DNA of 42,123 nucleotides from Oscillospiraceae bacterium (GTDB taxonomy: Bacteria; Bacillota; Clostridia; Oscillospirales; CAG-272): contig SVQK01000010.1 of assembly GCA_015065385.1 (NCBI GenBank), positions 1 through 42,123 of the forward strand, in the 5' to 3' direction. The position numbers and the translations under genes are program-made. Shown piece by piece: positions 1-42,123 of this stretch. The notes below the pieces were generated by a model. The model saw nothing but the letters and a program-made list of their open reading frames with translations. It was not told the DNA's origin and searched no databases. Position 1 is the first letter of the stretch. The number at the start of each line of letters is the position of its first letter.

Positions 1-138
1 ACCGACCGGGTTTGGTCGATCCTTTGGCGTACTATCTCGCAAGATGTACTTGAATTTCTGTTTTGATGTAGCGCCGTATACCTGACCGGTACGTACGGTG
101 CAACGGGAGGGAGGGGATTTCTCCCCTCTCTACCCTAT
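1..138 (+). mobile_element. 3' end of a group II (class C) intron, domains V and VI
   Basis: Bases 71-101 fold as a group II intron domain V: GCGCCGTA (71-78) pairs with TACGGTGC (94-101), a two-base CG bulge sits at 92-93, and TACC (79-82) pairs with GGTA (88-91). The catalytic triad position reads CGC, as in bacterial class C introns, and the short distal helix also suits that class. Bases about 105-135 form domain VI, a G-rich/C-rich stem with A132 left unpaired as the likely branch point, so the intron should end in AT near 138. The 5' part and any reverse transcriptase lie mostly outside the window; bases 1-70 could hold the tail of such an ORF but I cannot confirm it. The intron ends 28 bases beyond the stop of the solute-binding protein gene, on the opposite strand. 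Confidence 0.72.
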
Positions 139-165
139 TCTCTTATCCGGATCAGCCGTCCTCAC

Positions 166-1671
166 TCAGTCCAGCGCGCGGATCTTGTCCATCGCCTTTT
201 CCAGCGTCTTGTTGATGACTTTTTTGTTCCCGGCCCAGTAGGAGGAGAAATTGTCCTTTTTCTGGGGCATCAGCGTCCGGAGTACGAACCACGGGTTGCC
301 GATCGATTCGTTGTACAGCGATTCGAAATTGATGAGCACGCTGTCCTTGATCAGATCCATCATCGCGGAGGTCTCCGGGTCGCGGGAATAACGGGATTTC
401 AGGGCCATATCGAAGTACACGGGCGTTGTGGTTCTCCAGCTCTGCGCCGCCAACGCCTCCATCACCGCGCAGGAGAGGTCGCTGTTCTTCGCGTCGATCG
501 GCACGCACCAGAGGGAGACAGCGTCCTGTACGCGCGTTCCGTAATGCGGCTGGGAGGCGTCCTGAAGCGGGTAGGGAAGAATGCCGTAGTCGCTCTCCAT
601 ATCGCCGAGGTTTGAGACGACCGCGCTCAGACGGGTGGTGGCGAGCAGGGCCTTGTCCTGAGCCAGCGTGTCCTGGATGTTCGTTCCGTCGCCGGTGATG
701 GCGAAGCAGCCCTCGTTCTCCCACATGAGACGGTAGACCCTCGACACAAGGTCCGCCATTCTCTCCTCGTCCACGGACAGGACGGGATAGCCCTCCTCGT
801 CGCGGGTGACCATGGAAACCAGAGATCCCTGCATGTAGCCGTCCGCGTCGTTGACGGAGGAGGTCACCAGTCCCCAGTAGTCCGTCTGATCCGCCTTGCC
901 GTTGCCGTCCAGATCGGCGTGGACCTTGGAGGTAAGATCGTACACATAGTCGATGGTCCAGCGGCGTTCGTTCACCACGTCGTAGAGGTTTTCCACCTGC
1001 TCGTCCACGGCGACCTTCTGGTTGAACGCGTACACACACATGGCGGACAGCATGGTCCGGGCGATATCCCCGGTGATGAAGTAAAGCTTGTTCCCGATCA
1101 GAAGCTCGCTCGCCACGGAGTCGTTCCACCACGGCTTCTCAAGGTCGATATAGGGCAGCTTCGTGTAGTCGAGGAACAGTCCTTCGAGCGAAAGGGACGG
1201 TATCCGCGCGGACCATCCGGCGATGATGTCGTAGGCTCCGTCCGCGGACATGATGGAGGATCGCAGACCGCTGACGGTGCTGTTGTAGTTCTCCCATCCG
1301 TCCCCGGCAAAGACCTCGATCTTGACGTTGAGCCGGTCGGCGACCATGTTGTTCCGCTCGTACACGGAATCGGACACCGCCTCGCCGGTCAGCTCCTCCA
1401 CGGCAACCTCATTGACGGATTCATCGTCTCCGCGGGAGTGGATCACCGCAGTCGCTCCGCCGAAGTCCAGCTCGGGCAGGTTGTCCGGCACATGGGCGCG
1501 GTCTGGCTCCGTTTCGGCGGCCTCCGCTTCGGACGGCTGAACATCCTCGGCGGGCGTGTCGGCGGCGGGGGAGGATGGTTCGGCGTTCTCCCGGCTTTCG
1601 GAGCAGGAGAGGAGGGAGAGGGATCCCGCAGAGAGCAGAGTCGCCAGCAGCAGGCAGAGAGTTTTTTTCAT
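166..1671 (-). CDS. Extracellular solute-binding lipoprotein of an ABC importer
   Basis: A 501-residue exported protein with a lipoprotein signal: basic N-terminus, hydrophobic core and lipobox LLSC with Cys23 as lipidated residue. A Ser/Pro/Glu-rich linker (about 25-65) precedes the binding domain. The body looks like the large substrate-binding proteins of carbohydrate ABC importers common in Clostridia, with an EF-hand-like calcium loop (DLDGNGKADQTD, about 245-260) of the kind seen in that group. It would capture a sugar or oligosaccharide outside the membrane. No permease or ATPase gene is adjacent, so it is an orphan here or its partners lie beyond the intron at 1-138. The start is supported by GGAGG seven bases upstream and a good promoter at 1713-1741. 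The substrate is unknown. Confidence 0.8.
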   Translation of the reverse strand: MKKTLCLLLATLLSAGSLSLLSCSESRENAEPSSPAADTPAEDVQPSEAEAAETEPDRAHVPDNLPELDFGGATAVIHSRGDDESVNEVAVEELTGEAVSDSVYERNNMVADRLNVKIEVFAGDGWENYNSTVSGLRSSIMSADGAYDIIAGWSARIPSLSLEGLFLDYTKLPYIDLEKPWWNDSVASELLIGNKLYFITGDIARTMLSAMCVYAFNQKVAVDEQVENLYDVVNERRWTIDYVYDLTSKVHADLDGNGKADQTDYWGLVTSSVNDADGYMQGSLVSMVTRDEEGYPVLSVDEERMADLVSRVYRLMWENEGCFAITGDGTNIQDTLAQDKALLATTRLSAVVSNLGDMESDYGILPYPLQDASQPHYGTRVQDAVSLWCVPIDAKNSDLSCAVMEALAAQSWRTTTPVYFDMALKSRYSRDPETSAMMDLIKDSVLINFESLYNESIGNPWFVLRTLMPQKKDNFSSYWAGNKKVINKTLEKAMDKIRALD

Positions 1672-1712
1672 TCCGTTCCTCCGGTAAATAATGGTTCAGC
1701 TTGCTGAATTTC

Positions 1713-1741
1713 ATTATACTCATTTCGCGTTCTTTTGTCAA
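1713..1741 (-). promoter_or_regulatory. Sigma-A promoter of the solute-binding protein gene, with a palindrome at the start site
   Basis: On the minus strand TTGACA (1736-1741) and TATAAT (1713-1718) are separated by 17 bases. A perfect inverted repeat TTCAGC-TT-GCTGAA occupies 1695-1708, at the expected transcription start, and could be an operator or a 5' UTR hairpin. Confidence 0.8.
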
Positions 1742-1804
1742 TACCGCCGAATCGGTTAGAGGAGACTTTATTTGTAAATGTTTTCTTTGAGATTTAGAAA
1801 AGCC

Positions 1805-1833
1805 TTGACAATCCTCCGCCCTTATGTTACAAT
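1805..1833 (+). promoter_or_regulatory. Sigma-A promoter of the aldo/keto reductase gene
   Basis: TTGACA (1805-1810), 17-base spacer, TACAAT (1828-1833). The ribosome site AAGGAG lies about eight bases before the ATG at 1875. Confidence 0.85.
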
Positions 1834-1874
1834 GCTTTTGAACAGTTTATCTGAACCAAGACAAGGAGTTTGCT

Positions 1875-3017
1875 ATGCAGTACAGAAAGATCGAAAAGCT
1901 GGGCATCGAGGTCTCCGCGTTCGGCGTAGGATGCATGCGGTTCCCCATGAAAAAGCTGGAGGACGGCACGGACGTCGTGGACGAATCCATCTCCACCCCC
2001 GCCATCCGCCACGCCATCGACTGCGGCGTGAACTACATCGACACGGCCTACGTCTATTCCGGCGGCAGAAAGAACGAGATCGCCCTCGGCCACGCGCTCC
2101 GGGACGGCTACCGCGACAAGGTCTATATCGCCACCAAGCTCCCCTCATGGCCCGTTCAGTCGAAGGACGACATGTGGCGCATCCTCGGCGAATCCTTAGA
2201 GGATCTCGAGACCGACCACATCGATTTCTATCTTCTTCACGCGCTCGGCAAGGACGGCTGGCACAAGATGCGCGACCTCGGCGCGATCGACTTTTTGAAC
2301 GAGGCCAAGGCGCAGGGCAAGATCAAATACGCCTGCTTCTCGTTCCACGACAGTTACGAAGTGTTCGAGGAGATCATCAACGCCTACGACTGGGACATGG
2401 CCCAGATCCAGTTTAACTACATGGACGTGGAGAATCAGGCGGGCCTGCGCGGCGTGAAGCTGGCGGGCGAAAAGGGGATCCCGCTCGTGATCATGGAGGG
2501 GCTGAGAGGCGGCAAGCTGGCCTTCGCTCCGGAGAACGTGCAGAAGGTTTACGACGAATTCCCGGTGAAGCGTTCCCCTGTGGAATGGGCCTTCCGCTGG
2601 CTCTGCGACTTCCCGCAGATTGCGACGGTGCTCTCCGGCGTCACCAATCTCGAGCAGACCGAGGACAACCTCGCCATCTTCGACCGCTGTACCGTCGGAG
2701 CCATGACGGACGAGGAAAAGGCCCTCATGGACCGGGTCCGCGAGGCGTATCTCTCCCGCACGAAGGTGGGCTGCACCGGCTGCCGGTACTGCATGCCCTG
2801 CCCGAACGACGTGGATATCCCCCGCATCTTCTCCATCTGGAACAACAAATTCCAGTTCAACGAGACGCTCAAGGGCAACTGGGAATACAAACGCCGCATC
2901 GACGAGGGCCACGACGCCTCGAAATGTCTGGAATGCGGAGCCTGCGAGGGCGTATGTCCCCAGCAGCTGAACATCATCGACCTCTTGAAGCAGGCCGACG
3001 CGGAGATGAGGGCGTAA
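1875..3017 (+). CDS. Aldo/keto reductase with C-terminal 4Fe-4S ferredoxin-type domain
   Basis: A 380-residue cytosolic oxidoreductase. The N-terminal 280 residues are an aldo/keto reductase barrel. The expected catalytic residues are visible: Asp and Tyr in NYIDTAYVYSGG, Lys in YIATKLP and His in IDFYLLHAL. The C-terminal 100 residues carry two cysteine clusters, CTGCRYCMPCP and CLECGACEGVCP, typical of the Fe-S subfamily frequent in anaerobes. It probably reduces or oxidises a carbonyl or sugar substrate with NAD(P)H and passes electrons through the cluster; the substrate cannot be read from sequence. It is transcribed alone from its own promoter and ends at a good terminator. Confidence 0.9.
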   Translation: MQYRKIEKLGIEVSAFGVGCMRFPMKKLEDGTDVVDESISTPAIRHAIDCGVNYIDTAYVYSGGRKNEIALGHALRDGYRDKVYIATKLPSWPVQSKDDMWRILGESLEDLETDHIDFYLLHALGKDGWHKMRDLGAIDFLNEAKAQGKIKYACFSFHDSYEVFEEIINAYDWDMAQIQFNYMDVENQAGLRGVKLAGEKGIPLVIMEGLRGGKLAFAPENVQKVYDEFPVKRSPVEWAFRWLCDFPQIATVLSGVTNLEQTEDNLAIFDRCTVGAMTDEEKALMDRVREAYLSRTKVGCTGCRYCMPCPNDVDIPRIFSIWNNKFQFNETLKGNWEYKRRIDEGHDASKCLECGACEGVCPQQLNIIDLLKQADAEMRA

Positions 3018-3039
3018 ATCCTCCCCAAAGCGCAAAAAG

Positions 3040-3076
3040 AGAAGGAACCGTTTGTACGCGGCTCCTTCTTTTGTTT
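3040..3076 (+). terminator. Intrinsic terminator after the aldo/keto reductase gene
   Basis: AGAAGGAACCG (3040-3050) pairs with CGGCTCCTTCT (3059-3069) with one mismatch, followed by a T-rich tract. It lies between convergent genes. Confidence 0.75.
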
Positions 3077-3084
3077 TGGTCCGA

Positions 3085-3879
3085 TCAGTCGAAATCGTCG
3101 AGCGCTTTCTTTCGTCCGATCACCAGACCGCGCATGGCGTACCGTGCGGCGAAGGGATCCTCGCAGGTGGCGATCTGCGCGTTTTTGAACTTCTCGTATT
3201 CGGCGTCGTCCATCGCGGCCACGTCGTCGGCCATGCTGTACACCGCGCCGTAGGTGGAGGCGACCGTCAGGATCTCCAGCCCGTATTCGCGGGAGAGATC
3301 GGTGATTTCCTCCATGGTCGTCCCGGAGAACATATCCACGCTGTGGGTTTTCTCCACCGTGGAGAGCGTCCGGAATTCGCGCAGTCTCGTCCGGCTGTCC
3401 GTGCAGAGGGCGGCGGAGATGAACTGCCCGACCGTCATCGCAAACGGCGTCATGAAGGAGTAGGCGAAGATCCCGCCCTCGGCCAGAACGCGCATGGATT
3501 CCCGCACGAACGCCTCCCGTTCCGCGCGGGTCCGGGCAAGGTACATCGCGCCGAGGGAGATTACGATGTCGAAGGATTCGTCGTCGAAATGGCCCAGACT
3601 GCGGGGCGCGGCGCAGAAGAATTCCCGGACAGAGGAGGCGCGCGGATCGGCCTTCATGGCGTCCACCCGGTCGGCGATGAGATCCCCCGCCGTCACCTCA
3701 TACCCGAGGGAGGCAAAGCGGAACGCGTTTTCTCCGTTTCCGGCAGCGGAGTCGAGAAGCCGCCCGGATTTCGGGAGATATTTGTCGAACAGATGAGCGA
3801 GCACCGCCCGTTCCGTTTCCAGAAGACGGTCGTCCCGGGATTCCTCTCCGAAATAACCGAAGTATTCAAACATATTCAT
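3085..3879 (-). CDS. Class I SAM-dependent methyltransferase
   Basis: A 264-residue cytosolic protein with the Rossmann-like methyltransferase fold. Motif I is LLDSAAGNGENAF (about 42-54), where SAM binds; an acidic residue ends strand 2 (VTAGDLIADRV), and FDIVISLGAMYL is the motif IV region. The family methylates small molecules, RNA or protein; the substrate cannot be told. It is a single gene with its own promoter (3919-3947) and a strong ribosome site (GGGGGAGG) nine bases before the ATG. The C-terminus is charged and has no added domain. Confidence 0.82.
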   Translation of the reverse strand: MNMFEYFGYFGEESRDDRLLETERAVLAHLFDKYLPKSGRLLDSAAGNGENAFRFASLGYEVTAGDLIADRVDAMKADPRASSVREFFCAAPRSLGHFDDESFDIVISLGAMYLARTRAEREAFVRESMRVLAEGGIFAYSFMTPFAMTVGQFISAALCTDSRTRLREFRTLSTVEKTHSVDMFSGTTMEEITDLSREYGLEILTVASTYGAVYSMADDVAAMDDAEYEKFKNAQIATCEDPFAARYAMRGLVIGRKKALDDFD

Positions 3880-3918
3880 GGTGTGATCCTCCCCCGTGAT
3901 CCGGATGCGTCTTGATTC

Positions 3919-3947
3919 ATCATAGCATAAACTCCGGCGGCTGTCAA
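3919..3947 (-). promoter_or_regulatory. Sigma-A promoter of the methyltransferase gene
   Basis: On the minus strand TTGACA (3942-3947), 17-base spacer, TATGAT (3919-3924). Confidence 0.75.
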
Positions 3948-3954
3948 GGGCTGT

Positions 3955-3984
3955 GTTTCAAAATATCACACGATTCGCGTGTGA
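3955..3984 (-). terminator. Probable terminator of the GH78-like/asparaginase operon
   Basis: TCACACG (3966-3972) and CGTGTGA (3978-3984) form a stem with a five-base loop. On the minus strand it is followed by a short T-rich stretch (TATTTTG). It lies 23 bases past the asparaginase stop. The T tract is weak. Confidence 0.5.
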
Positions 3985-4006
3985 AACTGTGCGAACGAAC
4001 AGGAAT

Positions 4007-5020
4007 TCACACCTTTTCGAGCGTGAAATCGGAGATCAGCGCGCCGACCGTCTCCCCCGTCATGCACCGGATATCATGGCAGACGGTCCCTGTCAGCTCG
4101 ACGGTTTTGAGATCCCGCAAAAGCTCCGGACAGTCCCCGGGCGCGATCTGCTCGAGGATCCGGGCGATCACGGCCTGCCACGCGGTTTCCGTCCCGTCCC
4201 AGAGCTTGAGCATGACGCCGAGCCCGGACTTTTTCAGCCCGAACGCGTAGACGCCGGACGCTCCGCCCTTGGCCACGACTCCGGGATCCTCGTTCATCCG
4301 GGTGCAGAGATATCCCCGCCCGCGGATCAGATGGGGATAGCGGTGCATCAGATCCGTCATTCTCACGGCGCAGGCGGCGAAGGACGGTTCCGGGATCAGC
4401 TCTGGCCGCGCCAGACGGAGAAAGGAGAGCGCCATTTTGTCCCCGGGAACGCCGAACACCGGCACGCCGCATCCGTCCGTCCCCATCCGGATCTCTTCAT
4501 ACGGGACATCCGTGAACAGGGAGACGGCGTACCGGACCAGACGCTGCGCCGCGGAGTCCGGAAGGTGATAGCCGCGGCCCGATCCCGTCAGAGTCCGCTG
4601 TACGAGGATCGCGCCCACATGCTTCGGCGTGCATCCGTGCCAGATCTTCCGAGGCCCCTCCCCGCGGGCGATAGCGGCGAACTTGGTCGGCTCGTGGGAG
4701 GGATACCGGGGCTTCATCACAAGATCGTCCTCCGTGACTCCGGTCTTCTCCATAAGCGAGGCGACGACGTCGGTACAGACCGGCTCTCCGGCGTTGGATC
4801 CCGCCATGATCGCGCACTCCGCCTCCGTCAGCCCGTAGGTCTTGTCCAGCCCCAGAAGAAGCGCCGGCAGGGCCTGAATCGGCTTGGAGGAAGAGCGGAA
4901 GAAGCAGACCTCCTCGACCGCTCCCGCCCGGTAACGCAGCCCCTCCCGATCCACGACGGCCACATACCCTTCGTGCCGGTTCTCCGTCAGCTCGCCCCTC
5001 GTTTCATATGCAAGGATCAT
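4007..5020 (-). CDS. Asparaginase, type II of the Rhizobium etli AnsA kind (PF06089)
   Basis: A 337-residue protein that should hydrolyse L-asparagine to aspartate and ammonia. The family hallmarks are present in order: SSSKPIQALP (about 43-52, with the catalytic Ser and Lys), GSNAGEP (about 74-80, second Ser), WHGCTPKH (about 128-135, the Cys/Lys element), TDGCGVPVFG (about 180-189) and KGGASGVYAFG in the C-terminal part. No signal peptide is seen, so it acts in the cytosol. Its ATG lies 24 bases after the stop of the GH78-like gene, so the two are probably co-transcribed from the promoter at 7285-7313, although no functional link is obvious. Confidence 0.88.
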   Translation of the reverse strand: MILAYETRGELTENRHEGYVAVVDREGLRYRAGAVEEVCFFRSSSKPIQALPALLLGLDKTYGLTEAECAIMAGSNAGEPVCTDVVASLMEKTGVTEDDLVMKPRYPSHEPTKFAAIARGEGPRKIWHGCTPKHVGAILVQRTLTGSGRGYHLPDSAAQRLVRYAVSLFTDVPYEEIRMGTDGCGVPVFGVPGDKMALSFLRLARPELIPEPSFAACAVRMTDLMHRYPHLIRGRGYLCTRMNEDPGVVAKGGASGVYAFGLKKSGLGVMLKLWDGTETAWQAVIARILEQIAPGDCPELLRDLKTVELTGTVCHDIRCMTGETVGALISDFTLEKV

Positions 5021-5044
5021 GACCTGTCCTCCGCCGCGCCGCCG

Positions 5045-7258
5045 TCAATCCGCTTTCAGCTCGAACACCGCGCCGCCGCCCCGGCCGGATTCCGCTCTCA
5101 CAAAGACATCCGGAACGTCGGCTGAGATTCCGTGGGCATTCGCGCGGATCCGGAGCAGTCCCCACGGCGTCGGGATCCCGGCTTCGACCCAGTCCAAACC
5201 GCAGAGCTCGGGCTTGATCCGGAACTTCCGGAATCCGGATTTGAGCATTTCAAAGCCAAGAAGCCGCACGGGCATCTGATAGACCGGAGTCGCGCCCCAC
5301 GCATGCGAGCAGTCGCCGTGGAAATCACCCCAGCCTTCCTTCATGCCCTTCGGCGATTCCTCCACCTGCTTGTCCCACAGGTGCATGAGTCCGATCCCGT
5401 ATTTCTTCCAGAGCCCCGTCTTCACCGCCATCTCGCAGACATAGTGCATGAAATAGGGCTGAACCTCGATCTTCGAACCTTCGTCCAGCCAGTCTTCGGT
5501 GAGGATCCGCTCCGCAAGGGTTTTGGCCGTCCGCCCTTCCACGAGCCCGAAGAGGACCGCGAGGGTGTTGGAATGCTTCGAATAATACCGTTTGTCTGGA
5601 TTCTCCGGCTGCCACGGCTGCTGCTCGGGATCCTTCCGGCTCTTGCTCCATCCGTCGAAGAAGAGCTCCCGCTCAAAGTCGTAGAATTCCCGGACTGCCG
5701 CGCCGCGGTGACGTTCCGCCTCGTCCTTCACCTCGCGGGCGAGAGCGGCGGATCCGCCCGAACGGTAGAGCTCCGAGGCTGCCTTCAGCGCTCCCTGCCA
5801 GAAGGCGTTGAGCGCGGTCTGACCGAGCGCCATGGGTGGGTGGTGGAGCTGGAAACCGTCGATGTTCGCCCAGTCCACGAACATGTAGTTCGGAGGGTTC
5901 TCGATCACGCCGGAATCCCCGATGTAGCCTCGGAACCGGTTGAGAAGGATATCGAGGGCGGGACGGCAGGCTTTCAGCGTTTCGCGGTCGCCGGTCCAGC
6001 GCACATAGTCCCGGAGCATCGTCACCCAGATCAGGCTGTACGCCGTGTGGAACATGTAGCCGTTCGTCATGACGAGGTAGTCGGCTGTCCGGATCAGATC
6101 GGCGCGGGTGAGCCGCATGTCGCCGAAGGTGGTCCGGGTCATGAGCGCTTCGATGGCGTAGTCCCCCGTGCATCCGAGGGTCTCCTGATGGAGAGGGCTG
6201 TCCAGATGCAGGCTCTGACGGCACATCTCGAGGGTGAACTTGCCCACATGGTAGATCTGATTCAGCTTTTCGTCGGGGCAGCGGAAATACCCCTCGTTGT
6301 CCCGGTCCACCGGATAGTGGGCGTAGGCAAGCGAGACCGATACCTCGACGTCCGCCGGAGCTTTGATCATGACCGCTCCGATGGAGAGCATCCGCTTTTC
6401 CCGGTAGCTCGTCGCGCCGTCCGACGCGGGAACGGTCACGGAGGAGGTCCCCACGTCCCCGGGATTGCCCTCCGCGACGCCGATCCGCACGTTGGCCGCC
6501 CTGCCCGCGGCATTCTTCACCGACAGGCAGAGATAGGCCGAGTAGATCCGGTCGAAGGACACGCGGAGCGTCTGTTCCCCGGCGAGCACGTCCCGGCGGA
6601 TGGTCTCGGGCTGAACGGTTTCCTCGGAGAGCGCGGGAAGACGGGGATCGGCAGGATTCCACGGGCCGTCCTCCAGAACCGCGGGGACTTCCCATTCGCC
6701 CGGGGCGGCTGTCAGGTCGGTGTCAGAGATCCCGCGGCATCCGGGCAGAACGCGAACCCGCCACGAGGCGTCCGTCACGATTTCGGTCCCGTCGATTTCA
6801 CCGGAGAGAATGAAGGCGCAGAACCCCGTGGAATAGTCCGTCATCACGCCGCATCCGTTCCAGACTTCCGCGCGGATTTTCAGCATCCTGCCTTCGACGG
6901 GGACGTCGTACCGGTTGACATACTGCTTCGGCATGGGAAGCGTGTTGGCGTAGTCCCCGCCCGCCGCGCACGGTCCCGTCCCTACATAGCGGTCGTTCAC
7001 ATAGAGCCGGAACTTCGGATCGGCGAACACCGTCACCCGGAAGACGTCCGGAGCGGGGGAGCGGCGGGTCACGGTCTTTTCGAATTCCACCGTCGTGAAG
7101 CGGAATCCCTCGGGCGGAGCGGCGAAAACCGTCGTCGGCGTGACGTCGGTCCCCGGGTGTTTTTCCTGATCCAGCCAGAGCCAGCGGGCGTTGTCGGACA
7201 GGCTCGCCTCGGGCGTCGGAAGGCCGGTGAAGCTGACGGAGCGCATTTCTTCGATCAT
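5045..7258 (-). CDS. GH78-like alpha-L-rhamnosidase family protein
   Basis: A 737-residue protein with the layout of GH78 rhamnosidases: N-terminal beta-sandwich domains (1-310), an (alpha/alpha)6 catalytic barrel (about 320-650) and a C-terminal beta domain. The segment DSPLHQETLGCTGDYAIEAL (about 350-370) matches the position of the family D-x-P-x-x-E-x-x-G-x-x-GD motif holding the acid residues, and GDCSHAWGATPVY near the C-terminus matches the SHAW-type motif. There is no signal peptide, so it would cleave imported rhamnosyl oligosaccharides or glycosides in the cytosol. The start is ATG with GAGGT upstream; a later in-frame ATG (residue 5) is possible. Exact specificity is uncertain because the motif spelling departs from canonical rhamnosidases. 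Confidence 0.78.
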   Translation of the reverse strand: MIEEMRSVSFTGLPTPEASLSDNARWLWLDQEKHPGTDVTPTTVFAAPPEGFRFTTVEFEKTVTRRSPAPDVFRVTVFADPKFRLYVNDRYVGTGPCAAGGDYANTLPMPKQYVNRYDVPVEGRMLKIRAEVWNGCGVMTDYSTGFCAFILSGEIDGTEIVTDASWRVRVLPGCRGISDTDLTAAPGEWEVPAVLEDGPWNPADPRLPALSEETVQPETIRRDVLAGEQTLRVSFDRIYSAYLCLSVKNAAGRAANVRIGVAEGNPGDVGTSSVTVPASDGATSYREKRMLSIGAVMIKAPADVEVSVSLAYAHYPVDRDNEGYFRCPDEKLNQIYHVGKFTLEMCRQSLHLDSPLHQETLGCTGDYAIEALMTRTTFGDMRLTRADLIRTADYLVMTNGYMFHTAYSLIWVTMLRDYVRWTGDRETLKACRPALDILLNRFRGYIGDSGVIENPPNYMFVDWANIDGFQLHHPPMALGQTALNAFWQGALKAASELYRSGGSAALAREVKDEAERHRGAAVREFYDFERELFFDGWSKSRKDPEQQPWQPENPDKRYYSKHSNTLAVLFGLVEGRTAKTLAERILTEDWLDEGSKIEVQPYFMHYVCEMAVKTGLWKKYGIGLMHLWDKQVEESPKGMKEGWGDFHGDCSHAWGATPVYQMPVRLLGFEMLKSGFRKFRIKPELCGLDWVEAGIPTPWGLLRIRANAHGISADVPDVFVRAESGRGGGAVFELKAD

Positions 7259-7284
7259 TTTGGACCTCGCAGGTTTTTTCTTTC

Positions 7285-7313
7285 AGTATAAAGGAATCGG
7301 CAGCGTTTTGCAA
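7285..7313 (-). promoter_or_regulatory. Promoter of the GH78-like/asparaginase operon
   Basis: On the minus strand TTGCAA (7308-7313), 17-base spacer, TATACT (7285-7290). Confidence 0.7.
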
Positions 7314-7333
7314 GAGGCTTGGAAGAAATCGGA

Positions 7334-7370
7334 GAAAAAATCCTTCCGTTTCATCTGCGGACGGAAGGAT
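7334..7370 (-). terminator. Orphan minus-strand intrinsic terminator between divergent promoters
   Basis: ATCCTTCCGT (7340-7349) and ACGGAAGGAT (7361-7370) form a perfect 10-bp stem with an 11-base loop. Read on the minus strand it is followed by six Ts. No minus-strand gene feeds into it: the region to the right holds a plus-strand promoter and the MinD-like gene. It may insulate the glycosidase promoter or mark a lost gene. Confidence 0.7.
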
Positions 7371-7421
7371 AAAACTGAAAACTGGTTTCAGAAATTTATC
7401 TAAATATCTGTAAGTTATCTC

Positions 7422-7451
7422 TTGACAAGTTGGGTATTTTGGTGATATAAT
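7422..7451 (+). promoter_or_regulatory. Sigma-A promoter of the MinD-like gene
   Basis: TTGACA (7422-7427), 18-base spacer, TATAAT (7446-7451). Confidence 0.85.
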
Positions 7452-7508
7452 AGATTAACCGGTTTCTTTGTTCAGGGGCTGGAATCCGGATGTGAGTGGA
7501 GGTGCCGT

Positions 7509-8312
7509 ATGCCGGGGTATGACAGACTGCTTGTGGCTTCGTCCAAAGGCGGGGTCGGCAAAAGCACCGCCGCGCTGGGGCTGGCCGCAGAATTCGCCCG
7601 GCTGGGAAAGCGGGTGCTGCTCTGCGATCTGGATTTCACCAGCCGCAGTCTCGACCTTCTGACGGGATGCGAGGACAGCGCGCTTTTCACCTTCGCGGAT
7701 CTTTTGGACGGCGTGGATCCGGACAAGGCTTCGGCGACTCCGTTTCCCGAGCTTCCGGGGCTTCGTTTCCTTCCCGCTCCTTCCATGAAACGGGTGAGGG
7801 AGCTTTGCGCCGCGCGCGGGAAGGAAGAGGGCGACCTCATCCGGGAAGGGCTGGATTTGATCGCCGAAGAGCATCTCTGCGACTTCCTGGTGTGCGACAC
7901 CGGAGGAGGGCTGGAACAAGCCTGCGAGGCCGCGTCCCGATTTCCGTTCGTCCTCGTCGCGTCGGGACAGAGTCAGACCTCCGTCCGTGCTGCCGAATAC
8001 GCCGCATCACGGCTGGAGAGATGCGGAGCGGGAACCATGCGGCTCTGCGTCTGTTCCTTCGATCTGTCCTCCGTGAAAAAGGAGGGCAGGGCAGGCGTGA
8101 TCGAGATGATCGATTCAAGCTCGCTCCAGTGCGTGGGCGTCATTCCGTTCGATCCGGGCCTGCAGCGGCATCAGGACAAAGGGGAGCTGCCCGCCCGCCG
8201 GTCTCCCGTGACAGCGGCCTGCCGCAACATTGCCCGCCGGATCATGGGCTACGACGTGCCGCTCTTCGAGGGAATCCCCTCCCTGTACCGCCGCCGTAAG
8301 CTTGCCCTGTAA
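7509..8312 (+). CDS. MinD/ParA-family P-loop ATPase, MinD-like
   Basis: A 267-residue protein with the deviant Walker A motif SKGGVGKST (residues 12-20) of the MinD/ParA family. LLCDLDFTSRSLDLLTG follows the MinD pattern in which an Asp-x-Asp is followed by an NLD-like stretch, and VGVIPFDPGLQRHQDKGELP matches the MinD C-terminal region. MinD dimerises with ATP on the membrane and positions cell division with MinC. No minC or minE gene is visible. The C-terminus (SLYRRRKLAL) is short and basic rather than the classic amphipathic membrane helix, so it may be a MinD paralogue with another cargo. In many Clostridia mgsA lies near the min operon, so the next gene supports a Min relationship. The ribosome site GGAGGTG precedes the ATG. 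Confidence 0.82.
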   Translation: MPGYDRLLVASSKGGVGKSTAALGLAAEFARLGKRVLLCDLDFTSRSLDLLTGCEDSALFTFADLLDGVDPDKASATPFPELPGLRFLPAPSMKRVRELCAARGKEEGDLIREGLDLIAEEHLCDFLVCDTGGGLEQACEAASRFPFVLVASGQSQTSVRAAEYAASRLERCGAGTMRLCVCSFDLSSVKKEGRAGVIEMIDSSSLQCVGVIPFDPGLQRHQDKGELPARRSPVTAACRNIARRIMGYDVPLFEGIPSLYRRRKLAL

Positions 8313-8352
8313 AACTAAATATTGAATACTGTACGAAAGGAAAGGATGGATT

Positions 8353-8793
8353 ATGGATATCGCCCTGATTGCAGACGACACCAAAAAGGAGCTCATGACA
8401 CAGTTCTGTATCGCTTACTGCGGAATCCTGTCGAAGCACCACATTTGCGCTACCAGCATCACCGGAAAATATGTTCAGGAAGCAACCGGCCTTGAGATCG
8501 AAAAGCTCCTGCCCGGGTCCCACGGCGGAGCACAGCAGATCACATCCCGCATTTCGTACAACGAAATCGACGTGCTTCTCTACTTCCGCAGCACGACGCC
8601 CAACCGGGAATTCGACGACGAGAACGAACACAATCTGTTCCGGATGTGCGACGTCCACAACGTACCCATGGCGACGAACATCGCCACCGCCGAGGTACTG
8701 ATCTGCGCGCTGGACCGCGGGGATCTGGACTGGCGCGAGATCGTCAATCCCCGTTCGGATTACAACCGCCGCCGCCGCGGACTCACTTACTGA
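8353..8793 (+). CDS. Methylglyoxal synthase-fold protein lacking the known catalytic residues
   Basis: A 146-residue protein that aligns along its length with methylglyoxal synthase (ALIADD, ATSITGKYVQEATG, GGAQQI, NEIDVLLYF, VPMATNIATAE). Methylglyoxal synthase converts dihydroxyacetone phosphate to methylglyoxal using catalytic aspartates and histidines. Compared with the E. coli enzyme as I remember it, His19 is Asp (ADD), Asp71 is Ala (GGAQQI for GGDQQ), Asp91 of the DPL motif is Ser, and the HDPD segment with His98 and Asp101 reads EFDDEN. The fold and part of the phosphate site look kept while the chemistry looks lost. It may be a regulatory or altered-function homologue. It follows the MinD-like gene by 40 bases, with ribosome site AAAGGATGG. 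Confidence 0.8.
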   Translation: MDIALIADDTKKELMTQFCIAYCGILSKHHICATSITGKYVQEATGLEIEKLLPGSHGGAQQITSRISYNEIDVLLYFRSTTPNREFDDENEHNLFRMCDVHNVPMATNIATAEVLICALDRGDLDWREIVNPRSDYNRRRRGLTY

Positions 8794-8818
8794 TTCCAAC
8801 CGGATCCGATCCGGACCG

Positions 8819-8862
8819 TCTCCCGTCCGTCCGCCCGCCAGAGCCGACCCGGGAGATTTTTT
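8819..8862 (+). terminator. Probable terminator between the mgsA-like and ymdB genes
   Basis: TCTCCCG (8819-8825) pairs with CGGGAGA (8850-8856), directly followed by TTTTTT. The 24-base loop is larger than usual. Confidence 0.5.
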
Positions 8863-8909
8863 GCGCCGGGATCCGGCTCGATCCCTATCTTACCGTCAGG
8901 AGTTTTTTC

Positions 8910-9692
8910 ATGATCCGTGTGCTTTGTCTCGGCGACGTTGTGGGAGAGGAGGGCGTGCGCTTCCTCGAGCGGGACGGACGCCTCAGAAAACTGGCCTCCG
9001 CCAGACGGGCCGATCTCGTCGTGGTCAACGGGGAGAATTCCGCTCCGGGAAACGGGATCTCCCGGGAGTCCGCCGAACGGCTTCTGGACGCCGGAGCCGA
9101 CGTGATCACGGGTGGGAATCACACATGGAAGCAGCGGGACGTGACCCGGATGCTGGACGACGGCGACGCCCTGATCCGCCCCTGCAATTATCCCGCCGAC
9201 GCGCCCGGACTCGGGTATCTCATCGCGGACGTGCGCGGATACCGGGTGCTGGTGCTCAACGCCGCCGGAGTCGTGTACATGGATCCGGTGACGCCTCCCG
9301 CGGATGCCGTCGCGCGGATTCTGAAAAGCGAACGCGGAAATTACGACCTCTCCGTCTGCGACCTGCACGCGGAGGCCACGTCCGAAAAGCTCTTCTTCGC
9401 CCGGTATTTTGACGGGAAGCTCTCCGCCGTCTTCGGCACGCACACCCACGTCCAGACTGCCGACGAGCAGATTCTCCCCGGCGGAACCGGCTATATCACC
9501 GACGTCGGGATGTGCGGCTCCATGAACGGCATCCTCGGCGTGAAGACCGAATCCGTCGTCCACAAGTTCACCGTGCGCACCCCCGTCCGGTTCGATCCCG
9601 CCGAGGGAAATCCCGCCCTGCACGCCGTGCTGTTCTCGCTGGACGAGAAGACGGGAAAGTGCGCGTCCGTCGAACGGATCCGCGAAACCTGA
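8910..9692 (+). CDS. ymdB: YmdB-family metallophosphoesterase (2',3'-cyclic-nucleotide phosphodiesterase)
   Basis: A 260-residue cytosolic metallophosphatase. Metal-binding motifs of the YmdB family are in place: LCLGDVVGEEG at the N-terminus, VVNGENSAPGNGI, TGGNHTWKQRD, and GTHTHVQTADEQILPGGTGYITDVGM near the C-terminus. B. subtilis YmdB hydrolyses 2',3'-cyclic nucleotides and influences biofilm versus motility choice. The open frame extends upstream to 8646 within mgsA-like DNA, but the ATG at 8910 has AGGAG eight bases upstream and gives the usual family length and N-terminus. It ends just before a strong bidirectional terminator. Confidence 0.9.
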   Translation: MIRVLCLGDVVGEEGVRFLERDGRLRKLASARRADLVVVNGENSAPGNGISRESAERLLDAGADVITGGNHTWKQRDVTRMLDDGDALIRPCNYPADAPGLGYLIADVRGYRVLVLNAAGVVYMDPVTPPADAVARILKSERGNYDLSVCDLHAEATSEKLFFARYFDGKLSAVFGTHTHVQTADEQILPGGTGYITDVGMCGSMNGILGVKTESVVHKFTVRTPVRFDPAEGNPALHAVLFSLDEKTGKCASVERIRET

Positions 9693-9700
9693 TACATCGG

Positions 9701-9756
9701 AAAGCAGCCTTCCTTTGAGCGGAAAAACCATCCGCGGAAGGGAAGGCTGCTTTTTT
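9701..9756 (+). terminator. Strong bidirectional intrinsic terminator
   Basis: AAAGCAGCCTTCC (9701-9713) pairs with GGAAGGCTGC and following Ts (9741-9756), with T tracts on both strands. It serves ymdB and the convergent gene ending at 9765. Confidence 0.85.
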
Positions 9757-9764
9757 CAATCGCG

Positions 9765-11180
9765 CTATCTCCGGTACGGCACGGTTTCCCCGGTGTCCCG
9801 CTCGCCGATCAGAACGCCAGCCGAGTCGAACGTATAGCGGAACACCTTGCAGCTGCCGCCGATCGTGAAGGAACTGGTCGCGGGAGAAAAGAACGTTGTC
9901 GTCACGCTCTCCGCGTCCCATTCCAACAGGCCTTCGCCGTTGACGGACAGTTTTCCTCCGAGCGAACCTTTGACGGAATAGAAGGTTTTCGGACTTCCTC
10001 CCTGCGGATCGCAGAGAAGCAGGACGGCTGTGTAGTTGTCCCTGACGATGGGTGTCAGTTCTTCGTCTGTGACGCCGATTCCATAGTCTTCCCTTGAAAA
10101 CACATAGTCCAGCACCTGCGCGATCTCATGCCTGCCCCCTTCGTCGTTCTGTTTGGGAACGGCATAGCCAGACAGATAGATCTGTCCCGCAAACTCGATC
10201 ATGTCGGTCAGATGGTATTCGCAGTCGTCCGCTTCGTACGAGCAGGTGTCCGTTACATGGCCTTCCCGGTCCAGCCAGTACAGAAGCGCGGTGTCGTGAT
10301 CCAGAGAGTTGATCAGCTGAACGACGTACCCGTCTCCGAGGAGCGCCGCGTTTTTGATGCCGAGGTTGCCGACGGGCGTTCTGACGCAACTCAGCTCGTT
10401 TCCGTCCGCGTCGAGGAGGGTCAGGCACAAATCCTTGAAATCCCCCCTGCTGAAGACCGCCCAGATTCCGTCCCCGCGGCGCAGAACGGTTCCTATATAC
10501 TCCCAATTGAAATGATGTTCAAGACGCCGCTGCCAGAGGACGGTTCCCGTTTCGTCCACGAGCGCGATCCAGCCGTATTTCGTTTCTTCGGTGGAAAAGG
10601 TTTCGTTCCATCCCCAGACCGCCGTCACGCCGCCGAAGCGGGAAGTACCTTCCACGCAGAAATCCGTGAAAGCCGCGCTCCACAGGAGAACTCCATCCCG
10701 CCGGCATTCGAGGAGGCATTTGTCCACTACTTCGAGCCCCCGCTCTTCGTCGAGGGCATACTGCCAGTCCACATGGTAGGAGACCTCACCCGCCGATTCG
10801 TTTTTCCTCCATACATTCCTGTCCCACAGTGCGGCGAGTTCTTCCGGCGTCGGTTCGGCCTGCCGGATATCCCAGCCGGGTACGGAATGCCGCATCACAT
10901 CCGCGGTCCGGCTGCAGGTAAAGCTGCGCGTTGTGATATCCCGATAGACCGCCTTCACGTCCGCTCTGCTCAATCCTTCCGCGGACAGTCTGTTTTCTTC
11001 AAAAAAAGCCATTGCCGTACGATACTCCCCGGCTTCGGCCGTCAGCGCATACACGGCGGAACCGGCAGCGAAAACGAGCGCGAGACATGCCGCGAAGATC
11101 CAGCGTCTGAACCGCGGCGTTCCTTTCCCGTCCCGACCGTCTTTGAACAGCGCCGCTTCGGCGGTTGTTTCCTTTTTCAT
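9765..11180 (-). CDS. Membrane-anchored protein of unknown function
   Basis: I do not recognise this 471-residue protein. It has a charged cytosolic N-terminus (1-25), one transmembrane helix (about 26-47) and a large extracellular part. Short repeated beta-rich stretches each end in a turn and aromatic residues (GWIALVDETGTVLWQ, LCLTLLDADGNEL, ALLYWLDREGHVTDT), suggesting a beta-propeller-like domain. The start has a GGGGGGTG ribosome site six bases upstream. No clear sigma-A promoter was found in the 190-base upstream gap. It is monocistronic, ending at the shared terminator. Confidence 0.7.
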   Translation of the reverse strand: MKKETTAEAALFKDGRDGKGTPRFRRWIFAACLALVFAAGSAVYALTAEAGEYRTAMAFFEENRLSAEGLSRADVKAVYRDITTRSFTCSRTADVMRHSVPGWDIRQAEPTPEELAALWDRNVWRKNESAGEVSYHVDWQYALDEERGLEVVDKCLLECRRDGVLLWSAAFTDFCVEGTSRFGGVTAVWGWNETFSTEETKYGWIALVDETGTVLWQRRLEHHFNWEYIGTVLRRGDGIWAVFSRGDFKDLCLTLLDADGNELSCVRTPVGNLGIKNAALLGDGYVVQLINSLDHDTALLYWLDREGHVTDTCSYEADDCEYHLTDMIEFAGQIYLSGYAVPKQNDEGGRHEIAQVLDYVFSREDYGIGVTDEELTPIVRDNYTAVLLLCDPQGGSPKTFYSVKGSLGGKLSVNGEGLLEWDAESVTTTFFSPATSSFTIGGSCKVFRYTFDSAGVLIGERDTGETVPYRR

Positions 11181-11326
11181 ACGTTCACCCCCCTGCTTTT
11201 ATTGCTGAGACAGCAGACAGCATGTCGGTTTTCAAGCATGCAGCTGCCGGAGCCCTTGATCGGCTTGACTTTCGGACACCGGATACCAAGCCGGACGGCA
11301 TTCTGCTTATCAGCGGAGCAATACGG

Positions 11327-11356
11327 AAAAAGGAGCCGCTCTCAAAAAACGGCTCC
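11327..11356 (-). terminator. Terminator after the deacetylase/phosphodiesterase pair
   Basis: GGAGCCG (11332-11338) pairs with CGGCTCC (11350-11356). On the minus strand the stem is followed by five Ts. Confidence 0.8.
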
Positions 11357-11370
11357 CGTCTTCTCCCGGT

Positions 11371-12150
11371 TCAGTTCACCCTTTCCGAGCTTGTCCACAT
11401 ATGAACCACGTTCATGTCCTCTTCCCGGTCCTCGCCGTGGGAGCCGCGTCCGTCGGGGAGAGCGTGGCAGCCGTGATCCGGAGCGAAGGCGGACGCCCAT
11501 CGGAGTCCCCGCCATCCTTCCGCCGCCGCCAGACAGAGCCTTCTCCACGCCGCCGCGTTCTGCGAGAGAGCGGCGAGGGACTCCTCCCCTTCCGGACCGC
11601 AGCGGTGCATCGTGCCGTCGTAATTGCCGTTGTAGGCGACGATCAGGTCGTGACGGTCTTCCCGGATCAGCTCCTCCGCGCGGTCGTTGACCTCCTCCGG
11701 CGTGTCGAAGATGAAATAGTCCATATTCCGATTCTTGAAGATCATCGAGATGCTGTCCGTGCCGGTGGAGCAGATCGCGGGTTTCATCCCGGCTTCGATC
11801 AGCGCGTCGAAGAGCGTTTTCACCGTCAGGGTCGGTTTGGTGTAGCTTTTGATCCCGTGATCCGCAGGCATCAGGCCGGAATACATCGACGCGAAGCACA
11901 CCGGCGTCACCGAGGGCATCACCGAACCCATCCGGAGGACAAGGGGATCGTTCCCGAAGGCGGGAGAGAACAGCGCGCGGAATTTCTCATAGATCCACCA
12001 CGCCACGGCGTCCGGATTGTACAGAAGGATCCGGTCGGCCCGTTTTCCGGGCAGAAGGGAAAGAACCTCTTCCATGACCGGCGCGTCGGCAAAGGGTTCA
12101 AGGCCGAACAGCGCCGCGGCGGTCGGGCATACGGAGCGGATATTGTACAT
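11371..12150 (-). CDS. Alkaline phosphatase-superfamily phosphodiesterase/nucleotide pyrophosphatase
   Basis: A 259-residue protein of the alkaline phosphatase superfamily. PSVTPVCFASMYSG carries the likely Thr nucleophile, YNGNYDGTMHRCGP is the family metal-binding D-x-x-x-H region, and FAPDHGCH matches the final D-H-G metal site. It would hydrolyse phosphodiester or pyrophosphate bonds on a small molecule; no signal peptide is visible. The frame opens with GTG at 12162, but GAGGTG lies just before the ATG at 12150, so I prefer the later start. It follows the polysaccharide deacetylase gene by 40 bases and is probably co-transcribed. The short length suggests a compact family member. Confidence 0.75.
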   Translation of the reverse strand: MYNIRSVCPTAAALFGLEPFADAPVMEEVLSLLPGKRADRILLYNPDAVAWWIYEKFRALFSPAFGNDPLVLRMGSVMPSVTPVCFASMYSGLMPADHGIKSYTKPTLTVKTLFDALIEAGMKPAICSTGTDSISMIFKNRNMDYFIFDTPEEVNDRAEELIREDRHDLIVAYNGNYDGTMHRCGPEGEESLAALSQNAAAWRRLCLAAAEGWRGLRWASAFAPDHGCHALPDGRGSHGEDREEDMNVVHMWTSSERVN

Positions 12151-12190
12151 GGCGCACCTCACAGAAAAGCGTGTTGTCGGAGATCGTTCC

Positions 12191-13471
12191 TTACCCGTCT
12201 TCCTCCAGATATCCGCGCTCGGCGAAGGTCCACGAGGCGGGGAAGTTGTCCAAATTACCGAACGCGTACCCGTCTCCGATCAGCCGGTCCAGCAGCCACG
12301 GGAGCAAATCCACCGTCTCCGGAACGCCCTCGTGCATCAGAACGATGAGCGGTTCCCCCGCCGCGCCTCCGGTTTCCGCCAGACTGCGGGCGAAGGTGTC
12401 CTCGAAGCTGTCGCGGATGTATTCGAACGCGGAGACCCCCTCGGGCCGCAGGTAGAGCACGGCGTCGTTCGTTGCGGAGTTCCAGTCAAAGACGCGGTAG
12501 CCCCGTTTTTCGAGCATGTCCCGCATTCCGGCCTGCTGCGTTTCGTCGAAGTACCGGCCCACGGATCCGCCCGGAAAACGGAACATCTTCTTTTCCCCGA
12601 GCGTGATCCCGGCGTTCGAAGCCGCTTTTTCCCACGCTTCCACCTCTTCCTCGAGCGCGTCCGTCGAGGCGTAGATTTTCTCGTATTCGTGCGAATAGGT
12701 GTGGCAGCCGAAGACGTGGCCCCGGTCCGCGATGAGCCGCGCCGCCTCCGGATCCCGGTCGATGGCCAGGCCCATCGTGAAGAACGCGGCTTTGACGCCG
12801 TAGCTGTCGAGGATGTCTAAAAGCCGCTCGGTCTCGCCTTCCCCCGCCGGCCCGTCGTCGAAGGTGAGGTAGACCACGGACGGCGCCTCGGGATCGGGCT
12901 GGACTGCCGCCTCCTTCCGCCCGCTCACATAAACCGTCACGGTCACGGCGGGATTCATGTAGTACCCGTTCTCGTCGGACATGCCCGCGAACTTGATCGC
13001 CACCGCCTCGCCGGACGGAGCGGGGTTGCGGACGTACCGGAGCTCCGATTCGATCCCGTGCGCGGAGAGGATCCCGGTCACAGCCGACGCGCTCAGATCC
13101 GCGAACCGGGGAACGGCCTCGTATCCCGCGCGGTTCCCTGCGGCAGACGGCGCGAAAAGGAGGACCGGATCGTCCAGATAGGCGGCGGACACGGCCTTTG
13201 CGGCGCTGTTATAGAGGGATTCGATGATCTCTACATGGGGCTGGACGGTCAGAGCGGGATCGGCGGGGCGGTCCGGATCGTCCGCGGGCAGAAGGGAGCC
13301 GCGGCTTTCCACCGGCGTCTGCTCGTCGAAAAATTCCATGATGTCGTCCCACTCCTGACGGAGAAGGGCGATCTGACCCGGTCTCCCGCCGCATCCCGAG
13401 AGAAGAAGAAGGAGCGCGGAGGCGAGGGCCGCTGTAAGGAGACGGTATTTCAAGGGAAACTCCCGGAGCAT
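12191..13471 (-). CDS. Polysaccharide deacetylase lipoprotein (CE4 family)
   Basis: An exported 426-residue protein with a lipobox (LLSGC, Cys27) and a C-terminal NodB-type deacetylase domain. All three key motifs are seen: TFDDGP (catalytic base and metal Asp), H-T-Y-S-H (metal His pair) and RFPGGS. An N-terminal domain of about 190 residues precedes it. The enzyme should remove acetyl groups from peptidoglycan or another amino-sugar polymer outside the membrane. The start is uncertain: ATG at 13471 lacks a ribosome site, while TTG at 13453 has CGGGAG at good spacing and still gives a full signal peptide. The promoter at 13490-13518 rules out the longer open frame reaching 13960. Confidence 0.88.
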   Translation of the reverse strand: MLREFPLKYRLLTAALASALLLLLSGCGGRPGQIALLRQEWDDIMEFFDEQTPVESRGSLLPADDPDRPADPALTVQPHVEIIESLYNSAAKAVSAAYLDDPVLLFAPSAAGNRAGYEAVPRFADLSASAVTGILSAHGIESELRYVRNPAPSGEAVAIKFAGMSDENGYYMNPAVTVTVYVSGRKEAAVQPDPEAPSVVYLTFDDGPAGEGETERLLDILDSYGVKAAFFTMGLAIDRDPEAARLIADRGHVFGCHTYSHEYEKIYASTDALEEEVEAWEKAASNAGITLGEKKMFRFPGGSVGRYFDETQQAGMRDMLEKRGYRVFDWNSATNDAVLYLRPEGVSAFEYIRDSFEDTFARSLAETGGAAGEPLIVLMHEGVPETVDLLPWLLDRLIGDGYAFGNLDNFPASWTFAERGYLEEDG

Positions 13472-13489
13472 TCGACAATATTCCACTTC

Positions 13490-13518
13490 ATTATACCATG
13501 ACTGCGCCCGGATTGCAA
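13490..13518 (-). promoter_or_regulatory. Promoter of the deacetylase operon
   Basis: On the minus strand TTGCAA (13513-13518), 17-base spacer, TATAAT (13490-13495). It is back to back with the promoter at 13560-13588. Confidence 0.75.
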
Positions 13519-13559
13519 GACCGCCGGACGTCCTCTTTCCGGAAAATCCCGCTTCCATC

Positions 13560-13588
13560 TTGCATTTCCGGGCAGGACTTGGTATAAT
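13560..13588 (+). promoter_or_regulatory. Promoter of the 197-residue membrane protein gene
   Basis: TTGCAT (13560-13565), 17-base spacer, TATAAT (13583-13588). Confidence 0.75.
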
Positions 13589-13621
13589 GGAGAAAAATCT
13601 CGAACCCGCGGAGCGAATCCT

Positions 13622-14215
13622 ATGGAATACGAAGAAACCGAAAAGAAACTCACGGCGGGAAAGGTCGTCCGGATCGTCGCCACCGTCTTTGTCTTCGTCG
13701 TGATCGGCCTCTTTGTCATCCGGTGCTGGATGGTTGCCGACAAATCCCGGTTTTCCGATCCGATCCCGACCGACGCCCTCCGGTCCGCGTGGGCCGACGG
13801 GGAGAGCGGGATGCTGACCGTGAAGATCAGCGCGGAGCTGGCGAAGGACGGGTATTTCTCCGCCTACGGGTTTTACTTCAATCCCGAGAGCGGGGAGGCG
13901 CAGTTTGCCGTCCGCTGGAACCGGAGCGTTTACAGCTACACCGATATGCCCGAGGGACATGAATTCACCTTCTATCTTCTGAACGAGACCACCGGAGCCG
14001 TCTATCCCGCGTCCGCCGTCGAAAGCGCGTCCATGAGCATCTACCAGTACCGCCGGATGATCGCCGAGGGCGTGTCGGTCGGGGAGGACGAGCAGCTTAC
14101 GGCTGTGATGGAGCTGCGGGACGAATTTGACAGCCGTCAGGTGCTGAAATACGCCGAGCAGCCCTTTAACGAGTACAGGCTCAAGGGGAAGCTCCTGAAG
14201 CAGCTCGCGCCGTAA
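13622..14215 (+). CDS. Membrane-anchored protein of unknown function
   Basis: I do not recognise this 197-residue protein. It has a short cytosolic N-terminus, one transmembrane helix (about 16-37) and an extracellular domain with many aromatic residues (GYFSAYGFYFNPESGEAQF, YSYTDMPEGHEFTFYL). The regular beta-like pattern suggests a small sandwich domain. It has its own promoter and a GGAG site upstream of the ATG. It is divergent from the polysaccharide deacetylase and upstream of the CNNM pair, which has a separate promoter. Confidence 0.75.
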   Translation: MEYEETEKKLTAGKVVRIVATVFVFVVIGLFVIRCWMVADKSRFSDPIPTDALRSAWADGESGMLTVKISAELAKDGYFSAYGFYFNPESGEAQFAVRWNRSVYSYTDMPEGHEFTFYLLNETTGAVYPASAVESASMSIYQYRRMIAEGVSVGEDEQLTAVMELRDEFDSRQVLKYAEQPFNEYRLKGKLLKQLAP

Positions 14216-14271
14216 AGCTGTAAAGACGTGAAGACGGGCGCGGGAACCTCGTCCGAATTGGCCTCTCCCTC

Positions 14272-14300
14272 TTGCAATCGGGCCGGGCGTGTGCTATAAT
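14272..14300 (+). promoter_or_regulatory. Promoter of the CNNM operon
   Basis: TTGCAA (14272-14277), 17-base spacer, TATAAT (14295-14300). Confidence 0.8.
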
Positions 14301-14349
14301 GACAGAAAACTTCTGAATCAAACCAGACACAGGAGAACGGAAAACTTTC

Positions 14350-15936
14350 ATGGACACAGACGGGAACATACGAACGATGCTGCATCTGCCGGGAATCGTC
14401 GCAGAGATCGCCGCGGGCGTGACGGGAGAGGGAGAAGCCCTTGCCTCCGCCGCGGAACCTCCCCCCGCGCATTCCCCGGTGACCGGCCTTGTTCTGCTCT
14501 TCGTCCTTTTCGTCGCACTGGGCGCGTATTTCGGGGGAGCCGAGAGCGCGTTTTCCGCGATGAATAAAATCCGGATCAAATCCAAGGCCGACGACGGGGA
14601 CCGACGCGCGAAGAACGCCGTGTATATCGCGTCCAACTTCGACCGCGCGCTGACCACCCTCCTCATCGGCAACAACATCGCGCATATCGCCGCAGCGTCC
14701 ATCGCCGCCGTCATCGCGGCAAGGCTCTTCGGCACATCCGACCGGGTGACCTTCATTTGCACCGTCGTGACGACGCTGGTGGTCTTTCTCTTTTCGGAGA
14801 TGATCCCCAAGGCTTTCGCCAACGACCGGAGCGAATCGGCCTCCCTTTTTGCCGCGAATTCCCTCAGGCTGCTGATGAAGCTGCTCTATCCGCTGTCCGC
14901 GTTCTTCGGGATGATCTCCTCGGCCTTCACCCGGCTGGCGGAGCGCGTTTTCCCGCACAAGGAGGAGCCGTCCATCACCGAAGAGGAGCTGTACGATATC
15001 ATCGACACCATCGAAGAAGAGGGCGTGGTGGACGAGGAGCAGGGGGATCTGATCAAGTCCGCGATGGAGTTCTCCGGAACCCACGCCGCCGACGTCATGA
15101 CCATGCGGCAGGACATCAACGCCGCGGACGCCTCCCTTCCGAACGAAAAGCTGCTCGAAATCCTCCGGGAATCCACCCACTCCCGCCTGCCCGTGTACGA
15201 GGGGGATCTGGACCACATCCTCGGCCTGATCCACATCCGGGCATTCATCCGGGAGTATATGAAGAATCCCGCGATCGATATCCGGACCCTGCTGACGCCC
15301 GCCTACCGGGTCTCTCCGGACGCCATGATCGACGATCTGCTCACCGTCATGCGCCAGCACAAGCTGTATCTGGCCATCGTCGCGGACGCGGAGGGGAAGA
15401 CCGTCGGGCTTGTGACCATCGAAGACTTCCTCGAGGAGCTGGTGGGCGAGATCTGGGACGAAGACGACGTCGTGGACCGCGATTTCATCAAGCTCGGCGG
15501 CAACCGGTTCCGGGTCACGCCCAGACTGACCGTCGGCGAGATCTGGAATCGCACGGGTACCGAAGTCCCGGCCCCCGCCGGAGCGGACCGTCCGCTTCTG
15601 TCCCTGATCCTCGAGCACTTCGGGCGGATCCCGGAGGAGGAGGAGAGTTTCCTCTTCGACCGGTTGGAAATCACCGTGGAACAGGTGGAAAACGGGCGGA
15701 TCGTATCCGTCGAGGTCCATCTTCTGTCCGATGAGGAGCTGGCCGAAGCCCATGCCGTTCGGGAAAAAGAAAAGACCGGTGCCGAAGAGGAGAACAGTGC
15801 GGAAGGATCGCTTCTCAGCCGCCTCATCCGTCCCCGCTCCGAACCCGACCCTGAACCGGACGGCGGGAAAGAGGACGAACCCGAATCCGCCGCAGATCCG
15901 GATAAAGCCGGTCCGAGGGGAGGTGAAGGCGCGTGA
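14350..15936 (+). CDS. CNNM/HlyC-type membrane protein (DUF21, CBS pair, CorC-HlyC domain), first copy
   Basis: A 528-residue integral membrane protein of the CNNM/CorC family, linked to Mg2+ (or Co2+) efflux. After an unusual hydrophilic N-terminal extension of about 40 residues comes the DUF21 transmembrane domain (about 45-200; GAESAFSAMNKIRIKS, TTLLIGNNIAHIAAAS). A linker (EEELYDIIDTIEEEGVVDEEQ) and paired CBS domains (about 235-370) follow, then a CorC-HlyC domain (IKLGGNRFRVTPRLTVGEI). The C-terminus has a 55-residue acidic, Pro-rich tail that the second copy lacks. Its stop overlaps the GTG of the next gene by four bases, so the two are translationally coupled. Confidence 0.88.
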   Translation: MDTDGNIRTMLHLPGIVAEIAAGVTGEGEALASAAEPPPAHSPVTGLVLLFVLFVALGAYFGGAESAFSAMNKIRIKSKADDGDRRAKNAVYIASNFDRALTTLLIGNNIAHIAAASIAAVIAARLFGTSDRVTFICTVVTTLVVFLFSEMIPKAFANDRSESASLFAANSLRLLMKLLYPLSAFFGMISSAFTRLAERVFPHKEEPSITEEELYDIIDTIEEEGVVDEEQGDLIKSAMEFSGTHAADVMTMRQDINAADASLPNEKLLEILRESTHSRLPVYEGDLDHILGLIHIRAFIREYMKNPAIDIRTLLTPAYRVSPDAMIDDLLTVMRQHKLYLAIVADAEGKTVGLVTIEDFLEELVGEIWDEDDVVDRDFIKLGGNRFRVTPRLTVGEIWNRTGTEVPAPAGADRPLLSLILEHFGRIPEEEESFLFDRLEITVEQVENGRIVSVEVHLLSDEELAEAHAVREKEKTGAEEENSAEGSLLSRLIRPRSEPDPEPDGGKEDEPESAADPDKAGPRGGEGA

Positions 15937-17285
15937 GATATGTGCTCATCATCATCCTCATGGTGATCCTTTCGGCGTATTTTTCCGCGTCGGAGATTTC
16001 CTTCAACGCCTCGAACAAGATCCGCCTGAAAAAAGCGGCTGAAAACGGGAGCCGGTCCGCCGCCCTTGCTTACCGCATCAGCGAGGACTTCACGACGGCG
16101 CTGTCCGCGATCCTGATCGGCAACAACCTCGCCAACATTGCCGCCTCCACCGCCGCGACCGTTATCGCCATGAACCTGCTCATGTCCCTTCGGACGATGA
16201 ACAGCGACGGGATGGCCTCCTTCGTCTCCACGGTGGTCATGACGGTGATCATCCTGATTTTCGGGGAAATCGTCCCGAAGATCATCGCCAAAAACAACGC
16301 CGACAGCGCGGTCCGCTTCTTCGCGTGGCCGACCAGGATCCTGACGTGGATCCTGTATCCGCTGGTGTGGCTGGTGATGCGCCTGATCCGCCTGCTCTCG
16401 TCCCTATGGGGAAAGGACGACGAGGACGCTCCCACCGTCACGGAGGAAGAGCTGTCCTCCATCATCGAGACCGCCGAGGAGGAGGGCGTGGTGGACGAGG
16501 AAAAGAGCGAGCTGCTCCAGTCCGCGATCGACTTCCGGGACACGACGGTCGAGGAGATCATGACGCCCCGCATCGACATGACGGCTTTCGATATCGCCGA
16601 TCCGCCGGAGGAGATCGAAGCGCTTGTGGACGAATCCCGTTACTCCCGGATCCCGGTTTACGAGGATTCCATCGACAACATCATCGGCATCCTCTACCTG
16701 AACCACTACTATAAGAAGGTCGCGGACGAGGCGGAGGGAAAGGACTTCGATCTGCGCGGCCTGCTCATGAAACCGAACTTCATTCATAAAACGATGAAGC
16801 TCCCCGCCGCCCTGTCCCTTCTGAGGGAGCGCAAGACCCATATCGCCATCGTCGTGGACGAATTCGGCGGAACGCTCGGACTGGTCACCATGGAGGACAT
16901 TCTCGAAGAGCTGGTCGGGGATATCTGGGACGAATCGGACGAGATCGTCGAGGAGTGCGTCCGCACCGGCGAGAATACCTACGAAGTGAACGGGGACATG
17001 AACATCGACGATTTCTTCGGCGAGATCGAGTTCGAGCCCCGCGAGTTCGAATGCGAGTACTCCACCGTCGGCGGCTGGGCCATCGAGATGCTGGACGCCG
17101 ATCCCCATGTGGGAGACAGCTTCACCTTCCGGGATATCCCGGAAGAGGACGGGGAGGAGGACGATCCCGAGGAACCCGCCACCACCCTCACCGTCGTGGT
17201 TTCCGCTATGGACGATATGCGCGTCACCAAGCTCACCGTTCTCGTCACAAGACCGAAGCGTGAGGATGAAGACGGAGAGGACTGA
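15933..17285 (+). CDS. CNNM/HlyC-type membrane protein, second copy
   Basis: A 450-residue paralogue of the preceding gene with the same order: DUF21 transmembrane domain (1-165; SASEISFNASNKIRLKK), linker with EGVVDEEKSELLQSA, CBS pair (about 200-330) and C-terminal CorC-HlyC domain ending in a charged tail. It starts with GTG in a GTGA overlap; AGGGGAGGTG just upstream supports this start. The two proteins may form a heteromeric divalent-cation exporter, or arose by duplication with separate regulation by nucleotides at the CBS domains; both are inference. Confidence 0.88.
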   Translation: MRYVLIIILMVILSAYFSASEISFNASNKIRLKKAAENGSRSAALAYRISEDFTTALSAILIGNNLANIAASTAATVIAMNLLMSLRTMNSDGMASFVSTVVMTVIILIFGEIVPKIIAKNNADSAVRFFAWPTRILTWILYPLVWLVMRLIRLLSSLWGKDDEDAPTVTEEELSSIIETAEEEGVVDEEKSELLQSAIDFRDTTVEEIMTPRIDMTAFDIADPPEEIEALVDESRYSRIPVYEDSIDNIIGILYLNHYYKKVADEAEGKDFDLRGLLMKPNFIHKTMKLPAALSLLRERKTHIAIVVDEFGGTLGLVTMEDILEELVGDIWDESDEIVEECVRTGENTYEVNGDMNIDDFFGEIEFEPREFECEYSTVGGWAIEMLDADPHVGDSFTFRDIPEEDGEEDDPEEPATTLTVVVSAMDDMRVTKLTVLVTRPKREDEDGED

Positions 17286-17315
17286 TCCGCGCGGAAACCT
17301 GAAACAGAATAGAAA

Positions 17316-17354
17316 AACCGGATCCTCCGACGAAGAGAATCCGGTTCGATTTTT
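17316..17354 (+). terminator. Terminator of the CNNM operon
   Basis: AACCGGATCCTC and GAGAATCCGGTT pair with one mismatch (17316-17346), then CGATTTTT. Confidence 0.85.
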
Positions 17355-17675
17355 GTCTGCCGAACTTTATACTGTTCTCATCCTAAAAAGCAAAACCATA
17401 TGGGCTTTGATCGCTCCATGAAGGAGGCGAACGGCCTTCTTGCTCAACTTGTTGAGCGGGTGAGCATCGCGTGCGATAACTCTAATAAGGTTGGATGGCT
17501 TCAGAAGTTCGCACTCTGTGCGAAGCTTCGTTGGTGTGCCAAAGCTTCAGCTTCGCTTGATTGGTACAGCCTATCCATGACCTCATCCCCCATGAAGCTC
17601 TTTGCTGCTCAACTTGTTGAGCGAGCTTTCATCCGAAAGAAAGCCGCGTTTCCCCCTTTTAGCTTGAGATTCGTA
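17355..17675. repeat. Palindrome-rich intergenic element between convergent genes
   Basis: This 320-base gap has no convincing gene but holds a dense run of inverted repeats. A GCTCAAC-TT-GTTGAGC palindrome occurs twice, at 17442-17457 and 17608-17623, the second inside an outer AAGCTC/GAGCTT stem. Between them are ATCGC-GT-GCGAT (17466-17477), TTCGCAC-TCT-GTGCGAA (17508-17524) and a nested GCGAAGC/GCTTCGC pair enclosing TTGG-TGTG-CCAA. Such clustering suggests a structured RNA or a palindromic repeat element. It could also end transcription from both sides, since the minus-strand operon has no other terminator. Confidence 0.6.
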
Positions 17676-19658
17676 TTACGGCTTCAGCTCCACCATGCTG
17701 AGCATCGCGCTCCACGGGTCGAGGGAGGCGATGGAAACGGGCTGGCCGATGCTGTGCGCGTGGACGATCCAGAGCTGGCCGTTGGATTCGCCGAGATAGA
17801 GCATCACATGCCCCGAGCGGTGGATCGCCACGGGGAACCGGCTCGACGCGAAGAGCTCCAGCCGGTCGGACGCTCCGAGAGGGGCGATGTTCGTGACCGC
17901 GCCGCCGTATTGGCGCTGTTCGGAGGTGTTCCGCGGGATCAGGATCCCGAAGGAACGGAAGACGGCGCAGAGGAATCCGGAGCAGTCCACGCCCCCGTTC
18001 GCGCCGCCCCATCCGTAGGTCGTGCCCAGCCAGCGGAAGGCCTGCTCGTAGACGTTTTTCATGGTATAGGGAAGGCGTCCCCGCACCGCGCTGTCGGCCC
18101 CGATATTGACCGCGATCTCCGCGTAGGATCCGTCGGTGCCGCGGATGGGGAGGAGAACCTCGTATCCGTCCGTCGTCCCGCCGAGGCAGGGGAGCCACGT
18201 TCCCATGTCGAGCCGCGCGCCGTTTGCGTAGATCCACGGGGCGGTCACCGTGACGCCGGTTTCGGGATCGCGCCGGACGAACCGCTCGAAGGTGTCCCGG
18301 TCGCAGAACGCGGCGCACCACGCGGGGATCCATCCGACGTAGTGGTACGTCCGGACGAAGAGATAGGCTCCGTCCGAGCTGCGGTGCAGAACGATCACGG
18401 GCGTTCCGGTCGGGACCTCGGTCTCCTGCGCCTGATTGAATCCTGGATTGCCGTAGGGATAAAACCCGTCCTCCATGGGAAAGCTCTTCATGTCGGCACG
18501 GGAGGTCACCACGGCGCGGCGGATCTCCACGGTCTCGCCGATGCTCTCGAGATTCCGGTTGGAAAGGATTCGTACACGCTCGTCCTCCCCGATATAGTTC
18601 CCGCCGCGGTCGTAATCGTACCCCACGGGCAGGGCGTATCTGCCGATCAGGGCAATCACATCCGGGCCGGGCAGGGTGTCCGGACAGCTGCATAGATCCG
18701 CCATCGTGGGACAGCCTGCGGCCATTTTCGCGTTGTAGGCGTCGATTTCCGCGTCCGTCAGCAGCGGTTCGTCCGACGCGCCGGGGCCGAACCGGTTTTC
18801 GTAGATCGCGGCCCACGAGAGCGTCAGATCGGAATAGGTCATCACGGCGCTGTCGGAGAATCCGTCGCTATCCTCCGCCCGGACCTGCTGTCCTTCCCGC
18901 GGCGGATCGGCTTCGGCGGGCTCCTCCGTCTGCGAAGGTTCGTCCGTCTGTATCGAGAAGACAAGGCGGGTGGCGGGATCGGTCAGGCGGGTCATGGTGG
19001 CGGCGATCTCCGCGCGGGTGACCCAGACGTCCGGCTCGCAAAGGTGGGAGTCGGCGTCCGTCCCCTGAATGACTCCGGCCCGGTAGAGGGCGTAGATCGC
19101 GTCCGCGTGCTGGTGATCCATCGGCACGTCGGGGATGGAGCCGTCCGGGATGTCGTTGACCGGATCGAGCGGGACCGCGCGGGCGAAGAGCTCCATGACC
19201 TCTGAGCGTAGGGCCTGACGCTCCCACACCTCCCCGCCGTCCGTGATGCCGTGCTCTTCCGCGTAGGCGACGTAGGGCTCGTACCACACGCCGTCTCCGT
19301 TGGCGAGTGTCACGGTTCCCGTGAGAAACCGTTCGTTGAGGCAGGCCGCCAGCTTGACGGCTTCTGAGAGAAGGATCCCGTCGTAGGGGGCGAATATCGT
19401 CGCGCTCTTGCCGTTGACCAGACCGAGCGAGAAGGCGGAGAGGACGTCGGAATAAAACCACGCGCCCCCCGGAACGTCGGAGAAGGGAAGGGCATCCTCC
19501 CCGCCGCCGTAGTCCGTAAGTCCGGCGGACACACTCTCCGACGCGAAGACGACCTCCGCGGAACCGCTCCACAGCAACCAGGCGGAGAGCAGGGCGGAGG
19601 CAGTCCGTTTCAGAAAACGCGGGAATTCAGAATCTGTTTTCATGAACTGCGGAACCAT
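17676..19658 (-). CDS. SLH-domain NlpC/P60 cell-wall endopeptidase
   Basis: A 660-residue exported protein with a signal peptide, two or more S-layer-homology domains in the first 230 residues (FSDVPGGAWFYSDVLSAF; IYALYRAGVIQGTD with VTRAEIAATM), an acidic linker, SH3-like segments (VPTGTPVIVLHRSSDG, YHYVGWIPAWCAAF) and a C-terminal NlpC/P60 domain. The catalytic Cys is in GGVDCSGFLC (about residue 559) and the His in IHRSGHVMLYLG (about 617), with a third polar residue in IVHAH. It should cleave peptidoglycan stem peptides at the surface while the SLH domains hold it on wall polymer. The ATG at 19658 overlaps the previous stop (TGATG), implying coupling; the ATG at 19643 is an alternative. 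Confidence 0.88.
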   Translation of the reverse strand: MVPQFMKTDSEFPRFLKRTASALLSAWLLWSGSAEVVFASESVSAGLTDYGGGEDALPFSDVPGGAWFYSDVLSAFSLGLVNGKSATIFAPYDGILLSEAVKLAACLNERFLTGTVTLANGDGVWYEPYVAYAEEHGITDGGEVWERQALRSEVMELFARAVPLDPVNDIPDGSIPDVPMDHQHADAIYALYRAGVIQGTDADSHLCEPDVWVTRAEIAATMTRLTDPATRLVFSIQTDEPSQTEEPAEADPPREGQQVRAEDSDGFSDSAVMTYSDLTLSWAAIYENRFGPGASDEPLLTDAEIDAYNAKMAAGCPTMADLCSCPDTLPGPDVIALIGRYALPVGYDYDRGGNYIGEDERVRILSNRNLESIGETVEIRRAVVTSRADMKSFPMEDGFYPYGNPGFNQAQETEVPTGTPVIVLHRSSDGAYLFVRTYHYVGWIPAWCAAFCDRDTFERFVRRDPETGVTVTAPWIYANGARLDMGTWLPCLGGTTDGYEVLLPIRGTDGSYAEIAVNIGADSAVRGRLPYTMKNVYEQAFRWLGTTYGWGGANGGVDCSGFLCAVFRSFGILIPRNTSEQRQYGGAVTNIAPLGASDRLELFASSRFPVAIHRSGHVMLYLGESNGQLWIVHAHSIGQPVSIASLDPWSAMLSMVELKP

Positions 19659-21847
19659 CAGCGTTTGTGATAAGGCCACGGGGCGGTTTCATACTCTTTG
19701 GCAAAGAAGTCGAGGGGCTGGTATCCCCGTTCGATATAGGTGCTTTCGAGTACGGTATCGTAGTACAGGCGCGCGCCGCCCGAGACGATTTCTACCCATC
19801 CGTGGGACTGGAGCTCGGATCCGACCAGACCGCTGATGGCCTCGGCGTCGTATCCCAGCTGACGGGCCAGCACGGCGAAGGAGGCGGCGAAATTGTAGCA
19901 GTTGCCCTTCTTCGTCTTGAACATGGTGAGGGCTTCGTCGATGTCCCATCCGCTCTCGCCGGGTTCGTAGTAATTCCGGCGGCGGTACTGGAACGTATCA
20001 CGGCAGTAGGCAAAGGCGGCCTCGAGCTTTTCCTCGCGGCTCATGTCCGGGGTCGTGATTTCGTTCAGGACTTCCTTGACGTATGTATCCAGCTCGTCGT
20101 TTCCGGTGGTGTAGCGTCCGTCGCTTCCGAAGGTGAGATACCGGCCGAGGGTGACGTCGGTCATTCTCTCCCCGTTTTCGTCGAGGGCGCTGAGCTCGAT
20201 TCCGTCAAACACGAGCCGGGAGGCGTCGATTTCGGGGGGCAGGGGTTCCGCGAGCATCCGCTCAAGCTCCTCGTCCCCTTCCATCCATCCGGAGACGGCG
20301 GGCTTGGATTCGGTGGTTTCGGATTCCGACTCGGTCTGCGTCCCTTCCGTCGGTTCGGTCCCGTCCTCCACGCCGGACACGGATTCGTCGGACTGCGCGG
20401 GCTTTTCGTCCTCAGCCGGGGCGGTCTGAATGGGTTTCCACTTCTCAACGCCGTTTCTCAGCACAACGTTGTGGGCAACGGAGGCTTCCATCAGCTCATA
20501 ATACGCCCAGTGCTCCGTCGTCAGGTCGGAATAGAGGGGGGAGGTGATGTTCCGGTCGATCCAAGTGTTGTCGGGTGTGCGGGAGAGGGCGCGGTTCACC
20601 ACCTTAGCGGCTTCCGCCCGGGTGATGGAACCGTCCGGCTTGAAGGTTCCGTCCTCGTAGCCGTTGACCCAGCCGAGGCCGACCGCTTTCGCAATTGCGG
20701 CGTAGTAGGGGTGGGATTCGCTCACGTCGGTGAAGCTGACTTCTCCGACGCTGTTTGCCGGTACCAGACGGGCCAGCGCGGACACAAGCTCGGCACGGGT
20801 CATAAAGTCGTCCGGGCGCGCCTTGTCGTTCGGGCAGTCCACGATGCCGCAGGCCGCGAGCAGGCGCATCGGTTCCGCGTACCATGCGCCATCCTTCACG
20901 TCGGAGAGGGAGGCGCGGTCGGCGGGCTTTGTCCCGAGCAGGTTGTAGAGGATCTGGCAGGCCTCTGCGCGGGTGATCTTTCCGCCCGGTCTGGCTGTTC
21001 CGTCCTCGTATCCGTGGAGATATTCCGTGTGGGTGGAATTGTTGACGGCGAGGGAAAGTGTGGAAGCCGCGACCGCGGTCAGCTCTTCTACGCCGCTGTC
21101 TTCTTCGCCGGACTCCGGATCCATCCAGTCGGATCCGGTCTCTCCGCTTTTTTTGTCCTCTTTATCCGCTTTTTCGTCCGCCTGCTCTTCTTTTTCTTTG
21201 TCTTCCGTCTTGCCGTCTGCGGGCGTTACCGCGTTTTCGGCCTTTTCATCCGCGCCGGATTTGGCCTCTGCTGCTTTTTCCTCGGATTTGGAGGAAACCG
21301 CGGTGTCCGCGTTCGTGGCGGAGGAGGAATCACCAGTCTTCTTGTCCGGGTTCGGGGAGGCGGAGGACTTTTCTTCGGTCTCCATCCAGTCGCCGCTTTC
21401 GCTCTTTTTCCCTTCCTCCATCCAGTCATCCGCCGCGGTCTCGCCGCCGTCCGCCTTGTCCGCGCTGTCCGTTCCCGCAGGGGCGGACGCGAATACGACG
21501 GGCTCTTCTTCAATGACCGCGCTGACAGCCGCGAAGGGCTCGTCCTGCGCGAGATCGGTGAAGTCGGGGAGGGCGGTGAAGGTGTCGTCCGCTTCATCCG
21601 CCTTTGTGTCTTCGGCTTCGGGGGAGGACTCGGATTCCGGCAGAGCCTGCGCTTCGAGTTCGGTCGGAAGCTCGTCGTTCATCTCCTGAACAAAGCGGAG
21701 CGTTCCGCCGATCATGCCGCCCAGATCGGATACCGACGGGATCTGCTCGTTCCGCGCGGACTGTGCGGTCACGCTCAGAAGGATCACGGAGCAGCAGGCA
21801 AACGCGCCTACGCCCAGTAAGCGCTTGAAGGAGTTCTTATTCGACAT
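19658..21847 (-). CDS. SLH-domain protein with C-terminal transglutaminase-like domain
   Basis: A 729-residue exported protein. A signal-anchor (about 8-30) is followed by an acidic, Lys-rich disordered region (30-260), SLH domains (about 275-330, 335-385 and 385-470; motifs GYEDGTARPGGKITRAEA and GYEDGTFKPDGSITRAEA), a second disordered linker, and a transglutaminase/protease-like domain (about 590-729). The catalytic triad is visible as Cys650 (KKGNCYNFA), His682 (SHGWVEI) and Asp697 (YYDTVLE). WM[E/D] recurs four times in the linkers (Trp142, 154, 241, 521). The open frame runs upstream, but GGGGAGGAG precedes the ATG at 21847, inside the end of the lipoprotein gene. The role is probably cell-surface peptide cleavage or crosslinking. 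Confidence 0.85.
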   Translation of the reverse strand: MSNKNSFKRLLGVGAFACCSVILLSVTAQSARNEQIPSVSDLGGMIGGTLRFVQEMNDELPTELEAQALPESESSPEAEDTKADEADDTFTALPDFTDLAQDEPFAAVSAVIEEEPVVFASAPAGTDSADKADGGETAADDWMEEGKKSESGDWMETEEKSSASPNPDKKTGDSSSATNADTAVSSKSEEKAAEAKSGADEKAENAVTPADGKTEDKEKEEQADEKADKEDKKSGETGSDWMDPESGEEDSGVEELTAVAASTLSLAVNNSTHTEYLHGYEDGTARPGGKITRAEACQILYNLLGTKPADRASLSDVKDGAWYAEPMRLLAACGIVDCPNDKARPDDFMTRAELVSALARLVPANSVGEVSFTDVSESHPYYAAIAKAVGLGWVNGYEDGTFKPDGSITRAEAAKVVNRALSRTPDNTWIDRNITSPLYSDLTTEHWAYYELMEASVAHNVVLRNGVEKWKPIQTAPAEDEKPAQSDESVSGVEDGTEPTEGTQTESESETTESKPAVSGWMEGDEELERMLAEPLPPEIDASRLVFDGIELSALDENGERMTDVTLGRYLTFGSDGRYTTGNDELDTYVKEVLNEITTPDMSREEKLEAAFAYCRDTFQYRRRNYYEPGESGWDIDEALTMFKTKKGNCYNFAASFAVLARQLGYDAEAISGLVGSELQSHGWVEIVSGGARLYYDTVLESTYIERGYQPLDFFAKEYETAPWPYHKR

Positions 21848-22373
21848 CTTGGATGGTCTCCTCCCCGTTTTCAAGGTAAGTATAGACGATGAATCCGTCG
21901 TAGTACAGGTTTCCGTCCTCGCCGGGGCCCATGCAGCTGGGGGCGTAGTCCTTGTCGCCCGGTTCTCCGATCACGGCGATCAGATCGGCGGCGGAACGTC
22001 CCACATAGCCCATAGCCACCTGAAGGGCTTCCTCGGGCTTCAGCGCGGCGGGTTCCTCTTCGGGCGCGGGTTCTTCTTCCGCGGGGGATTCGACGGGCGT
22101 TTCATCCTGAGGGGTGTCGGGGATCTCTTCCGGAGATTCATTTTGGGCGGCGTCCGGCTCCGGATCGGCGGGAGCTTCTTCGGCCGCTTCTCCGGCGTCG
22201 GAGAGGGCTTCGGGCTCTTCTTCGGCTTCCGACGCGGAGGCCGGGGCGGCGTCGGAGGCGGACGTGGAGCTCTGCGCGGCGGGTTCGGCGGTTTTGGATC
22301 CGCCGGCGCAGGAGGAGAGCAGCAGCAGGACAGCCAGCGCCGCCGCTGCGGAAATGCGTGCAGAATGCTTCAT
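21837..22373 (-). CDS. Lipoprotein with acidic Pro/Glu linker, first gene of the SLH operon
   Basis: A 178-residue lipoprotein: signal with lipobox LSSC (Cys22), a long Glu/Pro/Ala-rich linker (23-115) and a small C-terminal domain (about 116-178; GYVGRSAADLIAVIGEP, then GEDGNLYYDGFIVYTYLENG). This domain resembles small lipoprotein modules of Clostridia that recall the SmpA/BamE or beta-lactamase-inhibitor-like fold; that is a tentative resemblance. It overlaps the next gene by 11 bases, so the three exported proteins are made together. A hairpin TTATCCC...GGGATAA (22404-22433) lies in its 5' UTR. Confidence 0.8.
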   Translation of the reverse strand: MKHSARISAAAALAVLLLLSSCAGGSKTAEPAAQSSTSASDAAPASASEAEEEPEALSDAGEAAEEAPADPEPDAAQNESPEEIPDTPQDETPVESPAEEEPAPEEEPAALKPEEALQVAMGYVGRSAADLIAVIGEPGDKDYAPSCMGPGEDGNLYYDGFIVYTYLENGEETIQDVE

Positions 22374-22701
22374 AGAAGGACAGTCTCGATTTCTTGGGTT
22401 ACTTTATCCCGAGAGAAGGATTCAGAGGGATAATACGTCGATTTTTTATTATATTCCGGCGTTTTGAACCGCTCGTGAACGAAACGGCGGATTGCGTCGA
22501 ATTTACAAAAACTTCACGAAAGGTTCATAAAACAAACTCCTCCCCCAACCCTCATGCCGGGATTGACGGTTCCGGGAGGGGAAGGGTGTCCGACGGGGAT
22601 ACATATAATTTGCGTATAAATGTTTATACATACCGATTGACATTTACACATCAACCTGCTATAATCATTCTCCGTGGGCGCAAGCCCCGAGGTCAGTCCG
22701 A
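22374..22701. other. Divergent intergenic region with UTR hairpin, -10 box and operator-like palindrome
   Basis: This 328-base gap separates the SLH operon (-) from yitT (+). On the minus strand a TATAAT box lies at 22448-22453 without a good -35. TTATCCC (22404-22410) and GGGATAA (22427-22433) form a hairpin in that leader. On the plus side a perfect palindrome GTATAAA-TG-TTTATAC (22614-22629) ends seven bases before the yitT -35 box and looks like an operator. No gene is seen. Confidence 0.6.
22637..22665 (+). promoter_or_regulatory. Sigma-A promoter of yitT
   Basis: TTGACA (22637-22642), 17-base spacer, TATAAT (22660-22665), with an operator-like palindrome just upstream. Confidence 0.85.
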
Positions 22702-23604
22702 GTGAGGTGCAATTTGAAAAAACAATCGATCAACTGGAAAAAAGTCCGCCGCTCTTTCCGGGCAGGCGCGTTCATCGCGGTCGGAAACGCCGTCCTTGCC
22801 TTTCTGGTGGCGGCTTTCGTCATTCCCCACGATATCATCATGGGCGGAACGACGGGTATCGGCATCGTGCTCGCCGGGGTTCTGCCGATCGAGACGGCGT
22901 GGGTCGTTCTGATCCTCAACCTGATATTGCTCGTTCTGGGGCTCGTCTTCCTCGGGAAAAAGCTGTTTCTCACGACGGTCGCCTCGTCCGTGCTCTATCC
23001 GGTCATGCTGAGCCTCATGCAGCGGATCCCGGGCATCGGCGCCATGACGGACAACGAGCTTCTCGCGGCGATCTTCGCGGGCGTTCTCATGGGCCTTGCG
23101 CTCGGCATGGTGATGCGGGTCGGCTCCTCCACCGGCGGCATGGATATTCTGAACCTGATGCTGCACAAGTGGTTCCATCTGCCCGTCGCGGTTTTCGTCT
23201 ACCTGACGGACTTTGCCGTGGTGGGGGGACAGGCGTTTTTCCACAAGCCGGAGAAGCTGCTGTACGGGATCGTGGTGCTTGCGCTCGAAACCATCGTACT
23301 CGATCAGGTGATGCTGTTCGGAACGGACCAGATCCAGATTTTCGCCATCTCGTCCGAATACGAACAGATCCGCCGCCGTCTTCTGAAAGAGCTGGAAGCG
23401 GGCGTGACGATGACCATGATCGAAACGGGATGCCTCGAAAAGCAGCAGAAAGGCGTCCTCTGCGTGATCCCGAACCGCAAGCTCTACGCCGCCACGGAGC
23501 TGATTCAGGAGATCGATCCGGAGGCGTTCATCACCGTGACGAAGATCAAGGAGGTCCGCGGACGCGGCTTCACCTCCGAACGCAAACCGCTGGAAATCGA
23601 CTGA
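22702..23604 (+). CDS. YitT-family membrane protein (DUF161 plus DUF2179)
   Basis: A 300-residue integral membrane protein. Five or six transmembrane helices (about 20-200) contain the family signatures FVIPHDIIMGGTTGIGIVL and GSSTGGMDILNLML. The cytosolic C-terminal DUF2179 domain (about 210-300) includes GVTMTMIETGCLEKQQKGVLCVIPNRK. The family is widespread in Bacillota; its transport substrate is not established. The frame starts with GTG at 22702, but TTG at 22714, just after GTGAGGTG, is equally possible and would begin LKKQSINW. It is monocistronic with its own promoter and terminator. Confidence 0.88.
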   Translation: MRCNLKKQSINWKKVRRSFRAGAFIAVGNAVLAFLVAAFVIPHDIIMGGTTGIGIVLAGVLPIETAWVVLILNLILLVLGLVFLGKKLFLTTVASSVLYPVMLSLMQRIPGIGAMTDNELLAAIFAGVLMGLALGMVMRVGSSTGGMDILNLMLHKWFHLPVAVFVYLTDFAVVGGQAFFHKPEKLLYGIVVLALETIVLDQVMLFGTDQIQIFAISSEYEQIRRRLLKELEAGVTMTMIETGCLEKQQKGVLCVIPNRKLYAATELIQEIDPEAFITVTKIKEVRGRGFTSERKPLEID

Positions 23605-23621
23605 ATCTTTCGGGCACGAAT

Positions 23622-23650
23622 GGGAAGGGTTTTCGCGCCCTTCCTTTTTT
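23622..23650 (+). terminator. Terminator after yitT
   Basis: GGAAGGG (23623-23629) pairs with CCCTTCC (23638-23644), then TTTTTT. Confidence 0.9.
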
Positions 23651-23729
23651 GACGCGGACGGGAAAAACGCTCCCGGATCCGGTTTTGTAGATTTTACACA
23701 GCAGCGCGCCGATTTCCTTCGGTTTGATC

Positions 23730-23758
23730 TTGCAATTTTCTCAAGCGTGGTGTATAAT
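23730..23758 (+). promoter_or_regulatory. Promoter that fixes the TraX-family start
   Basis: TTGCAA (23730-23735), 17-base spacer, TATAAT (23753-23758). Transcription should begin near 23765, so the open frame beginning at 23747 cannot use that codon. Confidence 0.75.
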
Positions 23759-23797
23759 AAAGAAAAAAGAACCGTTTTTCCACCAAAGGACCGGTCC

Positions 23798-24526
23798 ATG
23801 TCCTCCTTTATTCTGAAACTGATCGCCGCCGTCTCCATGCTCTGCGACCACGCGGGAATCATCCTCTTTCCCGGCGTGCCCGTTCTGCGCGTGATCGGAC
23901 GGCTGGCGTTTCCGCTATACGCGTTCTGCATCGCCGAAGGGTTCCGCTATACGAGAAACCGCCGCCGCTATTTTCTGAGAGTTTTCGTCCTCGGCATTCT
24001 CTGCCAGATCGTCTACACCGTCGCCGAGCGGGATCTCTATCTCGGCATTCTTCTGACGTTCAGCTTCTCCATCGTCCTCATGGCGCTCGCCGACTGCGTG
24101 AAAAAGGCCTTCGCGGGTGAGAAAAGCGCGCTGTCGGAGCTCTTTTTCCGGATCGCGGGCCGGGAATGGACAAACCGCACGGACAGAGCGGCGTCCCTCG
24201 GACTGACGGTGACCGCCGTGCTCGCCCTGATGCTTCTGACCTCGAAGATCACCGTGGATTATGGGTTCTTCGGGATCCTGCTCCCGGTTTCCGCCAGCCT
24301 GTTTGAGGACCGCCGCATGCGGATCGTCTCCTTCGCGTGCTGCCTGCTGGCTGTGGCGGTGTCCTTCGGAGCGTCCTTCCGGATCCAGTACTGGTCCCTC
24401 CTCGCCCTGCCGCTGCTCCTTCTCTACAACGGAAAGCCCGGACGGGTGCGGATGAAATACTTCTTTTATATCTTCTATCCCGCGCACATGGCCATCCTTT
24501 ACGGGATCTCCATGCTGACGCGCTGA
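23798..24526 (+). CDS. TraX-family integral membrane protein
   Basis: A 242-residue polytopic membrane protein with about eight hydrophobic helices. The opening FILKLIAAVSMLCDHAGIIL and RVIGRLAFPLYAFCIAEGFRYTRNR are typical of the TraX family (PF05857), named after the F-plasmid pilin acetylase and found in many Bacillota, where the acceptor is unknown. YIFYPAHMAILYGI at the C-terminus is also characteristic. The start is set at the ATG after the promoter, with only a weak GGA ribosome site. It is followed after 14 bases by the HAD phosphatase, probably in one transcript. Confidence 0.87.
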   Translation: MSSFILKLIAAVSMLCDHAGIILFPGVPVLRVIGRLAFPLYAFCIAEGFRYTRNRRRYFLRVFVLGILCQIVYTVAERDLYLGILLTFSFSIVLMALADCVKKAFAGEKSALSELFFRIAGREWTNRTDRAASLGLTVTAVLALMLLTSKITVDYGFFGILLPVSASLFEDRRMRIVSFACCLLAVAVSFGASFRIQYWSLLALPLLLLYNGKPGRVRMKYFFYIFYPAHMAILYGISMLTR

Positions 24527-24540
24527 ATACGGACCGCGCT

Positions 24541-25206
24541 ATGACCGACTATCTCTTTTTCGACCTCGACGGGACCCTGACCGACCCGTTCGAAGGCATC
24601 ACAAACTCCATCCTCCACGCGCTGGACCGGATGGGGAAGGACAAGCCCGATAAGGCATGGCTGGGCAGGTTCATCGGTCCGCCCCTCATCCTTTCTTTCC
24701 GGAAGTATTTCGGCATGACGGACGAGGAGGCGGAGAGAGCGCAGGCCTTGTACCGGGAGGTCTATTCCGTCACGGGACTGTACGAGAACCGGGTCTATCC
24801 CGGGATCCCGGAGGCGGTCAGGGCTCTCTCGGAAGCCGGATTCGTCCTCTGCCTCGCCACCTCCAAGCCGGAGCCGTTCGCCAAGCAGATCCTTGCGCAT
24901 TTTCAGCTGGACGGGTACTTTACCGAAATCTGCGGTGCGACGCTCGACGGGACGCGCAATACCAAGGGGGAAGTGCTCCGGGAACTGCTCGCCCGTCTCT
25001 CTGTCGGCGGAGCGGATCTTAACCGCTGCCGGATGATCGGCGACCGGATCCACGACGCGGACGGCGCGCGGGAGGTCGGGATCCGGACGGTCGGCGTTCT
25101 CTGGGGCTACGGATCCCGCGAGGAGCTGACCGGAGCCGGATGCGCCGCGCTGGCAGGGACGCCGGAGGAGTTGGTCTCCCTGCTGACACCGCTCCGCCGG
25201 GTGTGA
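24541..25206 (+). CDS. HAD-family phosphatase (phosphoglycolate phosphatase/PpaX-like)
   Basis: A 221-residue cytosolic hydrolase with all HAD motifs: FFDLDGTLTD (nucleophile Asp8 and acid Asp10), motif II LATSKPE, a Lys in the third region, and motif IV MIGDRIHDADGA. The helical cap between residues 15 and 85 is the C1 type of the Gph/PpaX branch. The substrate may be phosphoglycolate, pyrophosphate or a nucleotide. The open frame extends back to 24337 inside the TraX gene, but the ATG at 24541 gives the family N-terminus. The ribosome site is weak, so it is probably translated from the TraX transcript. Confidence 0.88.
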   Translation: MTDYLFFDLDGTLTDPFEGITNSILHALDRMGKDKPDKAWLGRFIGPPLILSFRKYFGMTDEEAERAQALYREVYSVTGLYENRVYPGIPEAVRALSEAGFVLCLATSKPEPFAKQILAHFQLDGYFTEICGATLDGTRNTKGEVLRELLARLSVGGADLNRCRMIGDRIHDADGAREVGIRTVGVLWGYGSREELTGAGCAALAGTPEELVSLLTPLRRV

Positions 25207-25272
25207 GGGATTTCGCAACGCGCCGACCGCTTCACGAAGCTTCAAGACCATCTATCTGACAGGAGGCATCTT

Positions 25273-25836
25273 ATGAACAAGCGACTTGCCGCCCGCCTCA
25301 CCGCGCTGACCGCCGTTTTGCTGCTTCTTCTTTCCGCAGCCTCCTGCCGCCGTCCCGATCCGGATTCGGTGTCGGCGGATGCGGGCGTATCGCGCCTTGT
25401 GACGACGGAATACCCGTGGACCACTGCCCTGACGCCTCACGTCATCGGCGATTATGCCCCCGAAATCAGCGTCATCACCTCCCGCGAGTCCCTCATCGAC
25501 TATGTGTCCATATGGGAAAAGTGCTACGACTTCGTGGACGACAGCGTCACCTCCACGTTCTACGACGTGGTGACGGGGTACGACGAGGAGTTCTTCCAGA
25601 CGGAAGCGCTGGTGGTCTGCGTGATCACCGCGGATTCCCCTGCCAACCGCTACGTCTCCGAAGGGATCGGGCGCAACGGCACGGGGTACGACATCCGCAT
25701 CCGCTACACCGCTCCGACCTCATCCGCCAAGGAGGAAACGGTCTGGCATCTCTTCCTCGAAGTTCCGGACGGCAGTCCCTTTGTGCGCGATCCGTCCGTT
25801 TTGAACCTCCGCCTCGTGGAGAACAAGAACTATTGA
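25273..25836 (+). CDS. Lipoprotein of unknown function
   Basis: A 187-residue exported protein with a clear lipoprotein signal (lipobox SAASC, Cys25) and no family I recognise. The mature part contains SRESLIDYVSIWEKCYDF and a beta-rich C-terminal half (FQTEALVVCVITADSP, TGYDIRIRYTAPT, TVWHLFLEVP), suggesting a small sandwich domain. It has a good GGAGG site seven bases upstream of the ATG and ends before a strong terminator. It may be co-transcribed with the TraX and HAD genes. Confidence 0.78.
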   Translation: MNKRLAARLTALTAVLLLLLSAASCRRPDPDSVSADAGVSRLVTTEYPWTTALTPHVIGDYAPEISVITSRESLIDYVSIWEKCYDFVDDSVTSTFYDVVTGYDEEFFQTEALVVCVITADSPANRYVSEGIGRNGTGYDIRIRYTAPTSSAKEETVWHLFLEVPDGSPFVRDPSVLNLRLVENKNY

Positions 25837-25856
25837 TCTGTCCGCAGAAATTTATG

Positions 25857-25897
25857 GCAGCCGGAACTTCCGACGGAATCCCGGCTGCTGTTTTTTT
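25857..25897 (+). terminator. Terminator after the lipoprotein gene
   Basis: GCAGCCGG (25857-25864) pairs with CCGGCTGC (25881-25888), followed by TG and seven Ts. Confidence 0.85.
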
Positions 25898-26094
25898 GCT
25901 GCTGCCGCATCCGATCCACCCGGAACAATCCCTTTTCCGAAAAAAGGTCAATCCCCTCTGTCCTGTTTTGCGCTTGATGATCCCTGAAGATCTTGTTATG
26001 CCTGCGCCAGACACACGGGATAACTCGGTACGATAAAGCACGAAACTCCTACTGACAGCGTGGTAATTTGCCTCCGATTGATATGCCCGGTCTG
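25898..26094. other. Intergenic DNA without a recognisable feature
   Basis: Between the terminator ending at 25897 and the ABC transporter promoter at 26095 I see no gene, repeat or structured element. Confidence 0.6.
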
Positions 26095-26123
26095 TTTACT
26101 TTTCGGTCCCGATGATGTATAAT
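26095..26123 (+). promoter_or_regulatory. Probable promoter of the ABC exporter gene
   Basis: TTTACT (26095-26100), 17-base spacer, TATAAT (26118-26123). The transcript would have a leader of about 80 bases. Confidence 0.65.
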
Positions 26124-26212
26124 CATCTGCGGAAACACAAAGGCGGGCATAGGAAGATGATGACGGAAGAAAACATCTCTTTGGAAATCCGTCACCGATC
26201 GGGAGGGACTTT

Positions 26213-27937
26213 ATGAGTAAGAAAGAACTCAAGGCGCTGCGGCGTCCGTTCATCCAAGAACTGTTTCGGAACAACAAATTCAATCTGGCAATGACCGTGG
26301 CCGCGGCCTTCTTAGGCGCTGTGGCAGAGCTGGTGATTTCCTGGCTCATCAAGGAGGTTGCCGACCTGATCTCCGGGGAATGCCCCTACGGTTTCGGCAC
26401 GCTCCTCGTTATCGCGGGAGGAGGGTTTGCGCTGTACGGGCTGGGATGGATCCTTGACAGAACATTCCTCTCCGAGTTCAGCGCCAAGGCGATGAAGCAG
26501 TATCGGGAATACGTTTTTGACCGGCTTATGGAAAAAGGCATTCAGGCCTTCTCCGGCGAAAACAGCTCGCTCTATCTCTCCGCGCTCTCGAGCGACGTGA
26601 ACACGATCGAGGTGGATTTTATCGGGCGGCTGCAGAGCACGATACAGGTCGGCATCGCGTTTGTCGGCGCGCTCGGCCTCATGCTCTGGTGCAGCCCGTT
26701 TCTGACGCTGATCGCCATCGGTTTTTCCCTGCTGCCCATAATCGTCTCCGTGATTCTCGGAAACAAGGCGGCGGCCGCTGAAAAGAACGTTTCCGATCAG
26801 AAAGAGCGCTATACCGGCATGCTGAAAGACGCGCTCACGGGCTTCTCCGTGATCAAGAGCTTTAAGGCGGAGAAAAGCATCGCCGGGCTGCACGATCACA
26901 GCAACGGGGCCGTAGCGGAAGCCTCGAAAAAACGCACGAAGGTGAACGTTCTGGTCAGCTATTCCTCGGGCATCGCGGGAGCGATCCTGCAATTCGGCGT
27001 GTTCTTTGTAGCAGCCGCGCTGGCGCTCTCCGGCAGGGGGATCACGGCAGGTACCGCCATTGTGTTTGTTCAGCTGTTGAACTATGTACTGGGGCCCATT
27101 CAGGCGTTTCCGACGTTTTTCGCCGGCATGATGTCCGCCTTCGGCCTGATCGACAAGCTGGCCGGGGCGCTCAGCAAAAACGTTCCTGACGAAGGTCGGC
27201 AGATCCCGCCGCGTCTTACCGAGGGGATCTCGGTGAAGAATCTTGCGTTTGCCTATGAGGAAGGAAAGCCTGTGCTGCGTGACGTGGACATGGAACTGCG
27301 CGCCGGAGGCTGCTATGCGCTGGTGGGCGGCTCCGGCAGCGGCAAATCGACGATTTTGAATCTGCTTATGGCATCCTCAAAAAACTATCGGGGCGAGATC
27401 CTCTATGACGGACATGAACTCAAGACCGTTTCCGCCGGCTCGCTCTACGACCTTGTGTCCATGATTCAGCAGAACGTGTTCGTTTTCAACAGCACAATCC
27501 GCGACAACATCACCATGTTCTCCGAGTTCCCGGAAGAGGAGATCGACCGTGCCGTGCGGCTGTCCGGGCTGAAAAAACTCATCGACGAAAAGGGCGCGGA
27601 CTATCTCTGCGGCGAGAACGGCTCCGGTCTCTCCGGCGGCGAACGGCAGCGGATCTCCATCGCAAGAGCGCTGCTCCGCAAGACCCCGGTCCTCTTTGTG
27701 GACGAGGCGACGGCCTCTCTTGACGCTCAGACCTCCTTTGAGGTGCTGGACGCGATCCTGAATCTGGACGGCTACACCCGCGTCATCGTTACCCACGATC
27801 TGGACGAGAGTATTCTCCGCCGCTGTACGGGGCTGTTCGCGCTGAGAAACGGCGAGGTTTCGGAACAGGGGACGTTCGGAGAACTGATGGACCGGAAGGG
27901 GTACTTCTATTCTCTGTTCACCGTCTCACAGGGATAA
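26213..27937 (+). CDS. ABC exporter, fused permease and ATPase (half-transporter)
   Basis: A 574-residue type IV ABC half-transporter that would act as a dimer. The N-terminal 310 residues hold six transmembrane helices; the C-terminal ATPase has Walker A GGSGSGKST (about residues 370-378), Q-loop IQQN, signature LSGGERQRISIARALL, Walker B VLFVDEATASLD and H-loop VIVTHDL. It probably exports a lipid, peptide or drug-like compound; no substrate gene is adjacent. The start has GGGAGGG upstream. Its last 31 bases overlap the end of the convergent glycosidase-like gene. Confidence 0.92.
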   Translation: MSKKELKALRRPFIQELFRNNKFNLAMTVAAAFLGAVAELVISWLIKEVADLISGECPYGFGTLLVIAGGGFALYGLGWILDRTFLSEFSAKAMKQYREYVFDRLMEKGIQAFSGENSSLYLSALSSDVNTIEVDFIGRLQSTIQVGIAFVGALGLMLWCSPFLTLIAIGFSLLPIIVSVILGNKAAAAEKNVSDQKERYTGMLKDALTGFSVIKSFKAEKSIAGLHDHSNGAVAEASKKRTKVNVLVSYSSGIAGAILQFGVFFVAAALALSGRGITAGTAIVFVQLLNYVLGPIQAFPTFFAGMMSAFGLIDKLAGALSKNVPDEGRQIPPRLTEGISVKNLAFAYEEGKPVLRDVDMELRAGGCYALVGGSGSGKSTILNLLMASSKNYRGEILYDGHELKTVSAGSLYDLVSMIQQNVFVFNSTIRDNITMFSEFPEEEIDRAVRLSGLKKLIDEKGADYLCGENGSGLSGGERQRISIARALLRKTPVLFVDEATASLDAQTSFEVLDAILNLDGYTRVIVTHDLDESILRRCTGLFALRNGEVSEQGTFGELMDRKGYFYSLFTVSQG

Positions 27938-30054
27938 TCTCGTTGAATTTGCGGGATCACGCATGAAATCGCACCGGCAGGCCGCCGCCGTACCGTCCGA
28001 TCTGGCCTCCCTGTCATATCGGATGCTTTGACGTTGCAGACGAACTTGAGAACCGTCGGTTCCAGAAACCGCAGTTCTTCACAGACCCTGACGCCGTCCG
28101 ACGCCTTTGAAAACGGGACGGGTTCCCAGCTTCCGTCCGGGGTGAGGGACAGAATGTCCGTCACGTCTCTCCATGCCTTCGGGAGGCGGAGAGAAACGCC
28201 GCTTAAGGAATCCTCCCCGAGGCTGCAGAGCGTCGCCATTCCGAGAAATCCCGCGTCCTCCCCCGGCCGGAGAGGAAGGTTCAGGATCGGCCAGACCTTC
28301 GGCGCGTCCCGGACCATCAGAAAATCGCCGCCGAGCCAGACGAGAAGGGACTGAAACAGCTTCTGCCTCCGGTAGTTCCAGAGAGACTGGGACCCGTTGC
28401 CGCCGATCGTCGCACCGTACACAACAACCCGGCCCCCCAGCTCGTTCCGGAACCGCGTCATGGAGACGCCGAGGCAGTTTCCGCGGAAATCATAGGTCTT
28501 CGTTACGGCTTCGCAGTCCGGAGAGGTGATCTTCAAGTCGTACAGCACCCCGTTCCCGCGGCGGGCGGTGTAGCAATTGGCTCCGGGCATTTCACGGCCT
28601 GTGCTGTCCGGCGCGAATCCGTCGCAGATCCGCTCGGTGATCCCCAGATCGTACCGGAGGTTTCCTTCGATGACACTGCCGCCGACGGATACGCCGAGAT
28701 ATTGTCCGAACCCGCGGCTTACAAGAATCCTCGCCCCCTCCGCGTCGAGAAACAATCCCCCGGATAGCTGTTCCGTGACCTCCTCGTCCGGTACGGTCCG
28801 GGCTCTCTGCGCGTCCCAGAACGCGACCTTCCCCCGCCTTGTCGTGTACGGAATGCCGAACCGGGCGAGCGTCGGGATCCATGCGGACGGACTTCCTCCG
28901 TCGTGTTCGGAATCCGCAGGAAGGCTGACTCCCGCGACCTGACAGCGTCTGGCTTCCGCGCTGATTGCGGCGAACCGCGCGCGTTCCTCGCGGAGCATGA
29001 GGGGGTAGGCGGTCTCCTCGTTGGTGTCGTCCTGAAACTGCTGCGTCTGGAATACGGACCCTTCGTAGCCGAACGAGTACACCGCTCCCATCAGCGCCTT
29101 CATCTGCGCCGCGGACGAATAGAAGCGGGTGTGCGGATAGGTGTCCGATTCGTGCAGGAAGCAAAACGGCCCGGGGATCCGCTCCTTCTGCCAGAGGGGA
29201 TGATACAGCGTCACCGGAAGGTTTTCGGAGACGATGCCGTTGTATTCGGCTCCGAAGATCCGGCAGACCGGCGTGTGACGGGGACCGGCAAGCGCGCGTG
29301 CGACCGCCTCCGCGGAATCTCCGTCCGCGGAAGACGCGCCGGACTCCATGAGGCCGATGGGGATCTCTGGCGCTTCCTTATCCATTTCCCGGCGCAGAGT
29401 TTCCGCGAACCCGACGAGGGTCTCCCGGCAGAGTTCGCGCCAGAGCCTGCGCAACCGGACGGCTTCCGGTGACCCGGCTCCCGGTAAACCGGCTCCCGGT
29501 AAACCGGGGGCAAGGAGAGCGGCGAGTTCTTCTCTTTCGTATCTGCGGCCTGCTCGTTCGGCGAACTTGTCGAGGTGAAGGGGACAGAAGCATCCGCCGG
29601 GAGACGAGGCGTTCAGGGAAAAATCGTCCTCCAGAAAGACGCACGCCGGTTTTGCGATGCGGACGAACAGAGCCGCGTCCCGTGCGAACCGCTCACGGAA
29701 TCGTTCGTCCAGCGGGCAGGAGGAGAACGGCGCCTCTCTCCCGTCCGACAAGACAACGGGGCCGAAATCGAAAGACCGGCCTGACTTCACCGTCAGGGTG
29801 ATCCACCATCCGCAGCTGACGCCGTGAGGGGCGACCGCGTCCCGGATCACGGCAAACTGACGGGCCAGCGCTTCATAGTGAGCCGTTTCGGGATACCCGA
29901 CGGACCGCCAGCCTTTGGAGGGACCGGTGAGAAGAAAGCGATCCAGGCCGTATTCCCTCTTCCGTGAAAGGATTTCTTCGACGGTCCTCCGCCGGTTTTC
30001 TTCACCGAGCTTCAGCTCGATGGGAGTCAGGATGATAAGAGAATTGTGATTCAT
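27907..30054 (-). CDS. Large protein resembling a TIM-barrel glycoside hydrolase
   Basis: A 715-residue cytosolic protein that I cannot place with certainty. Several stretches recall clan GH-A-type barrels of Clostridia: ILSRKREYGLDRFLLTGPSKGW near the start, VFLEDDFSLNASSPGGCFCP (a DD-x-x-x...C-x-C-P pattern seen in uncharacterised glycosidase-like proteins), and a central region with conserved-looking Glu and Trp. The C-terminal third is beta-rich. The frame extends to 30129, where another ATG has the same CACGATTT just before it; I prefer 30054 because AAGG lies upstream and MNHNSLIILTPIEL looks like a natural N-terminus. A 15-bp tandem repeat lies at 29461-29505. Its 3' end overlaps the convergent ABC gene by 31 bases. 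Confidence 0.6.
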   Translation of the reverse strand: MNHNSLIILTPIELKLGEENRRRTVEEILSRKREYGLDRFLLTGPSKGWRSVGYPETAHYEALARQFAVIRDAVAPHGVSCGWWITLTVKSGRSFDFGPVVLSDGREAPFSSCPLDERFRERFARDAALFVRIAKPACVFLEDDFSLNASSPGGCFCPLHLDKFAERAGRRYEREELAALLAPGLPGAGLPGAGSPEAVRLRRLWRELCRETLVGFAETLRREMDKEAPEIPIGLMESGASSADGDSAEAVARALAGPRHTPVCRIFGAEYNGIVSENLPVTLYHPLWQKERIPGPFCFLHESDTYPHTRFYSSAAQMKALMGAVYSFGYEGSVFQTQQFQDDTNEETAYPLMLREERARFAAISAEARRCQVAGVSLPADSEHDGGSPSAWIPTLARFGIPYTTRRGKVAFWDAQRARTVPDEEVTEQLSGGLFLDAEGARILVSRGFGQYLGVSVGGSVIEGNLRYDLGITERICDGFAPDSTGREMPGANCYTARRGNGVLYDLKITSPDCEAVTKTYDFRGNCLGVSMTRFRNELGGRVVVYGATIGGNGSQSLWNYRRQKLFQSLLVWLGGDFLMVRDAPKVWPILNLPLRPGEDAGFLGMATLCSLGEDSLSGVSLRLPKAWRDVTDILSLTPDGSWEPVPFSKASDGVRVCEELRFLEPTVLKFVCNVKASDMTGRPDRTVRRRPAGAISCVIPQIQRDYPCETVNRE
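29461..29505. repeat. 15-bp tandem repeat inside the glycosidase-like gene
   Basis: Three 15-base units lie end to end at 29461, 29476 and 29491. The last two are identical (GGCTCCCGGTAAACC) and the first differs at three positions. In frame they encode a Gly-Leu-Pro-Gly-Ala type repeat, so length variation would keep the gene open. Confidence 0.75.
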
Positions 30055-30233
30055 AAATCGTGCCTTGTCCGGGAGCATCCTTTCCGGATCCCCGCCGCGT
30101 CCTGAACGAGGAGGGCACGGCGGAACCATAAATCGTGTCGGAATCTGTCGATTCGCTGTTTATGCAGAATACTCGCCGCCCTGATCGGGGACAGCGATGA
30201 TCATCGTCTTGTTCATCGGAAAGAAATTCCGGT

Positions 30234-30797
30234 TCAGAGGAAGCGGCGGATCAGATCTGCCACGGCTTCGGCGCAGACGGTGTTCCCATCCTCAGTCAGG
30301 TGGATGTTGTCATCCTTACGGACAAAACGGTCGATGTCCGGGACCATAAGCGCGTGAAGATCGTCGATCACAACACCTTTTTCCTTCAAAATCGGAACGA
30401 GGGTGGCGTTGTAACGGTCGATATCGGAATTGGCGATATCCGGATGAACGGCTGTCACAGGGGTTGTCGTTGCGAAAATCAGGGTTTTCGTGTTCCGGAG
30501 CAGGATGTCCGCAATGCGGCTCATCGTGAGGAGGTACACGTCGAGGGGGGTGAGCGGCTGATCGTCCGACCCGTGCTGAACGTCCCAAAGACCGTTGTTC
30601 CAGTGGATGACGTCCGCGTCCCGGATCGCTTCCCGCCAGTCATACATGATCGCCCGCAGGGTATAGACAGAAAACCTTCCGTTGTCCGAAGGCTGCCAGA
30701 TCTCACACGCATCCCCGAGAAGCGCGGGAATCTTCGGCCCGTATCCGATCAGACGGATAGAATCTCCAAGAAGAACGACTTTTTTCTTTTCACTCAT
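30234..30797 (-). CDS. SGNH/GDSL-family hydrolase
   Basis: A 187-residue cytosolic esterase-like protein. Block I LLGDSIR carries the nucleophile Ser, HWNNGLWD supplies the block III Asn, and DNIHLTEDG holds the catalytic Asp and His of block V. The family removes acyl groups from sugars or lipids, and a sugar acetyl esterase role would suit the glycosidase-like gene next to it, which is an inference. It has a ribosome site AAAGGA and a textbook promoter at 30836-30864. The 179-base gap to the following gene means co-transcription is possible but not shown. Confidence 0.85.
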   Translation of the reverse strand: MSEKKKVVLLGDSIRLIGYGPKIPALLGDACEIWQPSDNGRFSVYTLRAIMYDWREAIRDADVIHWNNGLWDVQHGSDDQPLTPLDVYLLTMSRIADILLRNTKTLIFATTTPVTAVHPDIANSDIDRYNATLVPILKEKGVVIDDLHALMVPDIDRFVRKDDNIHLTEDGNTVCAEAVADLIRRFL

Positions 30798-30835
30798 TTT
30801 GCGTGTCCTTTCGTTCGGCGGGTTGTTTTACCCTC

Positions 30836-30864
30836 ATTATATCAGCAGGGCAGGGAAGTGTCAA
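30836..30864 (-). promoter_or_regulatory. Sigma-A promoter of the SGNH hydrolase gene
   Basis: On the minus strand TTGACA (30859-30864), 17-base spacer, TATAAT (30836-30841). Confidence 0.85.
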
Positions 30865-31039
30865 GAGTCCGGTTCGTTCCCGGATGGGCGGAGGGAGCGC
30901 GGCGTGAGATCCCTGACGTGTTTATCCAAATTGTTTTCGAGCAGATCGCATCCTTCTTTTCAAATGAAACGTCTAATACCTTACTGTAAACGGATCTGTC
31001 CTCCGCACAGAACGCGGCATAGTATATACTGCGTATATT

Positions 31040-31945
31040 TCAGACTAAATCTGTTTCTTCCTTTATTATGTCCAAAGCTCTTGTTACATACTTGAGTGAG
31101 TCATTGAAACTTTCCCTGAATGCATCCGGATTGTTGATATCCGGCTTCCCGTTTACGGCCCTGAATTTGTCGCCGAGCAGCTGAATCCCTATCTGAAGTC
31201 GGTCCCCTCCGAAATATATGTGAGGAGAGTATTTGTATTCATTATACAGCCTGTGGATACATGCGGCATAGGTATCAATGAACGTACGAGCATAGTCGGG
31301 ATCGTCGGATCGAACGATGCAGCGCTTTGACAGTTCGTTCAGTGCAATCGGGTTTGCGGCTCCGCCCCCGTACTTGGGAAACGTAATCAGAAACGGCGAT
31401 TTTGCGCTGACTTTCGTTTCAACGGAAATCAGGATACCGGAGAACAGTTCGGTTCTTCCGGAGGACGGCGCGTTTTCATCCGCTGCATCCAAAGGGCTCA
31501 TCTTTCCCGTCAGCGTCAGGTTCGCAGCCATGAAGTGGATTCCGTTCCAGTATCCCTCATATCGATCGGCTGCTTTGAACTCATCCCACTCCTTCTGGCT
31601 GATATTATTGTTCAAAAGATACTCTTTCGTGATTTCCCATCCGGGAGACTCCAGGTTGGGCCCAAAGTATTCATATTCTGTTTGTTCTTTATAATCCTTT
31701 ATGAATTTATCGATTGCCGCTTTTCTGTCTCCGGACATATAAATGGCGCATATGCCCCAGAACAGGAGACCCGCTAAGATCATGATGAATCCTGTGAACG
31801 TGTCAAAATAAAGCTGATAGAGAACAAAAAGCATGATGATCCCGCCGAGGATCAAGGTCAGACTGATTGATCTTACAATCAGTTTTCTTTTACGGATCCG
31901 CTTGAGTTCTTTTGTAAATTCTTCATCCTTGAGGTTGTTCTGCAT
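31040..31945 (-). CDS. DUF3137-type membrane protein
   Basis: A 301-residue protein with a charged N-terminal segment, two adjacent transmembrane helices (about 22-48 and 52-72) and a large cytosolic domain that resembles DUF3137: WEITKEYLLNNNISQKEWDEF, DRYEGYWNGIHFMAANLTLTG, TELFSGILISVETK, CIVRSDDPDYARTFI and HIYFGGDRLQIGIQLLGDKF. The function of the family is not known. The frame extends upstream to 32374, but AAGGAG precedes the ATG at 31945, and the upstream part is the 5' UTR of a promoter at 32139-32167. Confidence 0.75.
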   Translation of the reverse strand: MQNNLKDEEFTKELKRIRKRKLIVRSISLTLILGGIIMLFVLYQLYFDTFTGFIMILAGLLFWGICAIYMSGDRKAAIDKFIKDYKEQTEYEYFGPNLESPGWEITKEYLLNNNISQKEWDEFKAADRYEGYWNGIHFMAANLTLTGKMSPLDAADENAPSSGRTELFSGILISVETKVSAKSPFLITFPKYGGGAANPIALNELSKRCIVRSDDPDYARTFIDTYAACIHRLYNEYKYSPHIYFGGDRLQIGIQLLGDKFRAVNGKPDINNPDAFRESFNDSLKYVTRALDIIKEETDLV

Positions 31946-32131
31946 GAATCGTTTCTCCTTAATTTCAGATTTGAAGTGAAACGCCCGGAAGAATCGGACA
32001 GACCCTGCGGTGACAGGCTGCTCCGCTGACAGGACGCAGCAGAGGAGCGCAATATCCGGCGCATGTTCGTTTTTTGGCGGGATCGCCTGAAATATCCCGG
32101 TCAGGCCGGGGAAAGGGAATCCGGATTGTCT
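31946..32131 (-). other. Long 5' leader of the DUF3137 gene
   Basis: The promoter at 32139-32167 implies a leader of about 185 bases before the start codon. It contains GC-rich partial inverted repeats around 32010-32070. No known riboswitch class is recognisable. Confidence 0.4.
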
Positions 32132-32138
32132 TATAAGA

Positions 32139-32167
32139 ATTATAGCGCATGGAAAAAGGAATGTCAA
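32139..32167 (-). promoter_or_regulatory. Sigma-A promoter of the DUF3137 gene
   Basis: On the minus strand TTGACA (32162-32167), 17-base spacer, TATAAT (32139-32144). Confidence 0.8.
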
Positions 32168-32248
32168 GCGCGGGGACAGCACCTTTGTGAGATTTATGAC
32201 TGTAGTAAATCTGTGATGAAGCTGTTTCAACCTTGTGTGAAAAAACTC

Positions 32249-32277
32249 TTGCAGTCTGGAGCGGGATGTGCTATACT
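32249..32277 (+). promoter_or_regulatory. Promoter of the small lipoprotein gene
   Basis: TTGCAG (32249-32254), 17-base spacer, TATACT (32272-32277). Confidence 0.75.
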
Positions 32278-32313
32278 GACTTTGGGTATTGAATTCTGTT
32301 TTGGAGGAAAAGT

Positions 32314-32751
32314 ATGAAACGCAACGTCGCATATCTTTGCATTTTGATGGTGATCCTTCTCGGCATGACTGCATGCGGTAAACACCGGATGACAGTTACG
32401 GCGGTAAACCGCACCGGGGTGGACATCGCCGATATCCGTATCAGCCCGGCGGTCGGCGAAGAACTGGGACCGAACCGGATAGAAGGATACTCCCCTCTGA
32501 CCGACGGGTGGAGTATAGAGATCGACTTGGGCTCATATACGGAAAAGGAACTGGAAAACGGATTCTACATCCAGATATTCGGGATGGACGGGGAGCCGGT
32601 CACACCAGACTATGAGCCTTTTTATCCGAAGTTTTTTGAAAACGGTTCGTATTTGATTTTCGCGCCCTCGGATCTGAATGTCTTTGTGTTCATCGACTCC
32701 GATTATGACCCTGGGAAATACGACGAAGAGATCGCAGGATACCGGGAGTGA
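32314..32751 (+). CDS. Small lipoprotein of unknown function
   Basis: A 145-residue exported protein with lipobox GMTAC (Cys21). The mature domain is a short beta-rich module (TVTAVNRTGVDIADIRISPA, GWSIEIDLGSYTEKELENGFY, NVFVFIDSDYDPGKYD) resembling small extracellular immunoglobulin-like domains; I cannot name the family. GGAGG lies seven bases before the ATG, and the gene has its own promoter. It is the last gene before the non-coding region in front of the CRISPR locus. Confidence 0.75.
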   Translation: MKRNVAYLCILMVILLGMTACGKHRMTVTAVNRTGVDIADIRISPAVGEELGPNRIEGYSPLTDGWSIEIDLGSYTEKELENGFYIQIFGMDGEPVTPDYEPFYPKFFENGSYLIFAPSDLNVFVFIDSDYDPGKYDEEIAGYRE

Positions 32752-32970
32752 GAAGGGAAGCGCGTTGGAATGCAGGCAGGAGGCAGGGTGACGCGCCGGA
32801 ATGAAGCAGAAGTCAGGCCTGTGGTTCTGGCAAGTATATTATAAGACCGCGCGGGGGAGGACTATGTCTGAAGCCGGGTTTACAGGCGTGGAAAACTGCG
32901 CGCGCGACATACACACATGCAAGTTCGCTCAGCAAGCATAGCTGAGCGAGAAAGAGTTTTATCAAAAAGA
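32752..32970. other. Non-coding DNA with hairpins before the CRISPR locus
   Basis: No gene is seen. GCGCGT and ACGCGC form an inverted repeat near 32760-32797 just after the lipoprotein gene, without a T tract. CGCTCAGC-AAGCATA-GCTGAGCG is a perfect stem at about 32926-32948, recalling the GCTCAAC palindromes at 17442 and 17608. Confidence 0.5.
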
Positions 32971-33066
32971 AACTTCACCAAGGGACGGTTTTTTCAGAAA
33001 CGGATTTCTCCAAGGGTGAGTTGTATCCAAACACGATCTTGCCAAGGGAAAAGTGCCAAATGACGG
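32971..33066. repeat. Degenerate 32-bp tandem repeat, three units
   Basis: The core CCAAGGG recurs at 32978, 33010 and 33042, exactly 32 bases apart. Units 1 and 2 (32971-33002 and 33003-33034) agree at 19 of 32 positions, and units 2 and 3 at 16 of 32. The sequence differs from the CRISPR repeat. Confidence 0.65.
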
Positions 33067-33404
33067 TCGGGGACTGGTGCGATGCCTGACTCGAAACCTT
33101 CGAGAAGCCGAACATGAGAGCCTAAACTACGAATCCTACGAAGGCGACATCCGCCTCCGCGTCAAGCCCGGCATCGGCGATTTCACGGCGGCTGCGTCCA
33201 CATTCTCTCCGCCTCGCCCGACATATGGAAGAACGGATGTTTTATTGGCCTGCGCGCGGGGGGAGATTTACCGTCTCGGCGGAGTGGAGGTATGAGTTTT
33301 CGGCGGAAAAATGATTTGAGCAAAACATCTCGGGGCTCTCGCCGCTGAAAGCACATGCATAGAAAACGGTTGTATATACGTTTATTTGCGCATACAAACG
33401 GATA
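33067..33404. other. Non-coding DNA; an 80-codon frame here is not supported
   Basis: An open frame at 33053-33295 has no ribosome site, no promoter and no recognisable domain. A loose inverted repeat (TTTCGGCG near 33298 and CGCCGCTGAAAG near 33342) and an imperfect one near 33367-33400 are present. I see nothing else. Confidence 0.45.
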
Positions 33405-33518
33405 GAAAAGAACGGGCTGCCGCAAGCTCTCGAAAAGGGAGGCGGCAGCCCAGTCTTTCATCAAGCAAAGCCGTAATTATTTCAATCCACACATTCTGAA
33501 AATCCCCAAAAATGTGAC
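33405..33518 (-). ncRNA. crRNA-like regulatory RNA (CreR/CreA-type) upstream of the cas operon
   Basis: On the minus strand the element reads: a pseudo-repeat (33518-33479), a guide (33478 to about 33452) and a terminator hairpin (33451-33414) followed by a T-rich tract. The pseudo-repeat starts GTCAC where the array repeat starts GTCGC. It has a stem CACATT/AATGTG (33511-33516 with 33490-33495) and ends in TGGATTGAAAT, identical to the 11-base 5' tag a type I-C crRNA keeps after Cas5c cleavage, placed directly after the stem as in the real repeat. The guide AATTACGGCTTTGCTTGAT matches 33573-33591 except at position 6, and that site is preceded by TTC. Its promoter is uncertain: TTGTCA-16-CAGAAT overlaps the pseudo-repeat, and an extended -10 lies at 33632-33660. 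Function is inferred. Confidence 0.78.
33414..33451 (-). terminator. Terminator of the crRNA-like RNA
   Basis: GGGCTGCCGC (33414-33423) and GCGGCAGCCC (33442-33451) form a perfect 10-bp stem. Read on the minus strand it is followed by GTTCTTTTCT. It stands where a second repeat would be expected. Confidence 0.75.
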
Positions 33519-33527
33519 AAGGAAGAC

Positions 33528-33556
33528 TTGACAAAACGACGCCGAGGTGCTATACT
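33528..33556 (+). promoter_or_regulatory. Promoter P1, facing the cas genes
   Basis: TTGACA (33528-33533), 17-base spacer, TATACT (33551-33556), giving a start near 33563. CCGAG (33542-33546) and CTCGG (33555-33559) form a palindrome over the -10 box. The guide-matching site begins about ten bases after the start. P1 lies some 200 bases before cas5c, with no terminator seen between. Confidence 0.8.
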
Positions 33557-33569
33557 CGGAATTGCAGGT

Positions 33570-33591
33570 TTCAATTAAGGCTTTGCTTGAT
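33570..33591 (+). promoter_or_regulatory. Protospacer-like target of the crRNA-like RNA, with TTC PAM
   Basis: TTC (33570-33572) is followed by AATTAAGGCTTTGCTTGAT (33573-33591), which matches the first 19 guide bases at 18 positions, the exception being position 6. Matching stops abruptly after position 19. The site lies just downstream of the P1 start, where a bound complex would block transcription. Confidence 0.78.
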
Positions 33592-33631
33592 CCTGCTCAA
33601 AGATCGTTCTGTCAATTGTCCTTCCGCTTAG

Positions 33632-33660
33632 ATTATACCATTTTCCCACTCCCAACGCAA
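33632..33660 (-). promoter_or_regulatory. Possible minus-strand extended -10 promoter
   Basis: On the minus strand TGG precedes TATAAT (33632-33637), with TTGCGT (33655-33660) 17 bases upstream. It could start a transcript running into the crRNA-like element. Such a transcript would also carry the complement of the target site and could fold on itself, so this assignment is tentative. Confidence 0.45.
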
Positions 33661-33706
33661 GCGGGACGAAAAAGAAAATATTTTCTCTATAATTTGCTTT
33701 ATTCTA

Positions 33707-33735
33707 TTGACAACGGCGCCATATTTAGTTATAAT
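33707..33735 (+). promoter_or_regulatory. Promoter P2, immediately upstream of cas5c
   Basis: TTGACA (33707-33712), 17-base spacer, TATAAT (33730-33735), giving a start near 33742. AGGGAGG precedes the cas5c ATG. P2 alone could express the cas operon. Confidence 0.85.
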
Positions 33736-33764
33736 GTTATCGAAAAAACGAGGGAGGTACATCT

Positions 33765-34436
33765 ATGGTCCAACTCGAATACCCGATCCAAATGGAGATT
33801 GCCGGTCCAACCGCGATATGGACAAGGCCGGATACCGGTGATTCTCCCGTCTCCTATCCTGCTCCAACCTATTCAGCGGTCAAAGGGATTTTCGAAACGA
33901 TCCTATGGGGACCGGCTGTGGAGATTGTTCCGACGAAAGTTGAGATATGCAGGCCGATCCAGTATCACAGCTATGCGACAAATTACGGAGGACCGCTTCG
34001 AGATCCCAAGAACATCAAGTCCGGGAATAACTATCAGCTTTTCGCTACCGTGCTGATAGATGTTTGCTACCGCTTGTTTGCTGTTGCAAGACCATGCTCA
34101 AACAAAAAGCAATTTCCCGAATCGGCGAAAAAATGGGACTCTCGGACAACAGCGCCGGGTCATGCCTATCAGGCAATGCTGGAACGCAGATTGAAGCGCG
34201 GCCAATCGTATGGGAGTGTTTGTTTAGGCTGGAGTGAATTTACGGCATCATATTTTGGTCCCTTCCGTGACGAAACTTCGGTTTGTACGGATATTGACGA
34301 CGTTCTGCTCCCTTCCATGCTTCGGCAGACATTTTCAAATGGCTACAAATCCAGTTTTTTCCCTGTTTACGATACGTCAATTGTGATTCGCAAAGGAACG
34401 CTTTCCTTTTTAGAAGGGAGGACCAGCCATGATTAA
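33765..34436 (+). CDS. cas5c: Cas5c (Cas5d), type I-C crRNA-processing subunit
   Basis: A 223-residue RAMP-fold protein. In type I-C it replaces Cas6: it cuts the repeat after the stem and then stays on the 5' tag of the crRNA in Cascade. The N-terminal segment EIAGPTAIWTRPDTGDSPVSYPAPTYSAVKGIFE is characteristic of I-C Cas5, and the His/Lys/Tyr-rich stretch HAYQAMLERRLKRGQSYGSV (about 148-167) is in the region of the processing site. It has a strong ribosome site (AGGGAGG) and lies about 20 bases after the P2 start. Its last eight bases overlap cas8c. It is more AT-rich than the genes to the left. Confidence 0.92.
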   Translation: MVQLEYPIQMEIAGPTAIWTRPDTGDSPVSYPAPTYSAVKGIFETILWGPAVEIVPTKVEICRPIQYHSYATNYGGPLRDPKNIKSGNNYQLFATVLIDVCYRLFAVARPCSNKKQFPESAKKWDSRTTAPGHAYQAMLERRLKRGQSYGSVCLGWSEFTASYFGPFRDETSVCTDIDDVLLPSMLRQTFSNGYKSSFFPVYDTSIVIRKGTLSFLEGRTSHD

Positions 34437-36522
34437 TGAGCTCCATGAGTTGAACCTTGCGCTTCGGGAAGCTGGAATCGCTGCTGATGCATGGCACAGG
34501 AAGTACCTTCCGATTGCAAATATTAAATCTAACGCTCCCTGCTTGAGAATCGTTCTTGATGGGAACCGAGTGGCTGAAATCGAGCAGGTCGCAGCAGATA
34601 AAGGAAGCAATATCCGAAGATATGGAGATAATCAGGGATCCTTTCCCGCAATGAATTTGGCTGCGCTGTACCGCATTAGAGACGAAGACATAAAAAAAGA
34701 GATTCTACAACTGATCAAGGAAGGTGGAGAGTACGATATTGACAGAATTGAGAGTTGGTGCGTTACGGACAACTGGTCAAAAAACTTCCGCCAAAAGTTC
34801 AAAATAAGCATAGAAGCGAGACCTCAGGAACTCCAACAGATGCTTAAGAAGGGAGCCGGGTATGAACCGATAAACGACTTGATAGAAGCGGTTCAGCCAT
34901 TTATCGATCCAAATGTATTCCACAAAGAACTGAAAGAAGCCGCTTTTGCTATGTTGAAAGCTCGAAGAGGAATGGCAGCGGCACTTCAAACTCTTTTCTT
35001 TTTGCCAACCGAGAAAGAAATAAAACAGGAAGACTATGGAAAACTATCCGTCGTCCTTGACACTTATGCTCTGGAGGATCAAGGCTTAACTACGGTGGGG
35101 TCGAGATTTGCCAAGGGCTTGAATAAAGCTCTTCTCCACGCCGATCAACACGCGCATTCTGAAAAACCTCTGGAAGAAAAAGATGCCTTTGGACGAAATT
35201 TCAGCCCTATGGACGAACCGATGCCAAAGGTGAAACTTGCAGCTGGATTCGACGTATCGCTCAGGACCATGTTCAAAGGGCAGCCGTGTCAACATCGTTA
35301 CGGAAAAATTGAGAATGATTCTTACCCGATCTCCAAAGAAGAGCGGACAGAATTGAGTGCTGCGCTGGACTGGATTGCGAAGAAGGAATACGAAAACAAG
35401 ACATGGGTTTCCACCGGGAAAGGAGAAGCGATGTTTGTGTTTCCGTCCAGTCTATATGCGCAGATCCCGGACATAGCGGGAATGTATCAGAACACACAGC
35501 AGAATACACCGTATGGACAAGCTCTTTTTGAGGCAAAGGCGAAAAGCTTTACTGAATATGTGACAAAAACAAAAGAACTTGACCCCGAGCATGTTCTCGA
35601 ATGGATTCAGTTTTTCATTTTGAGAAAACTGGATAAGGCAAGGACTAAGGTCATTTACAGTTATAACGCAAGACCAGACGAGATCGTGCGGCGAAGCGAC
35701 GATTGGATCAAGGCGGCAAAGAATCTGCCGGAATTCCATTTCGGGACGCCAAGGGTTCCATTCCCTTTGAGAATCGCTGATATCCTGAACAGTGTTTGGA
35801 AACAGGACGGTACGCCGGCGAGCGAAAAATATAAAGAGGTCTCTGCGTACTATGGAATGGAAATGTTCTTCGGCGCTGCGGACCTGAACCGCGCGATACG
35901 GTCGCTGATAAAAAACGCAGTTCCTCTGGGAGCCTATGCCGGTGCAAAACTGAACTCGCATCAAACCATTAAAAGTCAGCTGCCTCAATTACACTTGACA
36001 CTTGCGTTGATGGGGATGCTGCTTTATTGGGAAAACATCAGAAAGGATGTGTATATGAACGAGTATCCTTACCTTTTCGGGCAGCTTTTGAAAGCTGCCG
36101 ACGGTCTCCATGAACTTTACTGCATGACGGAGAGAAACGGTCAGTTGCCCCCGCAATTGGTGGGGAGCAGCATGTATCAGGCATCCATGGAGTTTCCAAG
36201 CCGCACGTTGGCGCAGCTTGTTCAGCGTCTTTCGCCTTACCTTGGATGGGCCAAAACACACGCGGAAAAGAGCTATCTGATAACTAAGGAAAACGGAGAA
36301 ACCGTCAACAGTCCCCGTGCAGCTTATTATCTCAGTGTATTCAACGAGATTGCCAGCAAGCTCTACGTCGTACTGTCTGATCAAACGCGGTTCAGCGATG
36401 TCGAAAAAGCACAGTTATTTATCGGATATCTGGCTTCCTTCCCAAAAAGACAAAACAATCAAACACCCCCAGTAGAACAAACAATCAATGCGGATCTGAA
36501 AGGAGATTCATCCGATGAGTAA
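34429..36522 (+). CDS. cas8c: Cas8c (Csd1), large subunit of type I-C Cascade
   Basis: A 697-residue protein in the large-subunit position between cas5c and cas7c. Cas8c recognises the PAM and, with Cas11c, supports the R-loop. Sequence similarity to other Csd1 proteins is loose to my eye, and the protein is longer than many (about 570-650 residues), so the call leans on context. The N-terminus (LPIANIKSNAPCLRIVLDGNRVAEI) and FDVSLRTMFKGQ region fit the family. The start has GGGAGG eight bases upstream and overlaps cas5c by eight bases; the end overlaps cas7c by eight. An internal start for the small subunit is predicted at 36055. Confidence 0.85.
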   Translation: MINELHELNLALREAGIAADAWHRKYLPIANIKSNAPCLRIVLDGNRVAEIEQVAADKGSNIRRYGDNQGSFPAMNLAALYRIRDEDIKKEILQLIKEGGEYDIDRIESWCVTDNWSKNFRQKFKISIEARPQELQQMLKKGAGYEPINDLIEAVQPFIDPNVFHKELKEAAFAMLKARRGMAAALQTLFFLPTEKEIKQEDYGKLSVVLDTYALEDQGLTTVGSRFAKGLNKALLHADQHAHSEKPLEEKDAFGRNFSPMDEPMPKVKLAAGFDVSLRTMFKGQPCQHRYGKIENDSYPISKEERTELSAALDWIAKKEYENKTWVSTGKGEAMFVFPSSLYAQIPDIAGMYQNTQQNTPYGQALFEAKAKSFTEYVTKTKELDPEHVLEWIQFFILRKLDKARTKVIYSYNARPDEIVRRSDDWIKAAKNLPEFHFGTPRVPFPLRIADILNSVWKQDGTPASEKYKEVSAYYGMEMFFGAADLNRAIRSLIKNAVPLGAYAGAKLNSHQTIKSQLPQLHLTLALMGMLLYWENIRKDVYMNEYPYLFGQLLKAADGLHELYCMTERNGQLPPQLVGSSMYQASMEFPSRTLAQLVQRLSPYLGWAKTHAEKSYLITKENGETVNSPRAAYYLSVFNEIASKLYVVLSDQTRFSDVEKAQLFIGYLASFPKRQNNQTPPVEQTINADLKGDSSDE
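36055..36522 (+). CDS. cas11c: Predicted Cas11c small subunit from an internal start in cas8c
   Basis: Type I-C systems make their small subunit by internal translation of cas8c. Here an in-frame ATG at 36055 has AAAGGA (36042-36047) seven bases upstream. It would give 155 residues (starting MNEYPYLFGQLLKAADGLHE) covering the C-terminal helical part of Cas8c, slightly longer than small subunits described elsewhere. The frame and ribosome site are visible; use of the start is inferred. Confidence 0.6.
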   Translation: MNEYPYLFGQLLKAADGLHELYCMTERNGQLPPQLVGSSMYQASMEFPSRTLAQLVQRLSPYLGWAKTHAEKSYLITKENGETVNSPRAAYYLSVFNEIASKLYVVLSDQTRFSDVEKAQLFIGYLASFPKRQNNQTPPVEQTINADLKGDSSDE

Positions 36523-37399
36523 TGAAATCAAACGTGCAACAGGTTTACTGGTTCTTGAAGTAGTCAATTCGAATCCAAACGGAGACCCGGACAGAGAGTC
36601 GGAACCTCGGATGCGTCCCAATGGTTTGGGAGAAATCTCACCGGTATCGTTCAAGCGAAAACTTCGTGATCTGGTAGGAGACCATGATGCGCCCTTTTTC
36701 AAAAACCTGCCGACGAAATTCAGCGATCATCCTGCAAATTATGAGATCCTTGAAAGCCGGGGAAGGGACAGAACGTCAATAACCAAAGAAATGGGTGAGA
36801 ACATTAAGTCCTTTGACCAGAAGATGTTTCTTGAAAGTGCGTTTGTAAAAAAGTATTGGGATGCCCGCGTGTTTGGAAATACATTTCTTGAAGAAGGAGG
36901 AAACAAAGGCTATATCAAAACAGGCGTGGTCCAAATTGGCATGGGGCTTTCCGTTTCCCCTGTGAATGTAGTTCATCACACCAACACCAACAAGGCCGGT
37001 GTTCAGGAAGGAAAAAACGCCGGAATGGCTCCGATGGCCTACCGCGTTGTAGAGCATGGTGTCTATTGTATGCCCTTCTTTGTAAACCCGAACTATGCGG
37101 GAAAAAGCGGCTGCACTGCTGAGGATATCGAATTGTTAAAGCTGGCAATTCCGTATGCCTATGATCTGAACCGTTCCGCCATCCGCCCCGATGTGCGAAT
37201 CCGCCACGCATGGTACATTACACACAAAAACTCGCTCGGAAGTTGCCCGGATTACCTGCTTTTGGAAGCACTGACACCTGAACGGATCGGAAATCCGGGA
37301 GATCCCTCCGAGAAATGGGGTGATTACGAAGACAGGCACGGTTTGCCGGAAGCACTATTGGACCGTGTGGAGAGTTGCGTCGATCTGGTGAATTCTTGA
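36515..37399 (+). CDS. cas7c: Cas7c (Csd2), backbone subunit of type I-C Cascade
   Basis: A 294-residue RAMP protein that polymerises along the crRNA to form the Cascade backbone. The opening RATGLLVLEVVNSNPNGDPDRESEPR and the later RDRTSITKE, FGNTFLEEGGNKGYIKTGVVQIGMG and DVRIRHAWYITH segments are typical of Csd2. It starts within the last eight bases of cas8c with ribosome site AAAGGAG, and its TGA stop overlaps the ATG of cas3 (TGATG), so the four interference genes form one coupled unit. Confidence 0.94.
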   Translation: MSNEIKRATGLLVLEVVNSNPNGDPDRESEPRMRPNGLGEISPVSFKRKLRDLVGDHDAPFFKNLPTKFSDHPANYEILESRGRDRTSITKEMGENIKSFDQKMFLESAFVKKYWDARVFGNTFLEEGGNKGYIKTGVVQIGMGLSVSPVNVVHHTNTNKAGVQEGKNAGMAPMAYRVVEHGVYCMPFFVNPNYAGKSGCTAEDIELLKLAIPYAYDLNRSAIRPDVRIRHAWYITHKNSLGSCPDYLLLEALTPERIGNPGDPSEKWGDYEDRHGLPEALLDRVESCVDLVNS

Positions 37400-39648
37400 T
37401 GGAATACTTAGCCCACAGCGAGCGGGACGGTATCCCCGCGCAATCATATTCGGAGCATGTCAGCCATGTGAAAGAAAAAGCGACGAATTATGCAAGAGAA
37501 GCCGCAGTCTATGCAGCAAAAGACGGTGACTTGTTAATACGATGCTCGGAAGAGAGCGGAGAGTGGCATGATACCGGAAAACTGCTGAAAGAGAATCAAG
37601 ATGTTTTACACGAAAAGAACAGCCGCTCCAAGCTTAAGATACCGCATGATGATGCTGGCGCAGCAACAATGATGCAAGCGTGGTTTGCGAAGGAAAACAT
37701 CCCTGCACTTGCGATCTATTCTCATCATCGCGGCTTGCCCAATATCGCCTCGGAAGAGATCAAAGGGCGCGCATGTTATCGGGATGAGTCGGAAGGAGGT
37801 GAAAACAGACGTCGGGTTGATGCGGAACTTGATTCGCTGATTTCCCTACATAGGGAGCTGACCGGCAGAGGCGTTATCGAAAAAACAGACGCACCGAGCT
37901 GCGACTTTGGCGTTTTTTCACGAATACTCTTATCCTGTCTTGTTGACGCCGACCACACGGATACAGCGATCCATTATCGCAAATACCCTGCGGATATGGA
38001 ATCTCCGAAGCTTCGTGCAAAAGAACGGCTGGAACAACTGGATCGATACATCGAGGGGTTGAACATCAATGACGAACGCAACAGACTGCGTGCGGAGATG
38101 TATCGGGTATGTAAAACTGCCGAACCGAGTGCGAATATCGTTGCCTGCGACAGTCCGGTTGGTTCCGGAAAGACTACCGCCGTTATGGCGCATTTGCTTC
38201 ATGAAGCGATCAAAAGGAATGCGCGCCGGGTATTTGTCGTTCTGCCGTTTACCAATATCATCAAGCAATCTGTGGAGGTTTACCGAAGGACCCTTGTGCT
38301 TCCGGGAGAAAAAGAGGAAGATGTCGTTGCGGAACTGCATCACCGTGCAGACTTTCAAAGCATTGAGGCGCGAGCTTACAGCGCGCAATGGCGGGCTCCG
38401 ATCATCGTGACCACAGCGGTGGCTTTCTTTGAGACTATCGCCTCAAACCGCCCGGCTACTCTGCGACGGTTGCATGAGCTTCCCGGCAGTGTTATTTTCA
38501 TCGATGAAGCTCATGCGGCGCTTCCGGTCAAACTCCTCCCCGTCACCTGGCACTGGATGCAGATTCTGGCGGATGAATGGAGCTGCTATTGGATGCTGGC
38601 TTCCGGATCTCTGGTTGAGTTTTGGAAGATTCCTGAGATTGCTGACTCCGAAACACACCGAGAAGTGCCGCAGCTTGTGGAGAATCAGCTTCGAGAACGC
38701 CTCGCCGAATTTGAGCAGAGACGAATCAGTTATCCACTGATCGAAACACCCTTCAGCAGAAAAGATCTGATCGAACGAATCAAATCAGAACCGGGACCAC
38801 GCCTCGTAATCATGAACACAGTTCAGTCTGCAGGCGTAGTCGCAAGAGATTTGCTTAAGTCGTATCAAGATCAGAAGGACGTCGATTCATGTGACGGGAA
38901 AGTGCTTCATCTTTCAACGGCGCTGACTGCGGAAGACAGAGACGCTGTAGTCGATACTGTCAGAGAAAGATTGAAAAAACTGAAGGAAACGAAAAGAGTA
39001 TTGGACACAGACTGGACTCTTGTGGCAACCTCCTGTGTGGAAGCCGGTGTGGATTTTTCCTTCCGCACAGGCTTCCGAGAGATTTCTTCACTGCTTTCTC
39101 TGCTTCAAGCGGCCGGAAGAATCAGCAGAAACGGAGAGTATGACGACGCCAAAATCTGGAGTTTTTCCATGCAGGATGATAACATGCTCACACAGAACCC
39201 TGGTACAAAAGATTCCGAAAGCGTCCTAAACAGATTCTTTCAACGCGGCTTAACGATTTCCCCTGCCCTTTGTACGCAGGCGATCATTGCGGAATTGAAT
39301 AGACAGTCGGAAAATCAACTTCCTCTTTTGAAGGAAGAATTGAAACAGAACTATCAGGAAGTTGGCCAAAACTTCAATGTGATCGAAAGCGATACTGTAC
39401 TTGTGATTGCGGACGCAGATTTGAAATACCGGATTCGCTGCGGTAAATGTGAATGGCGAGAAATCCAGCGTAAGGCAATCCCGATGCGTTTGTATCTCAT
39501 TAAAAAGCTTTCTCTTCAAAAGTTGACATACAGCGAAGACGATAAGGATTGTCTTTATGACTGGAATCTGCCGTATGACACTTTCCTTGGAACCATGGCA
39601 GGAGTATTGGAATTTCTACAATCAAAAAACGAATTATTGTGTATGTGA
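37399..39648 (+). CDS. cas3: Cas3, HD nuclease-helicase of type I-C
   Basis: A 749-residue effector that degrades target DNA after Cascade binding. The N-terminal HD nuclease has its metal ligands: His20 (YSEHVSH), His57-Asp58 (EWHDTGK), His83 (IPHDDAG) and His109-His110 (YSHHRG). The superfamily 2 helicase has Walker A SPVGSGKTT (about 252-260), DEAH in VIFIDEAHA (about 368) and motif VI LLQAAGRISRNG (about 570). The frame opens earlier, but the ATG overlapping the cas7c stop is the natural start. Cas3 stands after cas7 rather than first in the operon, unlike the usual I-C order. Its composition is AT-rich, in contrast to cas4 only 14 bases downstream. Confidence 0.95.
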   Translation: MEYLAHSERDGIPAQSYSEHVSHVKEKATNYAREAAVYAAKDGDLLIRCSEESGEWHDTGKLLKENQDVLHEKNSRSKLKIPHDDAGAATMMQAWFAKENIPALAIYSHHRGLPNIASEEIKGRACYRDESEGGENRRRVDAELDSLISLHRELTGRGVIEKTDAPSCDFGVFSRILLSCLVDADHTDTAIHYRKYPADMESPKLRAKERLEQLDRYIEGLNINDERNRLRAEMYRVCKTAEPSANIVACDSPVGSGKTTAVMAHLLHEAIKRNARRVFVVLPFTNIIKQSVEVYRRTLVLPGEKEEDVVAELHHRADFQSIEARAYSAQWRAPIIVTTAVAFFETIASNRPATLRRLHELPGSVIFIDEAHAALPVKLLPVTWHWMQILADEWSCYWMLASGSLVEFWKIPEIADSETHREVPQLVENQLRERLAEFEQRRISYPLIETPFSRKDLIERIKSEPGPRLVIMNTVQSAGVVARDLLKSYQDQKDVDSCDGKVLHLSTALTAEDRDAVVDTVRERLKKLKETKRVLDTDWTLVATSCVEAGVDFSFRTGFREISSLLSLLQAAGRISRNGEYDDAKIWSFSMQDDNMLTQNPGTKDSESVLNRFFQRGLTISPALCTQAIIAELNRQSENQLPLLKEELKQNYQEVGQNFNVIESDTVLVIADADLKYRIRCGKCEWREIQRKAIPMRLYLIKKLSLQKLTYSEDDKDCLYDWNLPYDTFLGTMAGVLEFLQSKNELLCM

Positions 39649-39662
39649 GAAGGAGATACAGT

Positions 39663-40325
39663 ATGTTCGCCGAAGACGACTTCCTCCCCCTCTCCGGCAT
39701 CCAGCATTTCGCGTTTTGCCGGCGGCAGTGGGCGCTCATCCATATCGAAAACGTATGGGAAGAAAACGGCAGGACGGCAGAAGGGCGGCTGCTGCATGAA
39801 AACGCGCACGACGCATACCGTCCGGAATCGCGCGGGGAGGTTGTCATCTCCCGCGCCGTCCCCGTCTTCTCCCGCACCCTCGGGCTGAACGGAGAATGCG
39901 ACGTGGTAGAGTTCAGACGCGATCCGAACGGAGTCCCGCTCGCAAGGCGCGAAGGGCTGTGGACGATTTTCCCCGTTGAGTATAAAAGAGGCTCGCCGAA
40001 AGAAGACCCATGCGACGCGCTTCAACTGACCGCTCAGGCAATATGCCTTGAGGAGATGTTCTGCTGCCCGGTTCCCGCCGGCGCGCTGTTCTACTTCGAA
40101 ACCAAACGGAGGCAGCGCATCGACATCACGGACGAACTGCGCGACACCGTCCGCGCGTATGCCGCCGAAATGCACGGATACGCAAAAAGGGCTTATCTGC
40201 CAAAGCCAAAACGCACGAAGGGCTGCGGCATGTGCTCTTTGAAGGACGAGTGCCTGCCGAAGCTCGAACGCCTGCCGTCCGCGGGTTCCTATAACGAAGA
40301 AAACCTGGGAGGCACGACTGCATGA
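39663..40325 (+). CDS. cas4: Cas4, Fe-S exonuclease of spacer acquisition
   Basis: A 220-residue PD-(D/E)xK nuclease that trims prespacers and selects the PAM. Cys19, Cys188, Cys191 and Cys197 (CGMCSLKDEC) would hold a 4Fe-4S cluster; the nuclease residues are His45 (GRLLHE), Asp80 (GECDVVEF) and Glu106/Lys108 (PVEYKRG). The ATG at 39663 has GGAG upstream; an earlier in-frame codon at 39639 lies inside the end of cas3. The gene is GC-rich, like the chromosomal genes to the left and unlike cas5-8-7-3. It ends in a four-base overlap with cas1. Confidence 0.94.
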   Translation: MFAEDDFLPLSGIQHFAFCRRQWALIHIENVWEENGRTAEGRLLHENAHDAYRPESRGEVVISRAVPVFSRTLGLNGECDVVEFRRDPNGVPLARREGLWTIFPVEYKRGSPKEDPCDALQLTAQAICLEEMFCCPVPAGALFYFETKRRQRIDITDELRDTVRAYAAEMHGYAKRAYLPKPKRTKGCGMCSLKDECLPKLERLPSAGSYNEENLGGTTA

Positions 40326-41371
40326 AGAAAATGCTCAACACGCTGTACGTCACGACGGAAACGGCATATCTCTCGCTTGACGGCGAAAATGTCGTCGTCC
40401 GGGCAGACGATCCGGAGAGCGGAGAATCGCGCGAGCTCGGACGAACGCCGCTTCATCTGCTTGACGGGATCGTAACCTTCGGTTATGTCGGCGCATCCCC
40501 CGCTCTGCTCGGGAAATGCGCGGAATACGGCAAGGACATGACCTTTCTCACGCCGTCCGGTAAATTCCTGTGCCGGACCGTAGGCAAGGTTCGCGGAAAC
40601 GTTCTGCTGCGTCGGGAGCAGTTCCGGTGGGCGGATTCGTCCGAAAAATCCCTGTCCATTGCCCAAAGGATGATTTCAGCCAAGCTCTTGAACAGCGCTG
40701 CCGTCCTCCGGCGCGCAGTCAGCGATCACGCGGAAAGAATCCGCGCGGAGGAAGTGGAAAACGCTGAGAGTCAGCTCAGGCAATTCTCCCGTTCGGCTTA
40801 CCGCGCCGAATCCCCCGATTCTCTCCGCGGGCTTGAGGGGGATGGGGCGCAGCGGTATTTTGCCGTATTCGACGAGCTGATCTTGCAGCAGCGGGAAACC
40901 TTTTCCTTCTCTTCCCGAAACCGCCGTCCGCCTCTCGATCCGGTCAACGCCATGCTCTCCTTCGGGTATTCCCTTATGACCGCGGTGTGTTCCTCGGCGC
41001 TGGAAACCGTAGGACTCGATCCTTACGTCGGCTTTTTCCACACAGACCGGCCGGGACGCGCGTCGTTGGCACTCGATCTGCTCGAAGAGTTCCGCGCGCC
41101 GTTCGTCGATCGCTTTGTGCTGACCCTCATCAACAAAAGGCTTGTGTCAGACGCGGATTTCGTGCAGAAGGAAAACGGCGCGGTTCTTCTGCGGGATGAA
41201 AGCCGACGGGAATTCCTGGCGCAGTGGCAAAAAAAGAAACGGGAAGAGATCGTTCACCCCTATCTCGGTGAGAAAACGACGTGGGGGATGCTGCCGTTCC
41301 TTCAGGCACAGCTTCTCGCAAAAGCCGTGAGGGGCGATCTGGACGACTACCCGCCGTTTCTCTGGAAATGA
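40322..41371 (+). CDS. cas1: Cas1, CRISPR integrase
   Basis: A 349-residue integrase, catalytic half of the Cas1-Cas2 spacer insertion complex. The metal-binding triad is visible: Glu172 (GLEGDGAQRYF), His240 (GFFHTDRPGR) and Glu255 (LDLLEEFRAP). It begins at an ATGA overlap with cas4 and is followed by cas2 after seven bases, forming the adaptation unit. Composition is GC-rich, as in cas4. Confidence 0.96.
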   Translation: MKKMLNTLYVTTETAYLSLDGENVVVRADDPESGESRELGRTPLHLLDGIVTFGYVGASPALLGKCAEYGKDMTFLTPSGKFLCRTVGKVRGNVLLRREQFRWADSSEKSLSIAQRMISAKLLNSAAVLRRAVSDHAERIRAEEVENAESQLRQFSRSAYRAESPDSLRGLEGDGAQRYFAVFDELILQQRETFSFSSRNRRPPLDPVNAMLSFGYSLMTAVCSSALETVGLDPYVGFFHTDRPGRASLALDLLEEFRAPFVDRFVLTLINKRLVSDADFVQKENGAVLLRDESRREFLAQWQKKKREEIVHPYLGEKTTWGMLPFLQAQLLAKAVRGDLDDYPPFLWK

Positions 41372-41378
41372 GGCAGCC

Positions 41379-41669
41379 ATGCTGACTTTGATTACTTATG
41401 ACGTATGCACCGCAGACGCAGCGGGAAGAAAGCGCCTGTCCAAGGTGGCAAAAATCTGTGTGAATTACGGACAGAGGGTGCAGAATTCCGTTTTCGAATG
41501 CGAGCTGGACAACGCTCAGCTGATCTTTGTCCGCGACAAGCTGAGAAAAGCTATGGATGAAAAGCAGGACAGTCTGCGGATCTACAACCTCGGGAATCAT
41601 TACGCAAGCAGGATCGAGCATTACGGCGTCAAAAACACCTACGACCCGGAAGACGCAATGATTTTGTAA
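41379..41669 (+). CDS. cas2: Cas2, adaptation subunit
   Basis: A 96-residue ferredoxin-fold protein that bridges two Cas1 dimers. The N-terminal strand LTLITYDVCT carries the conserved Asp8; RVQNSVFECEL and the C-terminal strand follow the family pattern. A GAGG motif precedes the ATG. It is the last cas gene, 160 bases before the array. Confidence 0.95.
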   Translation: MLTLITYDVCTADAAGRKRLSKVAKICVNYGQRVQNSVFECELDNAQLIFVRDKLRKAMDEKQDSLRIYNLGNHYASRIEHYGVKNTYDPEDAMIL

Positions 41670-41829
41670 GCGCGAATGGCAAGCACCCATTTTATCCCGA
41701 GGGATTCGCACCGAAAAACAAGGCGGAAACAGCGGATTTTTCGATAGTCTCCGCTTTGAAACATCGACTTTTTGAGTATATTTGACAACAAATGGCTTGC
41801 GGGAATGTCAGTTTTTTGCCTTTCCCGCC
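41670..41829 (+). promoter_or_regulatory. CRISPR leader
   Basis: The 160 bases between cas2 and the first repeat are more AT-rich than the genes before them. TTGACA lies at 41782-41787 without a good -10; TTGAAA (41756-41761) and TATATT (41777-41782) have a short 15-base spacer. AGCGGA (41731-41736) and TCCGCT (41750-41755) form a small hairpin. The array promoter is probably here. Confidence 0.65.
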
Positions 41830-42123
41830 GTCGCTCCCCTCACGGGGGGCGTGGATTGAAATTTCGTAGGTCTCACAGTTTGAAAGGTCGGACGGAGTCG
41901 CTCCCCTCACGGGGGGCGTGGATTGAAATTCCATTGCATCAACCGGGACTACACGCTCACGCTTGTCGCTCCCCTCACGGGGGGCGTGGATTGAAATACT
42001 TATGATAAACACTTGATCGAAAGTGACGCGCGTCGCTCCCCTCACGGGGGGCGTGGATTGAAATGCTCTGGATCAAATCAAAAACAGCAGATATGACGGT
42101 CGCTCCCCTCACGGGGGGCGTGG
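41830..42123 (+). CRISPR. Type I-C CRISPR array, four full repeats and one cut by the window edge
   Basis: The 33-base repeat (positions 41830-41862, 41897-41929, 41965-41997, 42032-42064 and partial 42099-42123) is identical in every copy. It begins GTCGCTCCCCTCACGGGG and ends CGTGGATTGAAAT. CGCTCCCC pairs with GGGGGGCG to form the stem, leaving the 11-base tag TGGATTGAAAT. Spacers are 34, 35, 34 and 34 bases and differ from each other. The array continues beyond the window. I see no match of these spacers elsewhere in the window. Confidence 0.98.

Follow-up and report, generated by a model that had tools for sequence, protein, structure and literature searches.

Upstream of its cas5 gene, the window analysed here, which is the whole stretch of 42,123 nucleotides from an Oscillospiraceae bacterium, carries a lone crRNA-like unit on the minus strand (33405-33516) that is composed of a diverged stem, a tag, a guide, and a terminator-like hairpin. 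From its sequence we consider it likely that this unit is a CreR-like autorepressor, which is predicted to load into the bacterium's own type I-C Cascade and to repress the cas transcription driven from the promoter-like sequence P1. That the guide is a Cascade guide, as claimed in a previous sequence-only reading of this DNA, is strongly supported by the mismatches at guide positions 6 and 12 across 13 guide-target pairs from the window and other loci. The repression probably concerns P1 only, and a second promoter-like sequence, P2, would escape it.

The cas operon and the crRNA-like unit

The 3′ end of the window contains the operon cas5-cas8c-cas7-cas3-cas4-cas1-cas2 followed by a CRISPR array, all on the plus strand, and all seven parts of a type I-C system (Cas8c, Cas5c, Cas7c, Cas3, Cas4, Cas1c, and Cas2) were matched by PADLOC models. 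The first gene, cas5c (33765-34436), matched the PADLOC Cas5c model with an E value of 1.1e-25 and TIGR01876 with 66.2 bits, which is below the cut-off of 85. It is followed by cas8c (34429-36522; PDLC01562, Cas8c, E 4.8e-189), a cas7 of the I-B/I-C type (36515-37399), cas3 (37375-39648; PDLC01765, Cas3c, E 3.7e-104), cas4 (39639-40325; PDLC01773, Cas4c, E 1.3e-85), cas1 (40322-41371; Cas1c, TIGR03640 with 464.2 bits and a cut-off of 385), and cas2 (41379-41669; Cas2c, E 4.6e-40). The best PADLOC match of Cas7 was an I-B/I-C model (PDLC01614, E 2.5e-54) rather than a Cas7c model (best E 1.4e-35). Cas5 and Cas7 both fell below the NCBIfam cut-offs for I-C, and Cas5 shared 23-34% identity with 36 plasmid-borne matches, most of which are annotated as I-C Cas5c; the window therefore represents a divergent branch of type I-C. 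The array (41830-42123) consists of five copies of the repeat GTCGCTCCCCTCACGGGGGGCGTGGATTGAAAT, starting at 41830, the last of which is cut by the contig end.

Read along the minus strand, the unit begins with a diverged repeat (PsiR, 33490-33516) that is predicted to fold into a stem-loop of eight pairs, CACAUUUU/AGAAUGUG, with the helix ending exactly 11 nt before the guide. The interval is the 11-nt tag TGGATTGAAAT (33479-33489), which reproduces the 3′-terminal bases of the array repeat at 11 of 11 positions. The stem differs in sequence from that of the canonical repeat, yet the pairing is kept and its final pair directly abuts the tag, a boundary at which Cas5c is known to cleave. In type I-C systems the processing enzyme is Cas5c rather than Cas6. 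The guide extends over 27 nt (33452-33478) up to a terminator-like hairpin (33405-33451), which was recognised by folding and replaces the second repeat; it is absent from the list of the strict terminator scan, which covered loops of 3-8. The complete element of 112 nt has a predicted folding energy of −39.1 kcal/mol (z = −3.35), and 2 of 200 shuffles were equally stable. As in CreR, a repeat-like sequence with an intact 5′ handle is thus found outside the array and adjoining the cas genes.

The first 19 nt of the guide (33460-33478) match a protospacer-like target on the plus strand (33573-33591) at 18 of 19 positions, the sole mismatch being at guide position 6, and a TTC PAM (33570-33572) directly precedes the target. 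The match has a score of 18, compared with a maximum of 10 among 200 shuffled guides, and in the source genome, which is 94% complete at 4.3 Mb, TTYAATTANGGCTNTGCTT with up to two mismatches allowed occurs nowhere but at the target and in the element itself. The TTC starts 14 bp beyond the end of P1 (TTGACA-17-TATACT, 33528-33556, plus strand), which has 11 of 12 consensus bases, a resemblance that alone is no evidence of function. The guide is therefore partly complementary, next to a PAM, to a cas promoter region in the manner of CreR, provided that P1 serves the cas genes, as we presume. By eye, the target is located inside an imperfect inverted repeat, GCAGG..CCTGC (33564-33596), so that the RNA from P1 would begin with a hairpin.

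The tag after a diverged stem, the guide followed by a terminator in place of the second repeat, and the TTC-flanked target just past P1 had all been described in the sequence-only reading, and each description proved accurate. The same reading had taken P1 to be the system's own cas promoter. The target does follow P1, but P2 (TTGACA-17-TATAAT, 33707-33735, plus strand), which agrees with the consensus at 12 of 12 bases, had been overlooked; it is nearer to cas5, between this gene and the target, and is not covered by the target. A counterpart of P2, TTGACG-17-TATAAT, was seen by eye at the same place in the related locus L018.

The window's best candidate for a promoter of the element is a weak one on the minus strand (TTGACA-17-GATCAA, 33587-33615), 137 nt before the guide, with 9 of 12 consensus bases overall and 3 of 6 in the −10 region. 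Since this −10 region overlaps the target, it is tempting to speculate that the guide might limit itself too. The −10 region of P1 is part of a short inverted repeat, CCGAG..CTCGG (33542-33559), which is a terminator-like site on the minus strand and stands between the element and a candidate promoter for it.

Guide-target pairs in related loci

Relatives were gathered by Cas5 into a set of 21 loci, comprising 6 and 13 from searches of genomes, the contig L037 from a phage collection, and the window. Eight of them (the window, L019, L020, L021, L023, L028, L034, and L038) have, in addition to a lone tag, a guide for which a matching target was found. This target is located in the stretch from the element to cas5 in the window, L019, L020, L021, L023, and L038, and its distance upstream of cas5 is 19-138 bases in L019, L021, L023, and L038; in L028 and L034 it is flanked by the element and by a small divergent ORF that is not a cas gene. 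Seven of the eight loci have a clear hairpin after the guide, the predicted fold of L028 showing none, and a helix of 4-8 pairs is flush with the 11-nt tag in six of the eight, a count made without a chance control. When the best site per locus was chosen with the PAM unscored and no position favoured, five of the eight sites were flanked by TTC and three by TTT, against a background of 5.8%. Guides placed on the region of another locus (n = 146) reached a top score of 13. The promoter candidates of L019, L021, L023, L028, L034, and L038 have 4-6 of 6 consensus bases in the −10 region and 9-10 of 12 overall, and L020 has no element-promoter candidate above 8 of 12.

The module is absent from 13 of the 21 loci, including that of the closest relative, L018 (cas5 87%); no element was found in either L018 or L022. 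Upstream sequence is short in L025 (418 nt), L029 (640 nt), L032 (421 nt), and L035 (145 nt), so the absence of the element there means little. In L027 and L032, a similar guide and hairpin accompany a tag or repeat that has decayed; both loci were rejected for want of a matching target, as were L030 (score 9, GTC) and L036 (score 6), in which a lone tag has no acceptable target. Eight weak Cas5 matches (L010-L017), kept outside all counts, contain no tag, and no Cas5 relative was found in a viral contig collection.

Other features were observed upstream of cas5 in this set. In L018 (4300-4936), a truncated Cas3-HD-like frame is located directly before cas5, at the position that the element has in the window (by eye). 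The cas5 gene of L023 (Merdimmobilis hominis) is frameshifted, and the element and a weak target are still present. HTH-regulator-like ORFs were seen by eye in L025 and L033, and an inverted repeat resembling AGTCC..TTTAT..GGAC before cas5 in L025, L033, and L020; perhaps these belong to a protein-based regulation of the same operon. In L032, the terminal part of an otherwise normal array, a degenerate repeat and guide-like unit some 160-370 bases upstream of cas5, resembles the elements of L027 and L034, which may illustrate how such elements originate from the end of an array.

Classical I-C systems were represented by 90 Bacillota loci from a search with the Cas3c family, 30 of them around cas3 and 60 consisting of upstream stretches; some end at contig ends, and their assignment to I-C is by Cas3 alone. 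Because the collecting family, PDLC01766, also covers a WYL part, its presence in 168 of 398 genomes does not give the number of I-C systems. In 5 of the 90 loci (L064, L066, L067, L074, and L081), a lone tag was detected together with a target of score 12 or more, in every case with TTC or TTT. Such elements, which had been thought to be perhaps new for the lineage of the window, are thus not restricted to it: among the Cas3c loci sampled from the phylum, 5 of 90 have one. The genes for Cas5c and Cas8c are next to cas3 in four of the five (L064, L067, L074, and L081), and the contig of L066 stops after cas3. By eye, the target is just upstream of cas5 in L064, over a promoter-like stretch upstream of cas3 in L081, and upstream of the element itself, towards cas3, in L066, L067, and L074. 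A second repeat-like sequence follows the guide in L066 (by eye), and a WYL-domain gene is adjacent to the element in L067.

Several other candidates were discarded. Among the Cas3c loci, L132 (score 11, GTT), L137 (score 11, GTG), and L136 (score 10, GTT) were dropped because their flank is not TTY, and L079 has a score of 10, a GTT flank, and a tag with two mismatches. L054, L057, and L086 contain a lone tag and no good target, L138 is an array, and L099 (score 17, TTT) was excluded because two tag-like sites occur together with a direct repeat. None of the 13 plasmid I-C loci examined (among 36 records) passed, the plasmid locus L049 (score 9, TTC) falling short. On a Paenibacillus amylolyticus plasmid (L048, 6400-7000), the gap between cas3 and cas5 contains a lone tag, a guide, and a hairpin, together with a weak TTC-flanked match (score 8) ahead of a small ORF, which provides a lead for classical I-C.

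Over all 124 loci, a lone tag was present in 23, and 16 of these had a guide match with a score of at least 10 nearby. The flank was TTC or TTT in 13 of the 16 matches, and hence for 13 of the 23 lone tags, compared with 10 of 2480 random guides; the TTC/TTT PAM and a tag at most one base off were part of the criterion for the 13 pairs. Counted along guide positions 1 to 16, the mismatches in these pairs number 0, 0, 0, 0, 0, 11, 0, 1, 2, 1, 1, 12, 2, 0, 2, and 2. Position 6 is therefore mismatched in 11 and position 12 in 12 of the 13 pairs, every other position up to 16 in at most 2, and positions 1-5, 7, and 14 are matched in all 13. The scoring left positions 6, 12, and 18 unpenalised, and the same 13 sites were still the best ones with no free position. 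Freeing 6, 12, and 18 gave nine pairs with a score of at least 12, compared with three for each of seven other spacings. The weakest pairs are those of L023, L028, and L064, whose scores were reached by 3, 2, and 1 of 200 shuffled guides, respectively.

In the Cascade of type I systems, every sixth base of the guide is flipped out and unread. The mismatch rates of 85% at position 6 and 92% at position 12 are close to the 75% that unread bases would give, and selection for mismatch therefore need not be assumed. That these mismatches reflect the unread sixth base of a type I Cascade is strongly supported by the distribution, which neither an operator nor a chance repeat would predict. The 13 pairs vary in sequence, orientation (eight are inverted, and five, in L019, L020, L023, L064, and L074, are direct), and place. 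In relatives, the guide and its target diverge jointly while the tag (0-1 base off) and TTC/TTT are kept, as expected of a CreR; the sequence-only reading had proposed to judge its claim by this comparison, and the outcome is in agreement with it.

Proposed action and alternative explanations

We propose that the element would be transcribed from the minus strand and that Cas5c would cleave the transcript at the stem base, so that the tag becomes the 5′ handle of a processed RNA that would start with UGGAUUGAAAU at 33489 and end near 33405. Cascade loaded with this RNA would pair with the target via positions 1-5 and 7-19 and, positioned at about +8 to +40 of P1, would form a roadblock, and owing to the shortness of the match Cas3 would leave the site intact. 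A shortage of Cascade, its titration by array crRNAs, or its inhibition by an anti-CRISPR would release P1, which would then contribute to the expression of the cas genes; P2 would provide a floor outside the control of the guide.

P2 is between the target and cas5 and is not covered, suggesting that the repression is probably of P1 only. The presence of P2 in the window and of a similar promoter in L018, which lacks the element, likewise suggests that the guide would control P1 alone. The previous interpretation as an autorepressor largely holds, with the restriction that P2 would escape. P1 would then serve as a reserve, becoming active once little free Cascade is left. P2 and the weak promoter candidate of the element weaken a plain autorepression story.

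Given that P2 is already before cas5, P1 may have another job, and the guide could resemble CreA in repressing a short toxic RNA or peptide that P1 expresses from the stretch between the target and P2, so that the loss of Cascade harms the cell. The elements of L028 and L034, whose targets are in the intergenic stretch upstream of a small divergent ORF that has a good ribosome site, are consistent with such a function. However, no ATG was seen by eye between P1 and P2 in the window, and a mechanical GTG-start ORF (33547-34056) begins inside P1 and overlaps cas5. On the plus strand of 33350-33800 the terminator scan listed no terminator-like site, so RNA from P1 could run into cas5, and the short distance from the target to cas5 in L019, L021, L023, and L038 leaves little room for a toxin gene. 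For the window, we consider this CreA-like function unlikely.

The two copies in the window are inverted around P1, and the target is within an imperfect inverted repeat; the earlier reading had named such a spaced inverted repeat as the main rival, and it could represent the operators of a protein regulator. This explanation is refuted as a general account, as relatives do not have the same sequence in a fixed inverted orientation: the copies are direct in 5 of the 13 pairs and vary in sequence between loci. The tag beside one copy, the TTC or TTT beside the other, and the mismatches at positions 6 and 12 also argue against it, which makes it very improbable. A dead relic, namely a leftover array unit with a spacer once taken from the cas promoter and now without function, would agree with the diverged repeat, with the degenerate, target-less unit that ends the normal array beside cas5 in L032, and with the broken cas5 of L023. 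Speaking against it are the intact tag of the window, a stem that has changed in sequence and kept its pairing, positions 1-5, 7, and 14 matching in all 13 pairs, and the hairpin after the guide in seven of eight loci, and we regard it as improbable. Chance similarity might be suspected from the AT-rich regions of some relatives and from the 1-3 of 200 shuffles that reach the scores of the weaker pairs. It is refuted for the window, in which no shuffle of 200 reaches the score and the match is unique in the genome, and the frequency of 13 in 23 against 10 in 2480 leaves it a negligible probability.

Beyond the CreR-like autorepressor of the window, a broader proposal, for which we see the chances as evenly balanced, is that lone crRNA-like regulators across Bacillota I-C systems use their own Cascade as a repressor, with positions 6 and 12 drifting unread. 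Two jobs would then exist among the close Cas5 relatives: in some species the cas operon would be silenced, and in Desulfitobacterium relatives a small divergent gene, which is a candidate toxin in a CreTA-like arrangement. The autorepressor proposed for the window would extend RNA-guided self-repression of CRISPR-Cas to type I-C, and the 13 natural pairs are a read-out of what I-C Cascade possibly demands for binding without cutting. The pairs suggest that it may require TTC or TTT together with positions 1-5 and the majority of 7-11, with 6 and 12 dispensable. A search rule applicable to any I-C genome would combine a lone tag, TTY, and a match that ignores positions 6 and 12, and anti-CRISPRs against I-C Cascade are predicted to raise cas transcription.

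Comparison with known systems

The window element would work like CreR, a form of self-control that has been reported for other CRISPR types. The primary CreR paper reportedly appeared in Cell Host Microbe in 2023, and our literature search, which did not extend to that paper, found no description of a type I-C case. In the available part of PMC13131331, CreR (cas-regulating RNAs) are named for types I-B, I-E, and V-A, and CreR and "type I-C" are both mentioned, in separate places. The accessible text of PMC12737573 (section 3.2) attributes CreR more loosely to "Type I and Type V-A". The window element shares with CreR a crRNA-like RNA that partly matches the cas promoter region and the predicted repression through its own effector. 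It differs in belonging to type I-C with Cas5c processing, in having one repeat and a terminator, in the second promoter that would escape, and in being a prediction from sequence.

According to the available excerpt of PMC8501985, the CreA of H. hispanica has one repeat-like unit and a terminator, and that of H. hubeiense pairs via positions 1-5 and 7-11 next to TTC; a CreTA of type I-F from Acinetobacter is mentioned in the accessible part of PMC11963374. As far as these excerpts go, CreA shares with the window element one diverged repeat with a terminator (the H. hispanica form), the TTC PAM, and pairing at positions 1-5 and 7-11. CreA, however, represses a toxin, whereas no toxin ORF was seen by eye in the window.

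The elements of L028 and L034 are closer to CreA than is that of the window. Small ORFs of 53 codons (L028, 978-1139, minus strand) and 74 codons (L034) with AGGAGG-like sites are located divergently beside the target, and in L034 two targets flanked by TTT are present. When 5.8 billion sequences were searched by a word-based method, the L028 ORF matched two protein clusters, one of which is Dhaf_2182 of Desulfitobacterium hafniense, and the ORF has no match to a Pfam family. By analogy, we suggest that these modules in Desulfitobacterium relatives are candidates for a CreTA-like layout.

Racr are solitary repeat units in viral genomes, as described in the part of PMC10651486 that was available. 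The window element shares with them the single repeat unit outside an array; as portrayed in that part, Racr are virus-borne inhibitors, whereas the window unit is located beside a bacterial cas operon, and its guide has a target.

In type II-A systems, tracr-L, a long tracrRNA, directs Cas9 to repress its own cas promoter through a short match. The window element would likewise repress its own cas promoter via a short match, and differs from tracr-L in the type of system, since the latter depends on Cas9 and a long tracrRNA.
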